Assembly (NCBI GenBank): GCA_000320605.2
Contig: KB445796.1
Location: 1,283,124-1,347,123 of the forward strand
Reading direction: 5' to 3'
Origin: Gelatoporia subvermispora B
Taxonomy: Eukaryota; Basidiomycota; Agaricomycetes; Polyporales; Gelatoporiaceae
Length of the DNA: 64,000 nt
Shown here: positions 1 to 64,000 of the stretch, in pieces
How the letters are laid out: each line of letters starts with the position of its first letter
Numbering within the stretch: position 1 is the first letter of the stretch
Notes under the pieces: model-generated
Told to the model about the DNA's origin: nothing
The model's input: the letters and a program-made list of their open reading frames with translations, nothing else
The model's database searches: none
Made by a program: the position numbers and the translations under genes

Positions 1-1074
1 TCATGTTGTTGTTCACCTAGGTGTTCACATGTATTAGCATATAATCTCGCAATGCAGTGACTACATGATTCACTTTTCCGCACATCTCCGCCGCCAAGGC
101 AGACCGTTTCTGACAAGCACTGCAGTAAGCACATGACTACATGCCAATGTGCAGCCATGACATACCTTCTTCTGGTCGCGGGAAGCTCCTTCTAGCACTT
201 GTTGAGGACCACCGCAGTCACCTTTGGAATTCTCGTTCTGATGGACTTGTGTGCAGGTATAGTAATTCACTGCCCTCTCGTCAGCTGATGCAAAGATACC
301 CCGAGGTGGCTGAGACGCATACGTTATACCAACTGGCAGCACCACTTCCTAATATAGACATTCACTGTGACCCCTCGTATAATAGGCATGCTCTTTATCG
401 CCGAGGTGAAGTTCACATGTCTTCGAATTATTTATATGCACGCACCAATGGCATCCGTGTATGTATGCGGCACGCTTAGGTTGTGTAGCACGAGAACCGA
501 TCGGATGCGACAGAAACACGGGAAGTCGCACGCACAGACATGGGTAAGTTACGTCTACGTTTGGCGGCCTTTGGCATGCGGCGGAACGCTGGGTGCGAGA
601 TGTGCGTGACCTAGGAAAGATATTGCGAGAGGAAGGCAAAGCGGCTGCACAGACAGAGACTGCGTAAGCGAGAGACAACCAGCGAGCTCAGGGACTTCGC
701 GAAATGACGAGGAGAGGTCGCCAACTTAACGGGTCAGCGAGGGGCACTTTTAGAGGGCGGACGCTTGGTTCGCGGAAAAGCGCGCTGGGGAGCGCTCTGG
801 GTGGAGGAGGCGACGTCGGGTTTTGACTGGGATTGACAACTATAATCTCGTTTCTTTTATGAGACCACGAGTTTACTCCGTGAGTACCCAACTTGAACTG
901 AGTGATTTTGAGAAGATTATCGAGACTAAAGTGTAATTGTGCCAAATCGACATTGTATCCAAAACGCGAGGTATATGGACATTGCTACAAAAAAAGAAAC
1001 ATCATATGGGTTCATCTCTGTATAGACCAATACGACGCTCCGCTGAAATGTCAATACTTCTTACGTGAGGGACC
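1..1074. other. No supportable gene
   Basis: Several short open frames occur on both strands. None shows a recognisable motif or a coherent splice pattern. It is the region downstream (3') of the minus-strand terpene synthase copy 1. Confidence 0.5.
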
Positions 1075-1962
1075 TTACACTACATCTTCTAGCATGTATT
1101 GCACGTCGATGACTTCCTGCAGGCGGTCCTTTGGCGTACTCGCATGAAATCCGATGTAATTCTTGAAGCATTCCTTCCATGTTTCCCTGGCTGGACATTC
1201 TTCAAGGATCTTGCTAACACGCTCGGCGGCAGCAACAATTTCACGGTGCTTACTTGGCATAGGATAGGCATAGGATGATATCTCTATCCCACAGGTTATC
1301 AGCGAAAAGCCCACATACAGATATTTTTTCTCCTTCGCTTACGGCATGGCCTGCAAAAAAACCTTCTCATCCGGGAATTGATCCTTATCCCAAATAAACA
1401 CAGCATAGGTCGCCGCCGCTCCCGTACCGTAGACCCGACGGTACTCGATGAAGGGTATCCTTTCGGTAGAAGCAGAGATTGTGGTGGCGTCCGAGATGTT
1501 CTCCAGGAAGCATGCATTGAGATAGTCGAGTGTCGAGCTCAGAACTGCGTTCGCACCGAAATGCAGGAAATGATCCCAGGAGGTGGAGACAAGCTTAGCG
1601 AGCTGGCCAAGCATGTCGTCTCTGTGTTGGATAGAGCCACAGCATATCTCACGGTGGAATTTCTGAGTAGCGAGCGACTCGAACACGTCGGGGTAGTCGA
1701 GGGCACGGAGAATCATGGTATAAACAGCGATGAAGACCTTCGTCTCAACGTTCTTAATGTGACTGTATACGGTGGTGGACATAATGGAGCCGGTGATGAT
1801 GTCAAGGTGAGGTGGCTTGACGACTGAGATAGACTGAACAATTTCGTTCAGACGTTCCTCGATCGCTGGGTCGCGCTTACACTGAGGAAAGCTTGTAATG
1901 TTCAGACCTTTCAAGACGTCGTTAATAGCATCACTGGTGGCACTGGCGATGATGTCCTGCAT
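1075..1962 (-). pseudogene. TRI5-like terpene synthase copy 1, metal-binding exon lost
   Basis: This is a trichodiene-synthase (TRI5) family terpene synthase, a family that cyclises farnesyl diphosphate. The long first block (1962 to about 1339) aligns with the other three copies in the window, including an EYRRVYGTG segment and the FIWDKDQFPDEK block. It ends at the shared donor after codon bases CC. A short exon follows (DIILCLSYA) that should end in AA and join a T to make the Asn of the NSE motif NDIMSFYxEE. Instead the sequence runs straight into the C-terminal helix (KILEECPARETW onward). About 45 codons with the NSE triad are missing, and the conserved Tyr of the PKYRL/PRYLL motif is Asp here (PKDRL). 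The short first exon seen in copies 2-4 is also absent; a hairpin pair sits where it would be expected. I infer a catalytically dead copy. The ATG at 1962 overlaps what is an intron acceptor (atgcag) in the sister genes. Confidence 0.78.
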
Positions 1963-2070
1963 AATAGATGAAGGAATATGAGAGATGCATCAGCAAAATC
2001 TTATCTTTGCTTTCCCCAATTTTACGTCTTTTGAGCTCGGTAGGCGACCTAAAAGCGACAATAGTGGGAG

Positions 2071-2139
2071 AATCCCAGTCCCCTGGGACTGGGATTTTCC
2101 CACTTTTCCTGCTTTGGCAGCCTAAAGCAGGAAAAGTGG
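2071..2139. repeat. Two adjacent perfect hairpins
   Basis: The first inverted repeat has 12-bp arms at 2071-2082 and 2085-2096. The second has 16-bp arms at 2100-2115 and 2124-2139 with an 8-nt loop. They lie about 110 bp upstream of the broken TRI5 copy 1, where that gene's first exon is missing. They could be a small MITE-like insertion or a transcription-linked structure; sequence alone does not decide. Confidence 0.7.
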
Positions 2140-2658
2140 TGCAAAAGCAGATACAATATTTTCCTGATGTGGTTGCCTGGAAGTTGGAAAGTCTGGGACA
2201 TTACGCGTTCTACCTAACAAATTTCATGAGATGTCTCGATCTCTATGGCCATGGTGACACAGACAAGTATTGTGCGCTTAAATAACAAAAATGCGAAGCC
2301 GGCCGGCTAGAACCGAGGCATTTGCTGTAGGATGAGTCTGAGATCGTCTGAAGAAATACGAAGTGCTGCAGATGCGTGGTGAGCTTGATAAATGGCCATC
2401 GGTTCTTTAAAACATGCTACACCTTTACGAGTGTTTGCGTTGTTTCCAATATCGCTTTTAGGGATGGAAAATAGAAATGACTGATTCCTATCGAGCCGGG
2501 GCGCCAGAACAACAGAGACGCGGATCTCCCGGACCAACCACCTTTCCACGACGTTTCATGTCTACTGAATCATAACGCAGGCATGGATACGCGTAACATG
2601 AGATCTCCAAGCCTAACACGAATATGAGTGACTCCAGGATATTGCAGGTCTTTTTCGA

Positions 2659-3144
2659 TTTACCTCAAAACCCATAGTCGAAACCAATAACGCAGACTTC
2701 AGACCAGGCGGCTATCCCCACGAGCACAAGGAGCAAGACGTCACTCCCTACCCGCAGCCTAGATCCCAGACAAGCGCCACCCTTTCCGAGAGCGGCCTTC
2801 TGCCCTACAAACCCTCCATACCGTCGGCAAGTGCCCCCTCGCACATATCGTCACCGCCTGCCAGCGAAGTTGGCGAGTCTGTGTACGGCGCGTCTTTGTA
2901 CATCCCAGGCAGCTCCAGTACAAGTGGCTACGTGGTTCGCGATGTACCCACGTCCAGCCCTAACCAGCCGATCAGCAAGGCGGCCCAGGCGGGCATGCTG
3001 TCTGTGCCCCAGCCTGCGATGTTCCACGCCGATTCGGGTGTGAGGTTCGAGCACATGGAGGAATTGAGCAATGGTGCGGGCCCGTCGAACGTGATGACTG
3101 GCGAGGTACTGATGGATGTCCCTCCGTCGTATTCTGCGAGCTGA
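2659..3144 (+). CDS. 3' exon of an unrecognised Ser/Pro-rich protein (partial)
   Basis: An uninterrupted frame of 161 codons ends in TGA at 3142-3144. Its composition is rich in Ser, Pro, Gly and Thr and it ends in a PPSYSAS tail. That looks like the cytoplasmic or extracellular tail of a fungal membrane or wall protein more than chance translation. GC content is higher than in the flanks. No clear start codon or upstream exons are visible before 2650, so it may be the last exon of a gene whose 5' part has decayed, or a relic. I do not recognise the family and assign no function. Confidence 0.4.
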   Translation, partial: FTSKPIVETNNADFRPGGYPHEHKEQDVTPYPQPRSQTSATLSESGLLPYKPSIPSASAPSHISSPPASEVGESVYGASLYIPGSSSTSGYVVRDVPTSSPNQPISKAAQAGMLSVPQPAMFHADSGVRFEHMEELSNGAGPSNVMTGEVLMDVPPSYSAS

Positions 3145-3409
3145 GCGGTTTTCATGGCAAGTTGATTCGTGTATGCTTTTCGTCATTTGAGCAATATCTT
3201 CACTCTTTCTGCGCGACGTGCGTTCGCTTGTGAACGCTTTTGTGATGTCCAGGAAGCAAGAGCCGTTGCAAAGTCGCACTGTATCATGGAACGTATGATT
3301 TACAAACCGGGTTTCCACCAGTGAAGATTGCGGGCGATCTATATAGGCATGCTAACGCCTGCGTAGATACTTCACTGAGTGACTGCATGCGCTATGCATA
3401 CTGTACTGT

Positions 3410-5245
3410 CTACATCGCGTCATCTGAGTCCCCCATGATATATTGTGTGTCCATGATTTCCTGTAGAAGATACCTGGGATCTTGTAGGTGGAAAGCAATA
3501 TAGCCTGCCAGGAACGCCTCCCAAGCGTCCCTCGCCGCTCCTTCACTGAGGAGCCTACGGGCTTGGTCCACCGTGGCAGCTGTTTCATCGATAAGCTTGT
3601 GAAGTGTGCGGCTTACTACCTCCTCCGAGATGTGAGCACGGTCTTTGAGATATGTGCACGGTTCCTTGTTGATCTCCTCTTTGTAAAAGGACATGATGTC
3701 ACTGTAAAACGGGCTCTCAGCAAGACTACGGTACAAGGGACAGGAACATCTTACTTGACATAATTCACAGCCTTCATTGCATCTCTGATTCGAATAAATT
3801 AATGGAGCTGCAAAAATTGAGGATCCAAGATAACACGTACGGGAAAGCTTGAATAAACACCCGTTCGTCTGGGCACGTCTTCTTGTCCCAAATGAATCCC
3901 GCATACACAATAGATGCACCGCTTCTATCCCGCCTCCATTCGAGAAAGTCCCGACTATCTGATGACAGTATTATGTCGTGTGATGCATTCTCCATGAGAC
4001 ACAGGTTCACGTGCTCCAGAATCGACACCATCATGAGGTTGGCGGAATAAGGGGGGAAATGGTCCCATAGAGTAGCCAGGAGTTTGGTGAGTTCGACAAA
4101 GATGTCATTCCCGTGCTGCACGGAGCCCAGACACAAGTTGCGATGGAAGTTTTGTCCATCGAGAGAGTCGAGGATGTCAGGACAGTCCACTGTGGTAGCT
4201 ATCGCGGTGTACACGGCGATGAGCNNNNNNNNNNNNNNNNNNNNNNNNNNNNNNNNNNNNNNNNNNNNNNNNNNNNNNNNNNNNNNNNNNNNNNNNNNNN
4301 NNNNNNNNNNNNNNNNNNNNNNNNNNNNNNNNNNNNNNNNNNNNNNNNNNNNNNNNNNNNNNNNNNNNNNNNNNNNNNNNNNNNNNNNNNNNNNNNNNNN
4401 NNNNNNNAAAACGGGCTCTCAGCAAGACTACGGTACAAGGGACAGGAACATCTTACTTGACATAATTCACAGCCTTCATTGCAATCTCTGATTCGAATAA
4501 ATTAATGGAGCTGCAAAAATTGAGGATCCAAGATAACACGTACGGGAAAGCTTGAATAAACACCCGTTCGTCTGGGCACGTCTTCTTGTCCCAAATGAAT
4601 CCCGCATACACAATAGATGCACCGCTTCTATCCCGCCTCCATTCGAGAAAGTCCCGACTATCTGATGACAGTATTATGTCGTGTGATGCATTCTCCATGA
4701 GACACAGGTTCACGTGCTCCAGAATCGACACCATCATGAGGTTGGCGGAATAAGGGGGGAAATGGTCCCATAGAGTAGCCAGGAGTTTGGTGAGTTCGAC
4801 AAAGATGTCATTCCCGTGCTGCACGGAGCCCAGACACAAGTTGCGATGGAAGTTTTGTCCATCGAGAGAGTCGAGGATGTCAGGACAGTCCACTGTGGTA
4901 GCTATCGCGGTGTACACGGCGATGAGCAGCTTGGTCTCGAAATCTTCGATGTGGTCGTATGCCGTGATGGCGATGGAGACACCGGTGACGATAGCATGCC
5001 ACGGCGGCTTGATTCCTGGCCAGGTATTAGTGATCTCTAGCACTCGACGTTCCATTACTTTGTCGCGCTTGAAAACGGGGATCGTCACGTTTAGTTTGGC
5101 CAGGAAGTAGTCGAGTGCATTGCGGGCCATCTCCTGCAATTGTTGCTACTCCGTACGGTAAGCATCGCAGCCCACAGGACAGATAAATCAATTTTACCAA
5201 GTCAGATGTTGATTTCCCGAGGCCAGATTCCAGTGGTTCTCGCAT
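3410..5245 (-). CDS. TRI5-like terpene synthase copy 2 (interrupted by assembly gap)
   Basis: This is a TRI5-family sesquiterpene-synthase-like gene, expected to act on farnesyl diphosphate with Mg2+. My model is exon 1a 5245-5198 (MREPLESGLGK...), exon 1b 5133-4544, a 30-nt exon at 3755-3784, and exon 3 at 3701-3410. These sum to 960 nt (319 aa). The Asn of the NSE motif is split by an intron (AA|T), giving NDIMSFYKEE, followed by DPRYLLQEI, the counterpart of the Arg-Tyr motif in trichodiene synthase. The aspartate-rich region reads VDCPDIL, not DDxxD. The gene is interrupted by 183 Ns with near-identical 519/520-bp sequence on both sides, so exon 1b appears twice. The right copy holds the 5' half and the left copy joins the 3' exons. 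I read this as one gene split by an assembly artefact. Confidence 0.72.
3706..4224. repeat. Left copy of gap-flanking duplicated segment
   Basis: These 519 bp match 4408-4927 except for one base visible on comparison (gcatctctg at about 3778 versus gcaatctctg at about 4482). The left copy has the correct 30-nt exon. The right copy has 31 nt there, which would shift the frame. Confidence 0.9.
4225..4407. other. Assembly gap (183 Ns)
   Basis: This is a run of Ns inside TRI5 copy 2. The flanks repeat each other, as expected where two haplotype contigs overlap but were scaffolded end to end. A true tandem gene would need several hundred extra bases, more than the gap holds. Confidence 0.95.
4408..4927. 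repeat. Right copy of gap-flanking duplicated segment
   Basis: These 520 bp are the counterpart of 3706-4224. They carry most of exon 1b and run on into the intact 5' end of TRI5 copy 2. Confidence 0.9.
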
Positions 5246-6150
5246 CGTACACAAGGGGCCGAGGAGTGTTGACCTGAGCTCAGCAGCTATAAACATCGTT
5301 CGCCTTTATAGAGAAACCACAAATCCAGATATTGGCGTCGCTGTGCGCATGAAGCGAAAATGAAAATTGCTTGCATTCAGTAGATCGATGGTCATAAGTC
5401 ATTATTCCAAGCATCACCTGGAGCTGAAGTCGGCGTCGTACGACCGACGTACACATAGTTCCGGGTATTTGTGTGACCTGCATCGCCCAAGTAACGAGCC
5501 GTATGGCTTCTATGATTCAACGATTCTGTAGAGGTTCGTACTAGTAGGATTGGGCAATGTTGACAAGTGTCTTTGGTAAGTCGATGCATTTGTTGAAAGC
5601 AACCGAAATTATGCGAACCAAGACGACGTTTTCTGACACGCTAGGAACTATCAGTGCCTACATTCGGAGGCACGCGCGCACGCACATTCGGCATCGATAT
5701 TCCTTATTAATCCAAAAGTTCAATATTTCACGATCTGCGCTGGACTATCGTCTGAGAGTGCATCGTACCAGTGTCGCATCGCCGATGACTATATGCATAC
5801 CGTCGCAGACGGAGAACGGGACTTGAGCAATGTAATAATTGGACTCTGGACTGAAACTAAGGAGTGGTACGGTACGTTTACAGTTACAAGATGCAGTACA
5901 ATGTTCGTGTTATGCACGCAGGAGGCCCACTCATTGGCAGTCAAGTATTGGGTAAGAACACGAAGGTAATTACTAGTCTCAAAAGAAGAGGTATCGTCAA
6001 CATCGTGACTCAGATGCATGGTGACCACCGCAATCCGAAAAGAAAAAGATACGAGACTAGAGAGATGAGATTCTTCTGTTATGACGTGAGTGTACCGGTG
6101 GACTACGCGAGAATGCATGTATACTTACATCAGTAAGCACAGATGACACA
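5246..6150. other. No supportable gene
   Basis: This is the spacer between the 5' end of TRI5 copy 2 and the 3' end of the PP2C gene. The open frames here are short and featureless. It presumably holds the promoter of TRI5 copy 2 next to 5245. Confidence 0.5.
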
Positions 6151-7324
6151 TCAGACGGTAGTATCGCGCACACTTTCGGGGGGATTCCTGAACCGCACCA
6201 CCAGAACGGTAACGTTGTCTGTCGAGTAGTTCTCGTATGCGTGTTCCAGGAGGGACTGGGCAGCTTTCCTCGGATCCGCGACTCCGCGGACCAGTTCGAC
6301 CGCCTTCTGGTCCTCGATGACATCCCAAAGCTACCGAGGATGTCAATAGCCAGATCGTGCGAGATAACATATAGCTTACCCCATCGCATGCGAGGATCAG
6401 GAATTCGTCTTCCTCGCAGAGCTCCGTTTCGGTAGTGTACGGTGCACCGACAACGTACTCCTTCATCGACGAATCACCGAGGCTACGAGTGACGGCAAGC
6501 ACACCATTCACACGACCACTCATCACAAAGCCTCCCGCATCCATGATGCGCTTCGCCTCCTGCTTGTCCGAGCCTTTGTGGTCATATGTAAGGCGGATGC
6601 CTCGACCACCACGGCAGAGCACCCCACGCGCGTCTCCAGCATTTGCACAATATAATACGCGGCGAACAGGAAGTGAAGAGGGAGGCATGAATATCTGCGA
6701 TGATGGAGATGACGGGCGATGGGAAGGCCCATTGGAGCTACCTCCGATCGAGCTGAGCGCGCTGCGCAAGAGGCCTTTGTGCTTCCTCGGTTGAGCGGCG
6801 TCAATGTCGCCGTTTTCATCTTCGTCATCGTCGTTTGTAGGTATGTCAGCAGCAAGCGGATCGAACCCATGAGGCACAAAAGATTGCTGGCCCTGGGCGT
6901 CTTCGAGGCGCAGGAAGGCGGTGACAGCGGTGCAGCCAGAGTGCATCCTGCCCTCAGACTCGACCGCGATCTGGGAGAGGCTACTGTCGACGTCGTGGAA
7001 TGTCTTGTTGAGCACATCTGGGATGCTCATGCTCTCGCGCCGGCGCAACACGTCTAGGAGGACCTGTGTGCGATCGCGTCAGTGCCAGCTGCGCATCCGG
7101 CGCCACATCGAGGACGCCCTGACCTTGGCAAAGTTCTCCCCACACCATTCTGCTGCATGCTTTCCCGCGTGGCCGTCAAAGATAGCAAAGAAGCCCTGGC
7201 CGTGAATGCCGGCGAATGGAACTAGAATTGAATGCGCGTCTTCCATAGACCGCCGGGGGCCTTTGGAGTCGGTTACCGCACATTTGAAAGACAGATGCGC
7301 TGGGAGAGGCGTGTCGGAGTTCAT
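6151..7324 (-). CDS. PP2C-family Ser/Thr protein phosphatase (PTC1-like)
   Basis: This is a metal-dependent protein phosphatase (PPM/PP2C) that would remove phosphate from Ser/Thr; fungal relatives such as Ptc1 damp stress MAP-kinase signalling. Exons are 7324-7124, 7063-6380 and 6330-6151, giving 354 aa. Signature elements appear in order: RRSMEDAH (about residue 25), FAIFDGHAGKHAAEW (metal-binding Asp and Gly), GDARGVL, LTYDHKGSD, a VTRSLGD segment, FLILACDG joined across an intron to LWDV, and a STDNVTVLVVRF end. A Ser/Asp/Glu-rich insert of about 70 residues lies between the second and third blocks. The start is the first ATG in the phosphatase frame; further 5' exons cannot be excluded. 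All metal-binding Asp positions I can place are present. Confidence 0.93.
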
Positions 7325-9681
7325 TGAGTCGCTAGAGATGCGCCAAAGGGTCAACAAAGTGACAAAGGAGAGGATCGATGGCTCACTCTATGGCGGAGGA
7401 GGCAGGACCTGGTGGAATGAATGGAAGATCTCAGCGGCACGTGCGGATCGTGTCATAAACTCAGACATACTGCTTTGTTTAGAAACGGGTGCGAGGGACA
7501 TACGTCTGTTGCTGTAAGTTCGTGTGCAAGCTACGCGAGGCAATAACGAGTACTATGCGACTGGAGACGATGGTGGAGAGGGAGAAAGCAGTGTTGGAGT
7601 CGAGACGGACGAGGACAGCCGGGGTCGAGGCGGGGTCGGGCGCTCAAACGCTCGCTTGAACGGTTCAAGTTGAACCTCAGTCCATGACGCATTCGCACGT
7701 GACCTGGTTGCAGCGCCCGCCAAATTGGACAGACGCACAGCGCGGGCTCACTCCGTTTTCCATTCTGCCACCGTGATCCTAGGGCACAGTTCGATGCTCC
7801 TGAGTTCGCGGGTGCTGCAGGACTAGATGGATTCGTCTATCTTCATTCATGACTTCGTCTGTCTCTGATTTCTGGCACCGAGAATATCGACATCGCGCAG
7901 TGCAAACCGTACGTCGGATCTGATCCTTGCGATATAATTGTTGCTGTGCCCCCAATAGCATTCTTGTTACATGCGGCAGGCCATGCCTGACATGCAGCCG
8001 GTTATTTTCTTGACCCTCCATGCTCATTCAGCGATATACCCAGGAGACAATCGCGTCAAGCCACTTACGCTGTCGGGCGGAGACCGCCTGGTATTCTCAC
8101 TGACATCTGCATATCATCAAACATCCACGAACCTGGCCTGCCCGGTACTTTCGGTGTGTCTCCGCGCTTTTTTGATGTCGGAATGTCAATACTCGCTGTG
8201 ATAGTCTTGGCGCACAAACGGATGCCGTCTATGACAGTGCTCAAACATCCTGCCTCGTATATCTCTGCGTCCCCCGCGAAACCTGATGCAACTGGATCCT
8301 CATCGAAACAACGGCACCTTCAGTGAACGGACTATTAGACGTCGACATGAGGAGGCTGGAGTCCCGATGCTCAGCGTTAGCTGAGATACTCCCTCTCGGA
8401 GCGCAAATATCCGTCCTCTGGTGATCGAAGGTCGTCTCATGGCCCGTTCGCTCCCAGCAATTCAACCTCCGTGGATGAACAGTCTCGCACCTTTCCTCGT
8501 GCGCCTAGTTTCAACGCTTCTCTTCCGGCGCCTCAACCATGCCGTCGGGGCGCTCAGTACTCTCCCAAGCCAACTCCGCCCTGTTGACATCTTCACTTTC
8601 GATTGAAGCGGCATCGCGGGAGAGTTCCTCTCGTGGCGCGGCAAAAGCACGGCGACTGTCTCGCATGTACGTTTGTGTGCTGCAATGCTCATCGCATAAT
8701 GGGAATCACGTCCTGCGCGGACACAGCCCAGCCGCGACCCATGAGGTTTCGCGGTTTTGTACGATTTGGAACGGATCCACCAGCTGTCCCTCCGCGATGC
8801 CAGGACGCGACCAGGTGTCACTCCTGAGGTTACACGCTGGTCAGACAGGCGCTCGCCCATTGACAAGCCTCACGAGCCCCGCGTGCGTAGCGTGTTATCG
8901 CTCCGGATGTCTTCAGATGTTCATGCGATCTGTGCAACTGAGGTGACCTGTCATTTGACGGGCTCACAGATACCATTCCCCGTCAGCTATGTCCACATCT
9001 GGACCGTGCATTTTACACCGGGTACTCGCAATACAGCTAATCATCGTCAATATGATTCGTCCCGCTTATCGCGACTTGCGGCTCCGCCGGGGCTGTCTCG
9101 TCCCCGATGCCTCCCACAGCACCCTCGCACTTATCTTGAGGTGCACATCCATTATGTCCTTGCGTTGGGCGGATACAGTCATTCACTTGCTCGCACAGGC
9201 ATACACGGCTCTCGAACATGCCTCATCAGTTCAAAAGAGCGATGCCGATTGGAGCTCTTACGCGAAAAGTTTCGTCGCTTGTCTTTTGGGATTCGCAGTG
9301 TATGTCCTGCCGGTATGGTCGTCCTGCTAGGACATCGGAGTTGAGGTAACACATCAGACATCGGAACGTCCATGGATGGAAGGCACTCTGCGATTCCCCA
9401 ATGTGGGTAAAGTAGCTGTAGTCAGAACATATCGGCCTCGGACAACCGTTGTCTGCGGTATGGAGGTTTCCCATCTGCTCCTTCAGCTGAGCGCTGGCCC
9501 AACCTGAGGACATAAAGGCGTCGCAGATGAAAGCGAGTCCCAGTATCGAGCTCTTACATTGAGCCTTCTTCAGAGCAACGCAAGTGAAATCTGGTATGTC
9601 AGGTCTCCGGAGGTCTAAGCATTGTCGCTGATACATGATCTTGTTTTCTTTAGTGCTTCACTCGTGCGACAAGCTATAATC
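7325..9681. other. No recognised gene between PP2C and TRI5 copy 3
   Basis: This 2.3-kb stretch has many overlapping frames. Around 8.4-9.35 kb on the plus strand some open blocks with plausible splice sites could be joined (for example a GTACGT donor near 8667 and an acceptor near 8727). No joined product resembles a family I know, and the frames conflict. A 61-codon Pro/Ser-rich frame at 7738-7553 (minus) could be an upstream exon for the PP2C gene but cannot be joined in frame. Confidence 0.4.
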
Positions 9682-10830
9682 ATGGCCATTGAAATTGCGA
9701 GCACAACACGGGATACAGAATGTGTAAGCGCGCCGATAGCATTTCACAAGGACAATCAGGTTTTGACTATTTCTCGTTAAGGAATCGGCGGCAACTGCCA
9801 CTAGGGAGGCCATTGATTACCTCCTGAAGAGCTTCAACATCGACAAGCTTCCTCACTTCGAGCGAGATGCAGCGCTAGAGGATCGCCTGGACGAGATTAT
9901 CCAGTCTTATGCGGGGATGAAGCCAACGCGCCTCCACATGGTCACCGGTTCCCTAATGTCCTCTGTGGGGTACTGCCATATCAAGAGCTTCGAAACGAGG
10001 GTCTTCATTTCCGTATACACCATGCTTCTCAGTATGCTCGACTGCCCGGAGGTCTTCGAGTCGCTCGCGTCGCACAACTTCCACCACAACCTGTTGAGCG
10101 GCTCGGTGCAGTGCGGCGACGACATGCTCGGGCAGCTTGCCAAGCTGCTCTCTACCGCCTGGGACCACTTTCCACAGTTCTCCGCTAGCGCGATCTTGAC
10201 CTCGACACTCGACTTCCTTAACATGTGCTTTGTCGAAAATACAACGGACGGGACCCTCGTCTCGGCCTCCGCAGACAGCCTTCCCTTCATCGAGTATCGT
10301 CGTGTATATGGCACGGGGATCAGCGCGGCATTCGCCGTGTTCATATGGGAGAAGGACCAGTTTCCAGACGAAAAGACGTTTCTGCAGGCCATGCCGTACG
10401 TCGAACTCTCCGTGCATCTGGGTCCACACAGCTGACTATATACGTTCTAGGGACATCATGGCGTTCCTGCCGTACATAAAGTTAGTACCCGCCAACTTGG
10501 TGTTCTCCCGCCGAAGCAGATCTGACGTCATACCGTGGTCATTGCAGTGATATTATGTCCTTCTACCGGGAGGAGTCGGTCGGGGAAGAAGGCACGTATA
10601 TTACAGACCGCGCTTACGCCAGCGGAAAGTCCCATTTGGAGACCCTCCGCGATGTGGTCGACGACACCGTTGCGGTCGCCAACCGTGTTCGCAAGCTGCT
10701 TGGGGAGGGTCCAGCGAGGGATACGTGGGATGTGTTTGTCAAGAACTACATCGCGTTCCATGTCAGCACGCCCAAATACCGCTTGCGGGAGATCATGGAC
10801 GTGCACTACGTCTTGGAAGATACAGTTTGA
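9682..10830 (+). CDS. TRI5-like terpene synthase copy 3 (intact)
   Basis: This is a TRI5/trichodiene-synthase-family enzyme of 322 aa, expected to ionise and cyclise farnesyl diphosphate; the product cannot be predicted. Exons are 9682-9723, 9782-10395, 10451-10480 and 10548-10830, summing to 969 nt in frame. The NSE metal motif NDIMSFYREE is assembled across an AA|T intron. EYRRVYGTG and PKYRLREI correspond to the pyrophosphate-sensing Arg and the C-terminal Arg-Tyr region. The aspartate-rich site is LDCPEVF, not DDxxD, as in all copies here, so this looks like a subfamily trait and not decay. At 322 aa it is shorter than Fusarium trichodiene synthase (about 380). It is the only copy that is complete, ungapped and unbroken in this assembly. 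Confidence 0.85.
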
Positions 10831-11231
10831 CATTATTGTACCCGGTTAGTGCACGCGAATATGAAAATCACATACATGGGATCTTTGCGTGTCAGTTGAT
10901 AGCCTGTATATGGACCTTGGCGGCATACGCATCACTATTCTGGACCACTCATTCGCCTATGTCTGCGAAACGAAGGCCTACGGCGAAATACGTTCGTGTT
11001 CATGTGATCGGCTTTCGAACTCAAAGGCCCAGGGGGTTAACAAACCCCGTGGGCATGTCGGCATCGGCCTAGCTATAGACGCCAGGGCATACTGCAGTCA
11101 GGTATTCATGCACCTCACTTGGAGGCGACCAGGCTGAGGCTGTCCCGGATCTTGGGCAGTGTACACCAGTTCCCAGCTTCCCCCAGTCGACCATCACAAC
11201 CTTGCGACCTGACGCCTAGCCAACTCTCAGC
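10831..11231. other. Intergenic spacer
   Basis: This 400-bp stretch separates the TRI5 copy 3 stop from the velvet 1 start. I see nothing beyond short frames. It would hold the velvet 1 promoter. Confidence 0.5.
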
Positions 11232-12651
11232 ATGGCCGCCAAAGCTGTGAGTCCTGGTACTGAGCCAGCTTTTCGGCCACGATCGGCGCCGTGCTCATAG
11301 CCAATTTTGCGGGCCAAGTCTCGCGTCCGGGCATCTGGCTCGTCCGCACTTGGCGCTCCGGTGACTTTCATCGCAGGCCCCTTCGTTGGCCGCACAATAC
11401 GTGCGGAGCTCGTCGAAATACAAGGTGCTGAATTAGGCCGCAAGCAAGTCTCTTATCTTACTTCCGCCTTAGGCAGCATTCTAATATCACTGCCCAGGTA
11501 CGCGCGCAAGGACCGAAGGCCCCTTGATCCACCCCCCGTCGTGCAATTGAAGCTCTTTGAGGTATTCGATGAGAGTCCCGGCAATGGGCGTGGGGAGATT
11601 CTACCTCATGAGTGCGTCTATGGGTCCTCCCTGCAGTGCGATTGTGCTGAGAACTTCACCCAGCGAGGTCATGGGCTTTGGCTTCTTCTGTTTTATTGAC
11701 CTGTTCCCGTTGTTTCCCAACGACGAATCGGCCGTTTCGACACAGTCATCCATGTCTCAGCATCCCCAACAGATGCAGCCTGGCCCATCATCTGTGGGCG
11801 CGGTGCACCTACCGCTGACTGCTATTACGTACGACTTCCACACGCCCATTTCAACAGTCGATGGCTTCCGCGCTATGCTCGATGACGCTATGCTCGATGA
11901 CGCTCTGCGCCACTCTGCAACATTACCCTCAAGGTCTAACAGCCTCCACCTGTTGCAAGCATCTGATTCTACGGTTCCTTGTGCCCTAGTACCCCAGTGG
12001 CAGACAGTTGCGATCAACAATGGACAAGAGGCTCCAATGCCTGCGCCGACGGAAATTGTAGCTTATCACGGCGATACTCCAATCACGGCAACATCTATTG
12101 CCACCGATAAGCTATCTGGGACGATCTTCCGGGACTCAACGAACATCGGCATCAACGGGAAGTCTGCAATCATCTTCGTTTTTTCAGTAAATACTGCCCT
12201 TGCAGCGCTGTTGACTTTATTTACTCATCATGCTTATCAGGACGTGTCAGTCAGAATAGAGGGCATATTTGTCCTTCGATACCGAGTCTTCCACGTTTTT
12301 TCCCAAGCTGAAGGTTCTGGGCCTAGACCAGTGCTCGCCGAATGTTTCGGGGAACCATTCAAGGTCTATTCGACAAAGGACTTTCCAGGCTTGCATGCTT
12401 CTACCGATCTGACCAAGGTGGGTCTGCATTGACAGTCGTATTAGGCTGCTCCTAATGATAGTCTCAATGCGAATTCTGTATAGAACCTTTCGATTCACGG
12501 CATACGTACCAACATCCGTGCGCGTGAGCGAAGGAGAAGAAACGCAACGCACCGTGCACGTAGCGAGGCTCGGATTCCCTCTTATAGTTCACCAGATGCA
12601 TGCGTAGAGAATTACGTGCCTCCGCCACGAGGCCCGTCTAAGCGCGAGTAA
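11232..12651 (+). CDS. Velvet-domain transcriptional regulator 1 (intact)
   Basis: Velvet proteins are NF-kappa-B-like DNA-binding regulators that form dimers (VelB, VosA, VeA) and control development and secondary metabolism in fungi. Exons are 11232-11246, 11301-11443, 11498-11611, 11664-12186, 12241-12417 and 12484-12651, giving 379 aa in frame. N-terminal velvet blocks GAPVTFIAGPFVGRTIRAEL and KDRRPLDPPPVVQLKLFEV are followed by FCFIDLFP. After a low-complexity linker of about 130 residues come DVSVRIEGIFVLRYRVFHVF and a PFKVYSTKDFPGL segment. The tail has GIRTNIRARERRRR, a likely nuclear localisation signal. The second intron has a GC-AG boundary (donor gcaagt at 11444). The domain is split by the linker, as in many basidiomycete velvets. 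Confidence 0.88.
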
Positions 12652-14104
12652 CAACGAGGGCAGCTCTACGGGTAGACCATCTTGGGTCTCAATGTTTCTC
12701 CTCTGATTGCCCTCGTTCTCTTACGGATCTTGAGTCCCCAAATTTTTCATACTCTGTGATGTGTTTCACTTGCCGAATAGCCCGTATCACGTTTCCTGGC
12801 CGTGTTCCGACTCGCATTGCTTAGCGATTGCGGATACATTTATGACATTTGACATCCCGAATTTCAACATGACGTTCTCGAATTACAAGAGTCCAACGCC
12901 CGGGTGACAAGACACTGGCACAGAATACCAGAAGGTACCACTAGAGTGAGATAAAGAGAATGAAAACATGCATTCATCGATCGCGTCAACACCTCCACAG
13001 GAAGCAGCGTAGTCGTCGATTGTCCCAGCCATCTAAGTCCTGCATGTGGTGCTTCCATTCACCATTCATCTGAAAATATGTGTGTATCGGGAACTATGCT
13101 TGCATACTGAAATGAGCGGATGATTTGAGACTGTAGTTAAGACTCGAGATCGTTGAGGTTCCATCAAGGAGTTCGCGCGGGTTATCATATATTTCGGCGG
13201 CAATATATTCAAATAACCTCTACTTACAGGCACGAAAACCTCACTCATGCGGTTTGAAACTTGTGCCAACCAACCTTCGTCAAAATCGTCAAGTGGCTCC
13301 GCCTCATACACATGATCCTAACGATGCATCCAATGAAATCGATATCCCCGCCAACATGATACCGAGTAATCGCCACGCCACAAAGGGATATTGGTCCGAT
13401 AATCATTGCCGTGCAGGATAATCACGCCTTTGTGAGCCAATGCCCGGGAACTTGCATACTAGCACCGGTCTTAAGTTCACAGCACATCTACTCACGCTGC
13501 GACACGCTGTAACCCAAGTAGCCCCGGACTAGCAAGGCACATCTGGCGAGGCAGGCCTAAGGCCTGAGAGGCTCGAGCATCAAATCCCCTTGGGTGTCTT
13601 TGTCGTTCTTTGCCCGCATATGCGCCGAAACATCCTTCTCTTTCCTCCATAGAAATCAATCCCCCAACTTCTCGGATGGCAGCTTCAGGTGTTGTATGTT
13701 CGCGGAGTGGAGCCGAATCACTGGTCTCGAAGGAACCCCCGAACGTTGTGGTTCACCCGGGGTCTGGGTGTGGTCATATTGGGAGACTTGTACGGGGCTT
13801 GAGCGTAACATGCCGCTGCCGCGGATCTTCTAGACGGCCGGTTGTAGTCGTGAAGGTTCCAGCCGTTTGAAAGTATTGGCGCACCACTCGAGCCTATAGT
13901 CATTAGGTTTAAATACCAAACATGACGGGCGCAGTTCATTGAGGATATGAGCTTGCTCTATCCTCTCCTGTCTTCAACTCACCAAAACTACCGTTAGGGC
14001 ATCTGTGATGTCTAGCACTATTGTAATTACTGGTGCGTGGATTATTCAACTTCCAATGAGCTGATAACGCTCTCGAGCAGCTTCCTCGCCCAGTAGGGAA
14101 CTCA
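12652..14104. other. No supportable gene
   Basis: This 1.45-kb spacer lies between two velvet paralogues. A chain of open blocks on the minus strand (about 13.7-13.1 kb) can be spliced on paper but matches nothing I know. Decayed sequence is likely. Confidence 0.4.
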
Positions 14105-15603
14105 ATGATCGGCGCTCCGGTCACATTTGCATTCGGGCCATTAGCAGGCTACACTATACGAGGGGAGCTGGAGAAAATGCAGAAAGCCGAATCTGGGAGA
14201 AAGTATGCTTTCGAACCTGTTCCACCACTATACCCTGCGTTGACATATTCAAAGATTTACACAGAAGGACCGCAGACCGCTCGACCCGCCCCCCGTCGCT
14301 CGCTTAAGGCTTTTTCAAATAGTAAATCTAGGCACACCTCGGGAATATGAAGTCGAGTTCGAGCACTATGAGTATGTCTGCACTGTGACTCTCGAACAAC
14401 TTTCACTGAGGCTATGCCTCACAGAGAGGCGGTAGCGTTCGGCATGACATGCCATCTTGACATCTTCCCAGTGTGCGGCGGAGATGACACTACGAGTGTT
14501 CCGTCGGATGACATGGAACAACCGCAAATGATAGAGCTACCCCCGCTCCTCCCCTCTGCCATCGCCACTTCGCAGCTGTTGCCCTTGGCGTCCATTGGGC
14601 GACGCCCTGTGCCTCATCTATACTCAATCCCCTTGTCGTTGACGTCTCCAGATTTATCCAGAAGTGCAGTGAAACCATCTCTTCCGCTTATCCCATCATA
14701 TCACGGCACGTCACGGGTGATTCAGTTTCCTGCCCTGACCCTTCCACCGATGACACTGCGCGCTCTTCTTCCGAGACACAGCGCAGAAGCGAGACCAACT
14801 CCTCCACTAGCATTCAGGCCCCCCAGACTTTCATACAGTATGCGCCATCCTGGCGCCGATGCCGTTGGGCGCACCACGCCATCGGATGTTGTTGCCTACC
14901 TCAATGATTATGCCATCACCGAGCGTTCTGTTTGCACACGCTGGTTGGCAGGGAGCATTTGTGTTGACGCAACGGTGATCGATTTCGAGGGAAAGCAAAT
15001 GCTTGTCTTCGTCTTTTCGGTCAGCACTGCTTTTCTATATTCCTCGTTCACAACCGGCTTAAGCACAGTTTCGCTCATGCTGTGTTTTGCCATTTTTGAC
15101 TCTGCCAGGACGTTGCGGTACGACTCGAAGGTACCTTCGTTCTTCGATATCGTACATTCAATGTGCACGCTCGGACGACGGGAGAAAGGAATATTCCGGT
15201 GTTCGCCCAGCGCTATGGTGGGCCGTTCAAAGTATAATCCACCAAGACCTTCCCGGGTCTCTGTGCGTCAACAGCACTCACCAAGGTACTTTGTCCCAAA
15301 TCATGTCACGCGTCTTGGCCTCATGTATTCTTGTCACAGCACCTATCATCGCTAAAGATGCGCGTGCACATCCGGTCGCGATCGCGAAAGCGACGGGTTG
15401 CTGGCAGGCGCGTCGGCAAGAGCGAGGAAATGAGTGTGGAAAATGAATCAACAAGAATCGATGATTTTTTCGCGGCACCTGTAACCTCAAGGCACCCGGA
15501 GGTAACCCCAATCAGTCACTATAGAGATAAAGACAGGGGTAAAGGCAAGGAGAGGACATGCGAGTCGGTAGCGCTTGGACGAATTGTGATGAAGACCGAC
15601 TGA
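14105..15603 (+). pseudogene. Velvet-domain protein 2 with one in-frame stop
   Basis: This is a paralogue of the velvet gene at 11.2 kb with matching intron positions. Exons 14105-14202, 14255-14371, 14425-15019, 15109-15285 and 15340-15603 sum to 1251 nt, exactly 417 codons. Blocks GAPVTFAFGPLAGYTIRGEL, KDRRPLDPPPVARLRLFQ, MTCHLDIFPV and DVAVRLEGTFVLRYRTFNVH are all present, and a basic tail (HIRSRSRKRR) ends the frame. The only lesion is TAA at 15235-15237, where copy 1 has the Tyr of KVYSTK. It removes the end of the velvet domain and the basic tail. Everything around it is intact, so this is a very recent loss, a polymorphic allele, or a base error. The proline-rich linker is longer than in copy 1. 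Confidence 0.85.
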
Positions 15604-17403
15604 AAGTAGCCTGTATCAAAATTGTACCTCGTGAAGCATCGAGTTTAGAAGGACATCCTAGACCTCAAGATGCCTCTAATGATCTTCCGATTACAGTACT
15701 ACATATTCTCGCTGATCCCTCTCATTTTAGTTACGATTTTCCAGCTAGCGATCATACCCTGTATATCGCGAAATATAGCGTGACATTGGGCACTTTGTCG
15801 CATCACATGGTACGTAACGTAGGTACCCAGGATTGCATAGCTAAATAGGATTCACACTTTCACCAGAACCAATCATCATTCTATATACCTACGTTGAGTG
15901 GCAGCTTGAAACAGTACTGTTTCAAGCGGGAGACATTCTCAATGACACCTGGCAGCCAGTCGTGGTGAATTAAACCACACAGTCCCGGCCATCTTGCTGG
16001 CACTATATGTGCATTTCATGTGCTTTGTATTTCGAATCAGGTCTCAAGGCCTCAGGCCCAGGCCTCCGAAGTGCTTCAGCTACAGCAAACAAATATTTAT
16101 ATTCTGTATATCACATGCGGCACCTTCTCTTCGCGTTCGTGAGCTTCAGCTTCCGGGGATGCATGCGTATCCTTCCAGCTGGTAAAGAATCGATAGACCG
16201 CCTTGCACTTGCTTTTAGTTTGATTAAACAGCGGCGGATCATGCCTGCCGTCCTCTCCGCTGCTGCGATCATATTCTCGGCGAGTTGCCCCATCAACCAA
16301 ATTTCTACGATCTGAACCCAGAACGCTCTTCGCGAGACGCAAAGCGGCTTATCGTCTCTTTATCGACCGTCAATACAAACTTTTGCCATGGCATAGGTTA
16401 CACATGTCACATGCACCTCAGATTCTTTCTCCGACAACTTTACTCAGTAACAAGCTCTGATGACAACAAACCCAACCTAGAAGTCCTGGGACAGCTTGCA
16501 CAGCCCACCTAGTCGTGGCTGCATAGGTTCTGCTTGAAGACAGTGATTCCTAACTTTCCCCATTTTCACACACCCTACCGCCTGCTTTGCCTAGCTTTTT
16601 GGATCCACGACTTGATGCCTTTGTCTGCGCCAAGCTATAGCATCTCGATGGCCTCGCACTTGGAAGCAGTCGTTCCACGTGAGGTCGAACGCAGCGGCAG
16701 GCGCATTGTCTATATCAGGAATACTACATGTGACAAACTTGCCGTGCGCGCGAGCATCGAGAGCTACATACACAGTGGGCGCTCCTGCGTGAAGTGGTCC
16801 CGACAGTGAGGCCGCACATTCTTCGATATAGAGGGACATGCGCTGTGATTTGGCCGGGCCCCAGCGCGGAGGATGCGAAAGGGGGAATGGTGAGAGATCC
16901 ATGGTGCGCTATAAGGGTAGGAGAGGGGACGGAAATGTGTGGATGGGCAGGAAGAGGGGCGTCAGGAGGGAATGAAGGGGAAAGCGATGGAAGAAGGTGA
17001 TGGTCACACAGTGGAGAGTATGCACGGCATGCTGAAAGGAGACCTCGAAACCACACCGGGAATAAAATATATGCGTGTATGCAGAAACGAAATGTGAAAG
17101 GATAAAAATCGAGCAGCGATACATGTATCACGGTGCGCGGCATGGTCGCGCCAGGAATGAGGAGTGCGATGGCACGATGCGATATGGAGAGGACGCGCAG
17201 CGAAAAACTTTTGAACAAAATAATGGTCTGTGGGTTGCATGTGTAGGGCCCCCAAGCCTTCTATATGGATGCGATAGAACATGGTGATGTAGTCGGAAGT
17301 GCGAGGGGAACCAGTGCCCCTCGCGGCGGGGCGGCACTGCTAACCGGGAGCCCTGTCTAGCATCCGCCCTAAACCCCTTGCTCACTTGCTCAAAGGGGCA
17401 TCT
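15604..17403. other. No supportable gene
   Basis: This 1.8-kb stretch holds only short frames on both strands. I found no conserved motif, tRNA-like fold or repeat. Confidence 0.45.
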
Positions 17404-18443
17404 CTATGTTTCTACGCAACCGTGTGTTCTGCGCGTGTGCGCTGTGGTGGTGGAGCCGGGTGTGTCGGCAGGAGCGGGGGATGCAGTACCTGAGCGAGGT
17501 TGGTAGTCCTTTGAGTCGTCCAAGGCAAGCCGTGCTGCAGATTCGTCCTCTGCCGGATCGACGTCCGTGAGGCTTGTTTCCGATGCTGCGCGTGACGTGC
17601 GCTCCAGGGACGTGGCACCTGCCATTTTCACATGCGCCAGGGGTACGGCTTCGCCGCTCGCAGCGTCAACTCTAGCGTTCGCATCCGCCTTGCTTTTGGC
17701 TTCCGGCTCCTGTCCCACGACGGTCTCGTCGCTCAGACCGCGCTGCAGCAACGCATTGATCTGCTGCACTTCGCGCGGTTGCATCGGGACTCTATCAAGA
17801 GAACGCGCGGTGATGTCCGCATTCTGAAGAGTGCTCGCAGATGGACGCGCGGGCGGGGCCTGCTCGCCGACCCTGCGGCGCTTCTTCATGAGACCTGGCG
17901 GGATGGGAGGGTGGCGCGGCACATTCTCGAGCCCCGGGTGCCTGTGTTGGTGCGTGTGTGCGGACGTGGGGAGCGCGAAGGGTGCCGCGGAGAGGACGGA
18001 GGGATTCGCGGAGGGCGAGGGGAGAGACGCCAGAGGGGAAGCGTCGGGCCCGGAGACCGCGCCGGCAGGGAAGGGGTACTCAAAGCGCGAAGAGAGGCCG
18101 ATGGGTGTGCTGACCATGGTGGAAGGCGAGTGCAGCGCGAGATGAGGGGTGTCTAGGCGCGTGGGGGGCGCGTGTGAGGGCGCGCGGGCGGGCTGCGACA
18201 GCGGTCCCTTTTGCGCTGGCGGAGGGGCAGTCACCTGTGAGAAATACGGACGCAGTGTGAGACAGCAGATGTGTAGGGGGATTGAAGACATACCTCAGCC
18301 ACAGTGTTGCTGTTCTCGACGGCGACACGCTCCGAATCGTCGAGGTCCTGGTCGTGCGTGAGCCCACAGGACTCGACGTGGATAGGAGAGACGACCGCAT
18401 CTGCAGGGACGCGCGACGAAAGGGCCCAAGGGACTGTGGGCAT
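17404..18443 (-). CDS. Proline-rich hypothetical protein
   Basis: Two exons, 18443-18294 and 18234-17404, join in phase 0 through a GTATGT...CACAG intron to give 326 aa. The first exon is mixed. The second is strongly Pro/Ala/Ser-rich with a basic KKRRRV patch that could be a nuclear localisation signal. A more helical part with VQQINALLQRGLS comes next, then an acidic Asp/Glu-rich stretch. No catalytic or fold signature is recognised. Its GC content is high compared with the neighbouring spacers, typical of a coding region in this genome. It may be a nuclear or regulatory protein, but function is not claimed. Confidence 0.6.
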
Positions 18444-19480
18444 CGAGGCACTGCGACTGAGACTTCGACTGCGAACAGATGCTCAGGCTTCCGGCGGTGT
18501 AAGAGGCTGCAGTTTAGTGCAGGCCTCGGAAAATGGGGAGGGCAACTTGGCAAAGACGAGTGGCCATCGATGTTATAAGGACAAAATCGACTGCGTCGGA
18601 ACGGAGCAGGTCAGCGTACACTCGGAGATAGAGTGTGTACCTCTCCCTGATGGCTGTCCAGAGCATCCGGCCATAGGCAGACCTTTACTTCGCTGTCGAT
18701 GAGCAAGGGATAGCTTTAGTCTACGTCATAGACTCATGGTCCAACCGCAGTATACTGCCCAATTCTGGCAGGTGGGTGTAGCGCCGTGACATCGCAATCA
18801 GATTCCGCCGTAACAATTTGTCATACCATGCTCCCCAATCTTTCTCTTCATTGGCCAGCACCAGGGGTCTTTGGACTCTTTGAGGCATTCTTGGCAAGAG
18901 ATCGAACCTCTAATGGAATACCTGCGAGTAGGAACCTCTTCGTGACGTGACGCACACGACGTTTGCAACAAAATCGGTGCCAATTGTACGATTTTCTCGC
19001 CAGCCGCAGATTCGCCGAGCTATGCCGAAGTATGCCGGTGGCACTGTGTCGCTCTGTTTCGACGACCGACACTTGCCGTTTATGGCCATTTGCCAAAACC
19101 CGATGACGTCATTGCTAGGCGCACTCAGCTGCGCGATTCTGCGCCTTGGTGCCCTGTTCCTGTGTAATCTTAGTATGTTCTCTAACAAGACGCTTAATTC
19201 CAGAGGCAGTGGTGAGAACCTCAGGCTCTTAGCCACTAAACTCGGCTGAGCTCACAGTTTTCGTGTCCGGTCTATAGGTTAGAAAGGTGCTGTACGCGAG
19301 GGAATCGCAACGAGAGGTGGCATTACGCACTGCGCAGAGAACATGGTATAAGATCGTCTTGTCACAGCTGTCCTCCCCATCCAGTCGTCGCCGTGTATAC
19401 ACCTGCAGCGAATATCGTGTACGTCAAGATAAACAGCATCCATGCCTGAGTAGCGTTATTGATCTTACGTGCCCATATAG
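18444..19480. other. No supportable gene
   Basis: This 1-kb spacer precedes the velvet fragment. I looked here for the missing N-terminal velvet blocks (TIRAEL and DRRPLDPPP) and did not find them. Confidence 0.5.
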
Positions 19481-19939
19481 GACGTGTCGGTCAGAATGGT
19501 GGGCATATTTGTTCTCCGGTACCGAGTCTCCCACATATTCTCACAAGCCGCAGGCCCTACACCAAAACCAATGCTTACCGAATGTTTCGGGACACCGTTC
19601 AGGGTCTACTCGACGAAGGGTTTTCCAGGTCTGCATGCCTCTACCGATCTAACTAAGGTGGGTCTGCGTGCGCAGTCACCTTGGACTGCTCCGAGTACCA
19701 GTTTTGATCAGAAACCTGTGTAGAATCTTTCTCTTCACGGCATACGGACCAACATCCGTGCCCGTGAGCGAAGGCCCAGGAGTAACACAGTGCAGAGTGC
19801 CAAGACAGATGCCCGGCCTTCATCCTTTAGTTCTACAGACGCTTTGGCAAAAGAACCATGTGCCGTCGGACTAGCAATCCAAAACCACCATCCGCGCGTT
19901 GAATCATCGCGAGTCCCATCCAAGCGCAAGCAGTCATGA
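19481..19939 (+). pseudogene. Velvet-domain fragment 3 (C-terminal exons only)
   Basis: Two exons, 19481-19657 and 19724-19939, match the last two exons of the velvet gene at 11.2 kb. They contain DVSVRMVGIFVLRYRVSHIF, FRVYSTKGFPGLHASTDLTK and, after an intron of similar length (66 nt), GIRTNIRARERRPR. Both exons are open, and the frame closes with TGA at 19937-19939. The upstream exons carrying the first half of the velvet domain are missing, although the acceptor before DVSV is still present (catatag). It is a truncated duplicate of a velvet gene. It is unlikely to encode a working regulator unless an unrecognised 5' exon supplies a start. Confidence 0.8.
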
Positions 19940-21229
19940 GGGAAGCTCCACGGGGGCAACCAACGACTACTACCACCACATCCCTCATTTGGATGTCCCA
20001 TGGATATCGCGCAGTACCACGACTCACATGTACATCAATATCATGCGTCAATAGTTTGTGAAGGCATACTTGACATGGCATTTGCGACTCAAGATAGCCA
20101 GCTCCCAACTGACTGAATAAGTACTGGCCAGAATGCCAAGACGTAGGGCGTACTCCGTCGCAAAGATCACATATAGTCGGATTACAAATTTCGAGTGCCG
20201 CATCTGTGCAACGATGCAACAGTCTCATCTGCAATATGCATGCTCATGATTTCAGGCCTCAGGTGTTGCGAAAATGAATACGAAGGAGGATAGCACGTAC
20301 GGAACCAGATCGCGTAGTAAGTAAACGGCGTGTCTGACATCGGTGGAGCCCGTTGCCAAAGGCAGGTTCTGTGCCTTGCGTTCGACGTACCCTGCGTCAC
20401 GATAGACGATGCTGCGGATAATACGAACCATATGCTCTCGCAGAACGTTGGTGTAGCGAAATGACTTTCGGTCGTTAAGCTCTCGGTGGGATATTCCGAA
20501 GATCTGGCTTCTGACTTTTTTTTCCGCAGCTTCGCAACTTTCGTTGACCGGCCCAGTGACCGAAGCGTACCAGAGATTACCTCATATAACGGTATATATC
20601 ACGATATGTCAAAATCCATAGGAATATCATGCATCACATCGTTTTCACAATCCTATCACCGTGAGTTGCATTTGTGAAACCTTCACGAGGTCACACCGGG
20701 ACCATTTCCTGAGCAAGGCCAAAGGATGGCTCCCCGACAGAAATAAATACAGCTGCGTTGCCCTGGGCACGCACGTGCTACGGTGGTAGTCGGTCTTGGA
20801 CGGCGATGGGCGCGACAGAACATGTACCTCCGAGGTGGACGAGACGCGCGGGGCGGGACGGGCGTTAATTGCACGCGAGAGGTCAGAGAACGTCATCTCC
20901 GAGCCGAGGCGGGACATGGCACATCTTGCAATGGATGCAGCTGGCTCGTGCTGCCCGCCGCATGGGGCGCTGCCCGGTGTTGCCCGTCACGTTCCCAACC
21001 TCCCATACCCCCCGTCTGCCCTCCGCCCTCCATCTCCACATCTCATCCTATCTCATCATATTTACCCATCTTGCTCGCTTGGTTCCGTCCCGCGTTGCGG
21101 TCTGCGACGAAGTAACTAGACGCTACCAGAGGTTCTTCCGCCACCTTCGAGAACTGTACTAGCCGAGCGACGCGTCTTTTTGTATACTAAATACTTGCTG
21201 GGCGACCTGCACCGAACACACGACACGAC
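19940..21229. other. Spacer and PNS1 upstream region
   Basis: No gene is recognised. The last part (about 20.9-21.2 kb) has pyrimidine-rich runs on the plus strand, which often precede basidiomycete transcription starts, just upstream of the ATG at 21230. Confidence 0.4.
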
Positions 21230-23612
21230 ATGATTTTGAGCGACCACGAGGAGATGCAGAGCTGGAGAGACTCGCACGGCTCGTACCAGCCGGTCTACGG
21301 CCCTGGGCCAACGCCCAACTATGCCGAGCAGTACGCTCCGCCAATACAATCCGAGTACCGTGGAGGATATGCAGAGCAGAAGAGCCCGTACGAGAACGAT
21401 AGATTCAGGCCGAAGAAACGCTTGAACGACCCGATTTTCTTGATCTTGTTCATTGCGCAGGTATGTTTAGCCACTCAGTGTATGCGCGAGTGTTACTGAG
21501 TACTTTGAGGGAAGCTTGTGGGCATGGGCATCCTGGCAGGAATCGTTATATCCGACTACATCAAAAAGGGCGGCCTTGGCGGCGGGCTGGGCGAAGATGA
21601 CTCGGGGAACAATATCACTCTCAACAAGTGAGTTCTCTTGGTCCGCTCAGCACACTAATGCTCATGCATCTGCAGGCATACTCTGTACCTACTCCTACTC
21701 GTAACAGGAGCGGCCCTACTGTTATCAACGATATATCTCATGCTTGCACGCGCGTTCACACGAGGAATCATGCATATCACGCTTGTACTCTCGATCCTTC
21801 TCAATATGTGAGTGTCCTAGATGTGCTTTGCATTCAAACGTCTAATCAGTAACTCGCAGTGGAATCTGTGTATATTATTGGATTGAGAAGTATTATTGTA
21901 CGTTCCCCCTCCCTGTGGACATTCATATACTCACTCGTCCTGTGCAGCTGGGGCTATCGTATTCACAATCATCGCTGTGCTTTCAATGTTCGCATACTTC
22001 GGATACCGCTCTCGCATTCCTCTGGCCGCGACACTCCTGGAGGTAGTCATGGACATAGCAAAACATCATCCGAGCGTTTACTTCGTCGCATTCATCTCCT
22101 TGATCCTTCAAGCCGGGTACAGTGTGTACGTACTACCGCTACTTGTGCAACATGCTCTAAAGCTGACTCACATGATAGCCTGTACACCTTCACCGCCATC
22201 GGAGTGTAAGCATGAAGCTTCTACCTGGTTCTGGAGGAGTCTGAACGGCACATGTCTAGATACGAGAAGTGGACTCCTGGTAACCCATGTCAGTCACAAT
22301 AAAACCCCGACTTCACCTGTACTGACTAAACCCCAGCTTGCAGTTCTGGGACATCTTGTTCGTCGGCGAAAGTCACTGGCCTCATTGTCTACGCCACCTT
22401 CTCGTACCTGTGGACGTCGCAGGTTATCGCAAACGTCTCGCTTGCGACGCTCGCGGGTGGGCCATTCGGCAGTACGTCCTTTCTCCATCTTGTGAATCTC
22501 GCCCGGTGTTCACAACCTCCGAAAGGCTGGTACTACTTCGGACCACGCGAAGCAGGTATGATGGTAAGCACGGCACTTTGGCTCGCCTGAGCGCAGATCT
22601 GAGACACGCACATAGCCTCGCCATCCGACAAGCTCCGCATTTGCGCGCGCATCGACGCTTTCGCTGGGCTCCATTGCGTTTGGCTCGCTCATTGTCACCC
22701 TCCTGGAGCTCCTCAGGCTACTTCTGAACGCCGCGCGCAACAATGCGAACGCGGACGGATCCCGTAAGCCATGTCATTGGTACTCCCGGCTTGACGTGTC
22801 ACTGAGCCCGGTTGCGTGCGCATATAGCTGTGGAAGCGTGTCTTGCATGCTGTGCTGAGTGTATCATTGGGTGCATCGAGTCCGCGGTGCAATACTTCAA
22901 CCGGTATGCATACATCGAGATCGGTGAGCACTCCTGGTATTCGCGCCTCACCTCTATGTTGATCTTCGGGCGCGTACACAACAGCGCTCTACGGCAAACC
23001 GTACCTGCAGGCGGCGAAGGACACCTGGCGGCTGTTCGCTGACCGCGGCGTTGACGCGCTCGTGAACGACTCGCTCGTGAGCATGACGCTTACATGGGGC
23101 GCGTACGCGGTCGGGCTGCTTTGTTCGCTGTTCGCGTACTTGTATCTCAAATGTGCGCGCATGCATACTATTTCTACTCGACACTTGTGACCTAATGCCT
23201 TCCCTACAGACACACATCCGGCGTACAATTCGGCTGGGCAATATACAGCGCCGGTGGTGGCGTTTGCGTTCTTCATCGGTGCTATGTGTAGTATGTTGGA
23301 TCATGTTCTGGTCGTCTTTTTCACCATACTAACGAGCTGGTGTAGCTCTGACGCTTTCATCTGCCATTGAGGCCGGTGTGTCGACGATGTGAGTACCTAT
23401 CATTTTTCAGAGGCTCATAATTCACTGATGGTCTTGCTAGCTTCGTGGGGCTGGGCGAGGACCCGCAAGTCCTGGCTGCTCGTGCGCCTATTCTTTGGGG
23501 GGTGAACACATATATGTCTTGTCAGAAAATGTCACAATTGACTCATGAGTCTGTTTTGCAGCTCATCGCGAAAACATATCCGCAAATTTTCCAGGGCATT
23601 CCAAGAGTGTAG
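21230..23612 (+). CDS. PNS1: PNS1-like choline-transporter-like (CTL) membrane protein
   Basis: This is a multi-pass plasma-membrane protein of the choline transporter-like/PNS1 family; the yeast Pns1 substrate is uncertain. The N-terminal 70 residues are Tyr/Pro/Gln-rich and cytosolic-looking, followed by KKRLNDPIFLILFIAQ at the first membrane segment. The remaining protein is spread over about a dozen small exons with many hydrophobic segments, including FVAFISLILQAGYSV and ATFSYLWTSQVIANVSLATL. The C-terminal half has the CTL-family hallmarks: SAVQYFNRYAYIEIALYG assembled across an intron, KDTWRLFADRGVDALVNDSL, and a final segment ending PQIFQGIPRV. The start is the first ATG in frame. All introns I followed keep the frame, so it looks intact. 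Confidence 0.85.
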
Positions 23613-23781
23613 GCGTGCAGTCAGCTGACGAGGGCAGTGTTGGAGCCCTCGAGTTGGTATATTTTGTTATGCAGTAGGCATGCACTCAGAAGATATACGA
23701 ATGTATACATTTTCCTACCAAATGACGATGGGGCAGTGCGCTATACTGAAGAGGCTGTCGGGAATAATTAGATAAAAAAAG
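23613..23781. other. Spacer between PNS1 and tRNA-His
   Basis: A short A-rich run (gataaaaaaag) at about 23771-23781 becomes a T-run directly after the minus-strand tRNA. It is the likely RNA polymerase III terminator. Confidence 0.6.
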
Positions 23782-23875
23782 TGTCCCCGGTGGGAGTCGA
23801 GCCCACGTCTTCACGGATTGACATGTCCTGATCGCGGACCACAACGTAACGATCTGACCACTAATCGACGGGGAC
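23782..23875 (-). tRNA. tRNA-His (GTG) with intron
   Basis: On the minus strand the acceptor GTCCCCG pairs with CGGGGAC. The D arm is GATTAGTGGTCAGATC. The anticodon arm is TTACG-TTGTGG...CGTGA, with anticodon GTG. A short intron of about 20 nt after the anticodon separates the two halves of the stem. The T arm is GTGGG-CTCGACT-CCCAC. A T-run follows the 3' end. No CCA is encoded, as expected in eukaryotes. Confidence 0.88.
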
Positions 23876-24039
23876 GGGCAGTCACACTTTTACCGAAAGC
23901 TATATAAAGCACCAGCAGCGCGCACGTGTAGCACGCGGTGGCGGGATCGCAGCCGCACATCCGAGTAGCCTAAGGCTAGCCTGGTTGTAGCCTGGTTTGT
24001 CTCGCTCAGCCGTCGCGGGTCTTCACTCGACCACCAACA

Positions 24040-24911
24040 ATGAGGAAGACGTCCTACGTTGTGGCCTTCTTCGCGGTTCTAGCCACCCTTCTCCTTGTGA
24101 GTATCCGCTCCTGTGGCGCTGTGTGGTGGATTGCTGAACTTGAGCTAGAACATACTGTCAGTTACGCGCCCAGACTGGTCAGTCCTTGCAGCATTTGCCT
24201 CCTATCATAGGCCTCACGTTTCGACCGCATACAGGCTCATCGTAAACAACTCGGACATCTTCCACTCGAAAGTAACTGTCGCGTACGGTCTCAACCAGCG
24301 CTGCGAGCGGCAGGTCGTCGTTGTCCCAGGGCTTCCTGATGGCTCCCGCCTCGCGTACACCGACTACAAATGTCGGACATTCCCCAACCGCTCGCTGGAC
24401 TACTGCGACAAGGAGAACAAGGCCTTTTGCATAATCTGGAGCACAGCGGGTTTTTCCAGCGAGCTTGCTGCGGGCTTCGGCGCCATGGCGATATTCGCGC
24501 TGCTCTTTGGCGTGACCACACGTTCCAGGCGGAGGAGGATCTGGAGAGCTGTCGCGGGCTTGGTTGCCCTCCATGGTGAGGCTCGAGCGCCTAGAACTCA
24601 CACTCCACCGTCCTTGCTGACGAGCGGTTTGCGTAGTCGCTTTCCAGATTATCACATTCGCAGTTGTGACAGATTTGTACCGCCGCGCCGTGCACCCCGA
24701 CTTCGACTATGCACGACCGGGTGCGTTCTCTCTACCCTAGTCAGACTACGAATGCTAACTCCTTGATGCAGGTCTTGCGTACGTCCTGAACGCCCTCTCC
24801 TGGCTCTTCGGCACCCTCGTCACCGTCGGTGTGATTACAACCGGCGTATCCGCGAACCGCGGCCACAGGTGGGCGGCCGGCAACCGGCCGTACCGTCCCA
24901 TAGAGGGTTAG
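24040..24911 (+). CDS. Four-helix membrane protein (claudin/SUR7-like topology)
   Basis: This spliced gene of at least five exons encodes a protein of roughly 210 aa. It has an N-terminal hydrophobic segment (SYVVAFFAVLATLLL), an extracellular-looking loop with a TRPDW motif and several Cys residues, then three more hydrophobic stretches: AAGFGAMAIFALLFGV, a segment ending in FQIITFAVVTDLY, and LSWLFGTLVTVGVITTG. One N-terminal helix, a Trp/Cys-containing loop and three further helices resemble the claudin/PMP22/SUR7 superfamily, whose fungal members organise plasma-membrane domains. That assignment rests on topology only. The intron phases I traced keep the frame and there is no sign of decay. 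Confidence 0.7.
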
Positions 24912-25196
24912 ATTTCCGCTCCACTCCATCCGCAGCCTGATTCACGATATAGACGATCTTCTACGCACGCCCTATGCATGACCCGCACGGACTTTCCCAC
25001 TTCGCTTCTGCCTTGTTTGATTACTGTCACCCCACCGCCATATGTACCAGCCTCGCGCCTCGAATAGCGTTGTATTTACCATTAGCACTAGATACGTGGA
25101 TTGACCCCCCTTCTCTTCTCTTCTCTTCCCTGCGATGTGGAGTAGCGTGGCTTGTCTCTGACCAGAAGCAGAAATAGCAGCGCCCGGGCCCGGAGC
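24912..25196. other. Convergent 3' spacer
   Basis: This 285-bp stretch lies between two convergent genes. I see a CT-rich run near 25110-25130 and no coding signal. Confidence 0.6.
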
Positions 25197-27271
25197 TCAG
25201 TATGGATCGTCTGGATAGTCGACCATGTCGTAAAGCCGCAGCGTCTCGTTCCAGTCGCGCTTGCGACGCCTGCGCACCGAGAAGTACTTCGTCTTACTCG
25301 CCCAGCGTCCCTTCACGCGGCCCTTCACGCGGCCCTTGTCCGGTCCACCACTCGTGGCGAAGTGCGCCTCGGGATCCGGCGCGAGTCCTAAGACGTTCAC
25401 TGCGAGGTCCATCACGCGCGCATGCAGGCCGCAGCGTTGTGCCTGGAGCGCCCGGAGGCGTGTAGGTCCCGCAAGGAGCAGGCGCAAGTGTATCGCGGCG
25501 GCGCGCGAGGCGGCTATCGCGTCCTCGAGCCAGCGCAGTGCCATCCACATTATTACTGGGACGAGCACGGCGGTGATCGGCGCGATGGGGAACGTGAGGA
25601 GTGTCGCGCCAAACCAGACACAGAGCCCGGAAATGAGCCCATAGATGAGCTTGTACTGCGCGATCTCGTCCCACGTGTCCCAGATAGGACCTGTGCGCTT
25701 GAACTGGTGCACCGCGATGAAGGTCGTGACGAAGACGGGCAGCCAGAGAAGCAGCCCTGGAACAGAGATGAAGAGGAGGAAGAGCACCCAGGCGAGCCGA
25801 GCGCAGAACCGGTAGAGGTGGGTGCGGCGCCGTAGCAGCGGCTGCCGGATGCGGTCATCCATGATGCCCCAGCGGGAGAGCTGGTCCTGGTACTCCTGCA
25901 CGAGTGTAAGCCACTGAAACGTCTCAATGAGAAATAGATCATACCTTGAGGTCGTTCCCGAGTCGTATAAGCTGGTTGTCCTCGGCCGAGTCGCGGGGGC
26001 CTGCCTCACCGTCACTGCTGCTGTCCGGGCGCGGCGCACTCGCGAGCTTGAACGCCTCGACGAACGTCCGCGCAACACGGACGTAGTCGCCCAGGCTCAT
26101 AGTCGTGCCGAGCGGCGCGTAGATGCGTGCGGCGAGCTTTGCGTTCCGAATGAGCGTCCATGAGGGCGCGTCCAGCGTGCCGGAGCTGATCTGCTGGTGC
26201 ATCCGGGCAGTCAGCCCACGGATCTCATCGTACTTGACGGGTGCGAGCAGCTCGGGGTTGTCCTCGAGGACGGTCAGCAAGACAGGAATTCAGCAGGCGG
26301 GTCACATGCCTTTGGCCGGAACTTCATGGGTGGATGAAACGTCACCAGGACGTCGGACCGGAAGTGCTCTCGATGCCTGGTTGAGATGTTAGAGATGGGC
26401 TGTGGATGGTTGAAATGTACTAACATGTAGGTGATTGAGCATGTCAAGACGGAGATTTCAAAGTCTGGTTTGTCCCTGTTGCGCGATAGCACGTCGGACA
26501 CAATTCTTGCCCCTGGAATGCTACGTCAGAATACCACAACTATATGTCAAGGACAAGTACCGTACCTCCAGTCTTCAGAGGCGCAATCGTTGGATGATAT
26601 CTGCTCATACCCTCCGGGAACAGACATACAGCGTCTCCATTCTCTAACGCCTAGTAGTGGTCAACTGTTTGGATCATGTATGAGTCAAGCAAGAGATCAT
26701 ACCTCCATCAAATTCTGCATGACCTCCGTATTATCAACTTGCTCATTGTTGTAGTCCTTTCTACGCTTGATGGGAATGGTTCCTGCAGATTCGATCAACC
26801 AGCTAGTAAAAGTCCTCTTCCCGAACTGGGTCGACTTGGCGGTCAGTCTCAGGAGATTGCGTCGCTAAGCGTCGGTGTTTAGTCAGGGGACACTATCAAG
26901 CAAATTGGATGTTGATACCTTGGAAGGTATCGAGGTGACAAGGAGCCTGCTAAACGTCAGCCAAGCGCATTAGCGCATTGAGAGCTCTCCTCACAGTGCG
27001 TCAGTCAACGAGTTGCTATGATTCGCGCACACAATGCTACGCTCAATTGAGTATACGTTTGAGCAAACAGGCTAAATTTAATTTACCAGGGCTCTCCTTT
27101 CTTCGGAATAAGGTCTGCATTCTCCACGACAATTGTACCATAGAAGATCTTGAGGACGAACTTAAAGAGAAGCCTGACGGACTATCTTCTCGGACCGGCT
27201 CACTCCTTAATATAACTCGGGGAATACCTGATCAGAAAATACGACCAAGGCGTCGGTGAGCCCTCTGGCAT
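25197..27271 (-). CDS. Glycerol-3-phosphate acyltransferase (SCT1/GPT2 type)
   Basis: This ER membrane acyltransferase makes lysophosphatidic acid from glycerol-3-phosphate and acyl-CoA, the first step of phospholipid and triacylglycerol synthesis. The ATG at 27271 (MPEGSPTPWSYFLI) leads through spliced exons to KIFYGTIVVENADLIPK, then CANHSNSLTDAL (acyltransferase motif I, His and Asp present), FGKRTFTSWLIESAGTIPIK, and LFPEGMSRYHPTIAPLKTG (motif III, FPEG). The HFRSDVLVTFHPP segment follows, then a C-terminal part with two or more membrane segments (LAWVLFLLFISVPGLLLWL and LISGLCVWFGATLLTF). The frame ends RRKRDWNETLRLYDMVDYP. One intron (26263-26309) has a GC-AG boundary and restores KFRPK-DNPELLAPV. 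Exons are small and the 5' splice sites were set by homology. It is divergent to RRP12. Confidence 0.88.
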
Positions 27272-27720
27272 GGTCTCAAGCAATCAAACCAAGATACACG
27301 TGTAACAAGGTGGACGTGCAGGTGCCAGCAGTTATGAGTCCAACAAGCCAGCACTGGTCTATGTCCGCTGACTAGTGAGCTAGAGAAGTTCGTTTAAGAT
27401 GAGAACTCAGAGACGAGCAGCAGAGAATATCGTAAGGCTCAGACGGCTGTCATGGTGGGTAGCGACGAGGAGGACAGCAGGTCCGGCCTACTCCAAAGAT
27501 GTGCCACCGTATCCTCAGTCGAGAGCCTCGACCGGCGTTCCTTCCCACTTGCCAAGCGCCCATCCAGCGAGCGTGTTTTGGCACGTGGTACAAGCGCTGG
27601 TAATTTTCAGAATTGGAGGCAGAGGCACGGCGAACGCAAGGCACAGGTCAAGCGCAAATCATCGCAGCGGAGTGCTCGCTGTCTTTCTTGTATTCTAGCA
27701 GCTCGGAACTGCCTATCAAA
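27272..27720. promoter_or_regulatory. Bidirectional promoter region, GPAT / RRP12
   Basis: Two housekeeping genes start head to head 449 bp apart. No TATA-like box is obvious near either ATG. The interval must contain both promoters. Confidence 0.6.
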
Positions 27721-30700
27721 ATGGCGGAAGGTCTCGAGCAATCGCTGGCCAAGATTCGACCGCATACATCCTCCTCGCTCCCGCATCAAAAGGCACCTGC
27801 CACCCTCCTGCACGCGCTCGAGGCGACCTTCCGCGAACAAAAGACTGAACTATCTGCGACGGCGTACTTTGCTGCCCTTTTGACAACTCTAGATGGTGTC
27901 TCTCAGGCGGCACCGACTTCTGGCCCGACGCTCGGCGACGGCGACGTTCTGCCTGCCGTTCTCTATCTGCTTGCCATGATCGCTCCTCATGTCCCTCCTC
28001 CCGTCATTCGTTCTCACCTAGATACTGTGCTTGCATTGACGGCCCCTCTATTTCCCGCCCTCACTGCACACGCGCCGCCTCTGCGATCCCAGCTCACGCT
28101 CTACGGAGCTATCCTGCACGCCCTCGAACGACCGCAACTCGAGAGCCAGGGTCTCCGGCAGTCCTTCAGCTTCATCCTGCGCCTCTGCTTGGATCCTAGG
28201 CCAAAAGTGCGCAAGAGGGCGGCAGAAGTTGTAAAGGATACTTTGATCACGCCTCCTACCCCGCTCTTACGACACCCGTATGCGGAGAAGGTCTCGGAGT
28301 GGATCCTCTCTGCGCTTGGCGAGGTGAATGCAGGAGGTGTGCCGAAGTTCAAGGGCAAGAAGGCCGACACAGAGGGCTCGGATATCGCGATCCACCTACT
28401 CGCGTTCATCAGGCCAATTCTTCCACTCCTCCCGCCGAATGTAAGTGATTCTTCCAGCCATCGAAGTCCATAGTCTCACCATACATACGGTAGTCCCTGC
28501 CTGCCGTTACGACGTCCCTCCTCACCCTCCCGCGCCTCGGAAACCCCTATCTCTCCCAATCAGCGTACTCCATCATCACAGATGTCCTCGCCATGTCCGT
28601 ACAAGACCCCGCAAACAACATCTACGAACAGCTGCCGAACGTCCTCAAGGCTGTCCTGTCCTCACCCCCTGCCAAGGTAGACACCGGACTTGCACCAGCA
28701 TGGGCGGCTGTGCTGGGTGGCGCAATGCTTGCCTACCACGCAACAGACGCAGAGTCCTGTGCCAGCGACGTTAGCAAGGTCTGGAAGGCGATATGGTCTC
28801 TACTCGAATCCCCGGAGGCGCCGACACGGAAGGCCGCCGCGCAGTCTCTCGACTCGGTTGCTCAGTGCTTCACGCCGTCGCTTATCACTGCTGCTATCAA
28901 GGAAAAGGATGCGCCAGAGCCGAAATCCGCCCTGGGCAAGATTATTGCGCAGACGATCAAGGCACTCGACTCGATTTCCTTTGCACGCTCCATCCCCGAG
29001 GTCCTCGCGGTGATTTCATCGCTCGTCACAAGCTTGCGCTACCGCAGCGGACCGCGCGGGTCGCCCACTGCCGCAGAGCTGCTCCTCTCGCCGCTGATCG
29101 TCAAGGTGGGCGAGTTGCGCGTACAGAAGAGCTTCGAGTACAAGGAGGCAGCAGATGCCACGCTGAGCACTGCGATGCGGGTCCTTGGCCCTGAGGTGCT
29201 TCTCAAGCTCTTGCCTCTGAACCTTGAGACTGTTGACAGGTTGGTTCCATGTGAGCCTTTGCGCTGTCCATTGTGTTGACAAAAGCACAGACAAGCTGGT
29301 CGTGAACCTCGCGCATTCCTCCTTCCACTACTCAACCAGCCTCACCCCTCGCCCTTGGGTCTCTTCATTTCGTACTTTGTTCCCCTTACGGAGCGGATGT
29401 TCGACCTGCAGGCCAAGGCTGAGGCTGAGGGTCGGCAGTCCGAGGCGAAGGTGTGGAGTGTCCTGATCGAACAGATCTGGGCAGGTCTTCCTGGCTATTG
29501 TTGGGGCACTGTTGACCTTAAGCAGGTGTGTCTCTAAATTTCTCTAACTTCTGCAAGATTGACAGCCAAACCTCTCCAGGCACTGACGTCAGAGTTCCCG
29601 CAACTTCTGACGCAGCTCCTGTACAATCAAGCTGAACTGCGACCCCCCGTCCTCAGGGCCTTGCGCATCATGGTTGACTCCAATGTAGCTCTGGCGTCTG
29701 GGGACGTTGTGAAGCTGCCCGAGTCCATCCGAGCGGACTCTATCACCTCTGAAGAGGCTGCAGGAAACCTCGCCTTCCTGCGCACACAAGTCGAGAGCTG
29801 GCTCGCGGTGTTGTTCAATGTGTTCAGCAGCGTGGGACGCGACAACCAGGGCATGGTCGGAGAGGTCGTGAGCGCCTGGATATCGATCGCGGACGCGCAG
29901 GTGTGTGTGTTCGCCGGATGCCTTCGTTCGACCAGATTGATAAGTGTTACATATTTCTAGGAAGTGACAAAGGCATATCAGAAGCTTGTCGCTCTGTTCG
30001 AGCAGAACCTTGCAAAGGCACAGAACTCACAGCAATCCCACGTCCCGAACGCGGCTGCGAGCCTCACTGCCGTCATGCAGGACCTGCTCGTACTGATTCT
30101 ACCTTATCTCTCCTCGGCAGATGCCACCGCACTCTTCAACATCTGCCTCCAGAGCGATGTGCTGGAGAACAGGGACAACGGTGTCCAGAAGCGTGGCTAC
30201 AAGATCCTCGCCAAGCTCGCCGAGAGCGGCAAAGTCACCGTTGACGCCGAATCAGTCTTGAAGGGCCTCGAGAGCAATGTAGATGGCCTGGCCGCAGCTG
30301 CGAAGAAGGTAAGCCTTCAAATTACATCAACTGTGCCGGATGCTTACTTTTGGTCGATGTCCAGGATCGCTTCCACCTGCTCAGCTTGCTGGTCCCGCAA
30401 ATTCCGTCGACGCATCTACACCTCATGCTCTCCATCATTCCTGAGGCTGTCTTGGGTACCAAGGAGCCGTCCGAGAAGGCTAGGAATGTAGCGTTCGACC
30501 TCATTGTGGCGATGGGCCGCAAGATGGCGGAAGGCGGTGTCGTCAAGCGCAGCATGGTTGAAGGCATGGATACTGATGATACGCCAGAGGGTATGTCAAG
30601 ATGGCCGCGTCTGTGAAATTGAGACTGACATTTTAGCAGCATCTGCTAGCATTGAAGAGTACATGACGATGATCGCCGGTGGTCTGGCGGGGGCGACGCC

Positions 30701-32002
30701 TCACATGATCAGTGCGACGGTCACCGCTATAGCACGATTGGTATTCGAGTTCAGAGGTATGTCCCCATGCTCCGACGAGTAATACTTACTAACCTCATAA
30801 CCACAGACTCGCTCTCTTCTCAAATTCAATCCGAGATACTCACCACGATGCTCGTCTTCGTGACTTCCGCCAACCGAGAGATCGTGAAGTCGGTTCTCGG
30901 TTTCCTCAAACTCGCGATCCATACCATGCCTGCCGACCTTCTACGGCCGCACTTGAAGGATCTTGTCCCAGCACTCCTTCGGTGGTCCCATGACCACAAA
31001 AACCATTTCAAGGCCAAAGTCCGGCACATCTTCGAGCGCATGCTCCGCAGATTCGGCTGGGAGGATGTCTACTCCTGCGCTGGCGAAGAGGAGGCTAAAA
31101 AGGTTCTCGTGAACATCAAGAAGCGGAAGGATCGGGCCAAAAGAAAGAAGGCCAACAAAGCCGACTTCGAGGAAGACGATGTAAGCCATTACTTCAGAAG
31201 TCAGTTTGTCAGAACTTAAGAGCCCTTGTGTAGGAGCCGGCAGCTAAGCCCGCTGCAGGAGACGCCTTCGAGGACGTTCTGTACGGCAGCGAGAGCGAGC
31301 TTGAGGATAGTGATGACGAAGAAGCTCCTACGAGGAATACTGGTCCTGGCAAGCGGAAGAACGAAGCCGCGGGAGCACGTTTGCGAATTGATGATGACGA
31401 TCCAATGGACCTTCTGCAAGGCGCTGCGTCGCGCGTGACCAGTACGTTCAACAGTCTTCATCATATCTGAGCTGCATAATAATCAATCCTTCACAGATGC
31501 TAACGCAAACAAACGCCGGAGGCCTGGTCAGGACGCATCACGCTTCAAGACTGACGAGGAGACCGGCAAGATGGTCATTGACGACGAGGACCAGGAAGAA
31601 GCCGCCGCTGGCGACGCAGTCGCAGGTGACGCGTACAGGGAGAGTCTGATATCCGCAGACGGTTTCACGCGAGGGCCCAATGGACGGATCAAGTTCAACA
31701 AGGATACTAAGAAGCGGAGACGTGAGAATGAGGCTGCTGACGAAGATGTGGAGATGGTGGATGGCGAAGCAGCATCCGCCAAGAAGCAGAAGCGGCGGGC
31801 AGTTGACCCGAGGCTCGGTCAGGAATTCAGGGCGAAGGTGAGTCTCTCACTATCAGTTCTCCGGTGTGTTACTGATGTAGCGTTACAGAGAGCTGGAGGA
31901 GACGTTAAGAAGGGCGGAGTGGAGCCGTATGCATACGTGTCTCTGTCACAAGCCTCGAAAACGAAGGGACGGGCCAAGATCGGTGTCGCTGGCAAGCGCT
32001 AA
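27721..32002 (+). CDS. RRP12: RRP12-like ribosome biogenesis protein
   Basis: RRP12 is a HEAT-repeat, Ran-associated protein needed for rRNA processing and export of pre-40S and pre-60S particles. The first exon starts MAEGLEQSLAKIRPHTSSSL, followed by many helical repeats over about ten exons. The middle carries the RRP12/NUC173-type region (DIAIHLLAFIRPILPLLPP, then blocks such as AQTIKALDSISFARSIPEVL). A C-terminal helical block (IHTMPADLLRPHLKDLVPAL, with KNHFKAKVRHIFERMLRRFG) precedes a charged, Lys/Glu/Asp-rich tail that includes KKRKDRAKRKKANK, a likely nuclear/nucleolar signal. Exon-exon joins I checked keep the frame. The stop is TAA at 32000-32002. This is a housekeeping anchor for synteny. 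Confidence 0.9.
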
Positions 32003-32424
32003 ACACATATTGGTCCTTCCCCGGACATTTTGATTTTTTTCTTATGGCTTGCTGGTTTCTCTATATCATCACTTTACCTTGAATCCGCGATAGAGACGGT
32101 CATTGAGGGCAGTAACGCAGCGCCTTAGCTGTAGTGTTCGGCATCCGATGGTTGCTGCCACGCATGGTATCTGGACTTCTGTTTTGGGATGCGGGGGACT
32201 TGTCCTGAGATTCCCCGTGTCAGGGTAACGTCTAAAGATGGGAGTCTAGAGTTTCCTGAGAACGGCTGGCTGCCGAGACGGTGAGATTGCATGGCATTCG
32301 CCGTGATCGTGTCCTATATTTATCTAAGACGAGTGTCCTTTATCATTGCTGAGCACGAGGAGTCTATCACCGTGAAGCCTACAGTATTGTACTTTTACTT
32401 CCGCGACGCTATCTACGTTCTGCG
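32003..32424. other. Intergenic spacer
   Basis: No coding signal beyond short frames. It holds the RRP12 3' end and the promoter of the FAD monooxygenase. Confidence 0.6.
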
Positions 32425-34217
32425 ATGTCCATCACGAGGTTCCGCGTCGCCATCTGGTAAGTTGATCGAAGAGCAGACGTATTGTGGCTGCATTACTGAT
32501 CAAGGTGTCATGCAGCGGCGGTGGTATCGGAGGGCTCACCTTAGCGGTGGCACTGTCTAGATTCCCGGACATACAGGTTGATGTATACGAAGCCGCCGAG
32601 CGATTTCGAGAGATAGGTGCAGGAGTAATGATATGGGAGAGAACTTGGAAGATCTTGAACGAGTTTGGACTGTCATCCGAATTCTCTAAGATTGCTCATG
32701 CACCCCCAGACGGGACCATGGGTGAGTTATTGCATTCTTTCCGACAGAGCTTTGTCGGGAGTTCAATTAACCTCCGTGCCATTTAGGGGTTGGATTCAAT
32801 TACAGAAAGTCCGACCAGTCTCAAGAAGGCTTCCAATTCTACCTCTTCTCCTTGCCCTGTACGTGTTGACGACACGGATTTTGGTCGTCGGTGATTGACT
32901 TGGACTTCGAAGACGGTTGTATACGCTTCCACAGAGCCCACTTTCTAGATGTGTTGGTCGATCACTTGCCGTCAGGCGTTGCACATTTCGGCAAACGTCT
33001 ACTATCGTACAAGGACTCAGGTCCCGACAAGGAGATACTCCTTTCCTTCGCCGATGGTACTCAAGCAGAGTGCGACTTGCTGATCGGTTGCGATGGTATA
33101 AAATCTGTAGTTCGGGAGCAAATGCTGCAGCAGAAAGCGAGGCAGGGACACCCGGAGCTTCTTCAGTGCATTGACCCATTGTGGAGCGGGAGCATAGCGT
33201 ATCGTGGGTTGATCCCTTTGGATCGTCTCTCCCGTCAGGGCTGTGGTCAACACCGCACAATCGAGGATCCAATGATGGTGGGTCACAATTTTGCTCCTAG
33301 ATCATGTATACCTTGAGACGTTGACTGGCACTTGACACAGTACTGTGGAAAGAACAAGGTTCGTTCGCACAAATTTTCGCAATACAAGAGAATTTCTCAC
33401 GAGACCCACAGCATGTAGTCAGTTATGCTATTGCGAATGGCAACATCATAAACGTCGTCGCAATGACGTCACACCCCGAACTGGAAGGGAGTCCCTACGA
33501 AGGACCCTGGGTTACCGACTGTGCGCAAGATGAATTGTTGCAATGCTTCTCGGGATGGGAGCCAGAAGTTATTGAGATGCTCAAAGTAAGTCTCAGTCTG
33601 TCTTCTTATGACCGCGCCCACGATTGTCGCATTTGCGCTGATAATTCGCAGTGCGTCGAAAAGCCCACTCGCTGGGCTATTCATCAATTAAGCCCTTTGC
33701 CCTTGTACACCTTGGGTAGGGTTGCTCTGCTCGGAGATGCTGTAAGTGATAGTAAGCATTGGGTATTCCGGTGAAGCTCTTCACGTCACTGCTGTACCAG
33801 GCGCACGCTATGACTCCGCATCAAGGTGCAGGTGCCGGCCAAGCGATAGAGGTAAGCACAGCGCAGATTCTGGCGTGAAAGTCCTTCGATCGAAGTGTTC
33901 TCTCGTGTGAACAGGACGCATATATTCTCGCTGGGTTGATCGGACATCCCTCCACAACTCTGGAACGCGCTGAAACTGCTCTTCGAGCATACGAGACAGT
34001 CAGGTTGCCTCTTGCTAATCATGTGCTCAACGGATCGAGAGAATCTGGGTTGATGTATGAATTTAACGGGGTACAGGGAGACGATTTACATACCCTAGGC
34101 CCAGCGATCGGGGGGCAGTGGGATTGGCTGAATCAAACCACGCCAGAAGGAGAATTGCAGCGAGCTGTACAGCTTGCAATATCTCGTGCGAGCCCTGTCG
34201 GTAAAGTGAATCTGTAA
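32425..34217 (+). CDS. FAD-dependent monooxygenase, salicylate-hydroxylase-like
   Basis: This is a group A flavoprotein monooxygenase of the salicylate/p-hydroxybenzoate hydroxylase type (PF01494). It would hydroxylate an aromatic or terpenoid substrate using NAD(P)H and O2. Exon 1 (32425-32456) encodes MSITRFRVAI. An intron splits the dinucleotide-binding loop, giving CGGGIGGLTLAVALSRF (GxGxxG). The DG motif reads DLLIGCDGIKSVVRE. The GD motif, restored across introns, reads GRVALLGDA-AHAMTPHQGAG. About seven introns are present and all joins I traced are in frame, so it appears intact. It sits 1.3 kb from a dead TRI5 copy and could be a tailoring enzyme of a terpenoid pathway, but such monooxygenases are common and that link is inference. 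Confidence 0.87.
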
Positions 34218-35529
34218 CATATTGATGAAATGCTTATTGGTCCCGAGAGCGAATGCAGCACACTTGCTTGATGTATCATTCACGTCAAGCTGCAAATATT
34301 GCTTGCCCCGCCCCTTCAGAATGTACCCAAGTGGCATTAGCATCAGTCCCGCACAAGGGGGTAATATGACTGCTAGACATGTCTCTGAACAGCATTTCGG
34401 GGCTCAAGGTTCCTGCGCGCAGAAAGTCAAGCATTTACTCTGGACATCAGCTTGAGAAATACATTCGGCTTGAGAAATATATTGGGATTGCGCCGAACTC
34501 AACTGCATCAACAATTGGGTAACACAGGCCGGACAAATCATCTCACACATCGTGAACGTATCGCAAAGCGCCATGATCTAGCTCATGGACCGTCACTGGA
34601 CGGGAGACCAACCAATTCAAAAATAAGTGAATCGAGCCATTAGCCCTTTGCGATATATTGAGAATCATTACCCTCACCATTTTTTGTTGTTGTTGTTGTA
34701 AGGCTTCTCGCCAATCCTGCATGATTTGCTTGTCCGCATCAAGACAAACCTGCTCCCAGGTGCGTCCAAGGGTTGACATCGCAATCGATAGGCGACGCAA
34801 CCAGCGGCTCAAGCTCAGGGGCCATAAACCTGAATTTCAGAATTCGAAGGCTGAAAGGACTCGCCGTGAGCGTCGACTCTGTCCGTGCTATGTACCTGTT
34901 GCGGCGCTCCGGACGGTCTAGAGCGTCAATTGCCACTATCGTTGTTCTCGGCGCTCCGGACGGGGGAATCCCCTCGCTCCAAGCATCGAATGGCCAGATG
35001 CAAGCCAAACATGCAGCCATCACCAAGTCATGCACAGCGCTGGACACGGAACCAATCTTCATTTAATTCTGTGCAACTCGCGAAACTTGTTGTCACTCGG
35101 CCGCTTGACACGATGCGACGAGCTCTGTGCATTCCCATAGTATTTGTCGTCAGGATGCAAAGCTTTCCTCCTCTGCGGCTGTTAATGGGTTTATTGAACG
35201 GCGCCTCACCTCCCATCGAGAGCGTTTTGCCAAGTGGGGCCATTGCACTATGCAGGCGCTACAGTCAGTTGCTCCTCCCTCGGCACGTCTCGTCACCGTG
35301 GTTTGATACATGGACTGGGAGCCACAAGCTTTCGGGGGACTTATAAACGACCATGGCCGGACATCGTAGGGGGTTTTTGAGTCATCTCCCCAACGGCTCC
35401 ATTTGTACCATCTGTAGCCTCTTCAATTCAGGCCCAACCCCTTGTACGTGACTACGTGTGTCAGTCACTCGTAGGCAATGTACATGGCCGATGACAGACA
35501 GATTTTTTGTACAGATTCTATCAATAACT
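34218..35529. other. No supportable gene
   Basis: This 1.3-kb spacer holds a short (ttg)n run near 34683-34698 and an 18-bp tandem duplication near 34451-34486 (cttgagaaatacattcgg and a variant). Short frames only. Confidence 0.5.
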
Positions 35530-36650
35530 ATGTCAACACCGGTTCCAAGTGCGCAAGACGCATCTCGAGGGGTGAGGTTTCCGTTCATACACTTCTACAA
35601 ATTTTATCCGAGCTTCTGAGCATCTTGCCGCGGTTGCCACTCGAGCCGCCATTCAGCACCTCCTGACGAGCCTCGATATCAACGAAAATCCACGCTTCAA
35701 GCGGGACACATTGCTTGAAAGCCGTTTGGATGCTATGATTTCATTGTCCTTTGGCCTTTAACCGACCCGCCTCCACGTCATCACTGGAGCTGTGATGGCA
35801 GCCACTGCCTACCACCACATTGAAGACCCGGACGCGAAGATCTTCATAGCCTTGTGTACCGCGCTGAACAGCATGCTAGACATGCCGGAGGCTTTCGACG
35901 AGCTCAAAACCCAGAACCTCCATCGAGACCTGTGTACGGGGCCACGGGCATGGTGCAGGGTGAGACTGGAATGCTCGGACAGATGGCAAGACTACTCGCT
36001 ACGGCCTGTGATATCTTCCCCTAATATTCTGCGAATGCTATCCTGACTTCCACGCTTGACTTCCTCAATATATGCGTCCTCGAAAATGCCTCACATGCTG
36101 CCAAAATCTCGACGGATAGCGGCCCGTTCATTGAGTATCGGAGGGCTATAACCGGCATCGGAGCAGCCTACGCCACATTCATCTGGGCGAAAGGCAAGGT
36201 TTCAGACGAGGACGTGTTCTTACAATACCGTACGTGACATCATTCCGTCTCATACGACCATGCTCGTGACTACTTCGTGCTCAGGGATGTCATGCTTTAC
36301 TTATCATATCTCAAGTGCGTGTCCGCAACATCGCCTGTTCCGTGCTTCACTTATCTTTGATCTTCAGCGATATCATGTCGTTTTATAAGGAAGAAGTAGC
36401 GGGAGACCAAGGCACCTACGTTCTGGATCGTGCGTGCACTACAGGCAAGATGCATGTCGAAGCGCTTTACGAGGTTGTCGATGATACTGTCGACATTGTG
36501 AAGCGAGTTCGTAGAATACCCAGAGAAGGACCCGCCAGAGATGCTTGGGATACGTTTGTCACTGCATATATTGCATTCCACACAAATACTCCTAAATATC
36601 GTCTTCAGGAGATCATGGATGTGTATTATCTGATACAAGACGATGTATAG
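35530..36650 (+). pseudogene. TRI5-like terpene synthase copy 4 (broken)
   Basis: This is the fourth member of the TRI5-like set, with the same gene structure: a short first exon (ATG at 35530, MSTPVPSAQDASRG), a long exon, a 30-nt exon (DVMLYLSYL) and a last exon beginning with the AA|C split Asn. The last exon is intact and gives NDIMSFYKEE and PKYRLQEI. The long exon is damaged: TAA at 35759-35761, a frameshift in about 35935-35950, and TAA at 36022-36024. The aspartate-rich site is LDMPEAF. With two stops and a shift it cannot make the enzyme. Because the catalytic exon is well kept, the loss is probably fairly recent. It lies 25 kb from the other three copies. Confidence 0.88.
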
Positions 36651-36959
36651 ATGTATCTCACGCACACGATGATTTTGTTCTGTCGTTCGTGCTCCTTATA
36701 TGGGTGCTTTATTGTACACGCTCGCGATATCTGGATGAGTTGCTTTGCGGTCGACGGTCGATAGTCAGCAGGGATGTGATTGACCGTGTCTTGACAACGA
36801 CTCGGACTCCCGTCCGAAACTTCTTTGGTAGCGCACGGTGGTCCGAGCCCCCCTCCGAATAAGAACTTTGCTGGAATCTATTTCTTTGTAGGCCCCGGTA
36901 CTTCGATGGGACAAGTATGGAAATTTACTCAGGAAGAAAGACGACGTTACGGCAAGTTT
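36651..36959. other. Spacer
   Basis: No gene or repeat was recognised before the first tRNA-like inverted repeat. Confidence 0.5.
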
Positions 36960-36967
36960 CTCCTGGT

Positions 36968-37015
36968 GGGGAGTCGAACCCCGACTGACACACCAAGGAC
37001 GGGGTTCGACTCCCC
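36968..37015. repeat. Inverted pair of tRNA T-arm-like sequences
   Basis: ggggagtcgaacccc at 36968-36982 is followed by its exact reverse complement at 37001-37015. Each arm equals the T stem and loop of a tRNA (GGGG-TTCGACT-CCCC). No acceptor or anticodon arms surround them, so neither is a complete tRNA gene. Confidence 0.85.
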
Positions 37016-37301
37016 TTCGAGCAAGAACGTATGTCCGTGTTTGTTCTCGTCATTCGCGGATCCCAGTTCACTAACTTCGGTTGCTCATGAATCGTGCTGC
37101 TACATTGCAATGACCAACATCTTTCCTGAGATGACGGAAGGACCCTCACCAGAATCGACCTCTGAGATCGATCCTCTCCATGCGACGAGTGGAGAAAACT
37201 TCAGCTGCGCCACAAAATCATAACACTAGGTTAGCGGGAGGTCCAGCCCCGGGTTCAGTGTACACCAAATAATGGCCTCAGGGATCACAAAACTCTCTGG
37301 T

Positions 37302-37375
37302 GGGGAGTCTAACCCCGCTTTCCGCGTCAAAAACGCGGTTCGACTCCCCGCCAGGGGAGGAGAACCGCGTTTTTG
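37302..37375. repeat. tRNA-Asp 3' fragment with inverted T-arm and 13-bp inverted repeat
   Basis: 37302-37327 (minus strand) repeats the variable loop and T arm of the tRNA-Asp at 48 kb. An imperfect inverted copy follows at 37336-37355. A 13-bp inverted repeat has arms at 37328-37340 and 37363-37375. Confidence 0.75.
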
Positions 37376-37377
37376 TA

Positions 37378-37540
37378 CCATTTTCCGCGGAGCGGGTGCG
37401 GGTGTGGGACCATCTACCGCGGAGCGGCGCAGGGGCCGTGCCATATTCCGCGAAGCGGGTGGGGTGGGGGTCCGTCTACCGCGGAGCGGCGCAGGGGTCG
37501 TGCCATTTTCCGCGAAGCGGGCGGGCGTGCACGTCGGCGC
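37378..37540 (+). repeat. About 62-bp GC-rich tandem repeat (left end)
   Basis: Two and a half imperfect units of about 62 bp are present, each with ccgcg(g/a)agcggg and ctaccgcggagcggcgcagg. The 37-bp part at 37461-37497 recurs at 47677-47713. Confidence 0.85.
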
Positions 37541-37706
37541 CTATAAGCACTTTCCTAATCTGCCAGTTCAAACCTCCTCCCCGCCACAATCCCACCTTCC
37601 TAATCCGGCAGTCCTTCCCGACTCCCCGCCGCTCGTAACTTTATACTTACGCTGCCCATCCACCCGGGACTCTCCGCAGATTCTCCGCCAGATACTCCCG
37701 CTGCAA

Positions 37707-37714
37707 TATATAAG
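37707..37714 (+). promoter_or_regulatory. TATA box of leucine-rich gene 1
   Basis: tatataag lies 38 bp upstream of the ATG at 37745. The same spacing is seen at the next gene. Confidence 0.6.
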
Positions 37715-37744
37715 ACCTCTGTTCATGTCTTTAATGACCCCATC

Positions 37745-38464
37745 ATGTCTTACCCGAAATACATCGAGATCGGCGTCTCGCGCGACCGCCTCTACGTTTT
37801 CTGCTCCAAGCACAATGGGCTCTCTACGTGCAACTACGAATCGCTCCAGCGCCCTCACGAGCCCTCTAAAATCGTTGCGCACGTCCTCGAAATTATAGAT
37901 GGCTCCGCTCTCGAAGCTCTCGTCCTCCGCAAGATCCACGTAGCATTCACCCTCGAGCTCGCGTTCTCTCCATGGGCCGAACTCACCCATCTCGACCTTT
38001 CTGGCTGCACAGGAGTCTCCTGGTGGTATACTGCACTCGCTACGCCAGCATTCCCCGTTCTACAACGCCTCACGCTCACTGGTGCCGACGTGGCCGTCAC
38101 CCAGCTCGCCAGTGCCCTTTACACCCGCGGGCGCTCCGCCAGCTGCCTCACGCTCGCCCAGCTCGACATTGACCTCCTTCCGGGCGCCATCACATACAAT
38201 CAGCTCCCTTCCACCTGGTGCCGTGACGCCATCAATCCCCCACGCACCATCACGCCTTTTCTCCTCGCCTGGCTCCGCATTCACCTTTCCGTCGGTCTCG
38301 TGCTTTTCCCCGACGAGCCCTACTCCGATTGCAACACTGATAGCCAACCAGTCGACCATGTCGCCGCCTTCAGCTCCGACGGCAGCTCGCTCGCCACTGT
38401 CCCGACCACACTCGCTCGCAAGAACCGCCGAGCGCACGTCCCTGTTGCAGTCACCCGCATATAG
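37745..38464 (+). CDS. Leucine-rich hypothetical protein 1 (intronless)
   Basis: This is a single-exon frame of 239 codons, unusual in this intron-dense genome. The sequence has leucine-rich spacing (WAELTHLDLSGCTGVSWWY and FPVLQRLTLTGADVAVTQLA) like the solenoid that follows F-boxes in Agaricomycete proteins. No F-box is visible at the N terminus. The next gene has the same layout (a hydrophobic line, a Trp-Tyr pair, then FPxLxxLT), so the two are diverged duplicates. The C terminus has a Ser/Thr-rich and basic end. It lies inside the candidate YR element, in the recombinase gene's orientation. Function is unknown; cargo of the element is the likely role. Confidence 0.68.
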   Translation: MSYPKYIEIGVSRDRLYVFCSKHNGLSTCNYESLQRPHEPSKIVAHVLEIIDGSALEALVLRKIHVAFTLELAFSPWAELTHLDLSGCTGVSWWYTALATPAFPVLQRLTLTGADVAVTQLASALYTRGRSASCLTLAQLDIDLLPGAITYNQLPSTWCRDAINPPRTITPFLLAWLRIHLSVGLVLFPDEPYSDCNTDSQPVDHVAAFSSDGSSLATVPTTLARKNRRAHVPVAVTRI

Positions 38465-38647
38465 TCACCTAGTTCCGCGTCGCACCCGCCCTTCCTAAGC
38501 CCACTGTATTAGTATACGAGCATGTACCACTAGCCCCTTTGTACGCGCATCCAATGTATTTTTGTCCGGCCTACCAGATGTAATATCCATATGCATACAT
38601 CGTCCCGACTCCCCGCCTGATCGCCGAAATTCAAGACCCCACACACA

Positions 38648-38653
38648 TATAAA
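38648..38653 (+). promoter_or_regulatory. TATA box of leucine-rich gene 2
   Basis: tataaa lies 38 bp between its last base and the ATG at 38691, so the leader is very short. Confidence 0.6.
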
Positions 38654-38690
38654 GGCCCGGTTCACTCGCTCGACGCGCAACCTGCTCAAA

Positions 38691-39533
38691 ATGCCCCCCA
38701 CTTTTGATCCTGAGCGTGTCACCTGCGAATACCGCCAAGGCCGCGTCTTGGTCCATCTCTCCGCACACGGTCCCCTGCTCGCGAGTACACTCACGCTCCC
38801 ATGCCCGGACGAGCCCTCTGACATCTCTCATGCGCTTTCGAGCCTCTTGACTCAGTTCACGCCCTCTGCAGTGCACACTCTGCACTGCTGTGACCTCTAC
38901 ATTGCTATTTCCGGGCCGCTCTTCAGCCAGCTTACCTATCGCTGGACTTATCTTCAGACACTCGAGCTCGTCGCATGTGTCGGCCTCTGGCCTTGGTACT
39001 CCCTCCTTGGCGCATCTGCTTTTCCAATGCTGCGCCAGCTCACCATCTCGGCCTGCGAAGTCGACATCTCCGACCTCGGCGCCTGCCTCTATGAACGCCA
39101 TTGTGTTTGTAAATGCGAGCGTTTGGACCTTCTCGTGCTCGACGCCCACCTCACAGGCGCCATTGACCCCCTCGACATACCGGACCTCTACCCCGCTGCC
39201 AAGTCGCGCAAAGACATCTTCTCCGTCACCGGCCTCGCTCGCGCGTGGACTCAGATCAACACGGCTGTCACCTGCCTTCGCTTTGACAACGACACGGACA
39301 GCGATACGGCCAGTTTCCCCGACGTATTTACCGAGCCCAATTCTGACACACTCGCCCTCGAGGCATACCTTCAAGAGACTCCCCTCCCTCACTCTCGGCC
39401 GCCTTCTTCGTTCGAAGAGTACGAAGACTGGATTGCGCACTGCGCACACCTACAAGAGACTCCCGTTCCTCCAGCTCGGCCGCCTTCACCGTTCGAGAAC
39501 TACGAAGAATGGCTCGCGTACTGCGCCGAGTAG
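38691..39533 (+). CDS. Leucine-rich hypothetical protein 2 with duplicated C-terminal motif
   Basis: This intronless gene encodes 280 aa; the start is the ATG 38 bp after a TATA box. It is a paralogue of the preceding gene: YLQTLELVACVGLWPWY and FPMLRQLTISACEVDISDL match the corresponding lines there. The C terminus carries a motif repeated twice, LQETPLPHSRPPSSFEEYE-DWIAHCA and LQETPVPPARPPSPFENYE-EWLAYCA, the second ending one residue from the stop. It is an acidic, Pro-containing peptide that looks like a docking tail. I do not know the family. Its place between a tandem paralogue and the recombinase gene, all on one strand, makes it probable cargo of the element. Confidence 0.7.
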   Translation: MPPTFDPERVTCEYRQGRVLVHLSAHGPLLASTLTLPCPDEPSDISHALSSLLTQFTPSAVHTLHCCDLYIAISGPLFSQLTYRWTYLQTLELVACVGLWPWYSLLGASAFPMLRQLTISACEVDISDLGACLYERHCVCKCERLDLLVLDAHLTGAIDPLDIPDLYPAAKSRKDIFSVTGLARAWTQINTAVTCLRFDNDTDSDTASFPDVFTEPNSDTLALEAYLQETPLPHSRPPSSFEEYEDWIAHCAHLQETPVPPARPPSPFENYEEWLAYCAE

Positions 39534-39757
39534 CACCCCCTTCTGTTTCTCCCTCGTTCCCATGCATCCGACCGGCTGAACTTCTCTTCCTCCGAGTCGT
39601 TTATGTTCTTACGTGTCATTTTGTACGACTGCATTCGCTTGTACCTCAGCCCGCCCGCCGGGTCCCTGTAGCTTTCCGTGCACGCTTTGTAACACAATAA
39701 GACGCGTCGTGTTTGATACCGCCTTTGCAAAGAACGTCTCGTCATGCACCGCGTAGC

Positions 39758-39930
39758 ATTTCGCCCCCGCATATCCCGGACAAAAAGTATTACTAAGCAC
39801 ATCTTCTTATTTCGCCCCCGCATTCCCCGGGCGAACAATATCACTAGGCACGTCTACTTATTTCGCCCCCGCATTTCCCGGATGTTACTAGGCACGTCTC
39901 ATTATTTCGCCCCCGCATTTCCCGGATGAA
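39758..39930 (+). repeat. Minisatellite, four units with core atttcgcccccgcat..cccgg
   Basis: The core recurs near 39759, 39819, 39861 and 39905, separated by shorter arms with aggcacgtct. The spacing is irregular (about 42-60 bp). Confidence 0.8.
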
Positions 39931-39939
39931 ATAGTATAT

Positions 39940-39973
39940 CTCCTCCTCCTCCTCCTCCTCCTCCTCCTCCTCT
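39940..39973 (+). repeat. (tcc)n microsatellite, about 10-11 units
   Basis: An uninterrupted tcc run lies about 170 bp upstream of the recombinase ATG. Confidence 0.95.
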
Positions 39974-40097
39974 CCCCCCGAACAGGCGCTAATCGGTCCT
40001 TCTTCCTTATGGCCCCGTCAAGCACGTTCTTTCATGCGAATCCCTCTAGCCACCCTCCACAATGGGCAGAACTGTACAGCTGCACAGCTCGACCGCC

Positions 40098-40104
40098 TTA
40101 TAAG
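40098..40104 (+). promoter_or_regulatory. TATA-like box of the recombinase gene
   Basis: ttataag lies 37 bp upstream of the ATG at 40142, nearly the same spacing as at the two leucine-rich genes. Confidence 0.55.
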
Positions 40105-40141
40105 TCTCTGAAAGCCACTGATTTTTTCTTCGCCCTTCGCC

Positions 40142-43100
40142 ATGTCCCCAGTGCATCTCGCGGGCAATCACTCCAGCTATCATGTAGCGGATGTCCCGCC
40201 CTCCGGTTCCAACGGCACCGCCGGCCTCGATCCGGAATACGACTACCATAACGTACAAGTCGAGCAGCAGTATCTCGATTCTGCTCCCTCATGCTCGCAA
40301 CTCAACGCTACCACCATGGCCAACGTCAATGCTCATTTCAACTATCAGAACCGACCCGCCGCGCACCTCGCCTTCGATCAGGTCCCTCATCTCCAGAACC
40401 ACTACAGCTCGGTGGCTGATCTTCCGCCGCCCGCTATCGTCTCGGGGGACGCTTTCCCTACTTCCACCTCGGGGACACAGCTCTCTCAATCCACGCCAGA
40501 TTCGGACGCTTTCCCTACTTCCACCTCGGGGACACAGCCCTCTCAATCCACGCCAGATTCGGACGCTTTCCCTACTTCCACCTCGGGGACACAGCCCTCT
40601 CAATCCACGCCAGACTCAGGCCCCGCCACCCATCCCCTCTTGTCCGTGTTCTCAGCGTCGGCTGCCGCTGCCACCTCTATCCCTGCAGCAACCACAGCCC
40701 CACAGGCAAGGTCCCGCAAGCACATTCCCACACATCTTCAAGGGGCTCATCGTGATCCATCACGCAATCCCATCTCCTTTCTTCAACTCCAACGCATCAC
40801 CTCCGATCCTTCCATGTTTGCTGGCGTTCAACAGGCCCTCGAAGCATTTTACGACTTTCAGGACTCTACCGGCTCCCTTCAGAACAAGCAGGATCTGGAG
40901 CGTATGATGATCCATTATCATCGATTGATCTACACATTGCAGCCCGATCTGCCCGAGGATCAGTATTGGAACGCTACAATCGTCGCCCGGTTCGCGCCTC
41001 AGCTCCTTCCGTGGCTGGTACGTCTATTTTTTGTGCGTTGATCCTCGCTCATACCCTTCCGCAGGTGGCCATCACCCCTGGACGCGATGGTCGTGCTCAC
41101 ATCAAGGCTGCCACCCTGAAGCACTGGCGCGCGTACTTTGTACATCTCATCGTCGACTACACTTACAATGATCAAGGCCAACGATGCGGCATGTCGCTAC
41201 TCACTACGGGCGGCCTCTTTGAGTGTTTGCGGGACCAGGTGCCCAAGCGTGAGTCTTTCGCCTCATGTTCATCACGCATTTTCATTGTATACTTCGCAGT
41301 CATCCGCCATCACCGCCTCGACCGCCATAAGAATCCCAAGCTATACTTTGGTCTGCACGAACTCCGTCTTGTCATCCAGGCCGCCCTTTACAAATCGCAG
41401 GACGCCTCATTAGGAACTCGCGAGCACATGATCCAATTTTGCGCGCAAATCAGTCTCATTTATTTCACCGCTCTTCGCAGCTCAAGCCTTACTCCAACCG
41501 ATCCCAGAAGCCGGGACGCTGGCAACGTGCGTACATACCACGCAGTTCATTCACCACGTCGCTCACCCCCATTCAATAGTACCAGACAGTTGCAGACTTC
41601 ACTATATTCAAGAACCCCGTCGAACATGGCCTCGAAACATGGATGCAAGTCAAAACCAGCCTCTTCAAGGTAACCATACTTCTACCCTCTCACCTCAGCT
41701 CATCTTCTTACCACCCCGACAGAACAACTTCGAGACCACCGGACAAACACGCAAATACATTCTCTCCGCCGTCAAGAACATTGTCAATGTTATCTACGAA
41801 CCACAGAACTATTGCATTGCCAGCCTCCTCTTGCGCGGCTGCTTCGTCTACGAGGTGTGCTCACCTTTCAACGTCATTGAACCCGTATATTATCCACTCA
41901 TCTCATCGCTAGACACTTGACAAGCTCTTTCACACCCAAGATTTTCAGCTACGTGTCCGTCCGGAAAAGCTCTCCCTTCCGATGTACGTCCCAGCCTCTA
42001 CTTCCTGCCCCAGTTTGACCTGACCACCCCACAGGTGGCGAGCCTCTGTTCCCGGTGGCAAGGGTCTTACGGAGCAACCTGCTCTCTCCAATACTATATC
42101 CGCCACCCTGCGCACCGTCTCAGAGGACGCCGGCCTTCCGCCGGGAGGTGCCTACGCGTTCAGACGTACCGCCGCTAACACAGTATGTGTCATTTCCTCA
42201 TGCCCTCATGCCCTCACACGAAGCACCGCACAGGCCGAGACCAAATGCGGCGCCGAGTTGGCATCCCTAATCTTGGGTCACAGGACCAACTCGCAACGCG
42301 TACTGGACAACTATTCCAAGGGTACCGAGAACATACCCCTAGTGGATCTTCTCACCGGCGAACTCAAGGATTTGCCAGATGTTGTTCGCACGGTAAAGGC
42401 CTCTAACATACTTGCAATCGCACACACATTGAACCGAGGCATCTCCCAGGGCAACAGGCGCCACCAAGCTCTCGCCTCTGCTGCAGCTGAAGCCATCATC
42501 CGTGCTGCGCAGACACTCAGCCTTGACGAGACCACTCAAGAGCCATCCCAGAATGCGCCTGCAAAACGCAAGAAGACAGCCGCGCCACGCCTGCCTGATG
42601 ACCTGCGCACCAAGGCTCTAGATGTACGTTCGCATTCAGTCCTTCCATCCCATTCGCGTTCAATACATCGCTACAGGACTCCATCGGCTATAAGGCAGCA
42701 TACCGCACTAACCTGGCCGCCTGGGATGATCTCAAGAAATGCTTCACCTCAGAATCTCTCCAGTTGAACCTCAGATGCCTTCACAATCAGATCGTCCACT
42801 GGAAAAAGCTCGATCTCCTACCTCACATCTCGCAGGACTATATGCTACAGGTATCCGCTATAATCGCCATCACCCGTGTATCTCCACCTCACGAGTCACG
42901 CTCCCTCACTAGAAATGCGATGCCGTAGATCAATCCTACGTTGCGCTCAACAAGCTTCGTGGGCAGGTTGTCAGAACGGCCACTAACAAATGGCGTCGCG
43001 AATGCGGCCAACAACTCAAGGATGCTGTCACCGGTCACAAGGGCGCTGTTCTCGCAGGTACTGCTCAGGAACGCGTAGACGCAATCGCCACTCTTGATTC

Positions 43101-44851
43101 CACACCGACCATCTTGAGCGACGTCTATCAGCAACACAAGCAGCCCGCTACGTCGGCATCTCAAACCGCAGACGACTCTACAGTTTGCAACCTCGATTTT
43201 GCCAACCGGTGTCCCACCCTTGCTCTCAATGAGAATGGTCAGCCGCCTCTCGCATGCCTTCTCATCGTCTCAACTCATCTTCATCTACAGCCTGCACGGC
43301 ACGGGCCTTCGCTCGCACCCAATCGCTACCCATACCACCCACCTGCGCCTTTGATCCATCGAATCCAGAATGGGGCGCGTATACGCACACAATTCACACT
43401 CTCGCGCAACAGAGCAACTGGACGTGCGAGCTGGCAGACACGCCGCCGCCTTCCGACGCCAAGGTCGATCACGCTGTTCGCCTTCTAAGCAAGCACACGC
43501 CCATTCCACAAGCTCATACCATCCCTCACCTCCAACTTGGCAATGACCCCACTACCGACATCTCCACATCCGCACAAGATGATACCGAAGATACTGCATC
43601 GGTGTCCACTTTCATTCAACACGAAGATGCGCCCGACTTCTCACCCAGCATGTCGGAATCACCCGAGCTCGTGTCGCATGTCCTCGGTGAACGTCCAGAT
43701 CAGTCACAACGTCCACTTATTGACTTGATGGACGGCGTCTCCCTCGCTGAGTTGCGTCAAGCCTACATTCTCTTTCTTGTTCAGCCGGTGCTCCAAAAGC
43801 GGCAGCTTGATGCACTACTCACGGTCTGTTCACCGTCCATCGTCGAACTGCATACTCTTATTTGTTCGCCACGTGCTAGCCTGTCAATGATCAGTACATC
43901 TGTTACCAATGCTCCCGGCTCCAGGCCTGCGACTGTCCACGCATCCAGAATGTGCACTTCGCCACGCGGCCCAACCTGCTGCGCCACCTGTGAGTCACTC
44001 GTCATTACTCGCTACACAGTGCAAACACCGCTCTTGACAGGAAGACTGTCCACACACCATGGTTCGAGCTCATGCCACACATGACGACAACGTATCACCA
44101 AGACCAGCTCTACCGCTGCCCGAGTCCATATTGCCTCTTCACGTGAGCTTTAACGTCACCCGCTCCTCGTCTACCTCGCTCAAACCCCTCTCCACAGCGG
44201 TTCCTCCATCGACGCCGTGTATAACCACTGCATATCACCCCAATGTCCAGACTCCACTGTCCACATGCAGCTCAAATATGAGCACGACAACCGCGAAAAG
44301 ACGTATCATGGCCGCGTCGATGGGTCCCAGTCTCTCAAGCGCAACCGCAAGGACATGCTCTATTACAATCTCGATGCAGACGACTGCAAGGACTCGCACA
44401 GCGACCGCGACGACGAACCAGGTCAGATACTCGTCACTCTTTGACCTATACGCTCACTGTTTCGTACAGCTGCGACCGGCTCCATAGCCAGCACATCGGC
44501 CGCAGTCATCTGTCCTCTCGTCGTGCAGGACACTCCCGGCGCATCTTCCTCGCAACAGCCTGCCACCCCTCGTGTTGACGCGCATGTCCCTCACACCAAC
44601 AATCCGCGTGTTCAACGATTTCTCGACATCTATGCTGACATGTTGACCCATGAGCCTCACATCATGTCACACCCTGAGTTGACCGTACGTATCCCTCATG
44701 ATCATATTTGATACCTTCTCACGACTCCCAAATACCGCAGGATGCACCCCCACGGGCTCGCAATGCGCTCTCTCGCTCCTTCGACTTTCTCCGCACCTAT
44801 ATGTTGCCCATGGCAGAACAGCAGGCACAAGATGAAGATTCCGATGGATAG
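40142..44851 (+). CDS. Tyrosine recombinase with zinc-finger-like C terminus (crypton/captain-like)
   Basis: Hand splicing gives about 16 exons and roughly 1,300 aa. The N terminus is Ser/Thr/Gln-rich with three 20-residue repeats. The catalytic core follows: FTALRSSSL near residue 415 (first Arg), AYAFRRTAAN near 570 (the H/Y-x-x-R box, split from the next exon by an intron), LILGHR near 592 (His), and VLDNYSKG near 604 (candidate nucleophile Tyr). This order and spacing match the tyrosine-recombinase fold used by cryptons and by the DUF3435 'captains' of fungal Starship elements. The C-terminal part has YICYQCSRLQACDCP with a following NLLRHLEDCPH, a Cys/His zinc-finger-like motif; as I recall, DUF3435 proteins also carry a C-terminal finger. 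All joins traced are open and no stop interrupts. Family level (crypton or captain) is not settled by reading alone. Role inferred: mobilising the 37.3-48.0 kb element. Confidence 0.72.
40450..40620 (+). repeat. Three 60-bp coding tandem repeats
   Basis: Three near-identical 60-bp units encode DAFPTSTSGTQ(L/P)SQSTPDS within the recombinase N-terminal region. The first unit differs by a Leu for Pro. Confidence 0.95.
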
Positions 44852-45119
44852 GCCACGCCTACAATCGATCACTTCGTGTCATTCATCTCTATTGTATCGT
44901 CGCACGTTGCTAACCCTGTCATACAATGTCCTAGTTCACTTTGCATTCTTTAATTTCCCTTGTACAGTACCGCGTTTACAGAGCTGCAATACATACTTCA
45001 CAATGTCCGAGTCGCAATGTCCCAAGTTCACATGTGCCAAGTCCGATGATGCGCTCGCGTTCAATCGCGATATGTCACTCGTTTTCCATTCAGTCTTTTT
45101 CGCAACACTCCCTCGCTCG

Positions 45120-46285
45120 TCAGTTGCTCCAGATATCTGCGCCGCTCCCAGCCAGTGCGCCGGCAGCGTCAAAGCCATCATCATCTACGCACGCCATTAT
45201 TTTTAGCCATATCTCATCCTCTACACCAGCCTTGCACTCACCGTCCTCCCAGCTGCTGAACAAACCCAGCATGGTCGTCTGACGCTCCGGCTTCTTCGCT
45301 GATTCCAAATGCTCTTCTCCATTTCCTGAACCACCGCCGTCGTTGGCCGACACGCTTCCGTTGTTCACGATCTCCATCCACTTCAAAGTGGCCTTTTTCC
45401 CAGCTGCACTCGTCGTGACGGTATAGGACTCGACCGCGGCATCCGGTACCGCCGTGGTTCGACCTTGATCCATGATGTCCTTCGGTGCAGACATCGCGCT
45501 TCCGGCACCAGATATCACAGCATCAGCAGAGTGCGCACTGTCGCTCGAAACCGCAGATGAAGCATTCACACCGCCGTAAGGTGCAATAGCCGAGGTTTGT
45601 AGAGACTTTCCAGACGCGACAGCCGAAGCGTGCATAGAGCCGTCAGATCGGAGCGCCGAATGCATAGAGGCATAGGATCCGAATGCCGAAGTCTGCAGAG
45701 AGCCGTATGATCCGCCATCCGAAGTACCAACAGCATCGCAGAGTCCACCAGTGACATCCTGGTCGTAGTGGAAAGTCATACTAGCCGGAGTTCCTCTAAT
45801 CCCATCCCCCGCAGTGATCGTGTTACCCAGATAGTCGAAAGTCGGAGCAGCAGCCTCTCCCATGCAGCCGATATCCATAGCGCACGTCAGAATAGAGTCG
45901 GCGGTCGGGGAATGAATGCGATCCGTCAGAAACATCTGACTAGGACTGCAGTGCAAAGTCGTCCCGCTCAGGCTCCCGCTCATCGACGAGCCGGAGTTCG
46001 TGAGCGACCCGCACGATCCGCTTTCAAGCAGAGGGTCGTAGAGTCCCTTGGTGTTCTCCCGAGCGCGGGCCAGTTCTAGCAGCTTCTCTGCGTACTGTAG
46101 GTCTAATTTGCGCAGTTCTTGGGCTTCTTTGTCAGCGTTCCTTTTGGCTTTCCTATCAAGTAGTTAGCATATAGTCATCGTGCTGCATGCTAACGTGCTT
46201 ACAGCGTGTCGATCTCCAGCTTCGCCATGCGTTCCGAAAAGTCAAACATGTCCTTTATCACTCGGTCGACCGTTTTTGGGTGCAT
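45120..46285 (-). CDS. Ser/Ala/Gly-rich hypothetical protein
   Basis: Two exons, 46285-46203 and 46152-45120, join through a GTAAGC...GATAG intron to give 371 aa. The N-terminal 70 residues look like a coiled coil: RVIKDMFDFSERMAKLEID, then a charged helix with EAQELRKLDLQYAEKLLELA. The rest is low-complexity with degenerate 13-15-residue repeats (GSLQTSAFGSYASMHSA, GSMHASA, KSLQTSA). Acidic sequence lies near the C terminus. It reads opposite to the recombinase gene and ends 269 bp from its stop. I do not recognise the family. The coiled coil could mediate dimer formation; within the element it counts as cargo or an accessory protein. Confidence 0.6.
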
Positions 46286-46702
46286 TCTACATCGTGAACG
46301 TCGTCCAGGCCCCAAGAATCGGCTGTATGCGTGTACTACACCTACTTTCTCGGTTTGTTGCTCGCGTTGCCCTCCAATGCCTCCCCAGCGCGTTTCCCGG
46401 ATGCACCTATTGCGTCGCTCAGAATTGGGTATCACACCAACTGGCACCCTATATACGCACCCTTGGAAGGCATAGTACCGTACCAAGCAATGAGGTAGTG
46501 ACAACAAGATGAGATGCGAATGCCACAAGTCCAAGATGTCCGCACGGCATCCGGGCCGTACACGCTCACATCCACACTTAGACGCCCACGGACCGTTCCG
46601 ACCGAGGATCCTATGCAGTTTGCACCATGTCGCTCCTCGTATTAGTCCTTCTCCTTTCACTTGTTTCACGCTACGTCTCCCGCTCATCATACAGCTTTTT
46701 TC

Positions 46703-47397
46703 ATGTCTCTTCACATTATTCTCCATCATCTGAACACTATTCAGGAGCTCCTCGACGAACGACGCTCCATCCTTCCATCTCTTCGCACAGAGCGGCTCCG
46801 TCAGGACATTCGTCAAAAATTAGACATTGTTTACTCTCAGGCAGAGCTCTACTTTCCGCACGAGCCACGTTCTCCTTCGCCGGAGGATTATATACCACAC
46901 GAATTGCATGACGAGCCCATTCATGACCAGTCACAGTATCCTGGATCATCGCCTGCAGGCATTCTTACCAGTCCCATCGCTATTGCTCACCACTCTAGCC
47001 CATGCAGCTTGAACTCCCTTCGTACCAGATCTCCGTCGTCCCCCTCGCACTCACTTGCGTCACCTAGACTACAGTCTCCCGCACGACACACCACACCATC
47101 CTCCTCACCCAGCTCACGCGCCGATCCTCAAGCTCGCCGCCAAAAGGTGCGTATATGCGCATGCATATTTGCGCCTCACCTACGTCACTTTCTTTACAGC
47201 TCGCAGAGGCCCTCGCGAGTCGAGCAGCAGAGCGCGGTGGCTTTGTTATGGCATCTGTTGGCCAAGATCCTATTACCGCCGCCGAATGCGTCCACGTTCT
47301 GTTCCCCCCAGCCAGCAAGGACACTCGCACACACATCGTCAAGGAGGACGAAGCACTTCGCCGCCTAGTTCGCCCATACGCCTCAATCTCTCTTTAA
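46703..47397 (+). CDS. Hypothetical protein with N-terminal coiled coil and Ser/Pro-rich middle
   Basis: Exons 46703-47146 and 47200-47397 give 213 aa in frame. The start MSLHIILHHLNTIQELLDER is followed by a helical, Arg/Glu-rich stretch (RTERLRQDIRQKLDIVYSQ). A Ser/Pro/His-rich middle and a short C-terminal domain beginning LAEALASRAAERGGFVMASV complete it. The intron is GTGCGT...TTACAG. No family is recognised. It is the last complete gene before the right-hand repeat of the candidate element. A further open block follows at about 47450-47670 (PHMEEPPQVFHSACDRSHQY onward); its frame runs into the right repeat, so the next gene is cut off there. Confidence 0.6.
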
Positions 47398-47676
47398 CAA
47401 TGGGTGAGTTGTGTCTCACATTTCACCATCCCACTCACGTTCGTCGTAGCAGGAGCACCTCAGCCCCCACATGGAGGAACCTCCGCAAGTCTTTCACTCT
47501 GCATGCGATCGCTCTCATCAATATGACCTCATTCCGGAGGTTCAGACCCGCATTCAATCCAGACATGAAGTGAGTACACCCATACAAGCCAGTCCCTAAT
47601 TGCTTCTCTTCCACCTTGGTCCAGGCCCTTCAACAATCCCATTCGCTCCATGCCAATGTCGTCCTCGATGTAATTT

Positions 47677-47713
47677 GGGGTGGGGGTCCATCTACCGCGG
47701 AGCGGCGCAGGGG
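47677..47713 (+). repeat. Right copy of the 37-bp direct repeat
   Basis: It matches 37461-37497 at 36 of 37 positions (a for g at the 14th base) in the same orientation. Only one unit is present here, against 2.5 at the left end. Confidence 0.92.
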
Positions 47714-47962
47714 CCATAGTCAAGGGCCAAATAGACATTCTTTGCCTGTGAACGAAGGAAGAGCTTATCAATGCGATCGATCAGGTCGATTGACACTTGG
47801 ACAGAATATGTCAAAGTTTGCTACTGACTTCTTCGATCATTCTTCGGAACTCATCACCTATGCAACATCGCAAATCTTCCGGCCGTTGTCCTCTGGTTTT
47901 CGCTCGTTCTGCAACATAGTTTCAACTGGTATCAAGTACTTACTGAAGTGGTCAAAAATACT

Positions 47963-48064
47963 CTCTCTGTCGGGGAGTCGAACCCCGCTTTCGCGCGCAC
48001 GTAAGCAGCCAATAGGAGACCGTCCAGTGACAGGCGCGTGTACTAACCGATATACTAACAGAGA
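47963..48064 (-). tRNA. tRNA-Asp (GTC) with intron
   Basis: On the minus strand the acceptor TCTCTGT pairs with ACAGAGA. The D arm contains GTATATCGGTTAGTAC. The anticodon stem CGCGC pairs with GCGCG, with loop CTGTCA and anticodon GTC. An intron of about 30 nt follows the anticodon. The T arm is CGGGG-TTCGACT-CCCCG. All arms close, so this looks like a functional gene at the right edge of the candidate element. Confidence 0.88.
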
Positions 48065-48258
48065 TACGTTCAAGTAAGACATACCATAGTATATATATGC
48101 AGTGTGGATACATCGAATCTGTGCAAATAATAACTAGAAGATCTCAAACGTGTGTCGACAAGCCTTTCGCCAACATCAGTCTATCTTATAACGTCAGGAG
48201 AGAGGCATGGGTTAGTTTGAAGCGAGCTCAAAGTTCGCTGGGCAGATTGACTTGCGTC

Positions 48259-48440
48259 TCAAACAGAGCTTCGAGTCTGTCAGTGTCCCGGTTGACATTC
48301 AATGTTCGCACTTAGGAATGACATCGGTCGCTGTCTGAGACGAGACAAAGGGTTCGGATGATGCTGATACAAGTACCGAGTCATCTGGAGCTGCTGTCAT
48401 GTTCGCCATTCAGGTGGACGTGATCCCTAAAGGCATGAAC
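48259..48440 (+). pseudogene. DUF6533-type protein, inverted C-terminal fragment
   Basis: The plus strand reads SNRASSLSVSRLTFNVRT then a stop, matching the RTSSLLVSRLAFNV end of the gene at 50.6 kb, which lies on the other strand. After a frame change the sequence continues AVMFAIQVDVIP, like VYSLTVQVDLSP there. No other exon is present. It is a relic. Confidence 0.6.
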
Positions 48441-49014
48441 GACCTAGTATGAATCACTCGGTGCAGCACACTCGCAAAGTGACGGGTGCTTGCAGAGTTT
48501 CTGCTGTTGAAGTAGGGGGGCCGTGAGAGCCGGGTCAATCACTCAAGAGCTTGTAGTATACACTACGGGAAGACGTATACAGAGATCTCAAGCGACGCAC
48601 CTATTTTGTCTGTTTTCACAAGCCCACAAAGCATATGAGACCCCCAATGTATATCATGTGTGATTCCGGCTGCCACTTCGAGTCCCTGGCAGGTGATGAG
48701 AACCCTATCTTGTCGAAGTAAGCTCAGTCGAGCAGAGCGGCGTGGCACTAATCACATGGCGACAAACGACGGGCGCATGTCTGGCGAGATCCTTCGTGGC
48801 CACATACCCGGCATCTAGCGCCCCGCGCGTTAGGAAGCGCAGCCCACACGGTCCTCAACATGAGGATGAACTGGTCAGGACGTCAAGCGTCGAAACCCTG
48901 GGTGCAGGATCGCCCTTGGAATTGACTAGTAGGAGCTAGACGTTCGTCTTGGATTGCCGACGTTCGGTGTCGAAAGATAACAAGCATTACAAACTTCGAA
49001 TCTGGCCCAGTCAA
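48441..49014. other. No supportable gene
   Basis: This is the spacer between the DUF6533 relic and the 3' end of ETF alpha. Short frames only. Confidence 0.5.
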
Positions 49015-50171
49015 TTACTGCGATTTCAATTTCTGCACAAGTTCCGGCACCGCCTCATACAGGTCCGCTACCAGACCTACATCGGCCACCTGGAAGATGG
49101 GAGCCTCGGGGTCCTACGGGACACCAAGTTTAACTCGGTATACGATGATACCACTGCACACCGCACCTTGTTAATGGCAACAATAAGCTTGGAATCTTTC
49201 ATTCCCGCGAGATGCTGGATGGCTCCAGAAATACCAATTGCGATGTACAGCTCGGGTGCGACAACCTTGCCGGTCTGACCAACCTGGAGAGAGTTGTCGC
49301 AGTAGCCCGCATCGACCGCAGCGCGGGATGCGCCGATTGCGGCACCGAGGGCGTCGGCAAGAGGTTCCAGCGTCGACTTGAATGTCTCGGCGTTCTTCAG
49401 CGCCCGGCCTCCTGATACAATTCTACTTGCGACACCAAGTTCTGGCCGGTCGGATTTGGTCAGGTCGGTCTTCACGTGCTGCGTGGGCGGGTCAGCGACT
49501 TCGACTGCGTCGATCTGCTTCTCCTCGACTTGTGCGCTATCCTGCGAAGTCGCGGCTGGGAACGCAGTTGAGCGCACAGTAAAGAACTTGATGGGGATGG
49601 ATTGCGGTGCGCGGACAGTCGCGATCGCGTTGCCAGCATAGATCGGTCGCGTGAAGGTAGTCGAGTTCGAGGACGCGTCGTGTTCCAGGGAGGTGACATC
49701 AGATACGGCGGGCGCATCGAGCTTGGCAGCGACGCGTGGTAGGAGCGACTTGGCGAACGATGAATGAGCGGACACCACGTGCGTGAAAGGCGAGTCGGAA
49801 GAGAGGACGCGTTCCAGTAGCGGTGAGACAAGCTCTGGTACTTGTGCAGCGTACTGAGATGACGAGGCGTGCAGGAGCGAGGACAGGCCGCTCAGCCTGG
49901 CGCCATCTCAGGTCGGGGTCATGAAATGACACAAGAGTAAGGAGACGTACTTCTTTGCACTCCGCACTGCTGCCTGAACCTCCTCCGGTGCTCCCACAAT
50001 AAGCCCAGAGACTTGGCCCCCTAGCTTCTGCGCCGCGGTCAGCGCAGAGAGCGAGCCTGAGTCGATGACTCCGCCGCGGTGTTCGAGGAAGACGAGCGCA
50101 TGAGGGCCTGGCGCAGTGGCGTAGTGCCGTACAAGCGGCCTGCAAGACGTCAGACAACGAGAGCGCAGCAT
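49015..50171 (-). CDS. Electron transfer flavoprotein alpha subunit
   Basis: ETF alpha forms the mitochondrial FAD-containing heterodimer with ETF beta and passes electrons from acyl-CoA and other dehydrogenases to ETF-ubiquinone oxidoreductase. The ATG at 50171 begins [20 protein letters not shown], a typical Arg/Ser-rich mitochondrial presequence. An N-terminal domain ([20 protein letters not shown]) leads to the C-terminal FAD-binding domain: [20 protein letters not shown], then [20 protein letters not shown] and [20 protein letters not shown], the last completed across an intron at AACAAG. It ends [16 protein letters not shown] with TAA at 49015-49017. Two introns were seen. All family signatures are present and it is intact. 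Confidence 0.93.
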
Positions 50172-50584
50172 ACTAGGCAAAGGTCTGAGTGTCAACGTCA
50201 ATGCGCGCAGATAGGTCAGAATGGCATTGAGAACGACGTACGGGAACGCAGCTGGTCGACCACGAGCAGAGCGATGAGCTCGACCGGTTGTGGTCCGATG
50301 CCGTCCTGCTACACGCCCCGCGTTCAACTGACGCCCACAAACACGTGGTTCAAGCGCCCATCCCTCCGACAATCCAACGGCTTCAAATGCTTTCTTGTGC
50401 GGCGGCCACCACTTCAGATGTAACAGTCATGGGATAATCGAAACTGCATGTATATTTCCCTTAATAGTTACCGATGTTCCGTCTAGTCTCTAGCACAGGC
50501 AGCGCAACAAGCTACGTGCTCTTCCAATATTTCCCAACTCCTGGTCTTTATGATTTCGAGGATAAGAGTCGTACAAACTACCTG
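50172..50584. other. Spacer upstream of ETF alpha
   Basis: No gene recognised. It contains the ETF alpha promoter and the 3' flank of DUF6533 copy A. Confidence 0.5.
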
Positions 50585-52020
50585 TCAACTTTGCACATAC
50601 ACTCCAGCGCATGGTAATGTGTCCTCCATATCATACTGAGGACTTAAATCCACTTGAACGGTGAGCGAATACACAGTTGGGCATGACTCGATACCCGTAT
50701 TAGCGCCGCCAGGGTGTGTGACACATGACGGCGAAGACCGGTCTTGAGCTTGGGCGTGAACGTTGAATGCCAGTCGTGAGACTAACAAACTAGAAGTTCT
50801 ATTGTAATTAAGCATTACTCAATTTGTTCTGTAGAATTTCAACTTGGTACGAGACTGACACGTTCACAGCAGTGGTAAACAGGCCCCTTTCCCGAGGCTG
50901 ATAGAAGCGATTAGCGACAGACAGACTGGACAACCCTATTTTGACGTACATTAGATACCTTCGGGTTTCAAATAGAACGGTGAATTACTAATTTATTGAA
51001 CCAGTCTGGATAACATGCGTACCAAAAATGATACAAAATTTGCAAGGTTGACCAAAAGCATCACTAAGTAGTATACCACACCTAAATGGCACGCAATCAC
51101 CTGTGAAAGAGCAACAATAATCTCACAATGTCATACACGTACCATCCCGCAGGATTATCCCGATTAGACCGCTTTTGCTCCTGTAGACAGCAACAATTTG
51201 GATGACTTTGGTGATGGTGAGGACGAAGATGAATGTATCGATTAACAACATGCATGCCCATGCTCCAGCAAGATCTGGATGGAAGAGTGAGCTATCAAGT
51301 GGAGAAGGCCAGAAGAAGAGGTAAAGATCCTCACGTTTTGCCCTGGAGACAGTCAGGGTGAGTTTGTGCCGCATGATTGTAGAGCTCTACTCACTGCAGG
51401 TCGGATATGACCGTATCACAGCCGAAGTCATCAGACAATGATATGGGCTGGACACTCCTGCTTGGGATTAAAGACCACTGATACAGTAATGTTAGAATAT
51501 TATGGGTATATACCAAAATAGACACGCACAATGGCAATTACTGCGGAGACGGCGACTACACCCATAGTCGCAGCGAGAATACGTCTACTTCTTCCATACA
51601 GCGCGTATATACGTATGATCATGAACGCTGCTGGAATGAATAAGGTGTGCAATCGCGATCGTAATAACTTTACCTGAAACAATAGCTTGCATAACGAGCG
51701 CATAGCTCTGATGGAAGTCCCTCAATGGCGGGCATCTGGTACATCATACGTGAAGGAACCTGATCGCATTAATACAAGTCAGGTACTGACAACGTCTGCA
51801 GAGGCATCAGTAAGGTCAAATGCCCGACTCAGTACTTATGTACACGCGTAACTCACAGGAATGTTGTGCGCTACACAAAACTCCAGAAGAGTTGGCACAG
51901 CTGCAATCAATGATAGGTAGCGGTTGGCCCCGACCAGCACCGAAGTCCACGATAATCTGCTTCGCCAGACAACCTCAACCTCGTCAGCAAAAGTCAGGCA
52001 GAAATCGTAGCACAAGATGA
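50585..52020 (-). CDS. Seven-helix DUF6533-type membrane protein, copy A (5' end unresolved)
   Basis: This is an Agaricomycete multi-spanning membrane protein of the DUF6533 type. The first exon I can place (from 52020) has the family signature YDFCLTFADEVEVVWRSRLS followed by TSVLVGANRYLSLIAAVPTL. Later exons hold AFMIIRIYALYGRSRRILAA, then WACMLLIDTFIFVLTITKVI, then LIGIILRDG. The tail SSLLVSRLAFNV ends at TGA 50585-50587. An 8-nt microexon (51335-51342) encodes the middle of DLQ-AK-HLAG. The start exon was not found. The protein topology resembles receptors, but ligand and role are unknown. Closest relative here is the copy at 59.7-61.1 kb. Confidence 0.75.
51335..51342 (-). other. 8-nt microexon, DUF6533 copy A
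   Basis: ggcaaaac on the minus strand is bounded by ccag and gtgagg. Splicing it in joins DLQ to HLAGAW in frame (Q-A-K-H). Skipping it shifts the frame. Confidence 0.8.
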
Positions 52021-52779
52021 CTGCGATCCCATCGTTGGTTAGAGCGCGTGATGGAGGGTTCTGGTAGCAGCGCTACAGCATACCGATAGGAACTACAACG
52101 GAATACACGTCTACTGAATGATCTTGAAACCTGTTTGACTTAGGTTATTCGTGCTGGGTATTCAATGCAAAGACCCACCATTCGACTCTATACATGGGAT
52201 GGTAAGTCTGGCGTTACGAGACAGAATTGCTAGGGGAAAGCAGTCGCAGTGAATTTGTACCTACGCGTCTCTAATATCCGCTCGCAATCGCGATCGTCAG
52301 CGAGGGTAAGGGGACATTCCGGGAAACCAGTACAATATTGAGCACGTCACGTAGACTAGCATGCGGAGCATGATTCGTTGCCGCAGGAGCAATCAATCAG
52401 AGGTCTCCGTTGTCTGTGAGGATATTTCTCGATCATCAATCGTCTCTTCAGATGTAAGATTGGCTACTCGGGCACCGCCCCTAATAACGCTATGGACAAC
52501 AGAAATTTCCCTGAGATTACCTCGACTTCCTTGATACGAGCATCATATGTCCGGTTAGCACTGTCAGAGCGCTCTCGAGTGGCGTCTGGTAGGTGAACAT
52601 CAAGTCTCCTGACCAGTGAGAGCTTTTGAGTCGTTCAACTTCAACGACACCTTGTGTAAACCATTCCGTTGCACTCATTTCCTGCGTGCGCCAAGGACCA
52701 GGGGCACGAATCGCCGAGACCTCTTCCCCGGTCTTTCTAGTGTGGTCGCTCTTCCGCTTTGCGGCCAGTCTGGTATAGT
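52021..52779. other. Spacer with no clear gene
   Basis: By comparison with the later units, this corresponds to the interval between a type A DUF6533 gene and the TCP11-like gene. Nothing clearly coding remains. Confidence 0.4.
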
Positions 52780-53030
52780 CTAGTTACTGACTCTCCTGTC
52801 AAACGCATCGATGTGATTTACTGCTGCGGTTGTGAGACGGCGCTGGAATGGCATGGAGACTGGATGTGTGTAGTAGAATGCAGCCTCTGGCCACTCGTAG
52901 GCGCCCTTCCTCGTCAGATGTGCCACCGCATCGTTGGCGCCTCTTATGCGAACCTCCACCGCTTCAATTTCACAGTCGAGACGGGAGCTTGCCTACAGTC
53001 AGCATGATTCCATCTACAAGCGTATTGCTC
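52780..53030 (-). pseudogene. TCP11-like relic 1
   Basis: The sequence ctcgtaggcgc...cagatgtgccaccgcatcgttggcg resembles the coding region of the intact TCP11-like gene at about 62220-62275. Similarity continues on both sides (for example gatttactgctgcggttgtgagacggcg versus the stretch near 62140-62170). Reading frame is lost. Confidence 0.55.
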
Positions 53031-53354
53031 TGCTGATTATGGAACTGTGCGGGAACTCTGATGTCACGACCTGACTCGATTTCCCGAACTTTGCGAAGCA
53101 AGCACATGGCACCGCCAACATGGAATTCCGTACAGAGTAGCTTAGCCCAATATCAGCCTCTGTTGGCAACCTTCAATTTTTCGATCGCTACCTTGAACAT
53201 GACCCTCGACTCTTCCCGCATCCCGAGTGCCTCGAAACCGCCCGATCATATTCTGTGACACCGCCCGCGCGGAAGTCACCCGCTCGCGGCGCCTTGAAAG
53301 CGAGGCGAGTAGCGCCAATGCGATAACGACATCCGCCCAATGCAAATACGGTAT

Positions 53355-54800
53355 TCAGTATGATACCAGACTCCAGGGCGTTCCATCTGCCTGAGTAGTC
53401 CGGCCATCCAACACTTGCTGACTTCTGTCCGAGCTACGTAAATTCAGCACGAGGCGCGCGACCATAGTACTCGACACGCTGCGCGATGTGTGGCCATCAA
53501 TGACTGGCAAATCGGGTCAAGAACAATGAACTGACACGTTAGTAAGTGTGGTACACAGGCCTTGCGTTTCAGGCTAAGACAAGACTGTGAGGAGTTCACT
53601 CAGACCTACGAGTGATATCGGACGCACCGAGCCAACCTATGAAGTAAGCACTTTAACACAGTTGCACAATCAGTCGTGTGTATGCGAGAGTTCATACCAC
53701 AAATGTGATGACGTTGACAATTCCTATGATCACGATGCTTCCGTAGTACATAGCTCCTGAATAAGGTAATTAATCATGGTGTAATCAGAAGCGCAGAGGA
53801 CTGACCATCTCGTAACATAAGGCGAAGCATCCCACCCTTGATACTTGGACCGAGGCGAATAACTCGTACCAAGGTCAAGATAAAAATCATGGTCTCCACA
53901 GCTAGCAAAGAGCCCCAAGCTATAGCAAAATCTGAGAAGGTATTTGCATTTGTATAAGCGCATATATCCATGGTTCAGCACTTACGACGAGCTCTGTGGC
54001 ATCAGTGTCAACAGCTTACGAATTGATGTGCATGTCAAGGTGACGTACTGATGTACAGATAACGCCAGGTTGCAGCTCAAGGATGCGATTGTGGAGTGTG
54101 TTCCGTCATCGTACCATATGTGACTTCCAGCATCACTAACTATAGCCCACTGGTGCAGGCACACGTTAGTTAGTATATAGTTGTGAGATCATCCAATGTA
54201 ACACACAATACCGACGGCTCCTCCAAAAAAGCACAGTGCAATCATCAGAAGGAGAATACGCTTATCGAGGTTATAGAGAGCAAATGTACGCATGATCAGG
54301 AGCGCTGACGAGAGATGTGAAGCTCCTGGTCTCGCTGAAAAATCAAAGCCACATACCAACCACAATTGCTTGCGAAAACATAACGAAATACTGATGAAAA
54401 GTCTGCAGCGAGCGACACCTGTAAAGTTCAAAGTGGCAGTCTCAACCCTGAGATAATTGACTACCTCTGACAAAACTGGAGTTAACATCATAATACATGT
54501 AATTTATTAAAATTGTCTTTATACTTACAGCTTCTGGGACCTCCCCAAAGTTTTCGACGATGATTGGCACTAAGCCAATTAGACTCAGGTAGCGGTTGGC
54601 CACGAACAAGACAGATGCCCATGATATTCTTGAGACCCGCCTCCAGAAAACGTCCATCTCAGTCGAAAGCATCAAAAGATAGTCATAGTACAAGACAGCT
54701 GTTAATGTTGATCTCGGTATCCTACTATCTGAGGATCACGGGTGGACTCTCACAGGCTGATGCAAGGATAAAGAGCTTGCTCAATGGCACTCCTGAGAAC
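53355..54800 (-). CDS. Seven-helix DUF6533-type membrane protein, copy B (5' end unresolved)
   Basis: The signature exon reads VLYYDYLLMLSTEMDVFWRR then ISWASVLFVANRYLSLIGLV, the first two or three membrane segments. Further exons hold LIMRTFALYNLDKRILLLMI, WGSLLAVETMIFILTLVRVI and LRLMLRDG. The end VARLVLNLRSSDRSQQVL leads to TGA at 53355-53357. The 8-nt microexon is at 53986-53993 (agctcgtc; A-R-H). A preceding small exon near 54800-54757 (PLSKLFILAS) is conserved in copy D, but no start codon was fixed. The closest relative is copy D (57.0-58.5 kb). The exons I traced are open. Function unknown. Confidence 0.72.
53986..53993 (-). other. 8-nt microexon, DUF6533 copy B
   Basis: agctcgtc lies between ccacag and gtaagt. 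It restores A-R-H before FAIAW. Confidence 0.8.
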
Positions 54801-55469
54801 CTGGACAACCGAGTGAGTCAAATGATCAAACGGAACCTTAGATTACTCACATTGAGATACCCGAGTCGCCCTGCGCCTCGACAGGTATAATGAATCAAAG
54901 ATGAACAAGCACTTCGCAAGATGCAAGCTTTGTACCACCAACCCCCCACTCTAGATATTGCCATCATTACGCAAGAGATGGCGACTGACTTCTCTCACGA
55001 AGGCCAAGACAGATGCGAAGCCCCGAGCTGAAGTCTTCTTTGAGTAATGCGCTTGCTCAATTATGCAGAATACACCATGCAGAACCTGGTCAGTCGTTGC
55101 GAAGGCAGATGATAGAATCACTTGCCGAGACGATAACTTCTGATACTGTCAAAGGTCGTGTCAGAGGTGCATGATGAACGGGAACGGCACAAGGCGACAC
55201 ACACGCTCCGCAGCAGCAGAGTAGCAGGGTTTGGCAGGAAGAACCCCAACCATGTCCGATACCATTACCTGGTGGTATCTAGGGACACATCACCATCAGT
55301 TCACGTCTGGCACTAGCTTCAAGGCACACCGATGAATACACAGCGCAACCGTTGGCATCTATCGCAATAAGTGTTAAAATCATTTTGTGTGTTAACGAAG
55401 CCGCGGACAGCTTCTGCGAGCTCCATGATAACAACAAGCCCGCGAGATCGATCATTCTATGCTCACCGG
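54801..55469. other. Spacer with degraded duplicate sequence
   Basis: Short stretches resemble 58.9-59.3 kb (for example the cagttcacgtctggc stretch near 55300 versus ttcatcacgtctggcc near 59260). No coding sequence is preserved. Confidence 0.4.
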
Positions 55470-55640
55470 GTCGTTGGACACGAGCAACTCCAAGAGAGTA
55501 GGCGCAGCCAAATTAACGACATGGAGCGAATGGCACCAACTAGTATGGAAGTCCAAGATAGACCACCAAGCCAAATGATCTCTATTTTATCGGCAAAGGT
55601 CAAGAAAAAGTCGTAGAAGAGTACGGCTTAGTCCTTTCGG
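55470..55640 (-). pseudogene. DUF6533-type relic C (first membrane exon)
   Basis: The minus strand reads LFYDFFLTFADKIEIIWLGG then SWTSILVGAIRSMSL, clearly the first exon of a type A DUF6533 gene. A frameshift follows (next frame: AAPTLLELLVSNDP). The downstream exons are absent, so this copy is dead. Confidence 0.72.
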
Positions 55641-56328
55641 TCAGCTGGACCATAGACTCAGGCAACTATACAGCTTGCCATTGGGAACTAGAGCGGCATA
55701 TGCATTTGCCAAACGGCCGTCGATCCTGTCGAACTTGCTTACGTCGTGCACAGAAACGTCAACATGCAGACTTACCCGCTGGTACCAGGTGCGGACATGT
55801 CGCTATACGGATAGAATAGAATGTTGTAGATCGGTTCCGGGACCAAGAGCCTTAGGAGACTTGGTTCTATATGCACCTAAGACAATACACCCGCGGCTGC
55901 GAAGACCATTGTCGAACGCGCTACAATTTTAGCACATCCGCATGCCAACAAGGGCGCAAGATATTCTGCTGTGGAATAGATCAGACAAACTTCTTCGTGG
56001 GCCCTAAGTTGTGAGACGCCGAGTGCATTGACAAATATGCACCGTCGAGTATAGATTGAGTAGCTAGAGCATTGCGAATGCCACATTGGTTCGACGAATT
56101 AGTCAACTATGATGTCGTCTGCATATACATCTTGCGCTTCCTCAACGCGGCCAAACAAAGTTGGCATTGATCATTGCTTGTCAAGTCCAGTGTTTCGAGA
56201 TCAAACATTGACTATCTCGATGCGAACACAGCAAGTGACATGCTGCCAGAAGAGTGAACATACTATGCAAGGACATCCCGGTAATACAGCCTAGAGCATA
56301 CTCGTTCATACGCAATGCGCGATATCAA
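55641..56328. other. Spacer
   Basis: It corresponds in position to the interval between copy F and the TCP11-like gene (61.1-61.8 kb). No gene is preserved. Confidence 0.4.
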
Positions 56329-56615
56329 GGTAAGGACTGGAAGAGGCGGATATATTCCCTCGAAGCGGTAAGCGAACAAGAGAACGCAAGGAGGCTGTGA
56401 TGACAAGATAATTCTAGAGACAGAGAAGGGTAGGACAGATGAACAAGAAGCACGGAGCGAGATAGTTTGATTCCATAGATACAGCGTCATCGGGTTCTGA
56501 TGTAGTATCTCCAGCAGCATCTGTTCGTGTTGCGGGACCAGAATTCGCCATCGAAGGAGGATTGCATGCCGAGACCGGAGTTGTCGAATCAAGCGCCCAC
56601 ATGTTACGCCCGCGC
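56329..56615 (-). pseudogene. TCP11-like relic 2
   Basis: This is closely similar to 62380-62665 of the intact gene, including gaggctgtgatgacaag, gaacaagaagcacgga and a run from tgttgcgggaccagaattcg. Several small indels are present and no other part of the gene remains. The fragment is a partial duplicate. Confidence 0.82.
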
Positions 56616-57040
56616 CTCATACCCAAATTCGGTCGTTGGAGGTTACGCCCTATGCACATCCCGCACAAGCTCGTCCTGCAGAAAATATGCGACCTCTGAA
56701 CAGTGTGTTTGACTCAGTAATCGTACATAGTCCTTCCCAATGGATCCGGCAGTAGCTCACTTTCCAGTCGATGCTTTTTTTCTGACAACTTGGAGGCCGT
56801 GCCCGAGATACCATTTGGTCTCATTTGAGATGCACTCCATCGACATAGTGAAGCAAAGCCAGGCTGGACTAGTCTCGGAGAAAATCTGGGAAAGAGGCTA
56901 CGTAATTCATGTGATGACGAGTCCGACTGGCACATCGAGATCCCTACACATACGAACTCCAACTATTTGATACAACTTTTCGACGCTCTCCAACTCCCAT
57001 GGCGCTATAATACATACTTAGGTTGAGGCTTATCTCCGTT
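56616..57040. other. Spacer between TCP11 relic 2 and DUF6533 copy D
   Basis: Short frames only. Its position matches 53.03-53.35 kb in the left unit. Confidence 0.45.
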
Positions 57041-58490
57041 TCAGCGGGATACTAGGCTCCAGGCAGTATCCCCGGTTTGAACGGTCTGCCCGTCCAGCCT
57101 CATCGGCTTCCTATCCGAATCACGCAAGTTGAGCATCAGGCGCGAGACCAGCGTGCTTGACGCCCTGTTGTGGTTGGTGTAAGTCCTATTAAATTTACTC
57201 TGGAGACAAAACGAGCGAAGGTGGAAAACTCACACATTGGTCAATGTAGTGCATAAGCCCTGCGTTGTGGCCTAGGAATATGGTGATCAGGTCGCTCGAA
57301 TCACACACCATACCCGAGCATACCAGGCCGACCTATCACACAGACACCCAATATCAGTACTGTACCATCTTAAGACGTAATTATCTGCATTTACCATGAA
57401 TGTCACAGTGTTAGCTATGCCCGCTATTACAATTAGTCCGTAATACATGGTACCTTGATATAGTCAATCAACCGACAAGTGGTTATGACAGAGCTTCGAA
57501 AACCCACCATCTCGCAGCATGAGGCGGAGCATCCCTCTCTTCATACTGGGCCCAAAATGAACGACTCGTACCACTGTCAGAATGAAGATGATTGTGTCTA
57601 GACCCAACATTGAGCTCCAGGCCCCGGCAAGATCTAGAAATTTCGATAAGCCTCGTGAGGGCGCAAACAGTATCACTCTCCGAAGAACTTACGGCGCGCT
57701 CTGAGACACCATCAGTAGTAGTATACATTACTCGTGTTTAAGGGACGTACTGCTTCGTGGACAGCGAGAGATTACACCCCAGTGCCCCGAATGTTGTTAG
57801 CGACATGTCATTGTTACTTGTATCAGTGTCAATGGACCACTAAGTGAGATTCTACCGTAAGCCTCCGGTACTGTTACGTCAAACGTCACATACTATAGCA
57901 ATAGCCCCTCCAACGACAGTAGCCGCGATCATCAATAGCAATATTCGCAGATCGCGATTATACAGAGCAAATGTGCGCATTATCAGAAGTGCTGACCGGG
58001 TCTGTAAGCCATATCGAACTAGAGTCACGCTCAGATTTGCTTACCGGCAGCGATAGCCTGTGTTGTGACGGCGAAATATTGGTGGAAGGTCTGTAGTGAA
58101 CGACATCTGTAAGAGTCAACGTTGCAGCCTTAATCAGCATTGGACGATAACACACCTCTAGCGTATCAGAGATTAGGTGCAACGCGAAGAACTGAACATA
58201 ACATGATGTAGACCCACAGCTTGAGAAGTGTAACCAAAAAATTCCACGATGATCGGGATAGAGCCAACGAGACCGAGATAGCGATTGGCAATGAACAACA
58301 CGGAAGCGCATGAGATGCCGGGAACTCTTCTCCAAAATACGTCTACCTCCGTTGCGAACATCAAAACATAGTCATAGTAGAGAATGGCTATTAGGTACTA
58401 CGTCACTTGTAAAGTATCACTTCCGCTGAGAGTGGATGACTCACTCAACGGTGCCAGGACAAAGAACCGGCTGATCTGCACTCCTTGCAA
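57041..58490 (-). CDS. Seven-helix DUF6533-type membrane protein, copy D (5' end unresolved)
   Basis: This is a close relative of copy B with the same exon order. A small exon (ISRFFVLAPL) is followed by AILYYDYVLMFATEVDVFWR and CASVLFIANRYLGLVGSIPI. Later come RTYALYNRDLRILLLMIA, WSSMLGLDTIIFILTVVRVV, LRLMLRDG and SSTLVSRLMLNLRDSDRK, with TGA at 57041-57043. The 8-nt microexon is at 57693-57700 (agcgcgcc; A-R-H). All exons followed are open. The start codon is not fixed. Membrane topology suggests seven helices; no known ligand or enzyme motif. Confidence 0.75.
57693..57700 (-). other. 8-nt microexon, DUF6533 copy D
   Basis: agcgcgcc lies between tctcag and gtaagt. It restores A-R-H before LAGAW. 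Confidence 0.85.
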
Positions 58491-59726
58491 CCTAGAATAC
58501 CAGTACTCGAGGTGAGTGAAAGAGGAAGACAGGCTCTGGCATCCGTAGCAGACTTACAACTCTGTATTGTTCAAACCGTGTAGGACCATACTTCTCCGTC
58601 TACAGCACGCGTTCAATATCGAGGGGAATGGTCAGCATGTACAGGAAGATGTGTGAGCTTTTGACTTCACTCCACCAGCTACAACATAAATTGCCATAGT
58701 TTACGATGTATCAATCAAGTACAAGTACACGCGAAGATGAAACCTCGCCTTGTGCAGTAGTTGCCGCATTCAAATTGCTATGTGCCATAGAAACACGGTG
58801 CTGAGCGGCCGAAGCACGTCAGTGCTGCCAGATATGTGATGAGATAACGGGGTCCTCGACACGCTACATATGATATGCGGACGTACGAAGCGAATGGATT
58901 ACTAAAATGAACTGTGCCTCGACATCGGAGTGAATGCGGCTTGAACAACCGCGAGGAGTAAGTGACAGCATCATAGGCAATGAGAACTTCGATCATCAGC
59001 GAGTGGCAGTCATGACTACACAAAACAGGCTCGTCGGTATACGAGCAACTGCCGCACGGCAGAGCACCAATATTAGAGCATCCCCAGGAACTAGTACTGT
59101 GACATTGTGTGGCAGGTTCTGGTAGCTGCCATCTCCAGAGGTGAGAGAAGTAGGGTCAAATGCTTGGTCGTCGTAGAGCATACCTCACTGAAATAGAGGA
59201 GCTTCCTGGCAACCGAGCATCAATCAGCCTGTCGTCGGCGCTCAGCTTCAGTTCATCACGTCTGGCCTCAGGGGACAGAAATTGCACAAACACCGCATGA
59301 TTCTAGATGCTCCTAGGCGCTGGCCTTCCTTGCAGATATTTGGCGCCTTCCTGACCTGTCTCTACAAAGAAGATAGACGAGGAAAACGGTGGTTGCAGTG
59401 TTTGTTTAAGGGCAGTAAATACCAATGGAGCGTGGGAAGATATGGTGAACGTATGCAATCATCGAGTGACCACGATGACTTCGTGGTCGTCAGTCGAGTC
59501 AAGAGGACAAAAAAAGATGCAGCTTCATTGTAATTGAAAAGCTCTAATGTAGCCCGTAGCGAAGTCCAACCAGCAGGTGCCTCAGGCCACCGAAGTGATG
59601 GATTTTTCGGAAGACGGACGAAGGCTAAACGCCAATGATAACTCTCATTCAATAGTCAATTGTACACCAGCAACGAAGTGACCACGTACGTCCTGCAAAG
59701 CTCGCCTTTGAACTGCGCAGAGTTGG
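58491..59726. other. Spacer with no clear gene
   Basis: This 1.2-kb stretch lies between copy D and copy F. A stretch near 59.11 kb (ggttctggtagct) resembles the 5' flank of copy A near 52.07 kb. The minus-strand frame at 59181-58996 has a hydrophobic run but no family signature. Confidence 0.45.
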
Positions 59727-61109
59727 TTACAAATCGTCTATATCTTCAGGACTCGCATCCACTTCAACGGTGAATGAATAAGCAGTATGACAAGTCTCCG
59801 CGCCAGCGTCGGTACCACCGGAAGCCTCTGTCATGTGTGGTAGCGGATGCGCATTTTGGGCGCGGAGATTGAATGCCATCCGCGAGACAAGAAGGCTTGA
59901 GGCTCTGTTTTGAGCTCGAGATCAGGGATCGCCCAGTGAAGTATAGTTCCAGTCACAACTGACACATTCACCGCAGTAGTAAACATGCCTCTTTCTGAGG
60001 GCTGCAAGCTCGAATAAGCGTAGTGCCGACGAATCTCAGTCACATTTACATACGGTGGAGACCTTTGCATCATTGAGAGAGATAGTCAGCTATTGCTTGA
60101 TTGTATTGCGATTGCAATGCGTACCAGAAAGGATACAATATTGGCAGCATTAACCGAAAGCATCACTGCGTAATACATAATACCTAGGGGCAGCCTTTGT
60201 GAGTATGTAGTGTGGGCACGGTCGTATAAAGCTCGTACCATCCCATAGCATGATTCCGAGAAAGTTGCGTTTCTTCCTCCAGACGACGTTGATTTGGATA
60301 ATTTTTGTGGCAGTCAATCCGAATACGAGAGTGTCGAAGAAGAACATGCATGCCCATGTTCCTGCAAGATCTGGATCATGCGTTGGAACTTCAAAGGTGT
60401 ACGCCAGCGAAAGGATCAGCAGACACTCACGCTGTGCTCTGAAGAACATATGGATGAGTTTGTGCTGTGTAATAAGGAAACCGCGCTCACTGTTCATCAG
60501 ACACGGCCGTCTCACAGCCGATCAGGGAAGACTGTAATGTACTGTGGACATTTCTGCTTGCCATCAGAGACCACTGGAGTAGGCCTGTCAGAGAATTTCA
60601 TGCGACATTTTGACGAATACACACAACAGCAACCACTCCTGACACAGCAACTGTACCCGTGGTCAAAGCAAGAATACGCCTACTTTTACCATACAGCGCG
60701 TATGTGCGCATGATCATGAAAGCTAATGGGTTGAGCAAGGCATAGACCAAGAGGATAGCAATTCTACCTGCAACGATAGCCTGTACAATCAGCGCATAGC
60801 ATTGATGGAAGTCTTGCAACGCCTGACACCTAGTACAGCAAGTTAAGGTCTCAAATCACATTTCCGCAGGGAGAGCACTGACGACTGTCGCGAACACATC
60901 GATTAGAGTCATATGACATGTGGGGCGAACGAACACACTACTCACGGGGCCATCGGATGTCTGAAAGTACTCCAGTAGAGTGGGCACTGTCGCCACCAAA
61001 GACAGATAACGACTAATGCCAACCAGGACGGGAGTCCATGACAGACCACATCCCCAAACATTCTCTACTTCATCGGTGAATGTTAGGCAGAAGTCGTAGT
61101 ATAAGACAA
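59727..61109 (-). CDS. Seven-helix DUF6533-type membrane protein, copy F (5' end unresolved)
   Basis: This is a close relative of copy A. The first placed exon has VLYYDFCLTFTDEVENVWGC, then SWTPVLVGISRYLSLVATVP. Next come LQDFHQCYALIVQAIVA, FMIMRTYALYGKSRRILALT, WACMFFFDTLVFGLTATKII and NFLGIMLWDG. The tail ASSLLVSRMAFNLRAQNA ends at TAA 59727-59729. The 8-nt microexon at 60431-60438 (agcacagc) gives Q-A-Q-H across introns. A short leading exon may lie near 61.2 kb but the start is not fixed. It is next to the intact TCP11-like gene, the arrangement repeated in decayed form at 52-53 and 55-57 kb. Confidence 0.76.
60431..60438 (-). other. 8-nt microexon, DUF6533 copy F
   Basis: agcacagc lies between cttcag and gtgagt. 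It restores A-Q-H before LAGTW. Confidence 0.85.
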
Positions 61110-61801
61110 CTGTGTTCCCGTAATCAGCGAACGTAGGTAGTCCAATCCGTGAATGACATACCAATGGGAACCAGAGTGCCGTATGTGCTTGCCAAGTGAT
61201 GTCGGAACCTGGATCTAACGTAACCACATCGACCATTGAGAACTGATATGTAGACTCACCCACTGGAATTGGATGCAGACATATTTGTGTGGATATGGGA
61301 GGACGAGCTGTAGATTAGTTCCGGGGAAGAAATCTGAACGAGGCTTGCATCTGCGCACCCATATAAGTGGTGCGCCGACGTCCGCTAGTCTCAGTAACGA
61401 TCAATCTATACATTGCGCAGATCCGGTCAATGTCACCAGAACCACTGCAATCTGGGTGCGTCTGCGAACACACGCAAATGATGTTGTGATTGTAAGGAGA
61501 CAGACTGTCCTTTGTTGACTGTTAAGCTGATGGGGGCCGACTAGCTTGGATATAGCCACAAACATTGGCTACGGAGCTGCAGATTGTGGATTAGTTCATC
61601 AAGCATCATCAACGCTACTAATATCGACTGTCGATGCGGCCCACACTGCCGACCCCGTCGGCTTCGCCCCAGAGTCACTGACAACTCCCGGAATTGGGAA
61701 TCAGCCCTCTTTACCCTGGCGTGAATACGAGAAATAGTATTCTGCGCTTGTTGTGCAAGGAAATGGACGTACTATACAGGAACTACCCTGTCTGGAGCAT
61801 A
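61110..61801. other. Spacer between copy F and TCP11-like gene
   Basis: No gene recognised. The tagattagttccgggg stretch near 61311 resembles tagatcggttccggg near 55827 in the degraded unit. Confidence 0.45.
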
Positions 61802-63895
61802 CTATGTCCACCCAGGAATACCGATACTCCCTTCCGTGTGTTGTACGTCTGCAATGATGTCCTGCTCTGTAAGATCCGGCCACTGCTCGTGGAGCCATTC
61901 CATGCACTCCTTGAGCTTCGTGAGTGCACCGTTCAAAGCCTCAATCAAGACGGGGTCCTCGAAGCCCTTGATCTTCAACGGCGCCTCGTGCAAGCTGCTT
62001 TTCTCTCCAGATGCACCTTCATCCATGATCACCATCAGCCGAGGTTTCTTGCCGGATCTTTCTGGCGTAGCGGGTCTTCCACTTTGCATGCGCTCGGGTG
62101 CGACCTGCGCATTGACTTTTCCATAGCTGTCTGCGACGTGATTGACTACTGATGTAATGAGGCGGCGTCGCAGCAACGCGAAGACTGGGTCTGTAGGGTG
62201 CAACGTCCGGTCAACTGCCGCTCGTAGGCGCTGCTCTTCTTCTTTGTCTGACGTGCCACCGTATGATTGGCGTACACGGATAACCTCATCGGCCAGATTG
62301 ATGAGCTTCGTGTCCCCTGACTCAGGCGTTCCATCCACTTCGGCCTTGAGGAGCACCCATACGCGATGTGTGAAATCGAGGTGGGGATTGGAAGAGGCGG
62401 ATATATTCCCTGGAAGAGGCAGACGGACAAGAGAACGCAAGGAGGCTGTGATGACAAGCGCCTGTAGATAATTCTGGAGATAGAGAAGGGTAGGACAGAT
62501 GAACAAGAAGCACGGAGGAAGATAGTTGGATGCCATCGAGACAGCGTTATCAGATTCTGATGTAGTATCTCCAGTAGCATCTGTTCGTGTTGCGGGACCA
62601 GAATTCGCCGTCGAAGGGGTGATGCATGAGACCGGAGTCGTCGAGCCAAGCGCCCACACTAGGCACCGCACCCACGGCACACGCTCCTCACCACCAAGCG
62701 CAACAGTTGAAGGTGGAGGCGACCGTATAAGCCAGTTGCGCCATTCATCTTGTATACGAGAGGCAGGCCATAACTGAAGAATAACTTCTCGCTCTCGTGC
62801 GCGCGCCTGAGTCCTGACGAGGCCACGGAGCTGCGTTTCGCCCATTGCTCCTAACACGAATTCCGACAAATCGTCTTTCATGATATCGGTGAGATGAAGA
62901 ATATTCCGTATTGTATCGACGACCAGTTCGGCCAGAACTGGTGTCGAAGCGGACGCCGTTATTGAAGCGGGAGGTATGTCATCCAAGGAGTGCAGAAGTC
63001 CATTGATCTGTGCGTCACGGGCAGGGGCGCAGCGTTCCCTGAGAGCAATCAATATCTCCCGCACATGAGTAATTGCCGATCTCAGAGGAGAAGATGTGGG
63101 AGAGAGAGGCGATGAGAGTGTCAATAGCACCATATGGTCTGCAGGCAGGAGCTGCTGTAGCGCAATATGGAGGTCTCCGTATAGGCGCTTGAGGCGAGGG
63201 AGTTGCACTGACGGCTCCGGATTTGATAGCGTCTCGAGAGCCTGACACCATCCTTAGCCATAGCATGGGTGAGGCAACGGCGGCACAACGCGGCGCACCT
63301 CGTCCCAGAACGCCCGTTGTACAATGTCTGTGACACGGTCCTCCAAGCTTGGAACGCCCCCATCAGGTCTCTGGTCGTGTGGGCGAGCCATCATGGAGAG
63401 CAGAGACTTTCCAGGCGGAAGCACCTTGCCAGGATCCGTCGCCAACAGATGGAGGAAATACGTGTGATTTAAGATGTCCACAAGTTCCAACGGGAGAGAA
63501 GCGGCGTTCGGAGGAAGTGTAGGAAGGAGTGTCGCGGATGGTGGCGGTGGTGCGACAATCGATACACGAGGGGACCCATGGCGGGTATTCAGGTCAGTCG
63601 TCTCCGTGGATGTATGCAGCGGACCGGGGGATATAGGCCGATGGTCCTGGCCAGATGTAGTCTGCGTTGACAGCGAACCTTGTAACTCGGCCAGTAAAGC
63701 GTCGTTCTCAGCTGAGGTTTCCCAAAGCCCATCATCCCTCAATTCCTCGAAGTCCTTGCGCAGAACGTCCCATGCGATCGTCTCCGATGTCGCCAACCCA
63801 GAAAGTTCTGCGAGGTGGTCAAGGGTCCGTTGCACTGCCGAATTGTCTGGATGCTCAGAAACAAGCTGTCGCATCTTTGCCAAAACTGAATTCAT
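61802..63895 (-). CDS. TCP11/SOK1-like protein (intact)
   Basis: T-complex protein 11 relatives in fungi (yeast Sok1) act in cAMP/protein-kinase-A-linked signalling. Exon 1 (63895-63299) and exon 2 (63241-61802) give 678 aa in frame. The 57-nt intron has a length divisible by three and contains an in-frame TAA, so retention would truncate the protein. The Tcp11 region starts near residue 130 with PLELVDILNHTYFLHLL and continues SLEDRVTDIVQRAFWDE, joined over the intron to ALETLSNP. It includes DIMKDDLSEFVLGAMGETQL near residue 315. A hydrophobic stretch (LPPCFLFICPTLLYLQNYL) and a Lys/Asp-rich C terminus follow. The ATG used is the first clear Met; a longer 5' end beyond the window edge is possible. 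Two partial copies lie at 52.8 and 56.3 kb. Confidence 0.8.
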
Positions 63896-64000
63896 TCTGT
63901 GGCAAGTATACGCATAGAAAGGGCCAGCCAAGAACAAATCGAAGGAGACAGATAAGCAAAATTGCAGTCGGAGGTCGCGACGACTGCATGCGGAAAAGCC

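What the first reader, a model, noticed from the sequence alone, without database searches (positions are those of the whole stretch)
37302..47998. Possible undescribed tyrosine-recombinase element in a basidiomycete, flanked by tRNA-Asp sequence
Four observations coincide. A gene encoding a tyrosine-recombinase-like protein with a zinc-finger-like C terminus sits in the middle. A 37-bp direct repeat (36/37) brackets it at 37461 and 47677. Outside that, a tRNA-Asp 3' fragment on the left matches an intact tRNA-Asp on the right in direct orientation, 10.67 kb apart. The enclosed genes (two intronless leucine-rich paralogues, two unknowns) are unlike the housekeeping genes outside. An intact tRNA at one end with a 3' fragment at the other is the textbook scar of integration into a tRNA gene. 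As I understand it, Starships are known from Pezizomycotina, so a basidiomycete counterpart would be new.
Basis: partly seen in the sequence, partly recalled or inferred. Interest (0 to 1): 0.9.

Follow-up and report, generated by a model that had tools for sequence, protein, structure and literature searches.

The report
Fungal mobile element targeting tRNA-Asp genes
A 10.7-kb stretch of a white-rot fungus genome looks like a mobile DNA element that carries a recombinase related to those of fungal Starship transposons and settles in tRNA-Asp genes while leaving an intact tRNA gene behind, much as some bacterial viruses do.

Summary
The window lies in Gelatoporia (Ceriporiopsis) subvermispora B. 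In detail: an intact, intron-bearing tRNA-Asp(GTC) at c47963-48064, a displaced tRNA-Asp 3' fragment at 37292-37326, a 36/37 repeat that is part of a larger end array, and a 16-exon recombinase gene at 40142-44851. Its catalytic region passes Pfam's cut-off for DUF3435, the Starship captain family, in 7 of 12 fragments; the 706- and 1303-aa forms gave no hit. Six tRNA-Asp genes were found. The left-end repeat was found only at three tRNA-Asp loci. A 2.84-kb copy sits at a second tRNA-Asp gene (97.2%), a 375-bp version with both ends at a third, a decayed copy at a fourth. I read it as a tRNA-Asp-targeting DUF3435 element. Against a simple phage-like model: the C28 copy is right-truncated with a 262-bp target duplication. 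Empty sites and catalysis could not be tested. Starships are already reported in one basidiomycete (PMC13066641, passages).

The parts
36968..36983 (-). outer displaced tRNA-Asp T-arm fragment, part of a T-arm hairpin at about 36963-37015
   Evidence: (score 32)
37292..37326 (-). displaced tRNA-Asp 3' fragment (left junction)
   Evidence: score 49; 90% over 30 nt to the intact tRNA
37328..37375 (.). palindrome with an inverted T-arm; element left end
   Evidence: inverted repeat I4, 91% complementary; shared with C28
37375..37530 (+). left-end repeat array (~31-bp units; 62-bp unit twice)
37745..38464 (+). leucine-rich gene 1, intronless
38691..39533 (+). leucine-rich gene 2, intronless paralogue
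40142..44851 (+). DUF3435-type tyrosine recombinase, 16 exons, 1303 aa
45120..46285 (-). unknown gene with one intron (limits are my reading)
   Evidence: no Pfam family above cut-off
46703..47397 (+). unknown gene with one intron (limits are my reading)
   Evidence: no Pfam family above cut-off
47677..47714 (+). single right-hand copy of the array unit
47715..47962 (.). segment R, right-end candidate, shared with C8 next to its tRNA-Asp
47963..48064 (-). intact tRNA-Asp(GTC) with 30-nt intron

Best explanation
The interval is a mobile DNA element of about 10.6 kb that encodes a DUF3435-type tyrosine recombinase and four other genes and sits in a tRNA-Asp(GTC) gene. Shown: the catalytic region belongs to DUF3435 by HMM; element sequence recurs beside tRNA-Asp genes on other contigs; at these loci an intact tRNA-Asp remains and, at four of the six loci, tRNA-Asp 3' fragments are displaced outward. 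Inferred: the recombinase exchanges strands in the T-arm to anticodon-stem part of the tRNA gene; the left end (inverted T-arm plus repeat array) joins the displaced fragment and the right end (segment R) joins a restored tRNA 3' part, as in tRNA-integrating bacterial elements. Also inferred: some insertions were finished by host DNA repair, which gave left-anchored, right-truncated copies such as C28.
For: DUF3435 above cut-off in 7 of 12 fragments, 0 of 5 shuffles and 0 of 1 reversed. Left-end repeat at up to 3 mismatches: 6 places found, all at tRNA-Asp loci C6, C28, C8; control 0. C28 holds 2842 bp at 97.2% between a tRNA-Asp fragment and an intact tRNA-Asp. C6 and C8 share left end and segment R, with unrelated outer flanks. 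Six of six displaced tRNA-Asp 3' fragments are in direct orientation and on the 3' side (more 3' than 5' flank was scanned, about 104 against 47 kb). Of 15 locus pairs 2 share the 3' flank and 0 the 5' flank. C19 is continuous across 40130, which ties the leucine-rich part to the recombinase.
Against: C28 is cut at 40130, carries the resident T-arm on both sides and a 262-bp flank duplication, which one clean crossover does not give. T-stem variants (C8 with C19, C6 with C16) do not follow the shared 3' flanks (C8 with C6, C19 with C16). The part beyond 41753 is single copy. The 706- and 1303-aa forms and 5 of 12 fragments gave no DUF3435 hit, the HMM match ends at residue 595, before Y603, and the residue at the usual box-II His is Tyr or Ala. 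Structure model failed, pLDDT 36. One genome, no empty site, no assay.
Confidence: 0.62

Rival explanations
1. Template switching or break-induced replication between tRNA-Asp paralogues, without the recombinase: forks stall at tRNA genes or T-arm hairpins, pieces of one tRNA-Asp locus are copied into another, and the recombinase gene is a passenger.
For: The C28 copy starts in T-arm homology, ends abruptly and resumes 225 bp before the tRNA, making a 262-bp duplication; C6-C28 differences (67 of 2803) and the two duplicates (8 of 261) suggest one event. T-arm hairpins are present at four of the six loci outside the tRNA or in its intron at C8 and C16. The C19 copy is truncated at 41753.
Against: It does not explain why the source block in C6 itself sits between a tRNA fragment and a tRNA and carries a captain-family recombinase, nor why C6 and C8 share both ends. 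In a small tRNA-Glu control 14 of 15 T-arms lie in intact genes and no 3' flank is shared between different stretches.
Confidence: 0.22
2. Passive duplication: tRNA-Asp genes spread with pieces of their 3' flank, and an ordinary gene block happened to be caught beside one of them.
For: 3' flanks are shared in two pairs of loci; tRNA genes are often duplicated (recalled).
Against: 5' flanks are shared in 0 of 15 pairs; displaced 3' fragments recur at four loci in one orientation; the left-end array was found only at tRNA-Asp loci.
Confidence: 0.08
3. A small or degraded ordinary Starship that only happened to land beside a tRNA gene.
For: DUF3435 recombinase; some Starships use 5S rDNA, another gene transcribed by polymerase III (PMC12153272, passages; the polymerase is recalled).
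Against: The recombinase gene is not first: two genes and about 2.8 kb precede it; the tRNA-Asp link recurs at several loci.
Confidence: 0.06

Closest known systems
Starship elements (DUF3435 captain), especially Enterprise-family Osiris with 5S rDNA target (PMC12134995 and PMC12153272, passages)
   Same: DUF3435 recombinase; cargo genes; preference for a small non-coding RNA gene in one family
   Different: About 10.6 kb against 15-700 kb; recombinase not the first gene; tRNA-Asp and not 5S rDNA; an intact target gene remains, whereas Osiris is said to fragment 5S rDNA; Starship direct repeats are 2-12 bp
Tremella fuciformis Starships (PMC13066641, passages)
   Same: Basidiomycete host; captain-type recombinase gene
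   Different: 41,942-605,797 bp; the passages seen name no tRNA target
Cryptons (PMC3212892, passages)
   Same: DNA transposon with a tyrosine recombinase; first found in a basidiomycete among others
   Different: 4- or 6-bp terminal direct repeats; this protein hits DUF3435 and no Crypton-related Pfam family; the word tRNA does not occur in that paper's main text
tRNA-targeting retrotransposons of Dictyostelium and yeast (PMC5006619, abstract start and passages)
   Same: tRNA genes as targets in compact eukaryotic genomes
   Different: Retrotransposons that insert near tRNA genes; here the tRNA gene itself supplies a displaced 3' fragment
Bacterial and archaeal phages and islands integrated in tRNA genes (recalled)
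   Same: Intact tRNA at one end, 3' fragment at the other, gene restored
   Different: Nuclear genome; DUF3435 recombinase; truncated copies with target duplication (C28)
Polinton-like viruses with a tyrosine recombinase in cryptophytes (PMC12220804, passages)
   Same: Eukaryotic integrated elements with a tyrosine recombinase
   Different: The authors report no tRNA genes within 1 kb of the insertions

Membership tests
DUF3435 recombinase family (PF11917) | HMM score above the curated cut-off | tested here: met
   7 of 12 catalytic fragments at 30.7-32.7 bits, cut-off 25.8; not with 5 fragments nor with the 706- and 1303-aa forms
Starship | DUF3435 captain | tested here: met
   as above; the definition is from PMC12134995 passages
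Starship | captain is the leading 5' gene | tested here: not met
   two genes and about 2.8 kb lie between left end and recombinase
Starship | length 15-700 kb with large cargo | tested here: not met
   10.67 kb between tRNA fragment and tRNA; four further genes
Starship | short direct repeats and often terminal inverted repeats | tested here: inconclusive
   a 25-nt inverted pair (37330-37354, 47967-47991, 88%) is made of T-arm sequence
Starship | presence/absence between strains with empty sites | not testable with these tools
   one genome only
Crypton | Crypton-type recombinase with 4- or 6-bp terminal direct repeats | tested here: inconclusive
   no Crypton-related Pfam hit; terminal 4-6-bp repeats not examined
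tRNA-integrating element (bacterial type) | intact tRNA at one end, displaced 3' fragment at the other, direct orientation | tested here: met
   C6, C28, C8
tRNA-integrating element (bacterial type) | element supplies the tRNA 3' part and both junctions come from one crossover | tested here: inconclusive
   3' flanks shared without 5' flanks fit; C28 has the resident T-arm on both sides
tRNA-integrating element (bacterial type) | circular intermediate | not testable with these tools
   no reads or DNA at hand

The most novel reading that the evidence does not exclude
A DUF3435 (Starship-captain family) recombinase in a nuclear genome works like a phage integrase on tRNA genes: it recombines in the 3' part of tRNA-Asp(GTC), brings a replacement 3' part that keeps the tRNA intact, and has repeatedly marked at least five of the six tRNA-Asp genes, leaving ladders of displaced T-arm fragments and perhaps inverted T-arm footprints in tRNA introns.
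Probability: 0.42. Interest if true: 0.9.

Novelty: new variant of a known kind. Interest (0 to 1): 0.74.

Why it matters
Integration into tRNA genes by tyrosine recombinases is a hallmark of bacterial and archaeal mobile DNA (recalled). In the papers I saw, the tRNA-targeting elements of eukaryotes are retrotransposons (PMC5006619, passages). I saw no report of a tyrosine-recombinase element in a fungal nuclear tRNA gene in the listings; these cover open-licence papers only and I opened few of the papers listed. If right, the case extends the captain family to small basidiomycete elements that spare their target gene, offers a natural site-specific recombination system for fungi, and makes it testable whether tRNA-Asp introns, which differ between the copies here, bear on integration.

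Tried and rejected
Rejected: the 37-bp repeats as outer ends (they belong to an end array shared with C28 and C8). Rejected: a separate leucine-rich element ending at 40130, because the C19 copy is continuous across that point. Led nowhere: three protein searches found only the protein itself (the first scored a capped candidate list, and the method reaches only relatives sharing exact 5-residue words); NCBIfam and PDB sequence searches gave nothing; PHROGs gave one family of unknown function at E 0.034; viral contigs gave no relative; the own-genome search with PF11917 gave nothing, not even this locus, whose gene is split by introns, and nothing in its control genomes, so it says nothing about further DUF3435 genes; a second own-genome search with the catalytic region found only C6 and C19; the single-sequence structure model was too poor for a fold search (pLDDT 35.9). 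Only suggestive: selection on the leucine-rich genes, C6 against C28, pN/pS 0.49 (p 0.07), 0.31 (p 0.05), pooled 0.42 (p 0.006); 60 of 67 differences between the two copies are transitions and 49 of 67 lie at a CpG in one copy or the other, which distorts such ratios, and gene 2 of C28 has lost its stop codon. A test of displaced against intact T-arms, Asp 6:6 against Glu 1:14, gave p 0.024, but the two counts were made by different criteria.
Full report
Where it is. The window is G000:C6:1283124-1347123 of a 37.7-Mb assembly in 52 contigs.

The intact tRNA-Asp(GTC) at c[47963,48064] carries a 30-nt intron; Rfam at gathering threshold did not list it. The displaced 3' fragment at 37292-37326 scores 49 against a 36-nt probe, where the best chance score in 604,020 strand-bases was 25. 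The 37-bp repeat matches at 36 of 37 positions and belongs to an array of ~31-bp units at about 37375-37530. The recombinase gene has 16 exons and an open frame of 1303 codons. Two intronless paralogues precede it; two genes without a Pfam match above cut-off follow it.

What the recombinase is. The 706-aa and 1303-aa forms gave no Pfam hit. Fragments of the catalytic region hit DUF3435 (PF11917) above the curated cut-off of 25.8 bits: 1 of 1, 1 of 3, 5 of 8, all between 30.7 and 32.7 bits, E 5e-8 to 2e-7. The five missed fragments are three of 341, 347 and 441 aa and two that start at residue 390 or 400; I attribute this to HMMER's filters, which is an inference. Five shuffled fragments and one reversed fragment gave no DUF3435 hit. 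Motif residues in order are R413, K454 or K459, R570/R571, H592 and Y603 (positions; the motif is recalled). The matched stretch covers residues 384-595 and so stops short of Y603, and the usual box-II histidine is Tyr or Ala here. No relative was found in three searches of a 5.8-billion-protein set.

Other copies in the genome. The tRNA-Asp 5' half at up to 3 mismatches finds six genes: C6, C8, C12, C16, C19, C28. ARAGORN calls Asp(GTC) at five; it calls the C12 gene Tyr, but its sequence reads as tRNA-Asp with a changed acceptor stem (my reading). At C28, window 37289-40130 recurs at 97.2% between a displaced tRNA-Asp fragment and the intact tRNA, with a 262-bp direct duplication (96.6%) of the tRNA 3' end and its flank. 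At C8, fragment, left-end repeat, segment R and tRNA follow within about 375 bp. At C19, pieces of 39401-41753 recur at 82-88%, with stops in the recombinase and later insertions, two of them bounded by long direct repeats like those of LTR retrotransposons. At C12, 95 bp of left end recur at 77%. At C16 only the 3' flank shared with C19 was seen. So five of six loci carry element-like sequence.

Why this is more than chance duplication. The left-end repeat was found six times at up to 3 mismatches, all at tRNA-Asp loci (C6 three, C28 two, C8 one); the backwards control was found 0 times. Over the six loci (151 kb, both strands), six displaced tRNA-Asp 3' fragments reached score 26: two each at C6 and C12, one each at C28 and C8. 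All six lie on the 3' side of the intact tRNA and in direct orientation. This scan covered more 3' flank (about 104 kb) than 5' flank (about 47 kb), and the stretches had been chosen because of earlier hits, so orientation is the stronger half of the argument. Seven opposite-orientation hits were also found; six begin 30-37 bp after a direct T-arm, two of these in tRNA introns (C8, C16), and the seventh (C12) lies beside a weaker T-arm seen by eye. Of 15 pairs of tRNA-Asp loci, 2 share their 3' flank (C8 with C6 at 89.8% over 226 bp; C16 with C19 at 93.5% over 217 bp) and 0 share their 5' flank. As a control, 14 of 15 T-arms of the GGGGAATCGAACCCCG type lie in tRNA-Glu genes called by ARAGORN, one does not (C7), and 3' flanks are not shared between different stretches. 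This control covers one isotype and a narrower surrounding (about 500 bp).

How it probably works. C6 and C8 read most simply as site-specific insertion: two tRNA-Asp loci with the same left end after a displaced tRNA 3' fragment, the same segment R before an intact tRNA, and unrelated outer flanks. In C28 the switch from resident tRNA sequence to element sequence falls around GAACCCCG-CTTTC, between T-arm and anticodon stem. C28's right side does not fit a clean crossover: the copy ends at 40130, 11 bp before the recombinase start codon, and resident flank and T-arm reappear. The duplicates differ at 8 of 261 positions and the C6 and C28 blocks at 67 of 2803, which suggests one event. I therefore infer recombinase-made left junctions with some right ends finished by host repair. 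Repair without the recombinase is the main rival.

What speaks against. T-stem variants (C8 with C19, C6 with C16) and shared 3' flanks (C8 with C6, C19 with C16) do not pair the same loci. The part beyond 41753, as far as 47680, is single copy, so the right boundary rests on C6 and C8 alone, and in C8 extra sequence lies between repeat and R. R also occurs at C19, 16 kb away from the tRNA and to the left of the other element pieces, which I cannot place in a simple scheme. No strain comparison was possible and no activity was tested.

Comparison with what is known. Starships are described by a DUF3435 captain as leading gene, 15-700 kb size, and direct and sometimes inverted repeats (PMC12134995, passages). 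Here the recombinase family is met; leading position and size are not. I therefore do not file it as a Starship: it is a DUF3435 element that may work partly like one. Osiris Starships target 5S rDNA and are said to fragment it (PMC12153272, passages); this one is tied to tRNA-Asp and leaves an intact gene. Tremella fuciformis has eight reported Starships (PMC13066641, passages). Polinton-like viruses with a tyrosine recombinase showed no tRNA gene near their insertions (PMC12220804, passages). Three core Starship papers were not held, so the novelty statement is limited to the searches named.

Noticed in passing
C16:49257-49358 (L025) and C8:1558283-1558385 (L023): The introns of these two tRNA-Asp genes contain an inverted T-arm, so that T-arm and intron could pair; perhaps footprints of past insertions.
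   Followed up: partly
C19:571093-571131: An orphan tRNA-Asp 5' half, 94% over 50 bp to the C12 gene and its 5' flank, lies about 270 bp upstream of the intact C19 tRNA-Asp, as if another tRNA-Asp had been split near its intron.
   Followed up: partly
window 37289-40130 against C28:255541-258376: Differences are mostly transitions, many at CpG (60 of 67 and 49 of 67), which hints at methylation-driven decay of copies.
   Followed up: partly
C19:571405-588400 (L006, L007): Two nested insertions with long direct repeats (361/379 bp at 92.6%, 311 bp at 90.0%) and a third of about 2.25 kb interrupt the C19 copy.
   Followed up: no
C16:51225-68806 (L035, L036): Large tandem duplications (for example 4.1 kb at 83.6%) lie on the 3' side of the C16 tRNA-Asp.
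   Followed up: no
L056 (C7:1074531-1074546): A tRNA-Glu-type T-arm outside any tRNA gene called by ARAGORN; perhaps a displaced fragment of another tRNA.
   Followed up: partly
window c[23781,23875]: A tRNA-His(GTG) gene with a 22-nt intron, far from the element.
   Followed up: no
window 40447-40617: A 57-bp tandem repeat, three copies, in the first exon of the recombinase gene.
   Followed up: no
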